From Bacteroidota bacterium (GTDB lineage: Bacteria; Bacteroidota; Ignavibacteria; Kryptoniales; JAKASW01): a stretch of DNA of 50,167 bases. The notes beneath the pieces are model-generated. The model ran no database searches, was not told the origin of the DNA, and saw only the letters and a program-made list of their open reading frames with translations. Below, in pieces: positions 1-50,167 of the stretch (positions within the stretch are counted from its first letter, which is position 1; each line of letters opens with the position of its first letter). The stretch lies in NCBI GenBank assembly GCA_021812985.1, contig JAKAMG010000021.1, forward strand, positions 1-50,167, read 5' to 3'. A program made the translations under genes and the position numbers.

Positions 1-127
1 CATGCCTTTGACGATCGGGATCGGTATCGTGCTCCTGATCGCCTCGCTCCCTTTCTTCGTGGTTGTCTTTGAGAAACTTGTCGGATCCTTCGAGGCTCAG
101 ACGCTAGAGCTTGTGAGGATGATGTAA
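1..127 (+). CDS. fliR: Flagellar export protein FliR, C-terminal end (partial)
   Basis: The frame beginning at base 2 is open from the window edge to a TAA at 125-127 and encodes about 41 residues. It contains a hydrophobic segment with the run PLTIGIGIVLLIASLPFF followed by FEKLVGSF and a short amphipathic tail. This matches the last membrane helix and tail of FliR, an inner-membrane component of the flagellar type III export gate. FliR normally lies directly upstream of flhB, and here the stop is one base before the flhB ATG. The call rests on position and hydrophobic pattern; most of the gene is outside the window. Confidence 0.72.
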   Translation, partial: MPLTIGIGIVLLIASLPFFVVVFEKLVGSFEAQTLELVRMM

Positions 128-128
128 G

Positions 129-1214
129 ATGGCAGACCAGAGCTTCGAAGAACGCACAGAACCTGCTACTCCTAAGCGGCAACATGAGCTTAGGAGGGAT
201 GGGAGGGTTGTAAAGAGCGCGGAGGTTACCTCGGCTGCTGTCCTCCTCGGTGGGACGCTGATACTTTACATGCTCACCACGCAGTTAGTTGGGCAACTCT
301 CCTCGGTGATGAAAGAGTATCTGTCACTTTCGTTCGGTACTGATATGAACGAGGCCAACGTCATAAAGCTTGCGGGCGCGGTCGTCTACCGGTCGCTGAT
401 TATACTCGGTCCAATAATCCTCGTCATAATGGCGGTAGGAATACTCTCAAATATCGCGCAGTTCGGCTTTCTCTTCACGATGAAGCCGCTGACGCCGAAA
501 GCCAGCGCTCTCAACCCCTTGAAGGGAGTTAAGAAGCTCGGATTTTCCCAACAGGCGATGACTGAGCTCGCAAAGAGTGTTTTCAAGATAATTCTTGTCG
601 GGTCGATCGGATACCTGACTCTGAGCAAACTTCTCCAGAGATCGATTGAGCTCGTCGACAGCACGCCGAGCGACATACTCGCCTCAATGGGCTCCGGCGC
701 GTTCTCGATAGGGATACAGATTTCTTCAGCTTTTGCCGTCCTCGCCCTCATCGACTATTACGTCCAGCGAAGGAAGTTCCAGCACGACACCAGGATGACC
801 AAGCAGGAGGTTAAGGAGGAGCACAAACAGGACGAAGGCGATCCCAAGATCAAGGGCCGGATCCGCGGCGAGATGATCAAGCGGCACAGGATCAGGATGA
901 TGGCAAATGTGCCGAAGGCTGACGTCGTCGTCACGAACCCGACTCACTTTGCGATCGCGCTGAAATATGACGCGACCACCATGGCGGCGCCCAAAGTCCT
1001 CGCGAAAGGCAAGGACCTAATTGCCCAGAAGATCAAGCAGGTAGCCATCGAGCATAACATACCCATAGTGGAAGACAAGCCGCTGGCGCAGCTCCTTTAC
1101 AAGACCGTTGATGTCGATGAGGAGATTCCGCCGGATCTTTTCAAAGCGGTCGCGCAGATACTCGCATACATTTATCAGATGAAGAAACTAAAACGCGGTT
1201 ACGGCAGCAATTAA
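129..1214 (+). CDS. flhB: Flagellar export switch protein FlhB
   Basis: This 361-residue protein is a normal full-length FlhB, the inner-membrane export-gate protein that switches substrate specificity from rod/hook to filament proteins. The N-terminus has the family signature ERTEPATPKR, followed by four hydrophobic segments between about residues 30 and 215. The cytoplasmic domain carries the autocleavage motif N270-P271-T272-H273, which is intact, so normal self-cleavage is expected. The gene starts one base after the fliR stop, and flhA starts two bases after its own stop, so it sits inside the polycistron. Nothing looks broken. Confidence 0.97.
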   Translation: MADQSFEERTEPATPKRQHELRRDGRVVKSAEVTSAAVLLGGTLILYMLTTQLVGQLSSVMKEYLSLSFGTDMNEANVIKLAGAVVYRSLIILGPIILVIMAVGILSNIAQFGFLFTMKPLTPKASALNPLKGVKKLGFSQQAMTELAKSVFKIILVGSIGYLTLSKLLQRSIELVDSTPSDILASMGSGAFSIGIQISSAFAVLALIDYYVQRRKFQHDTRMTKQEVKEEHKQDEGDPKIKGRIRGEMIKRHRIRMMANVPKADVVVTNPTHFAIALKYDATTMAAPKVLAKGKDLIAQKIKQVAIEHNIPIVEDKPLAQLLYKTVDVDEEIPPDLFKAVAQILAYIYQMKKLKRGYGSN

Positions 1215-1215
1215 A

Positions 1216-3294
1216 ATGGCCACGACAGTAGACAGGATATCAGGCAGCAAAGCCTTTAAGTTCTTGGGAAGCAACACGGACCTCGTTCTCGCGGGTCTCG
1301 TGCTTCTCATCCTGTCTTTGATGATTGTCCCCCTTCCGCCTTTCATGCTGGACGTCCTCATCTCGGCCAACATTACCTTCTCCATCGTTCTTCTTATGGT
1401 GGCAATGTACGTGACGAGCCCGCTGGAGCTGTCGGCTTTCCCCGGCCTTCTCCTAATACTTACACTTTTCAGGCTTTCGCTGAACGTTGCATCTTCGAGG
1501 TTAATACTGAGCAGAGGCTACGCGGGGCAGGTCATCCACGCGTTCGGCTCTTTCGTCGTGCAGGGGAACTACGTCGTCGGCGTGATCATCTTCATTATTC
1601 TCGCGACCATCCAGTTTGTCGTGATCATCAAGGGTTCGGGAAGAATCGCGGAAGTCACCGCCAGGTTCACCCTGGACGCGATGCCTGGGAAGCAGATGAG
1701 TATCGACGCGGACATGAATTCCGGGCTGATAACCGAAGAGCAGGCGAGGCAGAGAAGGATGAACCTTCAGAGAGAGGCTGATTTCTTCGGCGCGATGGAC
1801 GGTGCCAGCAAATTTGTCAAGGGAGACGCCGTCGCCGGTATGATCATAATACTGGTCAACATCATAGGCGGCTTCATAATCGGCATGGCCCAGCTCGGCA
1901 TGAATTTCACGGAATCGCTTTCGCGCTACACGCTCCTCACAATAGGAGACGGCCTGGTGACTCAGATACCCGCGCTCGTGATATCAACAGCCGCCGGCAT
2001 GATAGTGACGAGAAGCGCATCGGGCGGACAGCTCGACCAGGAATTGAAGCAGCAGTTGTTTTCCCGTCCGAAGGCCCTCTACATAGCGGGGAGCACCCTC
2101 GGCTTTTTTGCCATCATACCAGGCCTGCCCACGGTCCCATTCCTCGCGCTTGGCGCCATCATGGGTGCGGCAGGTTACATGCGCTCCCAGCTGTCCGCGA
2201 AGAAGGCCGAACCCGAGCAGGCCGTGGCTGAGCCGGCTGAGAAGAAGGATGAAAAGATTGAATCCTATCTTCAGGTCGATCCGATCGAAGTCGAAATCGG
2301 TTACGGCCTCATCTCTATGGTGGACGAGACGGCGGGCGGTGATTTGTTCCAGAGGATAACGAGCCTCAGAAAACAAATCGCACTCGAGCTCGGCATGATG
2401 GTCCCGCCCATACGCGTCCGCGATAACCTCCAGCTCCAGCCGAGCCAGTATGTTGTCAAGATACGCGGCGTACAGGTGGCATCGGGCGAACTTTATATGG
2501 ACAGATACCTTGCGATGAACCCGACGATGAAGGAAGGGGACATGCCGGGGATATTCGTAACCGACCCGACATTTGGGCTTCCGGCGGTATGGATAGAGAA
2601 GTCTCAGCGGGACGATGCAGAGATCCTCGGATATACGGTGATCGAGGCGCCGGCCGTCATGGCGACACATCTCGGCGAGACGCTCAAGCGAAACGCGGAC
2701 AGAATCCTGAGCAGGCAGGAAGTCAAAATGCTCATAGATAATCTGAAGAAGGAATACCAGGCACTCGTCGATGAAATCAACCCTGAAGTCCTCCCGCTCG
2801 GCTCGCTGCAGAAAGTCCTACAGAATCTCCTTAAGGAGCGGATCCCGATCAGAGATCTGGTGACCATAATAGAATCGCTTCTGGATTACTCCAAAGTAAC
2901 GAAGAACACCGAGGTTCTCACGGAGTATGTGCGCCATACGCTCTCCGAGACTATCGCGTCGCTCTACGCTGATACCTCGGGCGTGATACACGCGATCGCG
3001 CTCGACCCGTCGGTGGAACAGCTGATCTCAGCATCGCTTCAGAACCAGAAAGAAGTTTCAGGGACTCTTGGCCTCTCGCCCGAGGTCACGAAGGGTATCA
3101 ACAAGAGTGTTTCGCAGAACCTCGAACAGGCTCAGTCCTTCGGTTACGCGCCGGTGGTCATCTGCTCTGCGACCGTCCGGCTCTATTTCTACAGGCTTAT
3201 TCACACAAACTTCCAGCAGGTCTCGGTGACATCTTACACGGAGCTTCCAGCCCGCACTGAGATCGACATTATCGGAAGGATAGTAGCGCAATGA
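1216..3294 (+). CDS. flhA: Flagellar export gate protein FlhA
   Basis: The product has 692 residues, the usual FlhA length. The N-terminal half is strongly hydrophobic (about eight membrane segments up to roughly residue 325) and contains the conserved FHIPEP-family stretch around LEL-SAFPGLLLILTLFRLSLN and the charged loop with DAMPGKQMSIDADMNSG. The C-terminal half is the soluble docking domain that receives chaperone-substrate complexes. FlhA forms the nonameric export-gate ring with FlhB, FliP, FliQ and FliR. Its TGA overlaps the flhF ATG (ATGA), implying translational coupling. Confidence 0.97.
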   Translation: MATTVDRISGSKAFKFLGSNTDLVLAGLVLLILSLMIVPLPPFMLDVLISANITFSIVLLMVAMYVTSPLELSAFPGLLLILTLFRLSLNVASSRLILSRGYAGQVIHAFGSFVVQGNYVVGVIIFIILATIQFVVIIKGSGRIAEVTARFTLDAMPGKQMSIDADMNSGLITEEQARQRRMNLQREADFFGAMDGASKFVKGDAVAGMIIILVNIIGGFIIGMAQLGMNFTESLSRYTLLTIGDGLVTQIPALVISTAAGMIVTRSASGGQLDQELKQQLFSRPKALYIAGSTLGFFAIIPGLPTVPFLALGAIMGAAGYMRSQLSAKKAEPEQAVAEPAEKKDEKIESYLQVDPIEVEIGYGLISMVDETAGGDLFQRITSLRKQIALELGMMVPPIRVRDNLQLQPSQYVVKIRGVQVASGELYMDRYLAMNPTMKEGDMPGIFVTDPTFGLPAVWIEKSQRDDAEILGYTVIEAPAVMATHLGETLKRNADRILSRQEVKMLIDNLKKEYQALVDEINPEVLPLGSLQKVLQNLLKERIPIRDLVTIIESLLDYSKVTKNTEVLTEYVRHTLSETIASLYADTSGVIHAIALDPSVEQLISASLQNQKEVSGTLGLSPEVTKGINKSVSQNLEQAQSFGYAPVVICSATVRLYFYRLIHTNFQQVSVTSYTELPARTEIDIIGRIVAQ

Positions 3295-4520
3295 GAATAA
3301 AGAAATTCATCGGTAGTACGGCAAAGGAAGCCACGGACAAGATGCGTCAGGAATTTGGCGATGATGCGGTTGTCTTGAACACTCGGCGGATCACTAAGGG
3401 GGGCCTGCTCAGACCGGGTGGCACGGAGTATGTCGAAGTCACGGCCGCATACGACGAGGAGCCAATAAAGGTGCAGCATCGGGCCAGCGCGCCGTCGCGT
3501 CCGGCAAGCCTACCGGATGACATGCTCGGGAATCTTCGCCAGCTCACATCCAGGTTTGAGGAGAAGCGCAGGACGGAAGTAGGTCGCGCGGATTCGCCCA
3601 TCTCGATCCCGCACGCTGTTGCAAGCGCGGAAAACGAGGCGCTGAAGCAGGAACTCTCAGAGGTGAAGAGCGCACTCGGTGAGATTGCCCAGCACCTCAA
3701 GCACTCAAAGATGCCTGTCCTGACGGAGGCGCTTCAGAACGCCTATTCCGCCCTTGTCGAAAATGAAGTAGAAGAAGAGATTGCTCTTGAAATCGTACAG
3801 GCCTGCCACAACAAGATCAGCGGGAATCAGATAGACGAACAGAGCGCCGTCGACGGTTACATGCTGAATTCGATAGCGAGGCGTTTCCCAGAGGCCCCAG
3901 TAAGGAGGCTCGGAAGGAAAGGATACGTCGTCGCACTCGTTGGCCCGACCGGCGTCGGCAAGACCACGACGGTTGCGAAGCTCGCATCGATCGGCAAACT
4001 CGTCCGCGGGGAAAGCGTCGCCCTCATAACCGCGGACACTTACAGGATCGGCGCGATTGACCAGCTTAAAGCATTCGCGGACATAGCCTCGATACCGCTT
4101 TCGGTCGTGTACACGCCGGACGAGATGATAGCCGCCATCAGGAAATTCTCAAATTACGATACGATTTATATAGACACGGTGGGCCGGAGCCAGAAGAGTG
4201 CGGACAAGATCATAGAGCTCGGGAGGTTCATCGACGCGGCTGACCCGAACGAAGTTCACCTCGTCCTGAGCGCGAACTTCTCTCTGTCGACCGTGCGCGA
4301 CATTTACAAGAAGTTCAGGAGCCTAAAGCCAAACAGGCTGATAGTGACGAAGACTGACGAGGCTGTTTCTCTCGGGATGCTTTTGAGCCTCGCGCAGGAC
4401 TCAAGGCTTACATTCTCATTCGTAACGGACGGCCAGAGCGTCCCTGACGATATAGAGCCGGCTAACGGGGACAAGCTCGCCAGAATGATCTATAAAGTTG
4501 GGGCAGAAGCGAATGCTTGA
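3291..4520 (+). CDS. flhF: Flagellar placement SRP-type GTPase FlhF
   Basis: The product (409 residues) is an SRP-family GTPase that sets the position and number of flagella, usually at a pole. The N-terminus MRIKKFIGSTAKEA is the typical FlhF B-domain start. The GTPase part carries the P-loop GPTGVGKTTT with Lys224, the switch segment IDTVGRSQ and the guanine-specificity motif TKTD. The middle region, about residues 60-150, is charged and low in conservation, as is usual. It overlaps flhA by four bases and flhG by eight, the standard flhF-flhG pairing. Confidence 0.96.
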   Translation: MRIKKFIGSTAKEATDKMRQEFGDDAVVLNTRRITKGGLLRPGGTEYVEVTAAYDEEPIKVQHRASAPSRPASLPDDMLGNLRQLTSRFEEKRRTEVGRADSPISIPHAVASAENEALKQELSEVKSALGEIAQHLKHSKMPVLTEALQNAYSALVENEVEEEIALEIVQACHNKISGNQIDEQSAVDGYMLNSIARRFPEAPVRRLGRKGYVVALVGPTGVGKTTTVAKLASIGKLVRGESVALITADTYRIGAIDQLKAFADIASIPLSVVYTPDEMIAAIRKFSNYDTIYIDTVGRSQKSADKIIELGRFIDAADPNEVHLVLSANFSLSTVRDIYKKFRSLKPNRLIVTKTDEAVSLGMLLSLAQDSRLTFSFVTDGQSVPDDIEPANGDKLARMIYKVGAEANA

Positions 4521-5337
4521 TCAAGCGGTAAAGTTGAGAGAAGTAGTCAACGCGCAGACAGCCGTCGTCCCACTCGGGGCGCAGCCGCACAAGATTACTG
4601 TCGTCAGCGGCAAGGGTGGCGTTGGAAAGAGTAATATCGCTCTCAACCTAGGATTGGCGCTGGCTCGGGATGGTGCACGAGTCCTCGTCGTGGACGGCAA
4701 CGTCAACCTCTCCAATCTAGACATACTTTCCGGTGCGTCGCCTGTTTACAGGCTCCTTGATGTGGTCGAAGGGAATGTCAACATAAAGGGAGCTGCGGCC
4801 GAAATATCAAAGGACGTATTCCTCATCGCTGGCTCGTCGGACGGAAGGCTCAAACGGCTGAGCTCCGGTGACGCGGCCACCTTCTTCCGCGAGGTAAGAC
4901 TTGCGGAACCGGCCTTCCATTACGTGGTCATAGACACTGCCGCCGGCATAGTCCAGGAGTCGATCTCGCTCGCGCTGTTGTCCGACGAGGTATTCGTTGT
5001 TTCGACGCCGGAGCCAACTGCAGTTATGGACGCCTACGTTCTCGTGAAGGCGATAAAGAGGATCAACTCCAGCTCAGACCTGAAGCTTCTCATTAACCGA
5101 GCTCAGGACGCGGCCGAGGCCGAGGAAGTAAAGGCGAAATTCGACCTTGTTAGCGAGCATTTTCTTAACACCAAGATAGAATACGCCGGCTATATCCCTT
5201 CGGATTCGCTGGTGGAGAAGGCGGTTAGCGTTCAGTCGCCATTCATGCAGGAGTTTCCGGATTCTCCCGCTTCGCAAGCCATCAAGGGAATTGCCGACAG
5301 GATTCTGTCTAACGGACCTTTTGGAAAGAGAAAGTGA
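4513..5337 (+). CDS. flhG: MinD-like ATPase FlhG (FleN/YlxH), flagellar number regulator
   Basis: From the ATG at 4513 the protein has 274 residues and opens MLDQAVKLREVV, which fits the DQAxxLR helix by which FlhG stimulates the FlhF GTPase. A TTG at 4498 would add five residues but has no ribosome-binding site, so I prefer the ATG. The deviant Walker A motif SGKGGVGKSN places the signature lysine at residue 34 and the P-loop lysine at 39. It also has VVDGN, DTAAGI and a C-terminal region suited to a membrane-targeting helix. FlhG antagonises FlhF and, in some species, FlhA or transcription factors. It overlaps flhF by eight bases. Confidence 0.94.
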   Translation: MLDQAVKLREVVNAQTAVVPLGAQPHKITVVSGKGGVGKSNIALNLGLALARDGARVLVVDGNVNLSNLDILSGASPVYRLLDVVEGNVNIKGAAAEISKDVFLIAGSSDGRLKRLSSGDAATFFREVRLAEPAFHYVVIDTAAGIVQESISLALLSDEVFVVSTPEPTAVMDAYVLVKAIKRINSSSDLKLLINRAQDAAEAEEVKAKFDLVSEHFLNTKIEYAGYIPSDSLVEKAVSVQSPFMQEFPDSPASQAIKGIADRILSNGPFGKRK

Positions 5338-5606
5338 TGGATAAGATAGGAACGAAAATACCGATGTTGGTCTTTTTTCTAGGCGTGGTTTTTTTCGCTT
5401 CCAACGGAATGAACGCCTTAGACGCAATCATAAGGGCCTTCATCCTTGCGTTCGGCGTCGCACTTGTGATTTTACTGATAACCATTCTCCTGACCTTCTT
5501 CCTGACTCTACAGGAAAACAGGTCTGAAGCTCTGAAACTTTCCGCTGTCGACAATCGTGTCGCAGGCATGTCCATGCAGGATAAAAAAGCTGAGGTACAG
5601 CCATGA
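5337..5606 (+). CDS. Small two-helix membrane protein of the flagellar operon, unknown function
   Basis: The ATG at 5337 overlaps the last base of the flhG stop, and the stop at 5604-5606 overlaps the fliA ATG, so this 89-residue protein is locked into the operon. Two hydrophobic helices are visible, about residues 9-25 and 33-59 (rich in I, L, F and V), followed by a polar tail of about 30 residues ending in EVQP. I do not recognise the family. The place between flhG and fliA is where other phyla carry assorted small flagellar genes. A role near the export gate or at the membrane is inference only. The overlaps make a genuine gene very likely. Confidence 0.8.
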   Translation: MDKIGTKIPMLVFFLGVVFFASNGMNALDAIIRAFILAFGVALVILLITILLTFFLTLQENRSEALKLSAVDNRVAGMSMQDKKAEVQP

Positions 5607-6331
5607 CAACACAGGAACTTTGGAAGAAGTATTCGAAGCATAGAACGTCGGCATTGAAGAAAGAGCTCGTTCTCTCTTACCTGAACCTTGTCAAGTTCGC
5701 GGCCCGCGCGATCAATCTCCCCTCAAGGTGCGTTTTCAACACTGACGACCTCGTGAGCATAGGGATCATCGGACTTGCCGAGGCGATCGAACGCTTTGAT
5801 CAGAACAGGGGAGTTAAGTTCGAAACATTCGCGTCTCAGAGGATAAGAGGCGTAATGCTCGATGAGATAAGGAAGGTCGACTGGCTTCCGAGGTCAGTGC
5901 GCGACAAGTACAAGAAGGCATCGAAATCGCTCAGCGAGCTGGACATGGACAGCGTTAATGGCGAAAAGTACACGCGTGCTATCAACATGAGCATCAGCGA
6001 ATTTGAACAGATAAAGGGATACCTGGCAAATGCCGAGGCAGTCTCCCTAACGAGACCAATCGGCGATGACATGACTCTTGAGGATGTGATCGGAAGTGAC
6101 AGCGAGGTCATCGAGCAGTTCGAAGATGAGGAGCTCAAAGGGGAGCTTGTCAATATTCTTAAGAAGCTTCCTGAGAGGGAAAGAATGGTTATAACGCTCT
6201 ACTACTATGAGGAATTGACCTTCAAGGAGATCGGCAAGACGCTCGGGATAAGCGAGTCGAGGGTCTCCCAGATTCACTCCGAAGTGATAATGAAGCTGAA
6301 GGAGCAATTCAGAAAGGTTGTTGAACTATGA
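5603..6331 (+). CDS. fliA: Flagellar sigma factor FliA (sigma-28 / WhiG family)
   Basis: The 242-residue product is a sigma-70-family factor of the FliA/WhiG type that directs RNA polymerase to late flagellar and chemotaxis promoters. Region 2 contains DDLVSIGIIGLAEAIERFD and KFETFASQRIRG, with the region 2.4/3 boundary at DEIRKVDWLPRSVR, typical of sigma-28. Region 4 holds LPERERMVITLYYYEEL and the recognition helix around SESRVSQIHSEV. It is joined by ATGA overlaps on both sides. I see no gene for the anti-sigma factor FlgM in the window. Confidence 0.96.
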   Translation: MTTQELWKKYSKHRTSALKKELVLSYLNLVKFAARAINLPSRCVFNTDDLVSIGIIGLAEAIERFDQNRGVKFETFASQRIRGVMLDEIRKVDWLPRSVRDKYKKASKSLSELDMDSVNGEKYTRAINMSISEFEQIKGYLANAEAVSLTRPIGDDMTLEDVIGSDSEVIEQFEDEELKGELVNILKKLPERERMVITLYYYEELTFKEIGKTLGISESRVSQIHSEVIMKLKEQFRKVVEL

Positions 6332-7494
6332 TAGGGGTCGGACAATTGACTGACAGGTTATCATCGATAAGGGATCTGCCTACTTTCCCAACGACCGCGC
6401 TGGAAGTTATGCGACTTGCCAGCGACAGTGACAGCAGCGCCGCGGAACTTGCGAAGATCATTTCAAAGGATCCTCCCCTGGCGACTAAGATTCTCCGGGT
6501 GGCGAACTCGCCTTACTACGGTTTCTCGAAAAAAATATCGACGATTGAATGGGCAATAGTAGCCCTCGGGTTCGAGGCGCTGCGCGAGACGGTACTTTCG
6601 CTCACGCTCATTGACCTATTCAGAGGCAACGCGGTAAAGAACTTCGACCCGAGAAAGTTCTGGAAGCATTCCATCGACACCGCTACTGCAGGACGTTCCA
6701 TCGCAAAGGACATAAAGTACCGCATCCCTGGCGAAGCCTATGCTGCCGGCCTTCTGCATGACATTGGTACACTCGTGCTCTACAGATATTTTCAAGACGA
6801 CTTCGAAGAGATCCAGCGTCTCGTCACGGATGATGGAATACAGCTCTCCGAGGCCGAGATGGTGGTCACGGGCGCAACACACGGTGAAATAGGGGCGTGG
6901 CTTGCGTCAAAATGGAGCTTTCCGGCATACCTGGTCGAGGCCGTGCAGTTCCACCATACCCCGGCCTTTGCCGAGGTAAACCCGAAGCTTACCGCTATCG
7001 TGCACGTCGCGAGTCAGATAGCTTCATCAACCGGATATTCCTGCGCGGATCACCCAATCAAACTCGACATCGCGGCGATCCAGACAATCGGCATTGAGAA
7101 ACTGGGCATATCCATCTCCGGACTTGCAGCAAAATATGTCGACGATGATTCGGCCGATATAGTGAGGATCAAAGTTCCGAGGACTGACTTCGTGCCGGGA
7201 ACGGAGTACGACGAGCCCGTCGAAGAGGCATCCGGACAGCCCGATGAGCAGATAGACGACGGGACGCTGAAGAGATTTTTCAAAGACGCCATCAAGCTTC
7301 TCCCCGCTACGGAGAGGCTGGTTATCACGTTGAAGCTTTACGAGGGGCTAGAGCTCGGTCAGGTAGCCACGGTCCTCGGATACGAGGAGGCAAAAGTCGC
7401 CGGTTACTACAAGAACGCTATATCAACGCTGCAGCAGATGGCAGAGCGCGCAATCATAACGAAAAGGCTGGATCAATGGAAAACGAGATTCTAA
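6328..7494 (+). CDS. HDOD-domain protein with C-terminal sigma-region-4-like domain
   Basis: The protein has 388 residues. Residues 1-270 are an HDOD module: KIISKDPPLATKILRVANSP, then AAGLLHDIG and ATHGEIGAW, the usual landmarks. HDOD proteins are signalling or adaptor proteins related to HD phosphohydrolases, usually without proven catalysis. After an acidic linker (about 285-310), residues 320-375 read LPATERLVITLKLYEGL, VLGYEEAKVAGYYKNAI and so on. This aligns without gaps to region 4 of the FliA encoded immediately upstream (shared LPxxER-VITL--YE-L and LG--E--V). The gene overlaps fliA by ATGA and the next HDOD gene by 19 bases. The fusion architecture is unfamiliar to me; DNA or anti-sigma binding by the tail is inference. 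Confidence 0.9.
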   Translation: MIGVGQLTDRLSSIRDLPTFPTTALEVMRLASDSDSSAAELAKIISKDPPLATKILRVANSPYYGFSKKISTIEWAIVALGFEALRETVLSLTLIDLFRGNAVKNFDPRKFWKHSIDTATAGRSIAKDIKYRIPGEAYAAGLLHDIGTLVLYRYFQDDFEEIQRLVTDDGIQLSEAEMVVTGATHGEIGAWLASKWSFPAYLVEAVQFHHTPAFAEVNPKLTAIVHVASQIASSTGYSCADHPIKLDIAAIQTIGIEKLGISISGLAAKYVDDDSADIVRIKVPRTDFVPGTEYDEPVEEASGQPDEQIDDGTLKRFFKDAIKLLPATERLVITLKLYEGLELGQVATVLGYEEAKVAGYYKNAISTLQQMAERAIITKRLDQWKTRF

Positions 7495-8336
7495 AAGAGA
7501 AAGTCCAAAATATAATTCAGCTCCCGGCGCTTCCCACGATAGCGGTTGAAGTGGCCTCGCTGATAGATAATCCTAACACGAGCGTGTCCAAACTTACCAG
7601 CGTTATTTCAGCCGATCAGGTCTTGACGGCGAAGGTGCTGAAGATCGCGAACTCTCCGTTCTACGGGTTTCAGAGAAAGATTTCCACACTCGATTTCGCA
7701 ATCATGGTGCTCGGCTTCGATTCGTTGAAGGAGATTCTCATAAGCATTTCGCTTATTAGCGCGTTCAAGAAAAAGCAGGATAAGTATTTCAACTCCAAGG
7801 AATTCTGGGAGCATTCGCTGGCGACCGGAATAGCCGCGCGCACCCTCGCGAAACAGCTCGGCTACAGGATAAGCGGAGAGTCCTTTGTCGCAGGATTGAT
7901 ACACGACATAGGGATACTTGTCACTCACCAATACTTCCACGACGATTACACGCACATAGTCGACGCGGTGACGGACGGAAAGTCCACCTTCCAGGATATG
8001 GAACAGACCGTTCTCTTTGCCACGCACGGAGATATAGGGGCCTGGCTCGCCGAGAGGTGGAACCTTCCGGACCAGCTTATAGAGGCGATAAAGTTTCATC
8101 ACAAGCCGAGCCTGGCGGAAAGAAATCCGCAGCTGACAGCGCTTATCCATTTCGTCGATTATCTCTGCCACAAACTCGGGATCGGAGCATTGTCCTACGA
8201 GAAAGTCGAGAGCTATGATCCTGAAGCCCTGAAAGTGCTCAACATAACCGAAGCCGACATAACGCAGGCGTTTTACGACTCGTTCGGTTCCAAGCTCCGG
8301 GAAGATCTTGAGCGTACATTCGTAAACATTGTTTGA
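7476..8336 (+). CDS. Stand-alone HDOD-domain protein
   Basis: This 286-residue protein is a close relative of the HDOD module just upstream. Shared landmarks include ANSPFYGF, KISTLDFAIMVLGF, VAGLIHDIGILV and FATHGDIGAWLAERWNLP, which suggests a tandem duplication. It stops after the HDOD domain and has no sigma-like tail. HDOD proteins act in two-component, chemotaxis and c-di-GMP-linked regulation in many bacteria; the ligand or partner here is unknown. It overlaps the preceding gene by 19 bases and is followed after 21 bases by a histidine kinase gene, so the three are probably co-expressed. Confidence 0.93.
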   Translation: MENEILKEKVQNIIQLPALPTIAVEVASLIDNPNTSVSKLTSVISADQVLTAKVLKIANSPFYGFQRKISTLDFAIMVLGFDSLKEILISISLISAFKKKQDKYFNSKEFWEHSLATGIAARTLAKQLGYRISGESFVAGLIHDIGILVTHQYFHDDYTHIVDAVTDGKSTFQDMEQTVLFATHGDIGAWLAERWNLPDQLIEAIKFHHKPSLAERNPQLTALIHFVDYLCHKLGIGALSYEKVESYDPEALKVLNITEADITQAFYDSFGSKLREDLERTFVNIV

Positions 8337-8357
8337 TGCCCCCATTTGGAGATAGAT

Positions 8358-9761
8358 ATGAAGACTGAAGATACGATCGGGCAGGAAACGAAAGCGACGG
8401 CCAAGGCTAGCGCCGAGAACGCCGCTGCCGCGATCGAGCGTTTCATGGAGACCCGCGAAAGCTACATCAGGGCACTTGAAACCACCATAGAGATGCTCAA
8501 GACAAAAGTTGGCATGCACGAGAAGACTGAAAGCGACATAAAGCAGTCTCTCGATGAGATGATCGCCATGCAGCGGCTTGCCAATACCATCAGCACCGCC
8601 ACAGACCCTGTTTCCGTGTTCGATTCTCTGCTTGACCTGACACGCCAGGTAGTACCTGTGGCCGAAAGCATGATATTCGAGGTGGAGAGCTCCGGATCCC
8701 GCACTAAGCCCTTCCTGTCCACCTGTTCGGATCGCATGCTCAACGCGTCGCAGCACCTCCTCGAAGAGGGGATACTCGACTGGGTCATAGCTCAGAAGAA
8801 GACGACCGTGGTCCCCGATCTTAATACCTCGGTCGGAGAAGCCGGCGACAGGAATTTTGTCGTCGTCCCGCTGGTACTCAGGAACAAAGCCATCGGAGTC
8901 TACATCATCCACACCGAGAAGATGCGCAAGGCGTTTTCAGATTACGAGCTAATGCTTCTCGGTATACTTGCGAACCAGGCCGCAGTCGCAATAGAGAACC
9001 TCAGCAATATTGAGAGGCTTATAAACGCCGCGGAAGAACTGAAGAAGTCTCAGTCTCAGATGCTCCAGGCAGCCAAGCTTGCATCGGTCGGCGAGCTGGC
9101 CGGTGGTATTGCCCATGAGATTAATAACCCCCTTCAGATACTCCTTGGACACATCGCACTCCTCCAGCAGGGGAAAGACGTAGAGCACAGGATCGAGATT
9201 GTGAAAAGCCAAGTGCAGAGAATCGCTCAGATCACTAAACAACTCGTTTCGTTCTCGCGCAGCGTTCCCGAAGAGCTTCAGCATGAACTGATTAATGTGA
9301 ACTGGGCTATCAAGGAGATCATAACCCTGGTGGATTACCAGTTCAAGAATCGCGGCATCGATTTCGACCTCCGGTTTTCGGAGGAAATCCCGCCTCTGGA
9401 CTCGAACAAGAATTACCTCCAGCAAGCATTCCTCAACCTTCTAATAAATGCGAAGGACGCAATGCCTGATGGCGGGAAGATGCTGATCTCGACGGAATTT
9501 GTCGGTGGAAACGTCAACATCAGATTCACCGACACCGGCACAGGTATCAAGAAGGAGAATCTGTCGAAGATATTTGAGCCCTTCTTCACAACCAAGGAGC
9601 CGGGAAAAGGGACCGGGCTTGGGCTTCCGATCACGCGAGGCATCGTGAGGAAGTTCGGCGGCGAGTTGAAGGTTGAAAGTATCGAAGGAAGAGGGACGAC
9701 GTTCACCATAGCGCTCCCGGTGCAAGTGGGTGGCTCAAAAAGAAATGGAGGGATTAACTGA
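8358..9761 (+). CDS. GAF-domain sensor histidine kinase
   Basis: The 467-residue product has no membrane segment. A coiled-coil lead (about 15-70) is followed by a GAF domain (about 75-210), then HisKA with the H-box GGIAHEINNPL (phosphoaccepting His253) and an ATPase domain with the N-box LLINAKDA, the G1 box DTGTGI, an FFTTK segment and GTGLGL. It is therefore a soluble sensor kinase. The ATG at 8358 is preceded by GGAG with six-base spacing, which favours it over a TTG at 8346. No response regulator is adjacent. The REC-Hpt and CheY proteins at 20.3-21.4 kb in the same transcript are the nearest candidates for partners (inference). Confidence 0.94.
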   Translation: MKTEDTIGQETKATAKASAENAAAAIERFMETRESYIRALETTIEMLKTKVGMHEKTESDIKQSLDEMIAMQRLANTISTATDPVSVFDSLLDLTRQVVPVAESMIFEVESSGSRTKPFLSTCSDRMLNASQHLLEEGILDWVIAQKKTTVVPDLNTSVGEAGDRNFVVVPLVLRNKAIGVYIIHTEKMRKAFSDYELMLLGILANQAAVAIENLSNIERLINAAEELKKSQSQMLQAAKLASVGELAGGIAHEINNPLQILLGHIALLQQGKDVEHRIEIVKSQVQRIAQITKQLVSFSRSVPEELQHELINVNWAIKEIITLVDYQFKNRGIDFDLRFSEEIPPLDSNKNYLQQAFLNLLINAKDAMPDGGKMLISTEFVGGNVNIRFTDTGTGIKKENLSKIFEPFFTTKEPGKGTGLGLPITRGIVRKFGGELKVESIEGRGTTFTIALPVQVGGSKRNGGIN

Positions 9762-10432
9762 TGTTTGGAACACTGTTGATGTTTCTGACCGATACGACTT
9801 CAGTAGACATCAGGGCGCTTGTATCGCGCGACATAAGCAGAGCGACGCTCGGGGCGAACCAGGCCGCCGGAAAGAGTTTTGCCGAGCGCGTCTTCGGAGT
9901 GTCCGAATTTGTTCTGATGGTTGAGCTCGGGCTGATTCTGGTCATGACAGCCATACTTATTGCCCTCATTGTCCGCGCCAGGCGCCTCATGAGAGAGCAG
10001 AAAGAGAAGGTGGCCTCAGCGGAGCGGATGACCGTCAAGCGACCGGGTACCATTTCAAAATCTGACATCGAGAGAATCCTCAACCAGATCGCACGTGAAA
10101 AGGTGAAGTCGGTGGAGATGGGGGCCGGAAAATACTATGTGGACGACAATGGCAGGCTCGATTCCGGCGCGGCAATTCATGAGATGGCAAGGACGCACGG
10201 AATGGAATCGGAGCGCCTGAATTTCGCGATCTCATATGCCTCCCAGGCGGCAAAACAGTCCGGCACTAAGTTCAAGGAAGCTTTCGCCCTCGTCAGCGAG
10301 GAGTCCGATCTGAACGTCCTCGCCCGTCAGCTCAAGATGGGAAAAGGAGAACTCGAGCTGATACTCGCCTTGAAGAAGAGCAAGATAGCCAACTCGCGCA
10401 GCCTGCCTAAGAAAAGCGAGGGGAAGCGATGA
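9761..10432 (+). CDS. Membrane-anchored protein with SwrB/DUF2802-like C-terminal motif
   Basis: The 223-residue protein has one clear membrane helix (about 50-73, ending ALIVRARRLMREQ) followed by a basic, probably helical linker. The C-terminus reads ESDLNVLARQLKMGKGELELILALKKS. The pattern of an L-A-R-x-L-x-M-G-K-G-E core followed by L-I-L-x-L resembles the C-terminal motif of DUF2802 proteins and of Bacillus SwrB/DUF6115 proteins, which occur in flagellar clusters; SwrB helps activate the flagellar export apparatus. The resemblance is from memory of the motif and is tentative. It overlaps the kinase stop by one base (TGATG) and flgF by ATGA, so it is firmly part of the operon. Confidence 0.82.
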   Translation: MFGTLLMFLTDTTSVDIRALVSRDISRATLGANQAAGKSFAERVFGVSEFVLMVELGLILVMTAILIALIVRARRLMREQKEKVASAERMTVKRPGTISKSDIERILNQIAREKVKSVEMGAGKYYVDDNGRLDSGAAIHEMARTHGMESERLNFAISYASQAAKQSGTKFKEAFALVSEESDLNVLARQLKMGKGELELILALKKSKIANSRSLPKKSEGKR

Positions 10433-11178
10433 TAAAGGGAATTTACACAAGCGCGCTCGGTCTCATCCCTCTGCAGAAGAGGCTCGAGGTTATCGCGAAC
10501 AACCTGGCCAACGTGAACACGACTGCTTTCAAGAGGGACGATGCCTTCACCAACGAGCTCATCTCGGCAAACACGCTGTTCCGCGACGGCAGTGCTGATC
10601 CGACTCAGAAGGACGTGAGCGATCAGACATACACGGATTTCTCCCAGGGAACCCTGCAGCAGACGAACAATCCGCTCGACGTCGCGCTGGACGGAAAGGG
10701 CTTCTTCGTCGTCCAGACGCAGGACGGGGTTCGGCTGACGCGTGACGGCTCGTTCACGCTTTCCTCGGACGGAGTTCTCCAAACCCGAGACGGCGCGCCC
10801 GTCTTGGGAACCGGAGGTCCGATTCGTATCAGCGATATTCAGGCCATCCAACAGAGCAAGCTTGTGATAGATCGCGACGGGACCGTAAAGGCCGGAAACG
10901 AAGTCTACGGCCAGCTCAGGGTGGTGGCGCCGCCGAATTACGGCCAGGTTTCCAAGGCAGGCGCAAATCTTTACACTCTTGATTCCGGTGCCTCGCTACA
11001 GGACGCGCCGGCCTCGAGCGTTACCGTTCGCCAGGGATACCTTGAGGGCTCGAATGTGAATCCAATCGATGAGATGGTGGCCATGATTCAGCTTCAGCAG
11101 GATTTTCAGGCGGGACAGAAGGCCGTCACGAGTCAGGACAGTTCGCTGAACGACGTGAACCAGGTCGGGCAGGTATGA
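10429..11178 (+). CDS. flgF: Flagellar proximal rod protein FlgF
   Basis: This 249-residue protein has the hallmark N-terminus of axial flagellar proteins (GIYTSALGL, then ANNLANVNTTAFKRDD), a middle D1 segment with VALDGKGFFVVQ and RDGSFTLSSDG, and the C-terminal helix QGYLEGSNVNPIDEMVAMI. As the first of two adjacent FlgF/FlgG-type genes, and the more divergent one, it is best called FlgF, a proximal rod subunit exported by the flagellar type III system. It begins inside the stop of the upstream gene (ATGATAA). Confidence 0.93.
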   Translation: MIKGIYTSALGLIPLQKRLEVIANNLANVNTTAFKRDDAFTNELISANTLFRDGSADPTQKDVSDQTYTDFSQGTLQQTNNPLDVALDGKGFFVVQTQDGVRLTRDGSFTLSSDGVLQTRDGAPVLGTGGPIRISDIQAIQQSKLVIDRDGTVKAGNEVYGQLRVVAPPNYGQVSKAGANLYTLDSGASLQDAPASSVTVRQGYLEGSNVNPIDEMVAMIQLQQDFQAGQKAVTSQDSSLNDVNQVGQV

Positions 11179-11360
11179 CACTGGTAACGTTGACCGGCTC
11201 CGGCGGAAGGCTGCATTGCGTCGTCAGTTCCGGCGTCGTCACAGCCGAGAGCGAGTCGAAGAGCCTGATGGGCGCGCTCGCCAAAGCGTACGTAAAACTT
11301 GTTTTAGTCAGGATTGAGAAAAGTATTTCAAAGTGGAGGAAAATATGGACAGAGCGTTGA
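11175..11360 (+). CDS. Possible 61-residue protein between flgF and flgG (uncertain)
   Basis: An ATG at 11175 overlaps the flgF stop as ATGA, the same coupling used at many junctions here. The frame is open for 61 codons and runs 16 bases into flgG. The first forty codons favour G or C at the third position, like the neighbouring genes; the last twenty do not. The product (MTLVTLTGSGG at the start, basic WRKIWTER at the end) has no domain I recognise. The alternative is that 11179-11344 is a 166-base untranslated spacer, exceptionally long for this operon. I treat it as a candidate only. Confidence 0.35.
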   Translation: MTLVTLTGSGGRLHCVVSSGVVTAESESKSLMGALAKAYVKLVLVRIEKSISKWRKIWTER

Positions 11361-12133
11361 AGACTGCCGCTACGGGAATGTACGCACAGCAGCTGAACGT
11401 GGATGCTATCGCCAACAATCTCGCGAACGTCAACACGACATCATTCAAGTCGACTCGCGTCGAATTCCAGGATCTGATGTACGAAACACTGAGAGCGACA
11501 GGTACTCCGGACCAGCAGGGAGGCACGCCGCCGGCCGAGCTCCAGGTTGGCGACGGTACGATACCGTCTTCGACGACGAGGAATTTCGGTCAGGGAGATC
11601 TCACCCCTACCCAGAACCAGCTCGACTTCGCTATTCAGGGAGACGGTTTCTTCCGCATCAGGATGCCTGACGGTTCAGAGTCGTACACGAGAGACGGTTC
11701 GTTTAAAGTCTCAGCCGACGGGAATCTGGTTACGTCCAACGGCTACCTCGTCGAGCCCGGGCTAACAATTCCTCAGGACACCACTGGCGTTCAGGTTGGG
11801 GCGGATGGTACAGTCCAGGTAACCGTATCCGGTCAGACAAATCCGGTCACGCTCGGCCAGATAGAGCTTGCGAAGTTCATCAACCCCGACGGCCTCCACG
11901 CACTGGGAAGCAACCTTTACTCGCAGACAGTTGCGTCGGGTACGCCGATACTCGGAAACGCAAACTCTACCGGCTTCGGGACGATTCAGCAAGGATATCT
12001 TGAATCGTCGAACGTTTCCATCGTGAACGAAATGGTCAAGATGATCGAGGCCGAGAGGGCATACGAGTTGAACTCCAAGGCGGTCCAGACAGCCAACAGT
12101 ATGATCCAGCTCGCAAACAACCTGAAACAATAG
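11345..12133 (+). CDS. flgG: Flagellar distal rod protein FlgG
   Basis: From ATG 11345 the protein has 262 residues, almost exactly the family length. GGAGG lies five bases before this ATG, which decides against a GTG at 11333. The N-terminus MDRALKTAATGMYAQQLN and ANNLANVNTTSFKSTR, the internal AIQGDGFFRIRMPDG and YTRDGSFKV, and the C-terminus QGYLESSNVSIVNEMVKMI with AYELNSKAVQT are diagnostic of FlgG. It builds the distal rod that passes through the P and L rings encoded downstream. Confidence 0.97.
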   Translation: MDRALKTAATGMYAQQLNVDAIANNLANVNTTSFKSTRVEFQDLMYETLRATGTPDQQGGTPPAELQVGDGTIPSSTTRNFGQGDLTPTQNQLDFAIQGDGFFRIRMPDGSESYTRDGSFKVSADGNLVTSNGYLVEPGLTIPQDTTGVQVGADGTVQVTVSGQTNPVTLGQIELAKFINPDGLHALGSNLYSQTVASGTPILGNANSTGFGTIQQGYLESSNVSIVNEMVKMIEAERAYELNSKAVQTANSMIQLANNLKQ

Positions 12134-12144
12134 GAGAAAATGTA

Positions 12145-12858
12145 ATGAAGAGCGTTGGCCTGGCGGGAATCCCGGCGCTTATAATTGCGCTGTTCATGTC
12201 TGTTGCGGGAGCTGCGGCTCAAACCGTCAGCGGTTCCGCAGTGAGAGACGTGGTGGCGTCATATATAAAGGAAAGCATCTCTCACTCCACAGAAACGTCG
12301 GTCGAGTTCGAGGATCTTAGAATGAGCTACAGCGTCGGTTATGAGAAGAGCCACCTTGTAGTTGCATCCGCGAATTCTCCGACGATGAAAGGGCTCGTGA
12401 CCTTCCTGGTCAAGGCCCGGCCGGTAGGCGCGGAGAAAGGCTTCACCCAGATTATCCCGGTCACTGTCAGGATAAGAACCTTCCAGAAGGTCCTCGTCGC
12501 CGCCGAGACGGTGAGCCCGCGCACGGAAATCACCAGTGACCAGATAAACGCGGTCAGGACAGAGACGACGGACATCCAGAATCCCGTTACTGAACTCTCC
12601 CAGTTAAAGGGGATGTGGTCTACAAGATGGATCCAGGGAGGGAAGGTCCTGACGTTCGACATGTTTGCCGAAGAACCTGTTGTCAAGCAGGGCCAGGACG
12701 TGACGATCGTCTTCAGGACGAAGAATGTCACCGTGAGGGATCAGGGAAACGCTTTGCAGGACGGGAAGATGAACGACATCATCAGGGTTGCGAACGAAAA
12801 TAAAGATTACCTCCGCGCTAAGGTCATAGGCAGAGGCGAAGTGGTTTTGGTGAATTGA
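12145..12858 (+). CDS. flgA: Flagellar P-ring assembly chaperone FlgA
   Basis: The 237-residue product begins with a signal peptide (hydrophobic core about residues 6-24, cleavage after AGAAA) for export to the periplasm. The C-terminal half has the SAF-like region of FlgA: RTFQKVLVAAETVSPRTEI, then a section with GKVLTFDMFAEEPVVKQGQ and the end DYLRAKVIGRGEVVLVN. FlgA helps the P-ring protein FlgI assemble around the rod. An AGGAG ten bases before the ATG at 12145 supports the start. The order flgG-flgA-flgH-flgI is standard. Confidence 0.92.
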   Translation: MKSVGLAGIPALIIALFMSVAGAAAQTVSGSAVRDVVASYIKESISHSTETSVEFEDLRMSYSVGYEKSHLVVASANSPTMKGLVTFLVKARPVGAEKGFTQIIPVTVRIRTFQKVLVAAETVSPRTEITSDQINAVRTETTDIQNPVTELSQLKGMWSTRWIQGGKVLTFDMFAEEPVVKQGQDVTIVFRTKNVTVRDQGNALQDGKMNDIIRVANENKDYLRAKVIGRGEVVLVN

Positions 12859-12922
12859 GGTTTGAAAGGCGAACATGTGCAACGGGACGAAGGCGCGAGG
12901 CACAAGGCACAATGGAGTTGAG

Positions 12923-13489
12923 ATGATGAAAACAATTATGATAACGCTCTTTCTTGCCGGTATATCTTACGGACAGGTTATGCAGAATCCGGCGGCATCG
13001 CTTTTCTCGGATTACAAGGCGAGCAGAGTAGGTGATGCAGTAACCGTCATCGTAACCGAGCAGAACTCCGCTTCCAAAGATGCATCGACGAGCACGAGCA
13101 GAGCGAGCACTATCGGTGCGAACGGCTCGGCAACGTACGGAAGCGCGAACCTTCCGTCGGGTGCACTATCCCTCGGTACAACCAACGGCTTTCAGGGGAG
13201 CGGCTCGACTAGCGAAAAGGGGAGCGTGCAGGCCACAGTCAGCGCGCAAGTGGTGAAGGTGGATCAGTATGGAAACCTTGAAATCAAAGGGAGCCGTCTT
13301 ATCTCCGTGAACGGTCAGGACCAGGTGATAAAGCTTAGCGGAATCATCAGGCCGTCGGACATACAGCCGGACAACACGATATATTCGTCACAGATTTCTG
13401 ATGCCCAGATAGTATTCGAAGGTTCCGGATCCATCAATCAGTCTCAGAGCCCTGGCTGGCTGACGAAATTATTCCATTGGCTCTTCTGA
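12923..13489 (+). CDS. flgH: Flagellar L-ring protein FlgH, apparently not lipidated
   Basis: The start at ATG 12923 (or the adjacent ATG at 12926) follows GGAG and gives 188 residues beginning with a signal peptide MMKTIMITLFLAGISYGQ. Conserved FlgH blocks follow: SLFSDYKASRVGDAVTVIV, then GSVQATVSAQVVKVDQYGN and GNLEIKGSRLI, with a C-terminal SGIIRPSDI and QISDAQIVFEGSG. FlgH forms the outer-membrane L ring. Classical FlgH is a lipoprotein, but this protein contains no cysteine at all after the signal, so it cannot be lipidated in the usual way. It lies between flgA and flgI. Confidence 0.93.
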   Translation: MMKTIMITLFLAGISYGQVMQNPAASLFSDYKASRVGDAVTVIVTEQNSASKDASTSTSRASTIGANGSATYGSANLPSGALSLGTTNGFQGSGSTSEKGSVQATVSAQVVKVDQYGNLEIKGSRLISVNGQDQVIKLSGIIRPSDIQPDNTIYSSQISDAQIVFEGSGSINQSQSPGWLTKLFHWLF

Positions 13490-13494
13490 GGTAA

Positions 13495-14586
13495 ATGATG
13501 AAAAAGATACTTCTCATCCTGCTGGTAGCGAGCTCCGCGGCATACGCGACGCGGATCAAAGACATAGCCTACTTTAAGGGCGTCAACGATTATCAGGTCA
13601 TCGGCTACGGACTCGTGGTCGGACTAAACGGCACGGGCGATTCGCAGATGTCGATATTCACGCAGCAGTCTGTTGCGAGCATGCTCAAGAGATTTGGTAT
13701 AACCGTGAATCAATCCCAGGTTCGCATGAGAAACGTTGCTGCAGTCATGGTCGTCGCCAATATTCCTCCTTTTTCAACGAACGGTGCATCTATAGACGTA
13801 ACGGTTTCGTCGATGGGCGACGCCACCAGCCTTCAGGGGGGAGCGCTTCTCCTGACATCTTTGATTGGCAGAGATGGCCGGGTCTATGCCACGGCTCAGG
13901 GCCCGCTTTCGGTAGGAGGTTTCGACGTCAGGATGGCCGGAACTCAGCTGCAGAGGAATTACACGACCACCGGGAGAATCCCAAACGGCGGGATCGTGCA
14001 GGACACGCCGCCGGTTGATTTCGTAAACAACTGGGTTCTCTCAATAGTCCTCTCTCAGGAAGACTTCACGACCGCCAATCGCGTCGCGGATACAATCAAC
14101 AAAAGCGTTGGCGACACGGTCGCAGATGCCATAGACGGCGGAACGATCAACGTGAAGGTTCCGGCCGCATTTCAGTCGAAAGACAAGCTTGTGCAGTTCA
14201 TATCACAGATAGAGATGCTTCAGGTAGTTCCGGACGTTGTTGCCAGGGTCGTGATAAACGAGAGGACAGGCACCGTTGTCGTCGGCCAGAACGTGACAGT
14301 ACTGCCGGTGGCTATATCGCACGGGAATCTGAACATAGAGATACAGGCGTATCCGGTCATCTCACAGCCGGCTCCATTCTCTCAGGGGCAGACAGTTGTG
14401 ACGCAGGCAGCGACGGCACAGGCGACGCAGGACACGAATTCGGTTGTGGCGATAAACGGCGCCGCGACGGTGCAGGACATAGCGACAGCCTTGAATTCAC
14501 TCAAGGTGAGACCGCGTGACATAATCGCGATATTCCAGGCTTTGAAGGCCGCCGGTGCCTTGAAGGCCGAACTGGTAATCATGTAA
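13495..14586 (+). CDS. flgI: Flagellar P-ring protein FlgI
   Basis: The 363-residue protein starts with a signal peptide (MMKKILLILLVASSAAYA) and continues with the FlgI signature RIKDIAYFKGVNDYQVIGYG and LVVGLNGTGD. Further conserved blocks include MRNVAAVMVVANIPPF, TSLIGRDGRVYATAQGPLS and, near the end, ALNSLKVRPRDIIAIFQALK with terminal AELVIM. FlgI forms the periplasmic P ring around the rod. Either of the two tandem ATGs (13495, 13498) may be used; the Shine-Dalgarno-like TGAGG overlaps the flgH stop. Confidence 0.96.
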   Translation: MMKKILLILLVASSAAYATRIKDIAYFKGVNDYQVIGYGLVVGLNGTGDSQMSIFTQQSVASMLKRFGITVNQSQVRMRNVAAVMVVANIPPFSTNGASIDVTVSSMGDATSLQGGALLLTSLIGRDGRVYATAQGPLSVGGFDVRMAGTQLQRNYTTTGRIPNGGIVQDTPPVDFVNNWVLSIVLSQEDFTTANRVADTINKSVGDTVADAIDGGTINVKVPAAFQSKDKLVQFISQIEMLQVVPDVVARVVINERTGTVVVGQNVTVLPVAISHGNLNIEIQAYPVISQPAPFSQGQTVVTQAATAQATQDTNSVVAINGAATVQDIATALNSLKVRPRDIIAIFQALKAAGALKAELVIM

Positions 14587-14591
14587 GAGTC

Positions 14592-15410
14592 ATGGATAAG
14601 GTTCAGAGCGCAGCTACAGGACATATTCAGTTCACCGACCAGCAAAAGGCGAAGCTGAAGAACGCCGTGAAGGGCTTCGAGGCGGTGTTCATGGAGTATA
14701 TGCTTAAGTCGATGCAGGAGACAACCAAGATAGATGGCAGCAGCGACGAAGGTGGCTATGGCAATGACATCATGAACGGGCTCTTCAACATGAAACTCTC
14801 TGAATACATGAGCAACAACACAAATCTCGGGATAGGGAACATGCTGTACAAGCAGTTCACCGGCGAAGACATGAACTCACAGACGCCCGGTGTGTCGGAG
14901 CCGAATCAGGGACCGGATCCCGGATATTTCCTCCAGGAAATCAGGAACATCCAGGCTCAGGCGTCGGGTCAGGTGAACCGGCCTGACTCTTTGTTGAAGA
15001 ACGTCGGAAAATATTCCGATATAATTAATGAAGCGGCAGGCACGTATGATCTTCAACCAAATCTCATCAAGGCGGTAATCGCCGCGGAGTCCGCGGGCAA
15101 ACCGGATTCTCTCTCATCGAAAAACGCGAAAGGCCTCATGCAGCTTACTGACTCCACTGCGAAAGACATGGGAGTCTCGAATTCTTTCGATCCGTGGGAA
15201 AACATAATGGGCGGTTCAAAATATCTGAAGAGCCTTATCGAGAGGTACTCGGGAAATCTCACGAAGGCTCTGGCGTCATACAACGCAGGACCAGGAACCG
15301 TCGACCAGTACGGCGGCGTTCCACCCTATCCCGAGACGCAAAACTACGTCAGGAAAGTAATGAGTTATCTGAACATGTTTGACGGAAACGAGGTGAGCAA
15401 TGACAAATAG
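14592..15410 (+). CDS. flgJ: FlgJ-type rod-binding protein fused to an SLT lytic transglycosylase
   Basis: The 272-residue protein has two domains. Residues 20-90 form the FlgJ rod-binding domain (KNAVKGFEAVFMEYMLKSM). Residues 143-262 form a soluble lytic transglycosylase domain with the catalytic glutamate E166 in AVIAAESAGK, GLMQLTDSTA and SYNAGPGTVDQYGG. It would bind the growing rod and cut peptidoglycan to let it through. The textbook enterobacterial FlgJ carries a glucosaminidase domain instead, so the enzymatic half differs. There is no obvious signal peptide, consistent with export by the flagellar apparatus. It overlaps flgN by 11 bases. Confidence 0.92.
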   Translation: MDKVQSAATGHIQFTDQQKAKLKNAVKGFEAVFMEYMLKSMQETTKIDGSSDEGGYGNDIMNGLFNMKLSEYMSNNTNLGIGNMLYKQFTGEDMNSQTPGVSEPNQGPDPGYFLQEIRNIQAQASGQVNRPDSLLKNVGKYSDIINEAAGTYDLQPNLIKAVIAAESAGKPDSLSSKNAKGLMQLTDSTAKDMGVSNSFDPWENIMGGSKYLKSLIERYSGNLTKALASYNAGPGTVDQYGGVPPYPETQNYVRKVMSYLNMFDGNEVSNDK

Positions 15411-15843
15411 TGACTATCAATCGCTCCTGAACACCACTGAGCTCGAGAAGAGCGAGTTTGAGAACATGATCGACATACTCATCAGGAAGCAGAAGGCGAT
15501 AGAGCGTCTCGATACCGCTGAGATACAAAGCATTGTCAGGGAAGAGTTTCAGCAGCTGAACAGGATACAGGGCGCGGAGAAAGCGCGCGTGTCGACGATC
15601 GGCTCGCTCGGTTTGAAAGCGCAGGACCTCGGTGATGCTGAAGCCCTGGCCGGCAAGCTCGGCCGGGATCGGTCGGCGACGTATGCGGCGCTCCATTCGG
15701 CATTCAGGAAGGTGCACGCGCAGGTTGTCCAGCTGAACAGCATCACGAACGCTTTGCTCGTGCACTCAATAGCATTCATCAAACAGAACATCCGGATCCT
15801 CACTGACAACGGAAACCGGAAGCTCGTCGACAAGAAAGCCTGA
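15400..15843 (+). CDS. flgN: FlgN-family chaperone for hook-filament junction proteins
   Basis: The 147-residue protein is almost entirely helical and charged, with heptad-like stretches (LEKSEFENMIDILIRKQKAI and REEFQQLNRIQ), typical of FlgN. FlgN chaperones bind FlgK and FlgL and deliver them to the export gate. Sequence conservation in this family is low, so the call leans on size, composition and the position directly before flgK and flgL. The start at 15400 lies inside flgJ and follows GAGGTGAG. Confidence 0.82.
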   Translation: MTNSDYQSLLNTTELEKSEFENMIDILIRKQKAIERLDTAEIQSIVREEFQQLNRIQGAEKARVSTIGSLGLKAQDLGDAEALAGKLGRDRSATYAALHSAFRKVHAQVVQLNSITNALLVHSIAFIKQNIRILTDNGNRKLVDKKA

Positions 15844-15853
15844 CGGTCGGAAG

Positions 15854-17236
15854 ATGAACGGCATAAACGGCATTATGAACATAGCGCGCGAAGCTCTAAT
15901 GACTTCGCAGGCTGAGCTCGATACGACGGGCCACAACATAGCCAACGCAAACACCGAGGGCTATACCAGACAAGAAGTGGTGACCGAAGCCTCCACTCCC
16001 ATCCTTTCTACCAACGGTTACATAGGGACAGGCGTCACCATCAACAGGATCGAAGGGGTTAGAAACGATTACGTAAACTCCCAGGTGACAACGCTCAATT
16101 CCAATCTTAGCCAGGCTAACATAGACCAGCAAACTCTGTCAAACGTGCAGAACATTTTCAACGAGACCGCCAACTCAACAAGCGGACTTCTTTCGCAGCT
16201 CAGCGCGTTCTTCAATTCGTTCCAGGCGTTGTCCCAAAGCCCGGAAGACGCCGGCGTTCGCCAGACCGTCCTTCAGACAGGACAAAACGTGGCCACGACG
16301 TTCAATGTGCTGAACAACCAGATCCAATCCACGAAGTACCAGGTCGCCCAGCAGATACAGGCAGACGTCGAAAAGATAAACCAGATCGGCTCGACGATCG
16401 CGGGAATAAACCAGCAAATCCAGGCAAATGCCGGGTCGTCGCGCAACTCGTCTGACCTGCAGGACCAGCTCAACAATGCGGTCAGCCAGCTGAGCAATCT
16501 CACCAACGTTAAGATAGTCACCGATTCAAACGGCATGATGAACGTCACCGCCGGGGGTGTTGTGCTCGTCGCCGCAGGGACAGCTTATCAGTTCAAGATG
16601 ACGCAGACCGCGAACGGAATAACGGTCGGAAGGTCGGACTCGACCATCCCTGCGACGATTACGTCTGGAGAAGTCGCCGGGCTTGTTGATTCATATGACA
16701 ATAAGATCCCGGCATATGCCAGCCAGCTGGATCAAATCGCCGGGACCCTGGTGAAAACGATAAATGCATTCAACTCTTCCGGATATACACTGGCAACCGG
16801 CGGTTCGTCAGCCCAGACAGGGAAGGACTTCTTCGAGGGGACTTCAGCAGGAAGTATTTCGATTTCGCCTGACATAATGGCGAGCCTTAACAACATAGCC
16901 GCGTCCTCGTCGGGCGACCCGGGCGACGGCACCAACGCCGCGGCGATGGCGAACGTCCTCAACACATCCGTCATGCCGAATGGGCAGTCGATCATGAACG
17001 CCTACCAGGCTCTCGTAAATCAGGTAGGAACCGATTCCCAACAGGCAGATAGCGCGGTGCAGACGCTGCAGATCGAGCAGAGCCAGATGAAGGCATTCCA
17101 GTCCTCAATCTCCGGCGTCTCGCTCGACCAGGAGCTGACGAATATGATACAGTACCAGCATTCTTTCGAAGCCGCGGCAAAAGTGGTTACCACGGCCGAT
17201 TCGATGTATCAGACAATTATTGGGATGGTAAGCTGA
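15854..17236 (+). CDS. flgK: Flagellar hook-filament junction protein FlgK (HAP1)
   Basis: The product has 460 residues, somewhat shorter than the enterobacterial form. The N-terminus contains NIAREALMTSQAELDTTGHN and IANANTEGYTRQEVV, and the C-terminus has SGVSLDQELTNMIQYQHSF and AAAKVVTTADSMYQTIIGM, both characteristic of FlgK. It forms the first junction zone between hook and filament, is a substrate of the FlgN chaperone encoded just upstream, and is followed after one base by flgL. Confidence 0.97.
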   Translation: MNGINGIMNIAREALMTSQAELDTTGHNIANANTEGYTRQEVVTEASTPILSTNGYIGTGVTINRIEGVRNDYVNSQVTTLNSNLSQANIDQQTLSNVQNIFNETANSTSGLLSQLSAFFNSFQALSQSPEDAGVRQTVLQTGQNVATTFNVLNNQIQSTKYQVAQQIQADVEKINQIGSTIAGINQQIQANAGSSRNSSDLQDQLNNAVSQLSNLTNVKIVTDSNGMMNVTAGGVVLVAAGTAYQFKMTQTANGITVGRSDSTIPATITSGEVAGLVDSYDNKIPAYASQLDQIAGTLVKTINAFNSSGYTLATGGSSAQTGKDFFEGTSAGSISISPDIMASLNNIAASSSGDPGDGTNAAAMANVLNTSVMPNGQSIMNAYQALVNQVGTDSQQADSAVQTLQIEQSQMKAFQSSISGVSLDQELTNMIQYQHSFEAAAKVVTTADSMYQTIIGMVS

Positions 17237-17237
17237 T

Positions 17238-18122
17238 ATGAGAATTAACGAACAACAGTTGGCAAGCGATCTCCTCTACTCGCTTGGTCAGGACAGGCAG
17301 TCCATTGACCAGCTGCAGGAGCAAATCTCGTCCGGCAAGGTTGTGAACTCGCCTTCAGACGATCCTACACTTAACCAGCGCCTCATGCTTATTCAAAATC
17401 AGATTGACCAGAACGGGGCCTATTCGGATAACGCGCAGTATGCCCAGAGTTTTCTCTCGATGCAGGAGAGCGCGTTGACGAGTTCCGTCACGACCTTGAC
17501 GAATATCAAGACGATGATGCTCTCCGCGGCGAACGATTCCAACCCCCAGGACCAGACCTCGTACGGCACACAGCTCGGGCAATATATAAACCAGCTTCTC
17601 GATCTGGCGAACACGAAATTCGGCAACAAGTATATTTTTGGCGGCACGCAGACGACAGACCAGCCATTCTTCATGAACTCGGGCGGTACGAGCGTCTCTG
17701 CGAATCCCAACGGCATTTCAGGATCGCTGAAGGTCGACGTGGGATTTCAGATTTCCGAACAGTATAACGTTACCGGCCAGGAAGCCTTCAACGGCGGCCA
17801 GATGTTCAACGACCTTATAAATATTGAGAACAAGTTGAATAGTGGTACAGCCCCCACACAGGCTGACATCACAACGGTGGACAATTACCTGAACTCTATG
17901 ATAAGCACAAACGCGAAAGCAGGAGCGATGGCGAACAGGATCCAGCTTATCCAGTCGCAGCTTTCATCACAGACTCAGTCACTTCAATCCACCATGTCAA
18001 ACCTGGGTGACACGGACGTGGCCGGTGCGGTCATAAAGCTTCAGCAGCAACAGACGACTCTAAACGCGGCCCTGCAGACGGGGGCACAGATAATCAAACT
18101 ATCACTCGCGAATTATCTCTGA
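17238..18122 (+). CDS. flgL: Flagellar hook-filament junction protein FlgL (HAP3)
   Basis: The 294-residue protein has the flagellin-like N-terminus with SLGQDRQSIDQLQEQISSGK and VNSPSDDPTLNQRLM, and the helical C-terminus with LQSTMSNLGDTDVAGAVIKL and LNAALQTGAQIIKLSLANYL. These ends form the coiled-coil core shared by flagellins and FlgL, and a variable region lies between. The short length and position after flgK identify FlgL rather than flagellin. No flagellin gene (fliC) lies in the window. Confidence 0.94.
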   Translation: MRINEQQLASDLLYSLGQDRQSIDQLQEQISSGKVVNSPSDDPTLNQRLMLIQNQIDQNGAYSDNAQYAQSFLSMQESALTSSVTTLTNIKTMMLSAANDSNPQDQTSYGTQLGQYINQLLDLANTKFGNKYIFGGTQTTDQPFFMNSGGTSVSANPNGISGSLKVDVGFQISEQYNVTGQEAFNGGQMFNDLINIENKLNSGTAPTQADITTVDNYLNSMISTNAKAGAMANRIQLIQSQLSSQTQSLQSTMSNLGDTDVAGAVIKLQQQQTTLNAALQTGAQIIKLSLANYL

Positions 18123-18123
18123 G

Positions 18124-18900
18124 ATGAAAAAAACACTTGAATTAGGCACGATCGCGGGTCTGCTGTTCGGTCTTTTCGCAATCTTCGGCTCATTTCTCAT
18201 GGAAGGCGGGAAGTTCGGCGCGATTATAATGATCCCCGCTATGACAATTGTCTTCGGCGGAACCTTCGCCACCGCCATGATCGGAACATCCTTCAAACAG
18301 TTCAGCAAGATATGGAAATTTGCGCTCGTTGCTTTCATGCCTCCGAAACATGATGTCGACAAACTGATAGACACGATAGTTCAATACGCGACGACGGCAA
18401 GGAAGGACGGCCTTCTTTCTCTCGAAAAGGAACTGGGTGGCCTTCAACACGCCTTTCTGAAAAAGATGCTGAGGTTCGCGATCGACGGAACAGACCCTCA
18501 GACAATGAGGGCGGTCGCCGACGCCGAAATGGGATTCCTGAACGAGCGGCACACATCCAACGCTATGGTCTTCCAGAAGATGGGAGGATACGCTCCCACC
18601 ATGGGAATAATTGGAACGGTTATGGGTCTCATTGTGACGCTGGCGAATGCCGGCGGAGATCCTAACGATCTGATACATCACATCGCGAGCGCCTTCATCG
18701 CGACCCTGTGGGGAATATTCACTGCAAACATCATCTGGCTTCCCATTGCAGACAAGCTCAAGACGATAAACGCCGAAGAGAACCTGATAATGGAAGTGAC
18801 GCTGGAGGGAGTCCTCTCGCTTCAGGCGGGGGAGATACCGGCTATAGTCAAGGCGAAGCTTCGGGCCATGCTCCCGAGCAGCGAGCAGGGTGAGATCTGA
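18124..18900 (+). CDS. motA: Flagellar motor stator protein MotA
   Basis: The 258-residue protein has four membrane segments: about residues 7-25 and 32-52, then 155-175 and 190-210 around GGYAPTMGIIGTVMGLIV and FIATLWGIFTANIIWLPIA. The long cytoplasmic loop between them contains the charged motif region (AVADAEMGFLNERH) that contacts the rotor. MotA and MotB form the ion-driven stator. It starts one base after flgL, and its stop overlaps the motB ATG by one base. Confidence 0.96.
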   Translation: MKKTLELGTIAGLLFGLFAIFGSFLMEGGKFGAIIMIPAMTIVFGGTFATAMIGTSFKQFSKIWKFALVAFMPPKHDVDKLIDTIVQYATTARKDGLLSLEKELGGLQHAFLKKMLRFAIDGTDPQTMRAVADAEMGFLNERHTSNAMVFQKMGGYAPTMGIIGTVMGLIVTLANAGGDPNDLIHHIASAFIATLWGIFTANIIWLPIADKLKTINAEENLIMEVTLEGVLSLQAGEIPAIVKAKLRAMLPSSEQGEI

Positions 18901-19601
18901 TGCGGAAGAAGCAGCATGGAGAACAGGAGAACCTCGAAAGATGGCTCCTGACCTACTCAGATCTTATCACGCTTCTTCTCGGATTGTTCGTGATACTCTA
19001 CGCCAGCTCCCAGGTCGACATGAAGAAATTCAAGGCGGTGGTGTCGGCATTCGAGAGTGTCTTCGGAGGGGGGCAGAGCCAGGGACCACTTACTGGAGGC
19101 GAGGGGGTGATGGTCGCACCGTCAAACGTATCGCCGATGAAGGCCTCTGAAGCAATGGAAAGAAAGGTGAAGTCGGCCATAGGCAACACCCTGAAAAAAG
19201 GGGGAGCCCTTATAACTTCTGACGAGCGAGGAGTTACCATACACTTCCTCGAAAAGTTTATGTTTGACCCCGGTGATGCCCGGATAAAGCCCGAGGCGCT
19301 CCCGGTCCTGGATACGCTCGGATTTCTCCTCCAGTCGATACCAAACAGGATCTACATTGAGGGGAATACCGATAACACGCCCATTAGCACGCCCCAATTC
19401 CCGTCCAACTGGCACCTTTCAGTCGCCCGTGCCCTGAACGTGGGCTATTATCTGCTTCAGCACTATCCAATCAGGCCGGAGAAAGTGGCCATTGTCGGTT
19501 ACGGGGAGTATCACCCCCTCGTACCGAACGATACGCCGGCCCACAAATCAGAAAACAGGAGAGTGGACATTGTCATACTCAACAGCAATACGAAAGAGTG
19601 A
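18900..19601 (+). CDS. motB: Flagellar motor stator protein MotB
   Basis: The product has 233 residues. A single membrane helix near the N-terminus contains the ion-binding aspartate, Asp21, in WLLTYSDLITLLLGLF. The C-terminal OmpA-like peptidoglycan-binding domain (about 115-230) has IYIEGNTDNTPI, the NWHLSVARA segment and a terminal NRRVDIVIL. MotB anchors the stator to the wall and completes the ion channel with MotA. Whether the ion is H+ or Na+ cannot be settled from this sequence alone. Confidence 0.96.
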   Translation: MRKKQHGEQENLERWLLTYSDLITLLLGLFVILYASSQVDMKKFKAVVSAFESVFGGGQSQGPLTGGEGVMVAPSNVSPMKASEAMERKVKSAIGNTLKKGGALITSDERGVTIHFLEKFMFDPGDARIKPEALPVLDTLGFLLQSIPNRIYIEGNTDNTPISTPQFPSNWHLSVARALNVGYYLLQHYPIRPEKVAIVGYGEYHPLVPNDTPAHKSENRRVDIVILNSNTKE

Positions 19602-19620
19602 GGAGGAAATAGAGGTGAAG

Positions 19621-20013
19621 ATGAAGCTTGTGACGAGGCAATTCGGAGAGTTGGAGTTCGACGAAGGGATCGTTTATACTTTCCCGAACGGTCTCCCGGG
19701 CTTTGAAGAGCTTCACAAGTTCATTATTATAGATGAGAAGGACACGGAGCCCTTAAAGTGGCTGCTGTCTGTGGAGGATCCGAACGTGGGGCTCGGCATA
19801 CTCGATGCCTCGCTGCTGGTGCCTGAAATTTATGGCGAGCTCCCTCCTGAAGACAGAAACTCATCTGTGTTTGTGGTCGTTGTCCTTCGGAGGGACCCTC
19901 AGCCTATAACCGCAAATCTGAAGGCCCCGATTCTGTTGAACGATGCTACAAGGCAAGGGAAACAGATTGTCTTGAATTCGGATAGATTTTCGACCGCGTA
20001 TAAAATTAACTGA
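19621..20013 (+). CDS. fliW: Flagellar assembly factor FliW (CsrA antagonist)
   Basis: The ATG at 19621 gives 130 residues; a GTG at 19615 would add two and is close to an AGGAGG, so the exact start is uncertain. The family signature FGELEFDEGIVYTFPNGLPG is at the N-terminus, with LKWLLSVEDPNVGL and VVLRRDPQPITANLKAPILL further on. FliW binds CsrA and also flagellin: when flagellin is secreted, freed FliW sequesters CsrA and relieves repression of flagellin mRNA. csrA follows 15 bases downstream, the usual pairing. Confidence 0.93.
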   Translation: MKLVTRQFGELEFDEGIVYTFPNGLPGFEELHKFIIIDEKDTEPLKWLLSVEDPNVGLGILDASLLVPEIYGELPPEDRNSSVFVVVVLRRDPQPITANLKAPILLNDATRQGKQIVLNSDRFSTAYKIN

Positions 20014-20028
20014 CCATGGAAGGCAAAC

Positions 20029-20307
20029 ATGTTAGTCTTGACAAGGAAGTTAGGCGAAGTAATCAAGATCGGCGACAAGATCAAAGTCGTCGTGGTCTCG
20101 CTTGACGGCGGAAGCGTCAAGCTCGGGGTAGAAGCTCCTGACGACGTACCTGTTCACAGGGAAGAAGTTTACCAGAAGATAGCCGCCGAGAACAAGACGG
20201 CTTCAGCCCAGATAGACAAGGAAAAAGCCAGGGCGCTGAAGGCCATTCTCCCAAATAAGCAGCAGTCAAAGAGAGAGCCCGGAAGCTCCCCCAAGAAGAA
20301 TGGCTGA
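20029..20307 (+). CDS. csrA: RNA-binding translational regulator CsrA
   Basis: The 92-residue product opens [20 protein letters not shown], the strongly conserved CsrA beginning, and continues with [19 protein letters not shown]. The core is about 60 residues; a lysine-rich tail of about 30 follows, as in FliW-dependent CsrA proteins whose C-terminal extension takes part in FliW binding. CsrA represses translation by binding GGA motifs in mRNA leaders. AAGG lies a few bases before the ATG. The last eight bases overlap the next gene. Confidence 0.97.
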
Positions 20308-21016
20308 GGCGGAATACAAGAAAATCCTGATTATCGACGATACCAAGCTTGTCCAGCGGTTCGCCCAGGATTTCTTCAGGAGGATGAAATTGACCGTCTT
20401 TACGGCTTCAGACGGCTATGAGGGGCTTCAGATTGCCCTTTCTCAGAAGCCTGACCTTATTTTCCTGGACCTCATGATGCCGAGGCTCGACGGATTCAAA
20501 ACACTTCAGGTTATCAAGTCGAACGAGCTCACAAAGGATATACCTGTCGTAGTCATGACAGCGTACTCTGACAGAATAAATGTGGTGTCGGCCGGAAAAC
20601 TCGGCGCCATGTCGGTTATCACCAAGCCACTTTCTGAAGAGGTCCTTCTCAAGAAGCTCAGGCAGATATTCGGAGAAAGATTTGTTAAGTCAATCACGCC
20701 GACCGACCCGAAGGACAAGGAGAATCCGTTCGGCGTAAACGAGGAGGAATACAGCGACGTCGTCAGGTCCATGGTCGCGGACTTCGTCAAGTATTTCGGA
20801 CAGCAGGTCGATGAGCTTCAGGTGGCCGTGAATGGGAGAGACATTGAGACGATCAGGAAGATAACCCATAACATCCGCGGAACGGGCGGCTCTTTCGGCT
20901 ACGATGAGGCGACGACCCTTGCCACGCGACTCAACGAGGCCGTCCACGCGACTGAAGTCAACTGGCAGGAAGCTGAGGAATTGCTGATCCAACTGAAAAA
21001 TAGGTTGAAAAGATGA
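20300..21016 (+). CDS. Response regulator with receiver and Hpt domains
   Basis: The 238-residue protein has an N-terminal receiver domain (about 7-128) with the acidic pair D13/D14, phospho-acceptor D57 in [18 protein letters not shown] and K109. A C-terminal histidine-phosphotransfer domain (about 150-236) carries His190 in [14 protein letters not shown]. Such a protein can accept a phosphoryl group on Asp and hold another on His, so it could act as a relay. It overlaps csrA by eight bases and cheY by ATGA. The cytosolic histidine kinase at 8.4-9.8 kb is a candidate donor by operon membership only. Confidence 0.93.
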
Positions 21017-21396
21017 AAGCTCTAGTGGCGGATGATGTGCCGATGATCAGGAAACTCGTCGAGTTCCATCTGAAGGCGATAGGATTTGATATTTCAAACG
21101 CGGCCGATGGGGCCGAGGCTTTCATGCTCGCGGGGAGCACGAAATTTGACCTGATCCTGCTCGATATCATGATGCCTCAGATGGATGGCCTCGAGGTCCT
21201 GCGCAAGGTGAGAACCGAGACCATCAACAAAGACACGCCGGTGATCATGATGACTGCATACGGCGACTCGGAGAATGTCAGAAAGGCCGTTGAATACGGC
21301 GCGAACGACTTCATCGTCAAACCCGTCGAGCAGATCTCGTTCCGCAAGAAGGTAGTAGGCGCTGTCAACACCAAGCCTTCAGAGCCAGGGAAGTGA
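21013..21396 (+). CDS. CheY-like single-domain response regulator
   Basis: The 127-residue product is a receiver domain only: acidic pair D7/D8, phospho-acceptor D51 in LILLDIMMPQMDG, T81 in MMTAYG and K103 in IVKPVE. With no output domain it is CheY-like, and its location beside stator genes suggests action on the flagellar switch, though no cheA or other che gene is in the window. It is translationally coupled to the REC-Hpt gene (ATGA), and its stop overlaps the next start (GTGA). Confidence 0.93.
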   Translation: MKALVADDVPMIRKLVEFHLKAIGFDISNAADGAEAFMLAGSTKFDLILLDIMMPQMDGLEVLRKVRTETINKDTPVIMMTAYGDSENVRKAVEYGANDFIVKPVEQISFRKKVVGAVNTKPSEPGK

Positions 21397-22913
21397 AATT
21401 ATCCCTTTCAATGATCGTCAAGAACGAGGAGCGCTTTCTACGAGGTTGCCTCGAAAGTGTCAAAGACCTCGTCGACGAGATCGTCATTGTTGACACCGGC
21501 TCTACAGACTCCACTAAGGAAATTGCCGCCGAATTCGGCGCGAAGGTGTCCGACTTCACATGGTGCGATGACTTCTCCGCCGCACGAAATGAATCGCTGA
21601 ATCACACGACCGGCGATTGGATCCTGTATCTTGATGCGGACGAAAGAATCCATGAGGAATACCATAAGGCCGTAAGAAGACTCATCTCGTCAGGGAAAGG
21701 CGATGCGTTCCTCCTCAATTTGAGAAGCAAGGTCGGCCTGGACGAAAACTCGCAATATCATGTTGCTTCCTATCCCAGACTCTTCAGAAAACTCAAGGGC
21801 CTCAGGTTTACCGGAAAAGTACACGAGCAGATCACTAACTCGCTGAGCCAACTCAAGGCGAGGATACTCCCGACAGATTTAATCATAGAGCACCTCGGCT
21901 ATGCCCAGGACAGCGCGACGATACTGGACAAGGCGAGGCGGAATCAGAAACTCCTGCTCGAACAAATTGACAGGCGGGAGAACTACGGTTACGCGCTATA
22001 TCAACTGGGGCAGACTGAGATAATTCTTGGCGAGACGGACAAGGGGCTCGGCCATCTGCGTGAAGCGCTTGCAGCGGGAGGGTACGGCAAGTCCGTTGAG
22101 GCGTCTATACATGGCATAATAGCCGAGAACATGTTCAAGAAAGGAGATGCAGAAGCGGCCCTCGCTGCGTGCGAGAAATCGCTCGCGATAGCGCCAAGTC
22201 AGGCTTTCGCTCACCTGATGATGGGTGAGATTTATCAGAAGCTTGATAGGCATGGCGATTCGTTGTCGGCCTTTCTGAAGGCGGCCCGGGAGTACGAAAG
22301 GGGGATCGGGAAAGGGAAGGCCGGAACGGCTATCGAACCGGTCTTCAGTGCGGACATCATTTACGCGAAGGCGGGACGAGCCGCGATGCTGGCGGGGGAC
22401 TACGAGACGGCGAGTTCATACATTGATAAGGCGTTGCGAAAGAAGAAGACCTCGCAGAGGGCCGCATGGCTCATGGAGTCTCTCCTCAGGAAAAAAGATT
22501 ACAGGAAAGTCCTCGATGCCGCCGACGAATTCCGGGAGTTCGAAAATGAGGACTGGTATCTCCGGCTTGTCTCGTCGGCCCTCATCGACACGCAGAATTA
22601 TGCAGACGCGGCCAGACTTCTTGAGAAGGTTTCGGAGCCCGACGAGGTCTCTCTTTCGAGCCTCGCTAACTGCAGAATGAAGATCGGCGACCTTGCAGGA
22701 TGCGAGTCCGCGTTCAGAGCGGCAGTGGAAAAGGGCTACAAGGATACTGCGGGGCTGGAGCTGTATGGGCTTGTCCAGTTCAAGCTTCTCAACTTCGAAG
22801 AATCTGCGGTAACGCTATCCAGGGCTCTGGAGTTGGACCCCGCAAACGAACGCTTGCAGAAATTCCTCAATGCTGCCCGGGCACAGCTTGTCGCACAGGG
22901 GCCCACTAAATAA
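21393..22913 (+). CDS. GT2 glycosyltransferase with TPR-like repeats
   Basis: The 506-residue protein starts at a GTG overlapping the cheY stop. Residues 1-100 form a GT-A glycosyltransferase domain: SMIVKNEERFLRGCLES, VDTGSTDST, CDDFSAARN and a DxD metal site at D81-A-D83 (LYLDADERI). From about residue 190 the protein is helical repeats of TPR type (YALYQLGQTEIILGE, AFAHLMMGEIYQKL). GT2-TPR proteins of this type glycosylate proteins or cell-surface polymers. As the last gene of the flagellar transcript it might modify flagellin; that is inference. Confidence 0.87.
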   Translation: MKLSLSMIVKNEERFLRGCLESVKDLVDEIVIVDTGSTDSTKEIAAEFGAKVSDFTWCDDFSAARNESLNHTTGDWILYLDADERIHEEYHKAVRRLISSGKGDAFLLNLRSKVGLDENSQYHVASYPRLFRKLKGLRFTGKVHEQITNSLSQLKARILPTDLIIEHLGYAQDSATILDKARRNQKLLLEQIDRRENYGYALYQLGQTEIILGETDKGLGHLREALAAGGYGKSVEASIHGIIAENMFKKGDAEAALAACEKSLAIAPSQAFAHLMMGEIYQKLDRHGDSLSAFLKAAREYERGIGKGKAGTAIEPVFSADIIYAKAGRAAMLAGDYETASSYIDKALRKKKTSQRAAWLMESLLRKKDYRKVLDAADEFREFENEDWYLRLVSSALIDTQNYADAARLLEKVSEPDEVSLSSLANCRMKIGDLAGCESAFRAAVEKGYKDTAGLELYGLVQFKLLNFEESAVTLSRALELDPANERLQKFLNAARAQLVAQGPTK

Positions 22914-22961
22914 ACTGGCCGCTCGGTCGGAAGAGGTTTGAAAAATAGTCGTAGCGGGGGA

Positions 22962-22985
22962 AAAGCGGGAAAAACCCGCTTTCTT
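22962..22985 (+). terminator. Probable intrinsic terminator of the flagellar operon
   Basis: An eight-base-pair stem (AAAGCGGG paired with CCCGCTTT) encloses a loop of five A residues and is followed by a pyrimidine-rich TTTCTTG. It lies 50 bases after the glycosyltransferase stop and before an independent metabolic gene, where the long polycistron would be expected to end. Confidence 0.7.
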
Positions 22986-23023
22986 GATTCACAGGGGCGT
23001 TTATTCTAACTTGGGTGAGCATT

Positions 23024-23959
23024 ATGGCGCGAGAAGATAACATCGCTGAGATATTTAATATCAGTCGTTCGGAGTCGGATAGAGCGGGTTACATAGCAAT
23101 CGTCGGCGGCGGATTGATGGGGAGAGGTATTGCCGAGACGGCAGGCACCGCCGGAATCAACGTCCTCATTATAGAACGCGACGACGAATCTGCCGGGAAT
23201 TGTAAACAGAAGATATCCGAGACGCTCGATTCTGAAATACAAAGATGGGCTCTAACGAAGAGCGAAAAGAAATCCATCCTTTCAAGACTGAAGTTCTCGA
23301 CTGATCTTACCGAGGTTGCGGAATGCGATCTGGTGGTTGAGGCGGTCGAGGAAGACTTCGGTCTCAAGAAGAGCATCTTCAGGGACCTCGACAAGATCTG
23401 CGGCCCTAATACGGTGTTCGTTTCAAACACTGCAACTTTGAGCCTAACAAAGCTGGCAGACGCGACCTCCCGGCCCGATAAGATAATCGGGATGCACTTC
23501 CTCAATCCCGTTCCCAAAGTGCCGCTCGTCGAAGTTATCAGGGCTCTGAAGACAAGCGATCTGACTTTCAAGAGGATAAAGAAATTTGCGGAAGACCTTG
23601 GCAAGACGGTAGTCGAAGTCTTCGAATACCCGGGCTTTGTGACGACAAGGGTGATCCTTCCCTTACTTAACGAGGCGATGCAGGTTCTCCTCGAAGGCAT
23701 CGCGACGGCGGAAGGCATTGATACCGCGATAAAACTCGGCTACGGTTTGAACGTCGGCCCGTTGGAGATGGCCGACTCGATGGGACTCGATGAAGTCCTT
23801 ACATGGCTGGATACGATGTACCACGAACTCGGGACCGCCCAATACAGGGCTAGCCCGATACTCAGGAGAAAGGTCCGCGAGGGACATCTAGGCAAGAAGA
23901 CCGGGCAGGGATTCTTCAGGTACGATGAGTCAGGAAAGCGAATCGAAAATTACCAATAA
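23024..23959 (+). CDS. 3-hydroxyacyl-CoA (3-hydroxybutyryl-CoA) dehydrogenase
   Basis: From ATG 23024, preceded by GGTGA, the product has 311 residues; a GTG at 23015 is less well placed. It is a short-form 3-hydroxyacyl-CoA dehydrogenase that oxidises L-3-hydroxyacyl-CoA with NAD+. The Rossmann motif is IAIVGGGLMGRG, and the catalytic pair is His158 (GMHFLNPVPK) and Glu170 (LVEV). At the positions of Ser137 and Asn208 of the mammalian enzyme it has Ala (SNTATLS) and Thr (GFVTTRVI), so the substrate-contact residues differ. No other beta-oxidation gene is near; acetate kinase follows after 27 bases. Confidence 0.9.
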   Translation: MAREDNIAEIFNISRSESDRAGYIAIVGGGLMGRGIAETAGTAGINVLIIERDDESAGNCKQKISETLDSEIQRWALTKSEKKSILSRLKFSTDLTEVAECDLVVEAVEEDFGLKKSIFRDLDKICGPNTVFVSNTATLSLTKLADATSRPDKIIGMHFLNPVPKVPLVEVIRALKTSDLTFKRIKKFAEDLGKTVVEVFEYPGFVTTRVILPLLNEAMQVLLEGIATAEGIDTAIKLGYGLNVGPLEMADSMGLDEVLTWLDTMYHELGTAQYRASPILRRKVREGHLGKKTGQGFFRYDESGKRIENYQ

Positions 23960-23986
23960 TCTTCTTTCGTGAAGAAGAAAGACCAC

Positions 23987-25270
23987 ATGAAAGTTCTCGT
24001 TCTAAATTCCGGAAGTTCGTCTGTAAAGTACCAGTTCATAGACTTAAAGGACCGCTCAGTCCTGGCGAAGGGGCTGATCGATCGCATCGGGATGAGCGAC
24101 TCCGTTGTCACTCACGAACGATACGATGGTGACAAGGTTAAGATCAGCGCAGAGGTGCTCGATCACCAGACTGCGATTGAATACGTTCTTGCTGTCCTGT
24201 TAAGCAAGAATCACGGCGTGATAAAGGACAAGTCTGAAATAGACGCGGTCGGCCACAGGGTTGTTCACGGCGGTGAAAGCTTTTCGGAAAGCGTACTGGT
24301 GGACGAAAAGGTCATGGACGAGGTGAGGGAAAACATAGAGCTTGCCCCGCTCCACAACCCACACAACCTGCGCGGCATACAGGCGGTGCTGAAGCATCTC
24401 CCTGGTACTCCACAGGTCGCGGTGTTTGACACGGCGTTTCACCAGAAGATGCCTCCGCAGGCCTTCCTGTACGGTATCCCCTACCTGTTATACCGCCGCT
24501 ACAAGATTCGCAGATATGGATTCCATGGCACCTCCCACTACTATGTTTCCCGCAGGGCGGCTGAACTGACAGGAAAGCCTATCGAGAAACTGAAGATCAT
24601 TACTGCGCATCTCGGAAACGGCTGCAGCATGGCGGCCGTGGACGGCGGAATTTCGGTTGATACTTCGATGGGTTTTACGCCACTCGAAGGGCTTCTGATG
24701 GGAACGCGCAGCGGCGACCTCGATCCTCAGATAATTTTGCACATCGTCGGAAGGGAGGGGCTTTCGCTCGCCGAGGCCAACACGCTCCTCAACAAACATA
24801 GCGGTCTCCTCGGCATATCGGGGCTGACGAGCGACATGCGAGAAATTATATCCGAGATGAAAGCCGGGAACAAGCAGGCCGAACTTGCGTTCCAGGTGTT
24901 TGCCTACAGGATAAAGAAATACCTCGGTTCATACGCTGCCGTTATGGGAGGCGTAGACGTGATCGTGTTCACGGGAGGCATCGGTGAGAACAGCCCTGAT
25001 GTTCGGGCCGAAAGCTGTAAGGGACTCGAATTTCTTGGCGTCAAGATAGACAACGAGAAAAACTACTCCGCCGAAAAAGAGAAAGTCATCAGCGCGGATT
25101 CATCTAAAGTTAAAGTATTCGCCCTCCCTACTAATGAAGAGCTTGTAATAGCGCTCGACACGGAAAGGATAGTCGAAGCCGCCGTGCGTTCTTCGAGCCG
25201 CCCTGACAAGCGAGGGGACGGAATTTCTTCCGCAAAGGTGGAAAATGAAAAAGCTAATCTTAATCGCTAG
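23987..25270 (+). CDS. ackA: Acetate kinase
   Basis: The start at ATG 23987 fits the family N-terminus MKVLVLNSGSSSVKYQ; an upstream GTG at 23969 would add six residues. The 427-residue protein contains the expected blocks: VGHRVVHGGESF, AVFDTAFH, YGFHGTSH, AHLGNGCSMAAVDGG, GTRSGDLDP and FTGGIGENS. It interconverts acetate and ATP with acetyl phosphate and ADP. The C-terminus is about 25 polar residues longer than usual, ending NEKANLNR, and this tail overlaps the next small gene. No phosphotransacetylase gene is adjacent. Confidence 0.96.
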   Translation: MKVLVLNSGSSSVKYQFIDLKDRSVLAKGLIDRIGMSDSVVTHERYDGDKVKISAEVLDHQTAIEYVLAVLLSKNHGVIKDKSEIDAVGHRVVHGGESFSESVLVDEKVMDEVRENIELAPLHNPHNLRGIQAVLKHLPGTPQVAVFDTAFHQKMPPQAFLYGIPYLLYRRYKIRRYGFHGTSHYYVSRRAAELTGKPIEKLKIITAHLGNGCSMAAVDGGISVDTSMGFTPLEGLLMGTRSGDLDPQIILHIVGREGLSLAEANTLLNKHSGLLGISGLTSDMREIISEMKAGNKQAELAFQVFAYRIKKYLGSYAAVMGGVDVIVFTGGIGENSPDVRAESCKGLEFLGVKIDNEKNYSAEKEKVISADSSKVKVFALPTNEELVIALDTERIVEAAVRSSSRPDKRGDGISSAKVENEKANLNR

Positions 25271-25394
25271 CGCGGTTGCCATAGCCGCTGGAATCGCATA
25301 CGTCGTCGTGAAGACCGTCGAAGAGCTTAAGTTCGAAGAGGAAGAGGATCTGACATCGGCAGATGTCGAGTCGCAGTTGCTACAGCACGAGTAG
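25245..25394 (+). CDS. 49-residue single-helix membrane protein
   Basis: An ATG at 25245, within the end of ackA in another frame, follows AGGTGG with good spacing and opens a 49-codon frame. The start MKKLILIASAVAIAAGIAYV is a single hydrophobic helix with two lysines at the cytoplasmic side. It is followed by a very acidic segment (EELKFEEEEDL) and a polar end. Codons in the part beyond ackA match local usage. I do not recognise the family. It could be a small membrane anchor; there is no evidence for a particular partner. Confidence 0.7.
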   Translation: MKKLILIASAVAIAAGIAYVVVKTVEELKFEEEEDLTSADVESQLLQHE

Positions 25395-25398
25395 AGCC

Positions 25399-26178
25399 GT
25401 GATCCCAAGACTAATAGGCGTAGTACATCTCCTCCCTCTTCCCGGTTCTCCGGGGTACGCCGGTTCATTCGACGAAATAATCTCCCGCTCGCTCAACGAC
25501 TGTAAAGCCTATCTTGAAGGCGGCATCGACGGCCTCATCGTTGAGAATTTCGGAGATGTGCCTTTTACGGGCGGAAGTGTCCCGCCGATCGTCATCGCTT
25601 CAATGACAAGGCTGACTGCTGAAATGAAAAGGCATTTCCCTGAAGTGCATTTCGGAGTCAATGTTCTCCGCAATGACGCCGAGTCAGCGCTGAGCATAGC
25701 ATACGCAGTAGGCGCAGAGTTCATTAGGGTAAATGTCCACATCGGCGCTGTCGTGGCCGACCAGGGAATAATTCAGGGCAAGGCGTACGACACTCTGCGA
25801 CTGAGGAAGAATCTCGGATCCGGCATTCGGATTCTTGCAGATGTCAGCGTAAAACACTCGGCACAAATTGGGGCCTACGGTATAGAAACCCAGGCCGCCG
25901 ACGCGCTGGAACGTGGTCTCGCCGACGCGATAGTTGTCAGCGGTTCCAGGACCGGCGAAGCGGTGAACATGAAGGAGCTTCAGCTACTCCGCTCTTCCTT
26001 CCCCAATGCCAGGATTGTGATAGGCAGCGGGGCAGACGGCAGGAATGTCAAGGCTCTTCTCAAATATGCCGACAGCGTAATCATTGGAACATCGGTGAAG
26101 GTCGGCGGCGTGACCTCGAACCCGGTGGACCCAAGACGCCTGAAAGACTTCGTCCGAGCCGCGTCTAGTTCCAAATAA
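25399..26178 (+). CDS. BtpA/SgcQ-family TIM-barrel protein
   Basis: The GTG at 25399 matches the family N-terminus (IPRLIGVVHLLPLPGSPGY) and gives 259 residues; a longer version from ATG 25363 would lie inside the small gene upstream. Conserved blocks include GGIDGLIVENFGDVPF, FGVNVLRND, ADVSVKHS, ADAIVVSGSRTG and IGSGADGRNVKALLKYADS, which give a phosphate-binding TIM-barrel pattern. BtpA was first described as a photosystem I biogenesis factor, but the family is widespread in non-phototrophs with unknown activity. No photosynthesis gene is seen here. Confidence 0.88.
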   Translation: MIPRLIGVVHLLPLPGSPGYAGSFDEIISRSLNDCKAYLEGGIDGLIVENFGDVPFTGGSVPPIVIASMTRLTAEMKRHFPEVHFGVNVLRNDAESALSIAYAVGAEFIRVNVHIGAVVADQGIIQGKAYDTLRLRKNLGSGIRILADVSVKHSAQIGAYGIETQAADALERGLADAIVVSGSRTGEAVNMKELQLLRSSFPNARIVIGSGADGRNVKALLKYADSVIIGTSVKVGGVTSNPVDPRRLKDFVRAASSSK

Positions 26179-26193
26179 GCGGCGGATAATAAC

Positions 26194-26217
26194 GCCGGAA
26201 TTCCGCCCGGCTGTTTT
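26194..26217 (+). terminator. Possible terminator after btpA-family gene
   Basis: A five-base-pair all-GC stem (GCCGG with CCGGC, eight-base loop) is followed by TGTTTT, 15 bases after the stop codon. The stem is short, so this is only a fair candidate. Confidence 0.4.
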
Positions 26218-26275
26218 CCAGTCTTTACAAGATCCACAATGCAGCCATCCACTTTCATCGACAGAGGGATAATTG

Positions 26276-26304
26276 TTGCCTGTCCGTGGCAATCTGTTTA
26301 TTTT
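26276..26304 (+). promoter_or_regulatory. Candidate promoter for the antiporter-mscS pair (leaderless?)
   Basis: TTGCCT (26276-26281) and TATTTT (26299-26304) are separated by 17 bases; each matches the sigma-70 consensus at four of six positions. The -10-like element ends eight bases before the ATG at 26313, so transcription would begin within a base or two of the start codon. The ATG has no Shine-Dalgarno, which fits a leaderless message. Confidence 0.35.
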
Positions 26305-26312
26305 CATTTAAC

Positions 26313-27674
26313 ATGGTTGCCGAGCTGTTGCAGATATTTCATCACTATGCGTATGAGGCGGCGGCGTTTCTCGCTGGCGCGGATGCAGGCGTAAGGGTCC
26401 TGGTCTACCTGATCCTAATCCTCGCCGGGGCGAAACTTGGCGCCGAGCTTTTTGAGAGAATCGGCCAGCCCGCGGTCCTTGGTGAACTGATTGCCGGAGT
26501 GATCCTCGGAAACCTGACGCTTATCAACGGGCACTGGGACTTCTTTGAGCCTCTTCGCGCGACGGTCCTGACGGACCATGCCGCAATCGGGATAGACATG
26601 CTTGCGAAGATCGGTATTATACTTCTTCTTTTCGAGGTGGGTCTCGAATCGAGCGTGAGCGACATGAGGCGCGTGGGAATTTCATCGTTCCTCGTCGCAA
26701 CCATCGGCGTGATAGTGCCGTTCGTTCTCGGCTATTTTGTGTCAACGCTCTTCGTGACGAAAGTCCCGCCTGAGATACTAGCGGTGTCGCCGGGCTTCAG
26801 TGTTCATAACATACACATCTTCATAGGGGCGACGCTTTGCGCAACAAGCGTTGGGATCACCGCCAGGGTCTTCAAGGACATGGGGCGAATTCAGATGCCG
26901 GAGGCGAGGATAGTCCTCGGGGCGGCCGTAATCGACGATGTGCTCGGCCTGATCATACTCGCCACGGTCTCTGCTATGATTTCCTCTGCAGAGACTGGCG
27001 CGGGACTTTCGTTCTTTGAAATTGCGAAGCTGACGCTAATAGCGATAGGCTTCCTGGCGGGGGCGCTTATAGTTGGAACGTACCTCGTGCCTCGGCTTAC
27101 GAAGATAGCCGCCAAATTCAGAACTCAGGGGCTGATGCTTATAACGGCTGTCCTGATTTGTTTCGGACTTTCAGCACTGGCCAGCGAGGCGGGTTTGGCT
27201 CCGATAGTCGGAGCCTTCGCGGCGGGACTCATACTCGAAGAGATTCATTTCAAGGAGTTCGGCCCGAATGCAGGCATTAGAAGTCTTATCCAGCCTGTCA
27301 CGACGATATTCGTCCCGATCTTCTTTGTGCTGATGGGAATACAAGTTAGGCTCGAAAGCTTCGTCATGCCCTCGATCATCGGCATATCTGCGGGTCTGAT
27401 CCTCGCCGCCATCATAGGTAAACAGGCCTGCGGACTCTTTGTGAGAGAAAAGGGGGTGGATCGAATGACTATCGGGCTTGGCATGATACCTAGAGGTGAA
27501 GTGGGACTGATATTCGCCAGCATAGGAAAAGGACTGGGGGTCGTCAACGACGAACTCTTTTCCGCAGTGGTCATTATGGTTATTGTGACGACGTTCGTTA
27601 CCCCTCCTCTTCTCAAATGGTCTGTAGCGAGGGCTGAAAAAAGGTCACGACAAATGAAGGAATCAGACTTGTGA
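26313..27674 (+). CDS. CPA2-family monovalent cation:proton antiporter
   Basis: The start is taken at ATG 26313 (453 residues); a GTG at 26286 is possible, but neither has a Shine-Dalgarno. The protein has about twelve hydrophobic segments and the Na+/H+ exchanger (KefB/GerN-type) pattern: GQPAVLGELIAGVILGN, LLFEVGLESSV, the ATLCATSVGITARVF discontinuous helix and the ion-binding aspartates in AVIDDVLGLIIL. Near the C-terminus are MIPRGEVGLIFASIG and ITTF-like helices. No nucleotide-binding domain is attached. It exchanges Na+ or K+ for H+; the exact ion is uncertain. The stop overlaps the MscS gene start (GTGA), suggesting a joint ion and osmotic role. Confidence 0.9.
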   Translation: MVAELLQIFHHYAYEAAAFLAGADAGVRVLVYLILILAGAKLGAELFERIGQPAVLGELIAGVILGNLTLINGHWDFFEPLRATVLTDHAAIGIDMLAKIGIILLLFEVGLESSVSDMRRVGISSFLVATIGVIVPFVLGYFVSTLFVTKVPPEILAVSPGFSVHNIHIFIGATLCATSVGITARVFKDMGRIQMPEARIVLGAAVIDDVLGLIILATVSAMISSAETGAGLSFFEIAKLTLIAIGFLAGALIVGTYLVPRLTKIAAKFRTQGLMLITAVLICFGLSALASEAGLAPIVGAFAAGLILEEIHFKEFGPNAGIRSLIQPVTTIFVPIFFVLMGIQVRLESFVMPSIIGISAGLILAAIIGKQACGLFVREKGVDRMTIGLGMIPRGEVGLIFASIGKGLGVVNDELFSAVVIMVIVTTFVTPPLLKWSVARAEKRSRQMKESDL

Positions 27675-29071
27675 GGATACAGGGAGTCTCTGAACGAATT
27701 GCCGGTTCGCTGGGATTGTTTCCCGCACTTCTGCAGTTGAAAGAGTCCAAGCCGGGCGCGGCGTCACCGGCGGCGGATTCCGCTGTCGGCGCCATCGGCA
27801 AGGGGATAGACTCGATACTTTCAGAACCGTCAAGACTCAACTACTTCTTCCTCCACGGTGGATTATTCCTGTTCTTGACCCTGTTGCTTGTGCTGGTCAT
27901 CAAGTTCATAAACCGCGTCGCGGTGCGAATGTACGGAGTCGTGAGGCGGAACCGTGGCGTTCTGATAAGGCCGATCAAGATAAGGAACCTGGATCTGATC
28001 ACGCTTGACCAGCTGACAACGGCCGCGTTCAAGTCGGTGAAGGTGGTCAGGTGGGTCCTGATAATATTCTCTTTCTATTTGTATCTGACCCTTGCCTTCA
28101 GCCTTTTCGTCTGGACCCAGATTGTCGCGCAGAAGCTCCTGGGATACTTCGTGACGCCTCTCGTCGGGATTGGAAGCGGGATATTGTCCTACCTGCCGAA
28201 CCTGTTCTACATTATCGTCGTCGCGGTCGTCGCGCGCTACTTTCTCAAACTGATGAAGCTCATCTTCTCAAAGGTGGAAGATGGCACGATTGACATTCCG
28301 CTGATCGCTCCTGAATTGGCAAGACCGACGTATCAGATAGCTGCGTTTCTCCTCGTTGTGTTCGTCGCAGTCATGATCTTTCCTTACCTCCCCGGCTCCC
28401 AAAGTGCCGCCGCGAGGGGCATCTCCATCTTCCTTGCTCTTCTTCTTTCGCTTGGTTCATCCTCCGCCGTTTCAAACATAATCGCGGGGGTCGTTATAAC
28501 TTACATGCGTTCTTTCAGGATAGGCGACAGAGTGAAGATCAATGAGACGCTGGGCGATATCGTGGAACACAATTTTCTGGTAACCAGGGTAAGGACCACG
28601 AAGAATGAGGAGATCACCATACCGAACTCGGTGGTCCTGAGCGGACACATCACTAATTATTCCGCCATAATCCGGGGCGGAAGCTCGCTTGTCCTCTACA
28701 CGAGCGTAACGATTGGATATGATGCTCCCTGGCGGCAGGTCCACGAGCTCCTTATCAACGCGGCGCTCGCGACCGGCAAGATACTCTCTGACCCCAGGCC
28801 GTTTGTCCTCCAGACTGCGCTTAACGATTTTTATGTCTCTTACCAGATTAACGCCTACACGGAATCTCCGGGGGAGATGCAGAACATTTATTCTGAGTTG
28901 CACCAGAACATCCAGAATAAGTTTTTTGAAGCGGGGGTGGAAATTGCTTCGCCGCACTATTATTCGCTTCGTGACGGCAATCGGCGGGCGATACCCGATC
29001 AGTTTGTTGAAGATGGCTACAAGTCACCGCCGTTCAAGGTAAGTCTAGACAAAGGCGATTTGAAGGGGTGA
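27671..29071 (+). CDS. MscS-family mechanosensitive channel
   Basis: This 466-residue protein starts at a GTG overlapping the antiporter stop. After a polar lead of about 50 residues there are membrane segments near 60-78, 120-145, 160-200 and 215-240. The MscS core includes a pore-lining-like helix (ISIFLALLLSLGSSSAVSN) and the beta domain FRIGDRVKINETLGDIVEH with TIPNSVVLSGHITNYS. The C-terminus is the vestibule domain. Such channels release solutes on hypo-osmotic shock. Coupling to a cation antiporter is notable but its meaning is inferred. Confidence 0.9.
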   Translation: MRIQGVSERIAGSLGLFPALLQLKESKPGAASPAADSAVGAIGKGIDSILSEPSRLNYFFLHGGLFLFLTLLLVLVIKFINRVAVRMYGVVRRNRGVLIRPIKIRNLDLITLDQLTTAAFKSVKVVRWVLIIFSFYLYLTLAFSLFVWTQIVAQKLLGYFVTPLVGIGSGILSYLPNLFYIIVVAVVARYFLKLMKLIFSKVEDGTIDIPLIAPELARPTYQIAAFLLVVFVAVMIFPYLPGSQSAAARGISIFLALLLSLGSSSAVSNIIAGVVITYMRSFRIGDRVKINETLGDIVEHNFLVTRVRTTKNEEITIPNSVVLSGHITNYSAIIRGGSSLVLYTSVTIGYDAPWRQVHELLINAALATGKILSDPRPFVLQTALNDFYVSYQINAYTESPGEMQNIYSELHQNIQNKFFEAGVEIASPHYYSLRDGNRRAIPDQFVEDGYKSPPFKVSLDKGDLKG

Positions 29072-29278
29072 CAGGCATTGACGGGCTCCTAGCCGGTTCG
29101 TTTTTAGCCCGGTTGGCGGGAAGACTCGTCGACCATTGGGTATAATGTTAATGAAATGGGCCGGATTGGTGGTCATTTGACGCCAGAGAGGAATATTCAG
29201 AATCCTCGTTCCTTTCTGTCCTGAGGGGTGGCCGATGGGTGGTATATGGGGCGGGATGCTTCAAGGGCAATCCTATTC

Positions 29279-29307
29279 TTGATTAACTTCCCCCGACCGG
29301 TTATATT
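29279..29307 (+). promoter_or_regulatory. Sigma-70-like promoter of the DUF177-rpmF-plsX-fab operon
   Basis: TTGATT at 29279-29284 and TATATT at 29302-29307 are separated by exactly 17 bases, matching the consensus at four and five of six positions. The expected start near 29314 would give a leader of about 120 bases before the DUF177 gene, including the inverted repeat at 29373-29407. Confidence 0.55.
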
Positions 29308-29372
29308 AATTTGCTTTTTTCGCTAAATATGCGGTTTTGCAGTTATTTCAAAACGCTGGGCGAGAAAATCGA

Positions 29373-29407
29373 ATGGCAGGCCGAAGTTCTTGTGTGTGGC
29401 CTGCCAT
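29373..29407 (+). repeat. Ten-base perfect inverted repeat in the DUF177 leader
   Basis: ATGGCAGGCC (29373-29382) and GGCCTGCCAT (29398-29407) form a perfect ten-pair stem with a 15-base loop, ending 27 bases before the start codon. There is no T run after it, so it is not a simple terminator. It could be an mRNA stem affecting translation, a protein site, or a processing site. Confidence 0.6.
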
Positions 29408-29434
29408 GCAGCATTACGAAGAGATAATCGACGC

Positions 29435-29950
29435 ATGAAGATAAATATTTCGAACCTCTCGGAAGGAACTCACAATTACGAGTTTGAGGAGAACCCTTCC
29501 GCGATTGAGCTGGATGAGCGCTTTTCGAAGCAGGTGATTGTAAGGGTCGAAATTGAGAAGCGCAGAAGACAGCTTTTTTTAACCGGTCACGTGAAGACGG
29601 CGGGGACATTCTGCTGCGACCGCTGCCTCGACGACTTCGAAAAGAATGTCGATGTCGATTATCGCATGACGTATGTCTACGAGAAGCCCGACGACGGCGA
29701 GCTGGAAGGCTCACCTGAAGAGGGTGACGAGATAACTGTGATACATGAAAGCACGAACGAGATTGACATCGCTGAGGACGTGAGGGAGTACATTTTACTC
29801 TCCGTTCCTATGAAGCTCCTGTGCAGGGATGACTGCGCGGGGCTTTGCGGCAACTGCGGTGCGAACCTGAACCGCGAGACTTGCGTTTGTCCGAAATCGG
29901 ACATCGATCCCAGATGGGAAGAACTTAAGAAGATTATCAATAAAAATTAG
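29435..29950 (+). CDS. yceD: DUF177 (YceD) family protein
   Basis: The start is set at ATG 29435 by the family N-terminus (MKINISNLSEGTHNYEFEE), giving 171 residues; further upstream sequence in frame does not look coding. It contains the two cysteine clusters of DUF177: FCCDRCLDDF near residue 70 and CRDDCAGLCGNCGANLNRE with CVC near the end, flanking an acidic middle. The protein is required in some organisms for 23S rRNA accumulation and ribosome assembly. It is followed after 15 bases by rpmF, the near-universal arrangement. Confidence 0.92.
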   Translation: MKINISNLSEGTHNYEFEENPSAIELDERFSKQVIVRVEIEKRRRQLFLTGHVKTAGTFCCDRCLDDFEKNVDVDYRMTYVYEKPDDGELEGSPEEGDEITVIHESTNEIDIAEDVREYILLSVPMKLLCRDDCAGLCGNCGANLNRETCVCPKSDIDPRWEELKKIINKN

Positions 29951-29965
29951 TATTAAGGAGCAGAC

Positions 29966-30148
29966 ATGCCAAATCCCAAAAGACGGCATTCGAAATCTAG
30001 AGGCGCCAAGAGGCGTACCCACTACAAAGCCACGGCCCCCGCGGTCTCGGAGTGCCCACACTGCCACGAACCCAAACTCCCGCACCGCGCTTGCCCCAAC
30101 TGCGGTTATTATGCCGGTAGAGTAGCGTTCATCCCCAAGGGCGCTTGA
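29966..30148 (+). CDS. rpmF: 50S ribosomal protein L32
   Basis: The 60-residue protein begins MPNPKRRHSKSRGAKRRTHY and has the zinc-type cysteine pairs CPHC and CPNC around KLPHRA, then YYAGRVAFIPKGA. This is the full-length, zinc-binding (C+) form of L32. AAGGAG eight bases before the ATG supports the start. It lies between the DUF177 gene and plsX as in many bacteria. Confidence 0.97.
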   Translation: MPNPKRRHSKSRGAKRRTHYKATAPAVSECPHCHEPKLPHRACPNCGYYAGRVAFIPKGA

Positions 30149-30159
30149 CGTCGCCAGCA

Positions 30160-30200
30160 ATTTGGAATTTCAAATTCTCAATTCAGAATTTTAAGTTCGC
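30160..30200. repeat. AT-rich low-complexity spacer between rpmF and plsX
   Basis: The spacer contains repeated AATTT/AATTC words, including a 13-base palindrome GAATTTCAAATTC. It contrasts with the GC-rich genes on both sides. No terminator T-tract is seen. It may separate ribosomal-protein expression from fatty-acid expression, or be a mobile or degenerate intergenic element; neither is shown. Confidence 0.45.
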
Positions 30201-30213
30201 TTAGAATTGTCAG

Positions 30214-31224
30214 ATGCGAATAGCGCTTGATGCCATGGGCGGTGACGAGGCCCCGCTCAAGATAGTCGAAGGAGGAGTGCAGGCTCTCAGAGAGTCCGGC
30301 AACCGCTTCGAGCTTGTCCTCGTCGGCCGTAAGGATGCCATAGAGAAAGAATTGTCGCGCCTCTCCGTGCCGGGGCTCAACCTTTCGATAGTCCACGCGA
30401 GTGAAGTGATAGAGATGCACGAGACGCCAAACACGGCGCTCAAGCAGAAGCGGGACTCGTCGATAGTCGTCGGATCCAACCTGCACAAAGAGAAGAAAGT
30501 CGACGCGTTTGTCAGCGCCGGCAACACGGGTGCGTTCATGGCCGCTTCCACGCTTATACTCGGACGTCTCAAGGGTGTCGGTCGCCCCGCCGTCGGCACG
30601 CCGCTTCCCACCGTGAAAGGAACCTGTTTCCTTATCGACTCCGGAGCGAATTCCGATAGCCGTCCGCAGCACCTCCTCGAGTTCGGCGTGATGGGCTCGA
30701 TATACGCGAGAGAAATTCTGAGGAAGGAAAATCCGACTGTCGGCCTCCTCAATATCGGGGAAGAAAGCTCTAAGGGAAACGAGCTGGCCCAGGCCGCATA
30801 TCCCCTTCTCGAGAAGAGCGGTTTGAATTTTATCGGCAACGTCGAAGGAAGGGATATCTTTGCCGGGAAGGCTGATGTTATTCTCTGCGATGGATTCGTG
30901 GGGAACATAGTGTTGAAATTCGCCGAGAGCATATTGCCAACTTTGAAGAATAGATTCATGTCATATGCGTCCGGAAATCCACTCAAGCTGGTTTGGGCGG
31001 GGTTGATGTCTCGGACGCTTAAGAAAGTGTTGAAAGGCTTCAGCTATGAAGTCCAGGGGGGCGCACCTCTGCTCGGAGTCGACGGCATACCAATCATAGG
31101 GCACGGAAGCTCATCCGTACTCGCCGTCAAGAACATGGTGCTAAGGGCAGAGGAAATGGCCAATCGCAATATCAGCAGGCTAATAGAAAACTCAATCACT
31201 CAAATCGAAACCAAGGCCGAGTAA
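30214..31224 (+). CDS. plsX: Phosphate acyltransferase PlsX
   Basis: The 336-residue protein starts MRIALDAMGGDEAPLKIVEG, the PlsX signature, and continues with AFVSAGNTGAFMAASTLILG, LLNIGEESSKGNELAQAAYP and VLCDGFVGNIVLKFAES-like segments. PlsX makes acyl-phosphate from acyl-ACP for phospholipid synthesis. The ATG at 30214 has no Shine-Dalgarno; a TAGAAT hexamer ends six bases before it, so a leaderless transcript from an internal promoter is possible. fabH begins immediately after its stop. Confidence 0.96.
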   Translation: MRIALDAMGGDEAPLKIVEGGVQALRESGNRFELVLVGRKDAIEKELSRLSVPGLNLSIVHASEVIEMHETPNTALKQKRDSSIVVGSNLHKEKKVDAFVSAGNTGAFMAASTLILGRLKGVGRPAVGTPLPTVKGTCFLIDSGANSDSRPQHLLEFGVMGSIYAREILRKENPTVGLLNIGEESSKGNELAQAAYPLLEKSGLNFIGNVEGRDIFAGKADVILCDGFVGNIVLKFAESILPTLKNRFMSYASGNPLKLVWAGLMSRTLKKVLKGFSYEVQGGAPLLGVDGIPIIGHGSSSVLAVKNMVLRAEEMANRNISRLIENSITQIETKAE

Positions 31225-32226
31225 ATGCCAAAGCGCGCAGTCATTACCGGCGTGGGTCATTATGTGCCCGAAGACAGGCTGACCAACGCGGATCTGGAGA
31301 AAATGGTCGATACCACTGATGAGTGGATCAGAACAAGAACCGGAATAGTAGAGCGTAGAATACTTAAGAAGGGGGCCACCAGCGACCTGGCCGCCGGAGC
31401 CATCAGGGATCTCTTGGCGAAGAAGAAGATGTCTGCAGAGGAAATTGACGTGATCGTGGTTGCCACCGTGACTCCGGATATGTTTTTTCCTTCAACCGCT
31501 TGCGTGATTCAGGAGAAGATCGGCGCTAAAAAAGCGTGGGGGTTTGATCTCTCCGGCGCGTGTTCCGGATTCGTCTTCGCCCTTGTGACTGGGTCTCAGT
31601 TCATCCTGACTGGTGCTTACAAGAAGGTCGTTGTTGTCGGCGCCGACAAGATGTCTTCCATTACAGATTATACAGACCGGTCGAACTGCATCCTTTTCGG
31701 AGATGCTGGCGCGGCCGTGCTCCTCGAGCCGTCTGAAGACGAAGGGTATGGCATACTAGACCATATCGTCCACTGCGACGGTTCCGGCGGGCCGTACCTT
31801 AATATGCTCGGTGGCGGTAGCCTTAATCCGCCAACGCATGAGACCGTCGACAGGAAGATGCATTACCTCTATCAGGATGGAAAGGCGGTGTTCAAGGTGG
31901 CTGTCGTCGGAATGGCTGACGTCTCCTACGAAATCATGCAGAGGAATAATCTGACAGGGAAGGACGTAGACTGGCTCGTCCCCCATCAGGCGAATAAGCG
32001 TATTATAGACGCGACTGCCAACCGGATGGAACTTGACAGCTCAAAAGTGATGCTTAACATCGACAGGTATGGGAACACCACGGCGGCGACGATCCCGCTC
32101 TGTCTCTCGGAATATTTTTCTAACGGCCAGCTCAGGAAAGGGCAGAATCTAGTCCTGTCCGCCTTCGGCGCCGGTTACACGTGGGGCTCGGTACTTGTAA
32201 AATGGGCTTTTGACAAGGTCGACTGA
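31225..32226 (+). CDS. fabH: 3-oxoacyl-ACP synthase III (FabH)
   Basis: The 333-residue enzyme condenses an acyl-CoA primer with malonyl-ACP to start fatty-acid synthesis. The catalytic triad is visible: Cys113 in LSGACSGFVFAL, His254 in VPHQANKRI and Asn284 in RYGNTTAATIP. The N-terminus (ITGVGHYVPEDRLTN) and TDEWIRTRTGIVERR are typical. It starts directly after the plsX stop and is followed after two bases by fabD. Confidence 0.97.
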   Translation: MPKRAVITGVGHYVPEDRLTNADLEKMVDTTDEWIRTRTGIVERRILKKGATSDLAAGAIRDLLAKKKMSAEEIDVIVVATVTPDMFFPSTACVIQEKIGAKKAWGFDLSGACSGFVFALVTGSQFILTGAYKKVVVVGADKMSSITDYTDRSNCILFGDAGAAVLLEPSEDEGYGILDHIVHCDGSGGPYLNMLGGGSLNPPTHETVDRKMHYLYQDGKAVFKVAVVGMADVSYEIMQRNNLTGKDVDWLVPHQANKRIIDATANRMELDSSKVMLNIDRYGNTTAATIPLCLSEYFSNGQLRKGQNLVLSAFGAGYTWGSVLVKWAFDKVD

Positions 32227-32228
32227 GA

Positions 32229-33146
32229 ATGGAAAAGACAGCGTACATTTTCCCGGGGCAGGGTTCGCAATACGTCGGAATGGCTAAGGACTGGTATCAA
32301 TCGAGTCCTGACGCTAGGAGTATGTTCGGGCGAGCGAGCGAGATACTCGGCCTCGACATCGCGAAGATTTGCTTCGAGGGACCTGAAGATGAGCTTCGCC
32401 AGACTTCGGTCACCCAGCCGGCGATATTCCTCCATAGTGCGGTTGTCTTCACGCTCCTGGAGGGAAAGAAGTTTGACGCTGCGGCGGGCCACTCGCTCGG
32501 AGAGTATTCCGCGCTTTACGCGGCAGGAGCGCTCGACTTTGAGCACGCGCTGATGCTTGTCGGCCTCCGCGGAAAGCTGATGCAAAATGCCGGAAATGTC
32601 CGACCGGGTACAATGGCTGCCGTTGTCGGGTTAGACGAGTCGAAGGTCGAAGAGGCGTGCCGCCAGGCTTCCGTGAGTGGAGTCGTCCAGCCCGCTAACT
32701 ACAACTCGCCCGGACAGATAGTGATCTCCGGAGATGTCGAAAACGTGCGGAAGGCAATGGAGCTCGCGAAGGGACTAGGGGCGAAGATAGTTAAGGAGTT
32801 GGTTGTAAGCGGCGCTTTCCATTCACCGCTGATGGAAGCTGCGAAAGAAGAGTTGAAGAAGGCGATCGATGCCGCCCCGATAAAGGACGCGGCTGTCCCC
32901 GTCTACGCCAACGTCACGGCAAAGCCGGTGAGAACAGCGGACGAAATAAAAAAAGCGCTTATACTCCAACTGACGAGCCCCGTCAGATGGCAGGAGACCG
33001 CGGTAAATATGTCTGCGGACGGAATAAGCCGCTACGTGGAGGTTGGCCCCGGCAAGGTTTTGCAGGGCTTGGTGAAGAGGACGATTTCAGGAAGTACGGT
33101 TATAGGTGTGGACAAAACCAGCGAAGCGAGCCAGTTGACGATATGA
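32229..33146 (+). CDS. fabD: Malonyl-CoA:ACP transacylase (FabD)
   Basis: The 305-residue protein contains the N-terminal FPGQGSQYVGM, the nucleophile Ser89 in GHSLGEYSAL, the substrate-binding arginine in LRGKLMQ and SGAFHSPLM with the catalytic histidine. It loads malonyl groups on acyl carrier protein. Its stop overlaps the ATG of the next gene (ATGA). Confidence 0.97.
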   Translation: MEKTAYIFPGQGSQYVGMAKDWYQSSPDARSMFGRASEILGLDIAKICFEGPEDELRQTSVTQPAIFLHSAVVFTLLEGKKFDAAAGHSLGEYSALYAAGALDFEHALMLVGLRGKLMQNAGNVRPGTMAAVVGLDESKVEEACRQASVSGVVQPANYNSPGQIVISGDVENVRKAMELAKGLGAKIVKELVVSGAFHSPLMEAAKEELKKAIDAAPIKDAAVPVYANVTAKPVRTADEIKKALILQLTSPVRWQETAVNMSADGISRYVEVGPGKVLQGLVKRTISGSTVIGVDKTSEASQLTI

Positions 33147-33781
33147 GCGATCAGGAAATAGAGATAGCAGGTACCAGATTCGAACTCAGGATATTCACCG
33201 AGGGCTTTCTGCACAAGGACGGTCCGAACGCGTGTGATTCGCGATGCTGCAGGCATGGGGTTTATCTCGACCCTGCCGAAAGGGACCGCGTCATGGCACA
33301 TGCAGACATCATCGAAAAGCATTTTGATGACACGCAGACGAGGGATCGCAGCAAATGGTTTGACAACACGGAGGTGAAGGACGAGGATTTCCCGTCCGGC
33401 GTTTGCGTGAGCACGCAGGTGTACAACAACAAGTGCGTCTTCCTGGATGGAAAAGGGAGATGCGCGATACAGTTGACTGAGAAAGAGCAGGGAATGCCCC
33501 GGTTCTCACTTAAGCCTTTTTACTGCGTTCTCTTCCCCATTGTGAAGGTGGACGGCGTCATCGAGTATGATGATTTCTGCTCGGGCGAATCCTCGTGCTG
33601 CACGGCGGTCGCGGACGGCGAACGGAAGATGATCGAGTCATGCTCGATAGAACTCGAACACGCCCTTGGCGCGGAGAAATACAGGGAAGTGCTGGAGTAT
33701 TACAGGAATAACAAAGCGAGTTTCAAATCCGAAGTGCCTTCCTTAAACGACCGCAAGGAGTCAGGCGATGCTTCAAGGTAA
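33143..33781 (+). CDS. Cysteine-rich DUF3109-type protein within the fatty-acid operon
   Basis: From ATG 33143, which overlaps the fabD stop, the product has 212 residues. It is rich in cysteine: NACDSRCCRHGVYLD near the N-terminus, GVCVSTQ, KCVFLDGKGRCAIQ, PFYCVLFPI, FCSGESSCC and ESCSIE. The pattern fits DUF3109, a family I associate with Bacteroidota-type genomes, and suggests metal or iron-sulfur binding as in YkgJ-like proteins; the function is unknown. Its end overlaps the fabG start by 14 bases, so it is coupled on both sides. Placement suggests a link to lipid synthesis, but that is inference. Confidence 0.85.
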   Translation: MSDQEIEIAGTRFELRIFTEGFLHKDGPNACDSRCCRHGVYLDPAERDRVMAHADIIEKHFDDTQTRDRSKWFDNTEVKDEDFPSGVCVSTQVYNNKCVFLDGKGRCAIQLTEKEQGMPRFSLKPFYCVLFPIVKVDGVIEYDDFCSGESSCCTAVADGERKMIESCSIELEHALGAEKYREVLEYYRNNKASFKSEVPSLNDRKESGDASR

Positions 33782-34508
33782 AACCGCACTCGTTACAGGT
33801 GGGGCGAGAGGTATTGGAAGATCTATCGTCCTCGAACTTGCCAAAGGGGGCGCAGACGTGGCATTCACGTACAGGAGCTCGGCCCAGCTCGTCGACTCTC
33901 TCGTGGCAGAAGTTCAATCGCTGGGTCGCAAGGCTCTGGCCGTTCAGGCTGACGCCACGTCCGCAAAATCGGCCGTGGAAGTCATCGAAAAGGTCGTCGC
34001 CGAGTTCAAGAGGCTCGATATCCTCGTCAACAACGCGGGCATAACGAAGGATAATCTCCTTCTGCGGATGAGCGAGGAGGAATGGGACTCGGTCATCCAG
34101 ACGAATATGAAGAGTGTTTTTAACTACACGAAAGCTGCCGCGCGAACTATGATGGGGCAACGATACGGGAAGGTTATAAATCTCAGCTCGGTTGTCGGCC
34201 TCAAGGGAAACGCGGGTCAGTCAAATTACGCCGCATCGAAGGCGGGGATCATCGGTTTCACCAGGTCAATAGCGAAGGAGCTGGCCAGCAGAAACATACT
34301 TGTCAATGCTGTGGCCCCTGGTTATATTGACACGGACATGACCGCTGCCTTGACGGAAGAGCAAAAGAAGGCGGTCCTTGATTCGATCCCGCTGAAAAGA
34401 GTTGCGAAGCCGGACGATGTGGCAAAATTGGTGCTTTTTCTCGCCTCACCAGACTCAGACTATATCACCGGACAGGTTATCTCGGTAGATGGCGGCATGT
34501 CAGTTTAA
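33768..34508 (+). CDS. fabG: 3-oxoacyl-ACP reductase (FabG)
   Basis: This 246-residue short-chain dehydrogenase reduces 3-oxoacyl-ACP with NADPH. The cofactor motif TGGARGIGRS, the NNAG segment (LVNNAGITKDNLLLRM), catalytic serine in INLSSVVG and YxxxK in NYAASKAG are all present. AAGGAG is seven bases before ATG 33768, which lies inside the end of the upstream gene. Confidence 0.96.
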   Translation: MLQGKTALVTGGARGIGRSIVLELAKGGADVAFTYRSSAQLVDSLVAEVQSLGRKALAVQADATSAKSAVEVIEKVVAEFKRLDILVNNAGITKDNLLLRMSEEEWDSVIQTNMKSVFNYTKAAARTMMGQRYGKVINLSSVVGLKGNAGQSNYAASKAGIIGFTRSIAKELASRNILVNAVAPGYIDTDMTAALTEEQKKAVLDSIPLKRVAKPDDVAKLVLFLASPDSDYITGQVISVDGGMSV

Positions 34509-34532
34509 AATCAAACAAACGGAGGAAATACC

Positions 34533-34772
34533 ATGGCAGTAGATGTCGAATCAAAAGTAAAAGAGATCATCATAAACAAGCTCGGCGCTGAAGAATCACA
34601 GATTAAGCCGGAAGCTTCCTTTACGAACGATCTCGGCGCTGATTCACTCGACACTGTCGAACTAGTGATGGAATTCGAAAAGGCATTCAACATCCAGATT
34701 CCCGACCAGGATGCCGAGAAGATCCGCACCGTCGGAGACGCGGTAAACTATCTGAAGCAAAAAGTTAGCTGA
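34533..34772 (+). CDS. acpP: Acyl carrier protein
   Basis: The 79-residue acidic protein has the phosphopantetheine site Ser38 in [17 protein letters not shown] and the C-terminal helix region [16 protein letters not shown] lies seven bases before the ATG. It carries acyl chains for the FabD, FabG, FabH and FabF enzymes encoded around it and is the acyl source for PlsX. Confidence 0.98.
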
Positions 34773-34805
34773 TAACCGTTCAAGCGAAACCATAACGGAA
34801 AATCT

Positions 34806-36056
34806 ATGAGAAGCGGAAAGCGTGTCGTAATAACCGGACTCGGAGTAGTAACCCCCATCGGGCTGACAGTGAGTGAATTCTGGCGGTCGATGATGGAAGG
34901 AAAGAGCGGAGCGGGGGCGATCACTTATTTTGATACCTCGAAGTACGACACGAAGTTCGCCTGCGAAGTAAAGGGGTTCGATCCTCTGAAGTATCTCGAC
35001 AGGAAGAGCGTGCAGCGCATGGACTTGTTCGCGCAGTTTGCCATGGCGGCTGCCGCTCAAGCGGTCGAGGACTCGGGCGTGGACTTTGAAAAGGTCGATA
35101 GAGACCGGGTCGGAGTCGTAGTAGGAAGCGGCATCGGAGGGATGTGGACTTATCAGAGGCAGCAGGAGAATCTCTTCAAGGATGCCGGCCCTGACCATGT
35201 TAGTCCCTTCTTTATTCCGATGATGATTTCGGATATCGCCGCCGGCAATATTTCGATTCGGTACGGTCTCCGCGGACCCAATTACGCAACGACATCCGCC
35301 TGTGCTACTTCGGGGCACGCGATCGCTGACGCGGCGATGCTCATTGAGCGCGGTGACGCGGACATGGTCTTAACCGGCGGCTCGGAAGCCGCGATCTGCC
35401 CGATGGGCATCGGCGGCTTCAACTCAATGAAAGCTCTGTCGACGCGGAATGATGATCCTTCCCATGCCAGCCGGCCCTTCGATGCCAAGCGCGACGGGTT
35501 CGTGATGGGTGAAGGGGGCGGTATCATCGTCCTTGAAAGCTATGAGCACGCCGTGAAGCGCGGCGCGAAAATCATGGCAGAGCTCTCGGGCTTCGGACTC
35601 ACCGCTGACGCCTATCATCTTACTCAGCCTGCCCCCGGAGGAGAGGGCGCCGTCAGGGCCATGAAGATTTCGCTCAGCGACGCCGAACTCAAACCGGAGG
35701 ACATAGACTATATCAACGCTCACGGCACCTCGACTCCCTTTAATGACAAGAACGAGAGCGAGGCGATACGGACCGTCTTCGGCGATCATGCACACAAGCT
35801 TCTCGTCAGCTCGACGAAATCGATGACAGGTCACCAGCTCGGCGCTGCAGGGAGCGTCGAGGCAGTTGCGACGATACTCGCAATTATGAACGACACCGCT
35901 CCACCGACGATCAATTACGAGTTCCCGGATCCGGACTGCGATCTCAATTATGTCCCCAACAAGCCTGTCAAGAGGACTATTGACGCGGCCATAAGCAATA
36001 CATTCGGTTTCGGTGGTCATAACGCGTGTCTTCTCTTCACAAAATTCCGAGAATGA
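34806..36056 (+). CDS. fabF: 3-oxoacyl-ACP synthase II (FabF)
   Basis: The 416-residue condensing enzyme has VVITGLGVVTPIG at the start, the nucleophile Cys166 in TTSACATSGHAIADA and the two catalytic histidines in NAHGTSTPFND and SMTGHQLGAAGSVEA. It elongates acyl-ACP chains. It starts 33 bases after acpP. The next 255 bases hold no certain gene before rnc. Confidence 0.97.
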   Translation: MRSGKRVVITGLGVVTPIGLTVSEFWRSMMEGKSGAGAITYFDTSKYDTKFACEVKGFDPLKYLDRKSVQRMDLFAQFAMAAAAQAVEDSGVDFEKVDRDRVGVVVGSGIGGMWTYQRQQENLFKDAGPDHVSPFFIPMMISDIAAGNISIRYGLRGPNYATTSACATSGHAIADAAMLIERGDADMVLTGGSEAAICPMGIGGFNSMKALSTRNDDPSHASRPFDAKRDGFVMGEGGGIIVLESYEHAVKRGAKIMAELSGFGLTADAYHLTQPAPGGEGAVRAMKISLSDAELKPEDIDYINAHGTSTPFNDKNESEAIRTVFGDHAHKLLVSSTKSMTGHQLGAAGSVEAVATILAIMNDTAPPTINYEFPDPDCDLNYVPNKPVKRTIDAAISNTFGFGGHNACLLFTKFRE

Positions 36057-36147
36057 CCAGACTCACCGTCCCGGTCACGTACACTTATCTTAAATTGGAA
36101 AAGCTTTAGAGGCGGCAGGACCCGGGCCACCTCAAGGGATCGATCTT

Positions 36148-36315
36148 TTGCAGACGCCTCAGACTCCAAATCCCAATTTCAGCTTGCGGCCTTTTGAAGA
36201 CTACGCCCCTCCACTCAGCATCACGGCATCTCCGAACAATTGTCCTTTTTCCCGCGACAAGTTTGTCCTCGCTTGCGTGAAGCACTCCCTCAACTGGGGA
36301 GAGGCAGGAAGATGA
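36148..36315 (+). CDS. Possible 55-residue ORF overlapping the rnc start (weak)
   Basis: A TTG at 36148, with AAGGGA nine bases upstream, opens a 55-codon frame whose TGA overlaps the rnc ATG (ATGA). The product is proline-rich (MQTPQTPNPNFSLRPFEDY) with no domain I recognise. The area also contains a CTCCC/GGGAG dyad just before rnc, and much of it could simply be a non-coding leader. The coupling is the only real support. Confidence 0.22.
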   Translation: MQTPQTPNPNFSLRPFEDYAPPLSITASPNNCPFSRDKFVLACVKHSLNWGEAGR

Positions 36316-37073
36316 CCTGGAAAATTCTGGCGCGCTGGTTCGGGAAAAAGAGGACCCGTTTGAGAGCCAGGGAGGAACTTGAGGCCGCGTTAGGTCTTAA
36401 GATCACAAATGAAGCCTATTTCGTCGAGGCGCTTACGCACAGATCCGCGCTGTCGCGCGTTCCAAGCGGAGCCAGGAACTCAAATGAAAGGCTCGAGTTC
36501 CTCGGAGATTCGGTCCTGGGACTTCTGGTTGCGGAAACACTCTTCGAAAGATTTCCTGAGCTTGATGAGGGACAGATGACTCGCCTGAGGAGTCTGCTTG
36601 TGAACCAGCATGCCCTTGCAGAGAAGGCGGCCGCGGTGAGCCTGTCACGCTTTTTGTCGATGAGCAACAGCGCACAGCAGACTATTGAGAAGGGCTATGA
36701 GACCATAATATCAGACGCGTTCGAGGCGGTGATCGCAGCGATCTATCTCGACGGCGGCCTCGAATCCGCGAGGCGATTTGTGCTCGCCAAGGTTATCCCG
36801 GCTGACCTGAGAATTGACGGGGACATGTTCGAATCACTTGACAGGAATTTTAAGAGCGCCCTTCTTGAATTCGCGCAGGGTATTGGACTTGGCGCACCTC
36901 GTTACAACCTTATCAAGGAAGAGGGACCTGATCATGACAGGACCTTCACTGTGGAGGTGATCGTCAACGAAACGCCGTACGGAATCGGTTCCGGCAAGAC
37001 CAAGAAAGCGGCCGAGCAGGCGGCGGCCGGCGAAGCTTATGAGCGCCTGAGATCTGAAAGAAGTACTGATTGA
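36312..37073 (+). CDS. rnc: Ribonuclease III
   Basis: ATG 36312, preceded by GAGAGG, gives 253 residues; longer in-frame sequence upstream does not resemble the family. The RNase III domain has the signature NERLEFLGDSVLGLLVAE and the second metal-binding block ISDAFEAVIAAIYLDGG. A double-stranded RNA-binding domain occupies about residues 175-250 (PRYNLIKEEGPDHDRTFTV, GIGSGKTKKAAEQAAA). It processes rRNA precursors and other duplex RNA. rnc downstream of acpP-fabF is a common order. Confidence 0.95.
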   Translation: MTWKILARWFGKKRTRLRAREELEAALGLKITNEAYFVEALTHRSALSRVPSGARNSNERLEFLGDSVLGLLVAETLFERFPELDEGQMTRLRSLLVNQHALAEKAAAVSLSRFLSMSNSAQQTIEKGYETIISDAFEAVIAAIYLDGGLESARRFVLAKVIPADLRIDGDMFESLDRNFKSALLEFAQGIGLGAPRYNLIKEEGPDHDRTFTVEVIVNETPYGIGSGKTKKAAEQAAAGEAYERLRSERSTD

Positions 37074-37115
37074 AGGCATTCACATCATCGATATTTTGAA
37101 ATTTGGAGGAATGGA

Positions 37116-38258
37116 TTGAACAGGAGAGAGTTCACAAGGCTGATGGGTTTGAGCGGCGTCAGCCTCGCGGCGGGAAAAATTCTGCCCGGAATTCGCTTGC
37201 CATTTAACACGAGGAACGAAAGGCACATGAAACAGTGGGCTTGGATCGGGACTGATGTTAACTCATCTCCCGACGACTGGAAGCGGCGCTTCGCGGTCAT
37301 GAGGGAGTCAGGCATCGACGCGATCCTTCCCGAGATATACAACAGCCGGCAGGCCTTTTACAGGAGTAGTCATCTTCCAACCGGTCAGCCCTGGCTCGAA
37401 ACCATAATCCCTCTCGCGAAGGAGGCGGGGTTAGAAGTCCATGGCTGGATGTGGACAATGCCGTGCAACATCGACGAGATTGTTGACAAACATCCGGAAT
37501 GGTTCGTGGTCAATCGACTCGGCGAATCGTCCACGGTAAAACCAGCATACGTGAAATACTACAAATTTCTCTGTCCGTCCCGGCCGGAGGTGTGGGAATT
37601 CGTAGGTAAAACTGTCTCTGAACTGTCGCAGATCGACGGCCTCACCGGAGTTCATCTCGATTACGTGCGCTACCCAGATGTCATTCTGCCAATCGGATTA
37701 CAGCCGAGGTACAACATAGTTCAGGACCGCGAATATCCTCAGTACGATTACTGCTATTGCGATGTGTGCCGTGACAGTTTCAAGAAGGAAAGCGGTATCG
37801 ATCCGATGAAACTCGGAGATCCGTCGGAGAGCGAGGCCTGGAAGGAGTTCCGCTATAAGAGAATCACGCATCTCGTCAACGATGTTTTGCTCCCAATCGC
37901 GCACAAGGGAGGTAAGAAAATGACGGCGGCGGTGTTCCCGAATTGGAAAGACGTCAGGCAGCAGTGGTCCCAGTGGAAGCTCGACGGATTTCTACCGATG
38001 CTGTATGCCGCTTACTACAACGGCGGGGTCGATTGGATAGCTAAGAAAACTGGTGAGGAAGTAAAGTCACAGCGTTACGGCGCGCCGGTCTATAGCGGGC
38101 TATCAGTCGGCCAGCTGAGTCCAGAGGAGATTGCCGAGGCGGTCCGATTGACAAGTAAGGCCGGAGGGAGCGGTGTCTCGCTCTTTTCGGCGCAGGCAAT
38201 GAGCGAAAAGAAATGGGCAAGCCTGAAATCGGCAATTGAATTGTTGAAGAAGGGGTGA
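37116..38258 (+). CDS. Tat-exported glycoside-hydrolase-like (GHL10/DUF187-type) protein
   Basis: The TTG at 37116 is the start: GGAGG precedes it by six bases, and the nearby ATG at 37111 runs straight into a stop. The 380-residue product opens with a twin-arginine signal (NRREFTRLMGLSGVSLAAG) implying folded export. The body has a TIM-barrel pattern of GHL10/DUF187-type proteins: WAWIGTD, AILPEIYNSRQAFYRS, AGLEVHGWMWTM, GLTGVHLDYVRYPDV and FLPMLYAAYYNGG. The substrate is unknown, probably an extracellular or wall polysaccharide (inference). It is not obviously linked to its neighbours. Confidence 0.82.
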   Translation: MNRREFTRLMGLSGVSLAAGKILPGIRLPFNTRNERHMKQWAWIGTDVNSSPDDWKRRFAVMRESGIDAILPEIYNSRQAFYRSSHLPTGQPWLETIIPLAKEAGLEVHGWMWTMPCNIDEIVDKHPEWFVVNRLGESSTVKPAYVKYYKFLCPSRPEVWEFVGKTVSELSQIDGLTGVHLDYVRYPDVILPIGLQPRYNIVQDREYPQYDYCYCDVCRDSFKKESGIDPMKLGDPSESEAWKEFRYKRITHLVNDVLLPIAHKGGKKMTAAVFPNWKDVRQQWSQWKLDGFLPMLYAAYYNGGVDWIAKKTGEEVKSQRYGAPVYSGLSVGQLSPEEIAEAVRLTSKAGGSGVSLFSAQAMSEKKWASLKSAIELLKKG

Positions 38259-38266
38259 GAACTGCG

Positions 38267-38295
38267 CCGGAGTCACATCCTGATGTGCGCTCCGG
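38267..38295 (+). other. Hairpin immediately upstream of the SRPBCC ribosome-binding site
   Basis: CCGGAG-T-CACAT pairs with ATGTG-CG-CTCCGG around a four-base CCTG loop, giving eleven pairs and a small internal loop. It starts nine bases after the preceding stop. No T run follows; instead AAGGAGGT begins two bases later. It is either a weak terminator or a structure affecting translation of the next gene. Confidence 0.5.
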
Positions 38296-38310
38296 TCAAG
38301 GAGGTCAGTC

Positions 38311-38751
38311 ACGCAAAAGGATATCGTACTTTCATGGCTTCTGAGCCAGCCGCCTGAATCGGTTTGGGAATACCTGACCAATTCAGACCTCCTATCGAAG
38401 TGGCTGATGCCGAACGACTTCAGGGCGGAGGTGGGACGCAAATTCAGGTTCACGACGAACCCGAAGGTGAAGTTCGGCTTCGACGGAATCATTTACTCGG
38501 ACGTGCGGGAGGTTGTCCCATTTAAACGACTTTCGTATTCTTGGAAAGGGGGTCCGGGGGGCGGGAGGATAACCCTTGATTCCACGGTAACCTGGACTCT
38601 CACGCCGAAAGACGGCGGCACCGAGCTTCTTCTCGAACACACTGGATTCAGCGGGATGAAAAACTACTTCGCCTACCTGATGATGAAGAACGGCTGGGGA
38701 AGCATGATAAGGAAGAGACTGGAGACACTCCTGGCAAGATCCGGAAAGTGA
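38311..38751 (+). CDS. SRPBCC (AHSA1/START-like) protein with a non-canonical start
   Basis: The frame is open from the stop at 38281. It encodes a typical SRPBCC N-terminus (LSQPPESVWEYLTNSDLLSK, WLMPNDFRAEVG) and continues to 38751 with RLSYSWKGG, TWTLTPKDGGTELLLEHTGF and a final helix. No ATG, GTG or TTG occurs before Met at 38407, and starting there would remove the first helix and strand. A perfect AAGGAGGT at 38298-38305 lies six bases before an in-frame ACG at 38311, so I give that as start; the protein is then 146 residues. A mutated or misread start codon is the alternative. Function: small-ligand binding or stress-related fold, unspecified. Confidence 0.72.
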   Translation, partial: TQKDIVLSWLLSQPPESVWEYLTNSDLLSKWLMPNDFRAEVGRKFRFTTNPKVKFGFDGIIYSDVREVVPFKRLSYSWKGGPGGGRITLDSTVTWTLTPKDGGTELLLEHTGFSGMKNYFAYLMMKNGWGSMIRKRLETLLARSGK

Positions 38752-39068
38752 GGTGCTTTCGTGGATTCGTTTTCAGACGATTGCAGTTTCAAGCGGGGAG
38801 AAGTGTTTCGGAACCTTTCGCGTGACACGATGATGATGAGGGCGCTCATCTCTGCCGGACTCTTTTTAATGTAGTATATCGGGAACGAACGTCACTAACT
38901 TTTGAAGCAGGATGGCCGTGTTGAGCTGCAGCAGCTGATCGACTACTTCGTGACATTCGGATGGAGTACGAAACGCTGGCAGGTTCACGCGACTTCCGGA
39001 CCCGCGGACGGCCCGTTCTCCCGGGACAATTTCAATCGGGCCGCGGCCTCGTCTGTCCAACCACAATC
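38752..39068. other. 317-base gap between convergent genes, no gene seen
   Basis: Between the SRPBCC stop and the Lon-like stop (opposite strand) I find no frame with a ribosome-binding site or recognisable product on either strand. Short open frames that extend into the protease gene are antisense shadows. No strong hairpin with a T run stands out. Confidence 0.5.
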
Positions 39069-41573
39069 TTACCTTTTACCCCTCCGCGCTCCTATCTTTT
39101 TTCTCCTTCCTCCCCGCTTCCTCGTCACCTTTTCGCCTCCTTCTCCCGCAATCTCCTTGAGTCTCTGTGCGGCCAATCCGAAAACAGATTTCTCGTCGAA
39201 TTTACCCTTCGCGTCCTGCCTTCCGGCAGACACGCCTGTCAGTATTTCAATTCCTTCCGTTATCTGCCCGACCGGATAAACATGAAACTTCTTTTCCTTT
39301 ACGGCCTGGACAATTTCATCGCGAAGCACCAGGTCTTTCACGTTTCTCGTCGGTATGATCACTCCCTGATTTCCGGTCAGTCCTTTCGACTTGCATACAT
39401 GGAAGAAGCCTTCAATTTTCTGGTTCACTCCGCCGATCGGCTGTATGTCGCCCTTCTGGTTGACGCTTCCGGTAACGGCTATACCTTGCCTGATGGGAAG
39501 ATTACTGAGGCTGGAGAGTATCGCGTAAAGCTCGGTGGACGAAGCGCTGTCCCCGTCGACGCCGCTGTATGACTGCTCGAAGGCTATGCTCGCCGAAAGC
39601 GACAGCGGTTTCTCCTTCGCGAATTTCTCGCGTAAGTATCCGGAGAGCGTAGCAACACCTTTGTCGTGCAGCTTGCCTGAGAGATTCGATTCTCGCTCTA
39701 TGCTGGTTACGCCGGCCTTTCCTGCTCCGACAGCCGCAGTTATCCGAGTCGGTCTCCCGAATGAATAATAGCCGATATCGTAAACCGACAGCCCGTTCAC
39801 CTGCCCGACGCGCTCACCCGTTGTGTCGATCATCAACACGTCCTGCTCGATCATCTCCTGCACCTTGTCCTCGAAGAGGTTATTCCTCTCTGTGAGTGAG
39901 TCGATGCTCTTCAGAACGTCTTCTCGGTTGACGAATTTATGGCTGTTCTTGCTTGCCCAGAAGCTCGCCTCGCGCAGGAGGTCCGCGATGTCGCTGAACC
40001 TTGTCCATAGTTTGTCCTGACGTCCAGCGCGTCGTGCCGCGTACTCTATCACCGCGGCTACGCCTGATCTGTCGAAATGCATCAGGTGTTCCACGTTGCA
40101 GATGCGCGCTACGAACCTCGCATATTCGTCTATTTTGCGGCTGTCTCTATCCGTCTCCCGGTCAAAGTCCGCCTTGACCTTAAATATCTTTTTGAAGTCC
40201 TCCTCGGAGTCGTAGAGTATGTCGTAGATGTAGGGGTCGCCAATGAGAATCACCTTGACGTTGAGATCTATTGGCTCCGGCTTCAGCGCGGTGGAACTGA
40301 TCTGGAAGAAAGTATCCAGGGGCTGGATCTCCAGCTTCCTGTATATGAGTGTTCTCTTGAGAGCTTTCCAGACTCCTGGTTCAGTAAGCGCATCGAGGGC
40401 GTTCATCACGATGAATCCGCCATCCGCGCGAAGGAGGGCGCCTCCCTTTATCTTGGTGTGATCGGTCTGGAAGAATCCACGGACGTCGACCGTGCGTTCT
40501 ATCGTCCCGAACAGATTCGTGTAGGTCGGGCTCGTCTCTATCACGACGGGACAGGGCTTCCTGTCGGTATTGTCCTGCACGACGTTTACCCTGTAAACCA
40601 TGAAAGGGTCGGCCTCGCCTCGCCCCTGTGGAGAGGAAGATCCTTCCTGGTCGGGCTCATCGCTCTTCTTGAATATCTGGATGTTGCCGAGCGTGTGTTC
40701 CTGCAGGGCCTTCAAATAATCGAGAACCTTCGCATTGTTCCTGTAACGGCTCACCAGCTCTTCGAATATCAGGCCGACGACGCCCGAGACGGCCTGCCGT
40801 TCCATCTCTTCGACCTTCTTCATCATCTCGTTAGCGAGGGCTGACCCTTTCCTCGCCACTGTTGTAAACTCCTTCTTAAGCTCCTGCAGCTTCTGCTCAG
40901 CGTCGGAAAATTCCTTGACTGTGATCTTTCCTTCCGACGCGAGCTGTTCGAGTTCCTCTATCGGTACTGGCTTGCCATGGTACATCGGAAAGACCTGTGG
41001 CTGGGTGATGGGACCGACCTGGACAGGGACAAGGGCAAAGCCTTCGCTCTCGATCTTCTTCTGGAATTCGAACAGGAGGGCCTTCTCTCTCTTCTCGTAG
41101 GAATCTACGATCTTTCCCCTCGCATCTGTGTATGCCTCTCCGGTGAGAAGCTCGGGCACCTTTCTTCTCAGGTAGCGGACTGTCGCATCGAGGTCCTCTT
41201 TGAATGTACTTCCGTGTCCGCGATCGAATTCGAGGAGTTGGGGGTTGTCTGGCTCCTTAATGTTGAACACGTAGCACCTGTCTGGCGATGGTACACATTC
41301 AACTTTTATTTCCTCAAGGAGTCGCTTGATCGTGGTCAGGCGACCGGTGCCCGATAATCCGCTCACGAATACGTTGTACCCCGGACTCTTGATCTCGACG
41401 CCAAATTGCAGCGCCTTCACGGCCCTTTCCTGACCTATTATGGAGTCTATGGGTTCGAGATCTGCTGTGGATTCGAAATCGAGCTCGGCCTCCGGACATC
41501 GCCAGGTTAATTGGTCGGGAGTAAGCTCAGTAAGTGGAACGCTTTCTGTCTCTGCTTTCTTTCGCGTCTTCAA
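39069..41573 (-). CDS. Lon-like ATP-dependent protease (AAA_32 / Lon_C type)
   Basis: The 834-residue protein starts at a TTG (41573) with GGGAGGG six bases upstream. It belongs to the LonB-like group with an N-terminal AAA_32 region and a C-terminal S16 peptidase domain. The catalytic pair is Ser676 in VDGDSASSTELYA and Lys719 in IGGVNQKIEGF, 43 residues apart as in classical Lon. The Walker A-like motif reads GLSGTGRLTT, with Arg where Lys is usual; this is seen in relatives and ATP use is uncertain. A predicted coiled coil lies near 165-270. The C-terminus is very basic (RGGRRKKIGARRGKR). Likely role: protein quality control. Confidence 0.92.
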   Translation of the reverse strand: MKTRKKAETESVPLTELTPDQLTWRCPEAELDFESTADLEPIDSIIGQERAVKALQFGVEIKSPGYNVFVSGLSGTGRLTTIKRLLEEIKVECVPSPDRCYVFNIKEPDNPQLLEFDRGHGSTFKEDLDATVRYLRRKVPELLTGEAYTDARGKIVDSYEKREKALLFEFQKKIESEGFALVPVQVGPITQPQVFPMYHGKPVPIEELEQLASEGKITVKEFSDAEQKLQELKKEFTTVARKGSALANEMMKKVEEMERQAVSGVVGLIFEELVSRYRNNAKVLDYLKALQEHTLGNIQIFKKSDEPDQEGSSSPQGRGEADPFMVYRVNVVQDNTDRKPCPVVIETSPTYTNLFGTIERTVDVRGFFQTDHTKIKGGALLRADGGFIVMNALDALTEPGVWKALKRTLIYRKLEIQPLDTFFQISSTALKPEPIDLNVKVILIGDPYIYDILYDSEEDFKKIFKVKADFDRETDRDSRKIDEYARFVARICNVEHLMHFDRSGVAAVIEYAARRAGRQDKLWTRFSDIADLLREASFWASKNSHKFVNREDVLKSIDSLTERNNLFEDKVQEMIEQDVLMIDTTGERVGQVNGLSVYDIGYYSFGRPTRITAAVGAGKAGVTSIERESNLSGKLHDKGVATLSGYLREKFAKEKPLSLSASIAFEQSYSGVDGDSASSTELYAILSSLSNLPIRQGIAVTGSVNQKGDIQPIGGVNQKIEGFFHVCKSKGLTGNQGVIIPTRNVKDLVLRDEIVQAVKEKKFHVYPVGQITEGIEILTGVSAGRQDAKGKFDEKSVFGLAAQRLKEIAGEGGEKVTRKRGGRRKKIGARRGKR

Positions 41574-41713
41574 GGCATGCCCTCCCTTTTTCCAAATTTA
41601 TCGGTGGGAAATAAGAAAGACAATGATGATGAAGATGACGGGCAATGGCATAGCGACATGGTCAATCGGGCGACTTAACGGGAGCATCTTTTCGGGTTCA
41701 CGATGAGTATAAT

Positions 41714-41749
41714 AGCGAAGCCTGCCGGAGGGGTTTGGCAGGCTTCGCT
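41714..41749. terminator. Strong 13-bp hairpin, probable bidirectional terminator
   Basis: AGCGAAGCCTGCC (41714-41726) and GGCAGGCTTCGCT (41737-41749) form a perfect 13-pair stem with a ten-base loop. It lies 82 bases past the stop of the minus-strand lipoprotein gene and is followed on that strand by TATTATA, so it most likely ends the lipoprotein transcript before the Lon-like gene. The rest of 41574-41831 holds nothing else I can name. Confidence 0.6.
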
Positions 41750-41831
41750 TCTGCTGGTTGATCGTGGAGCTACTGCAAACTTTTCGTGAAGGGGGCGGCG
41801 AGTCAATCTGCCGTCGCTCCCTGTCGGGGGA

Positions 41832-42638
41832 TCATCCCCCCATGCCGTGCCGATGTTCCATCTCGCGTTCGCACCGCCCGTCGCCAAACGAAGAACGAAT
41901 AGCCTTGCGTATCATCAGCTGGTTCTGGAACGACATGTCCGTCGGGTCGAGCGTCGCGCCGGTAGAAGGGTCCGTAAACCATGAACCCATGTTGAAATTC
42001 AACGCGATGTTGATTGACGACGTAGTATCAGGTATCACGATGTTGCCGTGGATTTTGAATTCGATATTCTCGTTGTCGCGGAACACGAAGGGGACCCAGG
42101 CGCTGTCTTTATACACCGAACCCCACACGATTATGCTGTAATTCTGCACCGACGTGTCTGGCCGCTGCATTCCTCCGTTGAAATGATCGCTGTCATGAAA
42201 TCCTTCTCCCTTCCCGAGTCTCTTTATGGCGAACTTTATTCCGGTGTATGTTCCCGGGAGGAGAGTCTGATTAGCGAAGTTGATCGCGACTGTATCCCTG
42301 ACGTGAACGACAAACGGTCCCTTGAGCATTACGTCCGGGTTGCCGTCATCGATGTAGAGAAGTGGGTTGTCTCCGCTAGTGTCCACCTGGACACTGTCTA
42401 TGTTGCTTTCGAATTTGATCCCCGCGAGGACCACCACTGCACTGTCGATTCGAATCGATCCCGTGCCGTTTACAGCTCCCACTTTTGCCAGCCCTGTCGT
42501 CGGCGAAGAGCCCGAGAAGGCGACCGACATCGTTACGTTGCCCGTTGTTGCGGTTGAAGAGATCGGATTCATCGACTTTGAACATCCCACCATCACGACC
42601 GAGACGAGCAGGGCGCCTAATATTTTGCGCGCAGCCAT
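41832..42638 (-). CDS. Putative lipoprotein of unknown function
   Basis: The 268-residue product begins with a lipoprotein signal ending VVMVGCS (Cys19; Ser at the next position would favour the outer membrane). The rest is beta-rich, with Ser/Thr-Gly-rich strands, paired segments SAVVVLAGIKFESNID and LLPGTYTGIKFAIKRLGKG, and an unusual His-containing end (EREMEHRHGMGG). It loosely resembles extracellular beta-sandwich lipoproteins such as DUF4382, but I cannot assign it. AAAGGAG before ATG 42638 supports the start. It is divergent from the outer-membrane protein gene at 42981. Confidence 0.78.
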   Translation of the reverse strand: MAARKILGALLVSVVMVGCSKSMNPISSTATTGNVTMSVAFSGSSPTTGLAKVGAVNGTGSIRIDSAVVVLAGIKFESNIDSVQVDTSGDNPLLYIDDGNPDVMLKGPFVVHVRDTVAINFANQTLLPGTYTGIKFAIKRLGKGEGFHDSDHFNGGMQRPDTSVQNYSIIVWGSVYKDSAWVPFVFRDNENIEFKIHGNIVIPDTTSSINIALNFNMGSWFTDPSTGATLDPTDMSFQNQLMIRKAIRSSFGDGRCEREMEHRHGMGG

Positions 42639-42980
42639 TCTTTCTCCTTTTTTCTAGAGAATACTTCATCTTCCGTGCCGGAATGGTGTCGGCTAAAATT
42701 GCTCCGCTTCGCGTGCCATCTGAAAACTTCACGCATTTCTTGCCATCGCACACGCAAGTTTTGCGCAGCAGGTCAATTCGGCCAAGCATAACCTCATACG
42801 TGATGTCTCCATTGTCCCGGGGCCGGAAGACTTGGCGCACGATGGGGCAACGTGTGCTGGCTGGAAAATCCACCAGGCCGATTTTATATTCATCTCGAGG
42901 AACACTTTCCCTCGATTAAGGCGCGTTACTCCAGCCACTCGGTGACCCGCTATCGATACAATAATTCTGGAACGAATGAG
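42639..42980. other. 342-base divergent intergenic region
   Basis: This region lies between the lipoprotein gene (-) and the outer-membrane protein gene (+) and must hold both promoters. TACAAT at 42957-42962 resembles a -10 element for the + gene, but no -35 is found 17 bases upstream. Open frames here on both strands have no ribosome-binding site and continue as shadows of the flanking genes. No repeat or RNA gene is seen. Confidence 0.45.
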
Positions 42981-44228
42981 ATGCGAAATTATATTTATCT
43001 TCTTTTGACCTTTTTGATTTTCACCGATGCCTTTGCCTGCCACACGCACGAAACTCTCAAGCAAACAGCGACGGGCCCCAATGTATTTCTCGATTGCGGT
43101 ACTTGTGACTTCAATTACATACGTACCCACATAAGGTTCGTGAACTACGTTCGGAACAGGGACGAGGCTCAGGTGCAGGTCCTGGTCACCTCGCTCCCGA
43201 CAGGGAGCGGCGGCAGGGAATTCACGCTAGTGTTTCTTGGGCGGAGGAACTTCGCCGGAATGGTCGATACCCTCAGATACGTGTCGGCCCCATCGGAAAG
43301 CTGGGACAAGATACGCCTGGGAATAGCGAACACTATGGGACTTGGTCTCGTGAGGTACGCGGAACAAACCCCTATCGGGAAATATCTAGCGATTCGCCTC
43401 GCCAAATCCGACGTCCCGGCTGAGAATACGCTGAAGGATAATTGGAATTATTGGGTGTTCACTCTCGGCGTCAACGGATATCTCAACGGCCAGTCGCTGA
43501 CTAGTCAAAACTCATGGTCCGGATTCCTTAACGTCAGCAGGACAACGTCGGCCTTCAAATTCCTTCTTTCGACGGGAGCGGGCTACAGTCAGAGAGATTA
43601 CATTACCAACGACCTGAACGTGACGGCGATTTCCAGACGGCAGAACCTCAAGGTGATGGGGGCGATGAGTCTGGACGGCCACTGGTCGGCGGGGGGGATA
43701 TTGTCGGGATATTCTTCGACATATGACAACAAGAAGGCGGATTTCTCACTCGCGCCGGAAATCGAATACGACATTTTCCCTTATTCCCAATCCACGATGA
43801 GGCAGCTGCGCTTCAGGTACGACGTCGGCTACGACTATACGAGATATTATGCGGAGACAATCTTCAATAAGCTCTCTGACAACCTGACGAGTGAGGAGCT
43901 GTCAGTCATTTTAAACCTCACGCAGCCGTGGGGGTCAATTAACGCCTCGTTGAACGGCGCTCACTATTTCTACGACTTCTCGAAAAATCATGTCCAGCTC
44001 TACACGCAGGTGTCCCTTTCGCTTTCTCAGGGGCTCTCGCTGAATTTATCCGGAGCTGTCTCGATGATACATGACCAGATCTCACTTCCTGGCGGTGGAG
44101 CGACAACTGACCAGATCCTCCTTCAACAGACCGAACTCGCGACCCAGTACTCCTACTGGACAGCGTTTGGGGTGAGTTACACTTTCGGGTCGATTTATAA
44201 CAACGTGGTCAACCCGAGACTCTGGTAA
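42981..44228 (+). CDS. Outer-membrane beta-barrel-type protein, unknown function
   Basis: The ATG at 42981 is chosen because it begins a signal peptide (MRNYIYLLLTFLIFTDAFA); earlier in-frame sequence is not protein-like. The mature part (415 residues in all) opens with two cysteine-containing stretches, FACHTH and FLDCGTCDFNYIR, then a block TGSGGREFTLVFLGRRNF and FAGMVDTLRYVS. From about residue 150 it alternates beta strands rich in aromatic residues (WNYWVFTLGVNGYLNG, RFRYDVGYDYTRYY) and ends in VNPRLW, as expected for a barrel. I recall similar proteins from Bacteroidota, Ignavibacteriota and Gemmatimonadota genomes, without known function. Confidence 0.8.
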   Translation: MRNYIYLLLTFLIFTDAFACHTHETLKQTATGPNVFLDCGTCDFNYIRTHIRFVNYVRNRDEAQVQVLVTSLPTGSGGREFTLVFLGRRNFAGMVDTLRYVSAPSESWDKIRLGIANTMGLGLVRYAEQTPIGKYLAIRLAKSDVPAENTLKDNWNYWVFTLGVNGYLNGQSLTSQNSWSGFLNVSRTTSAFKFLLSTGAGYSQRDYITNDLNVTAISRRQNLKVMGAMSLDGHWSAGGILSGYSSTYDNKKADFSLAPEIEYDIFPYSQSTMRQLRFRYDVGYDYTRYYAETIFNKLSDNLTSEELSVILNLTQPWGSINASLNGAHYFYDFSKNHVQLYTQVSLSLSQGLSLNLSGAVSMIHDQISLPGGGATTDQILLQQTELATQYSYWTAFGVSYTFGSIYNNVVNPRLW

Positions 44229-44441
44229 GGCCGGGTCGGAAAGAAGAGGAAATGGGGTGCGCGCGGAATAAGACACGCGCCATTCTCCGGGTCGTTGATC
44301 CAAACGATGATTAACGACGGGATCCCGCACCCGCGGCTCAGCAGCAGCGCGGGCCTTGGCTGTGGTCCGAAAAGAATCCTTTAAAGAAATCCTTCAAAGC
44401 GATTAAGAACCGTCCCAGGGCAGACCTGGCGGTCAGGCTGT
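44229..44441. other. 213-base gap between convergent genes
   Basis: The gap separates the outer-membrane protein gene from the end of carA on the opposite strand. It contains a ten-base palindrome CGGGATCCCG near 44320 and GC-rich segments, but no stem with a clear T run and no gene. Confidence 0.4.
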
Positions 44442-45542
44442 TCATCTCGGCCTCGAGCGGCTACCCTCCATCATCGCCGTAAACTCATCGAACAGATAAT
44501 CGCTGTCGTGAGGACCGGGGGAAGATTCGGGATGGTACTGGACGCAAAAGAGGGGGAGACTCTTGTGCCTGAAGCCTTCCAGAATGTTGTCGTTCAGATC
44601 GATGTGCGTCACCTCGTAATCTTGAGGGAGCGTGTCGGGATCTACCGCGAACCCATGATTGTGCGAAGTGACTTCAACCGTCGCGTTACGCAGGTTCTTG
44701 ACCGGATGATTCGCGCCGCGATGTCCAAACTTCATCTTGAATGTCTTTGCTCCCGCGGCGAGGGCGAGCACCTGGTGTCCCAGGCAAATCCCGAAAATCG
44801 GCTTCTTGCCGATGAGCTTCCTTATGTTGTCGATTCCGTACGTGACCGCCTCGGGGTCGCCGGGTCCGTTGGAGAGAAAAATGCCGTCGGGTGACATCTT
44901 CAACACATCCTCAGCGGGGAGATTTGCAGGGACAACAGTGACGTCGCATCCGCGGTCATGCAGCATCCGCAGGATGTTTGTCTTTATTCCGTAATCGTAA
45001 GCGACCACATTGTACTTGAAATCTGTCTTCCCTTCAGGGGAGAATCTGTACGAGGATTTCGTGGTGACCACCTTCGCAAGGTCGAGCCCCGACATGGAAG
45101 GAAATTTCCTCGCTTTGCTGACGAGGGAAGCGTCATCGAGATCTGAAGTGGAGATTACCGCGTTCATCGCCCCCGCTTCCCTTATTATCCTCGTAAGCTT
45201 CCGTGTGTCAATGGCCTCTATTCCGACGACGCCGTTTCGTTTGAGGTAGTCGCCGAGGCTTTCGGTCGCGCGGAAGTTGCTATAGTATTTGCTGTATTCC
45301 CTGACGACGAAGCCAGCCACCTGCGGCTTTGAAGACTCGACGTCCTCAGGATTAATTCCGTAATTGCCTATGTGCGGGTACGTCATAGTGACAATCTGCC
45401 CGCAGTATGATGGATCGGTCAGGACTTCCTGGTACCCGATCATGCTTGTATTGAAAACTACTTCGCCGGCGGTTTCGCCTTCAGCACCGAATGACTCTCC
45501 AGTGAAGACTACGCCGTTCGCGAGTGCTAATTTTGCCTTCAA
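44442..45542 (-). CDS. carA: Carbamoyl-phosphate synthase small (glutaminase) subunit
   Basis: The 366-residue protein starts at a TTG (45542) with GGAG five bases upstream. The N-terminal CPSase domain has FTGESFGAEGETAGEVVFN, TMTYPHIGNYGIN and REYSKYYSNFRA. The class I amidotransferase domain has NGPGDPEAV, the nucleophile in FGICLGHQVLALAAG, SHNHGFAVD and the His-Glu pair in VQYHPESSPGPHD. It supplies ammonia from glutamine to the large subunit for pyrimidine and arginine synthesis. carB is not adjacent and not in the window. Confidence 0.96.
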   Translation of the reverse strand: MKAKLALANGVVFTGESFGAEGETAGEVVFNTSMIGYQEVLTDPSYCGQIVTMTYPHIGNYGINPEDVESSKPQVAGFVVREYSKYYSNFRATESLGDYLKRNGVVGIEAIDTRKLTRIIREAGAMNAVISTSDLDDASLVSKARKFPSMSGLDLAKVVTTKSSYRFSPEGKTDFKYNVVAYDYGIKTNILRMLHDRGCDVTVVPANLPAEDVLKMSPDGIFLSNGPGDPEAVTYGIDNIRKLIGKKPIFGICLGHQVLALAAGAKTFKMKFGHRGANHPVKNLRNATVEVTSHNHGFAVDPDTLPQDYEVTHIDLNDNILEGFRHKSLPLFCVQYHPESSPGPHDSDYLFDEFTAMMEGSRSRPR

Positions 45543-46193
<651 letters not shown>

Positions 46194-46200
46194 TGGTGGG

Positions 46201-46280
46201 CTCCAAAGAAGAAATCACAAGCTCCAAAAAAGAATCAAGGATCAACAAATCAAGGTTGGTGCTGGGAACCTGGAACTTGA
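46201..46280. repeat. CAA/TCAAG-rich low-complexity intergenic element
   Basis: The glnB-era spacer is dominated by short units such as CCAAA, TCACAAG, TCCAAA, ATCAAGG, ATCAACA and AATCAAGG, turning into the complementary style TTGG and GGAACCTGGAACTTGA at its end. Its composition is unlike the genes around it. An open frame across it is not supported as a gene. Confidence 0.5.
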
Positions 46281-46295
46281 TATACGGGGAATTGC

Positions 46296-47207
46296 GTGGG
46301 TAGTTCGGGTTTTCGCAGCGGCTATGTTGCTCTCCTCGGCGAGCCTAACGTCGGTAAGTCAACTCTCCTTAATGCCCTCCTCGGTCAGAAACTCTCAATA
46401 GTAACGCCGAAACCGCAGACAACGCGGCACAAGATCGCGGGTATTTTGACGGTAGAAGATCACCAGATCGTTTTCCTTGATACGCCCGGACTTATAAAGC
46501 CGAAGTACGCGCTTCAGGAAATAATGATGTCGTTTGCCGGAAGCGCAGTCGATGAGGCTGACGTCGTCATGTTCCTCGCCGACGCTTCCGACAGGGGCGC
46601 GGTATCTTCCATCCGCAAGGCGGTCTCGATGTCAGGCATCGAGAAGGAGAAGACAAAGAAGCCGGTATTCATGGTTATCAACAAGATTGACCTCGTGAAG
46701 AAATCGGAAGTTCTCCCTCTCATCGCCGCATTCAATGATATTTATAAATTCGACGAGATCATACCGGTTTCTGCCCTGAAAGGGGAAAACCTCGGTGATC
46801 TCAAGGCGACACTCGTAAAATACCTCCCGGAAGGGAACCCGTTCTATCCCGAAGACTATGCGAGCGACAGGGACGAGAGATTCTTTGTAAGCGAGCTGAT
46901 TCGCGAGGAAATATTCAAAGTCTTCAAAGAGGAAGTTCCCTATGCGACAACAGTCGAGATAGAGGAGTTCAGGGAAAGCGATAGTGAAAGGAAGACGTTC
47001 ATCAGGGCCGCAGTCTATGTGGAGAGGGAGTCGCAAAAGGGGATAATAATCGGAAAGAAGGGGGCCGCACTAAAGATCATCGGCCAGAATTCTAGAAAGC
47101 AGATCGAAGAACTGATAGGGCACGAGGTGTTCCTTGAGCTCTTCGTGAAGGTCGAGAAGGAATGGCGCGACGACAAGGGAAAGATAAAGAGACTCGGGTA
47201 CAGGTGA
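46296..47207 (+). CDS. era: GTPase Era
   Basis: The 303-residue protein starts at GTG 46296 with GGGGA five bases upstream. The GTPase domain has GEPNVGKSTLLNALLGQ, FLDTPGLIKPKYALQE and INKIDLV; the C-terminal KH domain has KGIIIGKKGAALKIIGQNSR. Era binds 16S rRNA and helps 30S subunit maturation. It is not next to rnc here, although the two are adjacent in many genomes. Confidence 0.96.
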   Translation: MGSSGFRSGYVALLGEPNVGKSTLLNALLGQKLSIVTPKPQTTRHKIAGILTVEDHQIVFLDTPGLIKPKYALQEIMMSFAGSAVDEADVVMFLADASDRGAVSSIRKAVSMSGIEKEKTKKPVFMVINKIDLVKKSEVLPLIAAFNDIYKFDEIIPVSALKGENLGDLKATLVKYLPEGNPFYPEDYASDRDERFFVSELIREEIFKVFKEEVPYATTVEIEEFRESDSERKTFIRAAVYVERESQKGIIIGKKGAALKIIGQNSRKQIEELIGHEVFLELFVKVEKEWRDDKGKIKRLGYR

Positions 47208-47322
47208 CAGTAAGTGTGAAAGCCTGTTGGCCTTCGCGATTTAATCAAGCCGCATCAGGGTACAGCATACGAAGTTTGTAATCGGGGCCGAATATCCTTC
47301 GTGAAATTGGGATGACCGATCG

Positions 47323-47346
47323 CCGCCTGCGGGCGGACTAAGTCCG
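47323..47346. other. Two overlapping, mutually exclusive hairpins
   Basis: CCGCC/GGCGG (47323-47336) and CGGAC/GTCCG (47334-47346, loop TAA) share bases 47334-47336, so only one can form at a time. They lie in the 217-base era-DUF1015 spacer, followed after seven bases by TTTT. This could be a weak terminator or a degenerate repeat. The rest of the spacer has nothing recognisable. Confidence 0.4.
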
Positions 47347-47424
47347 ACGACCCTTTTGAAATTCCAAACCTTGAAACGCAAAGCCTGTAATTGTTATTAT
47401 GGCTCGAGAAAACAGGAGCATGAG

Positions 47425-48702
47425 ATGGCAGATATCCAACCGTTCAAGTCGATTCATTACAACGTAGAAGTAGTTGAGGACCTTTCACAGGTTGTGGCGC
47501 CGCCTTACGACGTTATTAGCAGAGAAGAGCAGCGGGAGCTTTTCAACAGAAATCCGAACAACATCATCAGGCTTGACCTTAACCCTGCCGCTGACCCTTA
47601 TCCTGCGGCGGCAGACGAGATGCGGAGAATGCTGAACGAGAAGGCTCTCGTTCAGGATGCGGAGCCCGCCATTTATCCGTGCTTTCAGACCTTCAAGACT
47701 CATGACGGGAGCGTAGTCACGCGGCGCGGCTTCGTGTCGTGGATAAAACTGGAGCCTTTCGATGCGGGGGTGGTACTTCCGCATGAGCACACGCTCTCCG
47801 GGCCTAAGATGGATCGCCTGAAGCTCATGACTGCGACAAAGGCATCCTTCAGCCAGATATTCAGCGTGTACGGGGACGAGTCCAGGACTCTCGAAAAAGT
47901 GTACGACGACCTTGCCAAGGGAAAACCGTTCCTTGAGGCCGACCAGGACGGAGTCAACAACAAGATTTACAGGATCGTCGACAGTGCCACGGTAAAGATT
48001 TTTCAGGGTTTGTTGAAGAATATGCCTGTCTACATCGCCGATGGTCATCACAGATATGAGACCGCGCTCGAATACCAAAGGAAGACGATGGAGAAAGACC
48101 CTCGCCACACGGGGAAGGAGGCGTACAACTATATAATGATGTACTTCACGAACATCTTCGACTCGGGCCTGGTTGTCTATCCAACACACAGGATACTCCA
48201 CAGCGTCTCAGGATTCGAGGCCGGGAAGCTGATCGAAGCGGTAAAGGTCCATTTTGAATTGAGCGCGAAGAACGATGTTGACTCGCTGGCGGCATCGCTG
48301 GCCGCGGCGGGCGACCACTCCTACGGGATGATACTTCCGGATAGCAAGTACTATCTGATGAAGCTCAAGCCTGGGTCGGACGTGCTTTCGATAGTCAAGG
48401 AAAACGTCCCCGCTCCCGTGAAGAAGCTGGATGTGACGCTCCTGCACGATTATGTTCTGACTCAGAAACTTGGGATTTCCAAGGAAGCCCAGGAGAAGAA
48501 GCTCAACATCAACTACACAATAGACCGGCACGAGGTTGACAAGGCGGTACAGTCGGGAAAAGGCCAGGTCGGCTTCATATTGAATTCGACAAAGGTCGAG
48601 CAGGTGAAGGAGGTTGCCGACGCCGGCGCGGTGATGCCTCAGAAGTCGACCTACTTCTATCCGAAGCTTCTCTCGGGATTGCTCTTGAGTTCTCTTGAAT
48701 AG
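47425..48702 (+). CDS. DUF1015-family protein
   Basis: ATG 47425, six bases after AGGAG, gives 425 residues and a family-like N-terminus (MADIQPFKSIHYN). Family features seen are VVAPPYDVISREEQREL, IIRLDLNP, LPHEHTLSGPKMDRLKLM, the ADGHHRYETALEY motif and MMYFTNIFDSGLVVYPTHR. DUF1015 proteins are common next to serine-synthesis genes or alone, and their biochemical role is not settled. No serine gene is in the window. In-frame sequence upstream of the ATG is non-coding in character. Confidence 0.9.
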   Translation: MADIQPFKSIHYNVEVVEDLSQVVAPPYDVISREEQRELFNRNPNNIIRLDLNPAADPYPAAADEMRRMLNEKALVQDAEPAIYPCFQTFKTHDGSVVTRRGFVSWIKLEPFDAGVVLPHEHTLSGPKMDRLKLMTATKASFSQIFSVYGDESRTLEKVYDDLAKGKPFLEADQDGVNNKIYRIVDSATVKIFQGLLKNMPVYIADGHHRYETALEYQRKTMEKDPRHTGKEAYNYIMMYFTNIFDSGLVVYPTHRILHSVSGFEAGKLIEAVKVHFELSAKNDVDSLAASLAAAGDHSYGMILPDSKYYLMKLKPGSDVLSIVKENVPAPVKKLDVTLLHDYVLTQKLGISKEAQEKKLNINYTIDRHEVDKAVQSGKGQVGFILNSTKVEQVKEVADAGAVMPQKSTYFYPKLLSGLLLSSLE

Positions 48703-48743
48703 GATGTGGAAAGGGGCGGAACGGGATTAAAGCGCCCCCATCC
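48702..48743 (+). terminator. Possible terminator-like hairpin after the DUF1015 gene
   Basis: An outer GGATG/CATCC and an inner GGGGCG/CGCCCC stem enclose a 14-base loop directly after the stop codon. No T run follows, so Rho-independent termination is doubtful. Confidence 0.35.
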
Positions 48744-48804
48744 GTGGATCGCCGGGGTTTATTTCCAGTCAGATAATTGGCTCGGATTCGTTATCTTGTA
48801 GCGT

Positions 48805-49887
48805 ATGAGAGTCACGCCAGATAAGCTGGCTGAATTCAGGGCGGAGGTTCCGCTCTCGCAGTTCACCACTATTCGACTGGGAGGAAACGCTCAGTATTTC
48901 GTCATATGCCGCACTCTCGACGAAATAGTATCGGCCGTCAGTTTTTTTCAGACGACCGGATTTCCTCTCATGATACTTGGCGGTGGGAGCAACGTCGTAT
49001 TCTCTGACAACGGCTTCAGAGGCCTTGTGCTGAAGGTCGACCTGAAAGGTATCAGCGTCAGAGATGAGGGCGGCTCCGCGGTGCTGACAGCATCTGCCGG
49101 CGAAGCATGGGATGATGTCGTCCGCTTCGCGGTCGATAACAATCTCGCGGGAATTGAATGCCTGTCCGGCATACCCGGTTCGGTCGGAGCCACGCCGATC
49201 CAGAATGTCGGTGCGTACGGGCAGGAGGTCAAGGATACGATTGTATCCGTAAGGGTCCTTGACAGACAATCGCTTGGGATTGTGGATATCGCGGCGGCGG
49301 AGTGCAAGTTCGGTTATCGAAGAAGCAGGTTCAAAGGCGAAGACAGGAACCGTTATGTTGTTGTCGAAGTGAGTTACAGGCTGATTCCCTCGGGCGAGCC
49401 TACTATAAAGTATGCCGAGCTGAAGGAATACATCGAATCCGGAAGGAGCCGGGAAGCGAAAGCGCCGGGTAGCGGATTGGCAGATGTGAGAGAAGCCGTG
49501 CTCGCTCTGCGGAGAAGGAAATCGATGGTGGTTGACCCGGAAGATCCCAACAGCAGATCCGTCGGTTCATTTTTCCTGAATCCCGTGCTATCTAAGGATG
49601 AGTACGAGGTATTCCTTGAGAAGTCAAAACATTTCGGGTTCGACAGAGTGCCGTCATTCGCGAGTGAAGGAGGGACAAAGGTCCCGGCCGCCTGGCTCGT
49701 TGAGAATGCCGGTTTCCAGAAGGGCATGAGAAAAGGCGGGGTTGGGATATCTGCCAATCACGCCCTCGCGCTCGTGAACTACGCCGGCACTTCGAAGGAG
49801 CTCATGGAGCTCGCTTCCGATATCGAGGAAGGAGTCCGGGAGAAATTCGGGATCGCCCTCGAAAGAGAAGCCGTAATTGTGAACTGA
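48805..49887 (+). CDS. murB: UDP-N-acetylenolpyruvoylglucosamine reductase (MurB, type I)
   Basis: The 360-residue flavoenzyme reduces UDP-GlcNAc-enolpyruvate to UDP-MurNAc in peptidoglycan synthesis. FAD-binding motifs TTIRLGGNAQYFV, LMILGGGSNVVFSD and GIPGSVGATPIQNVGAYG are present, with the tyrosine-loop feature of type I enzymes (GYRRSRFK) and the catalytic serine in GSFFLNP. The ATG at 48805 has no Shine-Dalgarno; TATCTT ends seven bases upstream, so a leaderless transcript is possible. It is isolated from other wall genes here. Confidence 0.96.
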   Translation: MRVTPDKLAEFRAEVPLSQFTTIRLGGNAQYFVICRTLDEIVSAVSFFQTTGFPLMILGGGSNVVFSDNGFRGLVLKVDLKGISVRDEGGSAVLTASAGEAWDDVVRFAVDNNLAGIECLSGIPGSVGATPIQNVGAYGQEVKDTIVSVRVLDRQSLGIVDIAAAECKFGYRRSRFKGEDRNRYVVVEVSYRLIPSGEPTIKYAELKEYIESGRSREAKAPGSGLADVREAVLALRRRKSMVVDPEDPNSRSVGSFFLNPVLSKDEYEVFLEKSKHFGFDRVPSFASEGGTKVPAAWLVENAGFQKGMRKGGVGISANHALALVNYAGTSKELMELASDIEEGVREKFGIALEREAVIVN

Positions 49888-49956
49888 ACCTGTTCCATGC
49901 GGCGTCGAAAATATTGAACATTAATTAGTAGCAAATAAGGGAATGGTGAAGACAAG

Positions 49957-50167
49957 TTGTTAAAAGACCTTTTCAAAAAACTGTTTGGTCGTGCTGAAGC
50001 AAAACCAGATACAAAGAAGAACGATGAAAGAGCCCCGAAACAAAAAGATGCCTCAGGGCAGAGGCAGGGGGGGAATCAGAGGAGATATCCTGACAGTCAA
50101 AACAGGAGACAGGAAGGAGGAAGACGTCAGGGCGGAAGGAGCCAGGGTGACAGGCCGCAGGGCGCGA
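49957..50167 (+). CDS. Probable DEAD-box RNA helicase (RhlB-like), N-terminal part (partial)
   Basis: A TTG at 49957 with GGTGA seven bases upstream opens a frame running off the window (70 codons visible). The start, (M)LKDLFKKLFGRAEAKPD, recalls the beginning of pseudomonad RhlB proteins, and the following stretch is a disordered basic segment rich in Arg, Gln and Gly (repeated QGG, RRQ, NQR). Such tails are common on RNA helicases and other RNA-binding proteins. The helicase core lies beyond the window, so the identification is tentative. Confidence 0.45.
   Translation, partial: MLKDLFKKLFGRAEAKPDTKKNDERAPKQKDASGQRQGGNQRRYPDSQNRRQEGGRRQGGRSQGDRPQGA

Follow-up and report, generated by a model that had tools for sequence, protein, structure and literature searches.

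Introduction

Bacterial pseudogenes that arise through loss of the start codon are of a known general kind. Among non-canonical start codons, the AUU of infC is a rare example, and further cases are said to have been described in Deinococcus deserti by Baudet in 2010. In Bacteroidota, genes of the SRPBCC/AHSA1 family are found with an adjacent gene for an ArsR-type regulator, for example in genome G002 (locus L028), in Chitinophaga (L030) and in Flavobacterium (L057).

Here we describe an SRPBCC/AHSA1 reading frame that carries ACG at the position where its relatives have ATG. It lies in a 50,167-nt contig (JAKAMG010000021.1, assembly GCA_021812985.1, referred to as the window) of a Bacteroidota bacterium of the order Kryptoniales. 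The locus shares family, in-register gene order and start column with the Bacteroidota pairs, and differs from them in that its ArsR gene is a pseudogene, the operators are gone and ACG replaces ATG. It is like start-loss pseudogenes in having a non-start codon at the homologous start position and a degraded neighbouring partner gene; unlike them, it has a frame that is still open and constrained, and the loss would therefore be recent or incomplete. As with the infC AUU and the D. deserti cases, the codon follows a strong Shine-Dalgarno sequence and differs from AUG by a single base, but this ACG is a candidate start seen in the sequence, is not conserved and is not enriched behind Shine-Dalgarno sequences of its genome. 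The intact ArsR of L028 resembles SdpR/ArsR-type autorepressors in scoring 70.8 bits on the NCBIfam model HTH_metalloreg (cut-off 55); unlike them, it scores 66.6 bits on the SdpR model, under the cut-off of 100, and the window gene is dead.

The reading frame and its start column

The locus contains the following features:

37116–38258, + strand, glycosyl-hydrolase-like GHL10 gene, upstream neighbour (PF02638, 43.7 bits)
38266–38296, + strand, hairpin ending just before the Shine-Dalgarno match, with no T run after it, single in the genome
38274–38286, + strand, CACATCCTGATGT, best local match and possible remnant of a promoter region of the L028 type (CATATCTTGATGT, 11/13)
38298–38305, + strand, AAGGAGGT, 8-nt Shine-Dalgarno match to the 16S 3′ end of this genome (ACCTCCTT)
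38311–38313, + strand, ACG where relatives have ATG (L028 ATG at the same column)
38311–38751, + strand, SRPBCC/AHSA1 reading frame, 146 codons and stop, intact apart from the start
38407–38409, + strand, first in-frame ATG; a start here costs 32 residues, and no Shine-Dalgarno match was seen by eye
38761–38973, + strand, ArsR-type regulator pseudogene, in register behind SRPBCC
39069–41573, − strand, LonB-like protease, downstream neighbour and conserved flank

The stop-to-stop frame (38284–38751) is open, and the original prediction was right that it holds no canonical start upstream of 38407, where its first ATG, GTG or TTG stands. Its translation belongs to the AHSA1/SRPBCC family (PF08327), with 81.2 bits against a Pfam gathering cut-off of 22.1, and the score drops to 58.1 bits when the start is placed at 38407. 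The alignment with a solved relative (3q63) begins at residue 4, and the residues immediately 3′ of the ACG align with this structure and with the relatives, so that the complete N-terminal part is encoded. The loss of bits, the 3q63 alignment and the homology bear out the earlier claim that protein-like sequence extends about 30 residues upstream of the first Met. A product beginning at 38407 would have 114 residues and lack the N-terminal part.

Ninety loci were examined, and tblastn gave a match in 89 of them, some rows representing the same gene twice. In L028, the closest intact relative (74% identity), the column of the ACG holds ATG, and in 40/89 rows the nearest canonical start is an ATG at precisely this column. 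In 41 rows an ATG lies one to six codons off the column, two rows have GTG or TTG at the column, and two have ATG 19 codons upstream. The remaining four are without a nearby start: L003 and L029, which are truncated, L050, which is cut by a contig end and has its first TTG at +26, and L086, with its first TTG at +31. ACG occupies the column in none of the 89 aligned rows, all of which are relatives, none being a second strain of the same species. The original prediction had allowed for relatives that start at the downstream Met, and this was not the case: that column (+32) is the site of the nearest canonical start in 0/89 rows. Judged from this alignment, the homologous start site in the window carries ACG. 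A tree of 64 rows selected from the loci places L028, L029 and the window in one group (support 85/80, drawn open), next to the copies from Bacteroidota (93/94).

The leader

A Shine-Dalgarno match followed by an in-frame ACG is present as originally described, with the correction that the spacer is five bases (CAGTC) and not six. The anti-Shine-Dalgarno sequence of this genome is canonical, and the 8-nt match is longer than the 6-nt GGAGGT of L028. We surveyed 801 kb of the 3.5-Mb genome (40 stretches and the window; 525 genes by crude codon-usage prediction) and found 45 copies of AAGGAGGT on the two strands together. At this frequency, a copy is unlikely to stand by chance at the proper distance for a start at the homologous site. 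Only 13 of the 45 occurrences have ATG, GTG or TTG 3–9 bases downstream, and the 8-mer alone is therefore no start marker in this genome. The inference from a perfect Shine-Dalgarno match is further weakened because Bacteroidetes are reported to lack these sequences naturally yet to retain the anti-Shine-Dalgarno (PMC6847099).

The predicted eleven-pair hairpin was recovered with 11 Watson-Crick pairs, or 13 pairs including two G-U pairs. Folded alone it reaches −18.4 kcal/mol (z −3.64, 0/200 shuffles equally stable), for a stretch that was picked after the hairpin had been seen, and a longer stretch of 91 nt that contains it is not exceptional in its fold (z −0.72). The 35 bases downstream, including the Shine-Dalgarno match and the ACG, are weakly structured (−0.9 kcal/mol). 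The hairpin was rejected as a repeated element, its only low E-value match being to itself, with two other loose matches to the stem pattern, and also as an intrinsic terminator, since the T run is absent and none was called on the + strand.

The ArsR partner and its likely operators

In both L028 and L029 an intact gene for a 102-residue ArsR-type regulator (HTH_5, 48.6 and 46.7 bits) starts directly 3′ of the SRPBCC gene. The corresponding stretch of the window is clearly homologous (tblastn E 9e-12) but carries a 1-nt insertion, a 1-nt deletion, a 54-nt internal deletion that runs through the helix-turn-helix, a 3-nt insertion, and in-frame TAG and TAA codons, and the window thus lacks an intact adjacent ArsR. 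This genome has no close intact ArsR copy elsewhere, the two other matches being 31–32% identical. An ArsR match is present in the flank examined in 78/89 rows, on the upstream side in many of the distant ones. In the 32 loci L030–L061, it lies 14–62 bases downstream in 26 and further downstream in two, with no match in four. Literature searches on such ArsR-SRPBCC pairs gave nothing relevant among the titles listed.

Four loci (L039, L044, L048 and L051) have ATG-started SRPBCC genes and no ArsR match in the flank examined, L048 and L051 having one palindrome each of the type described below. An SRPBCC effector without its repressor may persist at other loci too. At L033 (3431–3553) the ArsR match spans residues 51–91 only, and this is possibly another broken repressor.

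Upstream of the SRPBCC gene, two GTAAC-N6-GTTAC palindromes were found in 27 of the loci L030–L061, one in four, and one locus is cut by a contig end. Over the 80 rows examined (nine reverse-strand rows were left out), operators are present in 34. The palindromes are spaced by about 28 bases (near −49 and −21) and lie about 5–50 bases upstream of the SRPBCC start, the second overlapping the SRPBCC leader in most Bacteroidota relatives. We consider them likely to be ArsR operators, judging from sequence and position. In an alignment of five relatives, the first palindrome is preceded by TTTG or TTGCG, and TAnnTTTG or a similar sequence stands between it and the second palindrome, which is followed by ATG; we take this arrangement to be a Bacteroidetes-type promoter. 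Among the papers listed by literature searches, none dealt with the palindrome pair.

Between 38259 and 38310 the window has no GTAAC or GTTAC half-site, and the only GTAAC-N6-GTTAC palindrome in the whole genome is at another place. The stretch 38274–38286 may be a promoter remnant, although 81/2000 shuffles matched equally well and the multiple alignment, its L004 row being a wrong stretch and disregarded, puts the remnant at a different place.

Selection on the two genes

Over 145 codons, the SRPBCC frames of the window and L028 differ with dN 0.158 and dS 1.11 (NG86; YN00 and maximum likelihood gave similar values), corresponding to a dN/dS of about 0.14. In the 102 codons shared by the window, L028 and L029, unique changes at codon positions 1/2/3 number 3/7/14, 7/5/11 and 5/6/23, respectively, and by these counts the window copy evolves no faster than the other two. 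The window-unique changes in ArsR are spread evenly over codon positions (15/11/14 of 65/65/64), a pattern that indicates absence of constraint, whereas L028 and L029 differ from each other at 5/3/25 of 83 each. At positions 1 and 2 combined, ArsR has 26/130 and SRPBCC 10/204 window-unique changes (Fisher p 2e-5), counts that include the branch preceding either loss. From these data, any neutral period of SRPBCC could amount to at most 17–42% of the neutral time of ArsR, depending on the baseline assumed. This limit and the position contrast therefore suggest that ArsR died first and that SRPBCC was retained during the larger part of the time since. Past constraint is no proof of present function, because the truncated SRPBCC gene of L029 also still shows a low dN/dS.

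Gene turnover within the genus

The flanking genes are widespread in the genus (GHL10 in 10/13 genomes, LonB in 11/13) and stand on one contig in five genomes (G001, G002, G007, G009 and G010), in the same order and with variable genes between them. This gap (38258–39069 in the window; L134–L144) differs in gene content among genus members and represents a small gene-turnover site. In G002 it holds a dehydrogenase-like frame, a glycosyl-hydrolase-like 1217-residue frame (both named by eye), SRPBCC and ArsR. In the window the ACG is only 52 bases behind GHL10, and about 4.9 kb corresponding to the two upstream genes of G002 is absent. One in-frame stop each was also noted within the LonB homologue matches of L104 (G010, TAG) and L110 (G004, TGA).

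A match to the SRPBCC gene is found in 3/13 genus genomes, namely the present one, G002 and G009. In G009 (L029:3001–3306) the gene lacks its first 44 codons, the match beginning at codon 45, soon after the end of the upstream gene; the operators are gone and ArsR is intact. The three carriers are in three states: the unit is intact in G002, the effector is truncated in G009, and in the window the repressor is dead and the start lost. The unit therefore appears dispensable, being present in so few genomes and truncated in one of them.

Discussion

Our analysis suggests that the SRPBCC-ArsR unit of the window is probably decaying, with recent loss of the SRPBCC start codon after the earlier death of the repressor. 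As in most Bacteroidota relatives, the original unit would have comprised an ArsR repressor gene beside SRPBCC, with two palindromic operators flanking the promoter, through which the regulator would have repressed its own unit. In the lineage of the window, the repressor gene and both operators are destroyed, with no recognisable promoter left and the two upstream genes of G002 absent, while purifying selection would have acted on the SRPBCC frame during most of the decay of the repressor. A recent change of ATG to ACG would have followed, leaving the gene off or nearly off, with residual initiation at ACG at best or a 114-residue fragment made from 38407. The ATG column in relatives, the ArsR pseudogene, the missing operators, the dispensable unit and the lack of general ACG initiation in this genome (see below) support this interpretation. 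Two observations oppose it: the frame of 146 codons is open, shows no shift and has been constrained, without decay of its own so far, and an 8-nt Shine-Dalgarno match in place of GGAGGT could compensate for a weak start that is in use. The start loss cannot be dated, because the truncated gene of L029 has retained its low dN/dS. As a case of decay, the locus is mainly an example of the stepwise loss of a repressor-effector pair within one genus.

The original prediction offered weak use of the ACG or a mutated start that leaves the gene off or truncated. The second option is favoured by the dead ArsR gene, by the loss of the operators and by the deletion upstream, features that the prediction had not covered. 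Weak use of the ACG is the less likely option, and the locus is most probably a case of ordinary decay and not of a novel mode of initiation. We regard as unlikely, but worth weighing, that the ACG is a working weak start at which the strong Shine-Dalgarno match five bases upstream lets initiator tRNA begin at a low rate, sufficient for the cell and perhaps substituting for the lost repressor. The frame stayed intact and constrained long after the death of the repressor, the 8-nt match faces a canonical anti-Shine-Dalgarno, and both it and the start are exposed just downstream of the hairpin. If the ACG is really used, it would provide a natural, testable case of a weak start codon replacing a repressor. 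According to Belinky 2017 (PMC5622118), the weak starts GUG and UUG tend to have stronger Shine-Dalgarno sequences. In a passage of that study, switches from 61,358 AUG starts led to GUG (363), UUG (113), CUG (2) and AUU (1); ACG is not listed there, a point against a working ACG start.

The genome itself provides no support for general initiation at ACG. Among codons behind Shine-Dalgarno matches of at least 6 nt, tallied within the 5′ portions of frames, ATG (77 observed, 16.3 expected), TTG (14 and 7.2) and GTG (16 and 10.6) exceeded expectation, whereas ACG showed no enrichment in the 801 kb (8 and 9.2). Matches of 8 nt occur at 21 places, with ATG at three and ACG at one, the window's own. 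The tRNA scans (47 Rfam tRNA matches covered, in 30 loci and 15 further stretches) called Met(CAT), Thr(TGT) and Thr(GGT), and no tRNA with a CGT anticodon, initiator-like or otherwise; ARAGORN found no tRNA at three weak matches (one in L208, two in L207). With ACG in 0/89 rows at the start column, these results argue against a working ACG. A literature search covering titles and abstract openings found no bacterial gene with an ACG start.

It is rather improbable that the C at 38312 results from an error in the consensus, or that it is one allele in a mixed population, in which case the population would have ATG. The matter hinges on a single base in an otherwise intact frame, and the assembly consists of 64 contigs from a genome that, to judge from the records of its relatives, is metagenome-assembled. 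Against this, the assembly (3.5 Mb) is 98.95% complete and 0.33% contaminated, and the repressor was broken by many independent changes, a local decay that needs no error.

More doubtful still is a scenario in which repressor, operators and promoter were lost but SRPBCC was retained, its expression capped by ACG behind a strengthened Shine-Dalgarno sequence. If true, a regulated gene would have become a constitutively low one through start-codon choice, at a natural bacterial ACG start.

That the true start lies elsewhere is hardly credible: ATG 38407 is the first canonical in-frame start and the out-of-frame ATG 38283, joined by a frameshift, opens a 24-codon frame across the Shine-Dalgarno match, but homology runs from just 3′ of the ACG, the former costs 23 bits of AHSA1 at a column where no row has its nearest start, and the latter frame stops at 38357 with no relative having such an N-terminus, and both were rejected.

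With gene callers restricted to the starts ATG, GTG and TTG, this locus would be annotated as a 114-residue protein, and the true N-terminus as well as the dead repressor would be overlooked. An SRPBCC homologue in L086 (about 2970–3001) likewise has an open frame that begins late, without ATG, GTG or TTG near the expected start, possibly reflecting a frameshift or another start oddity.
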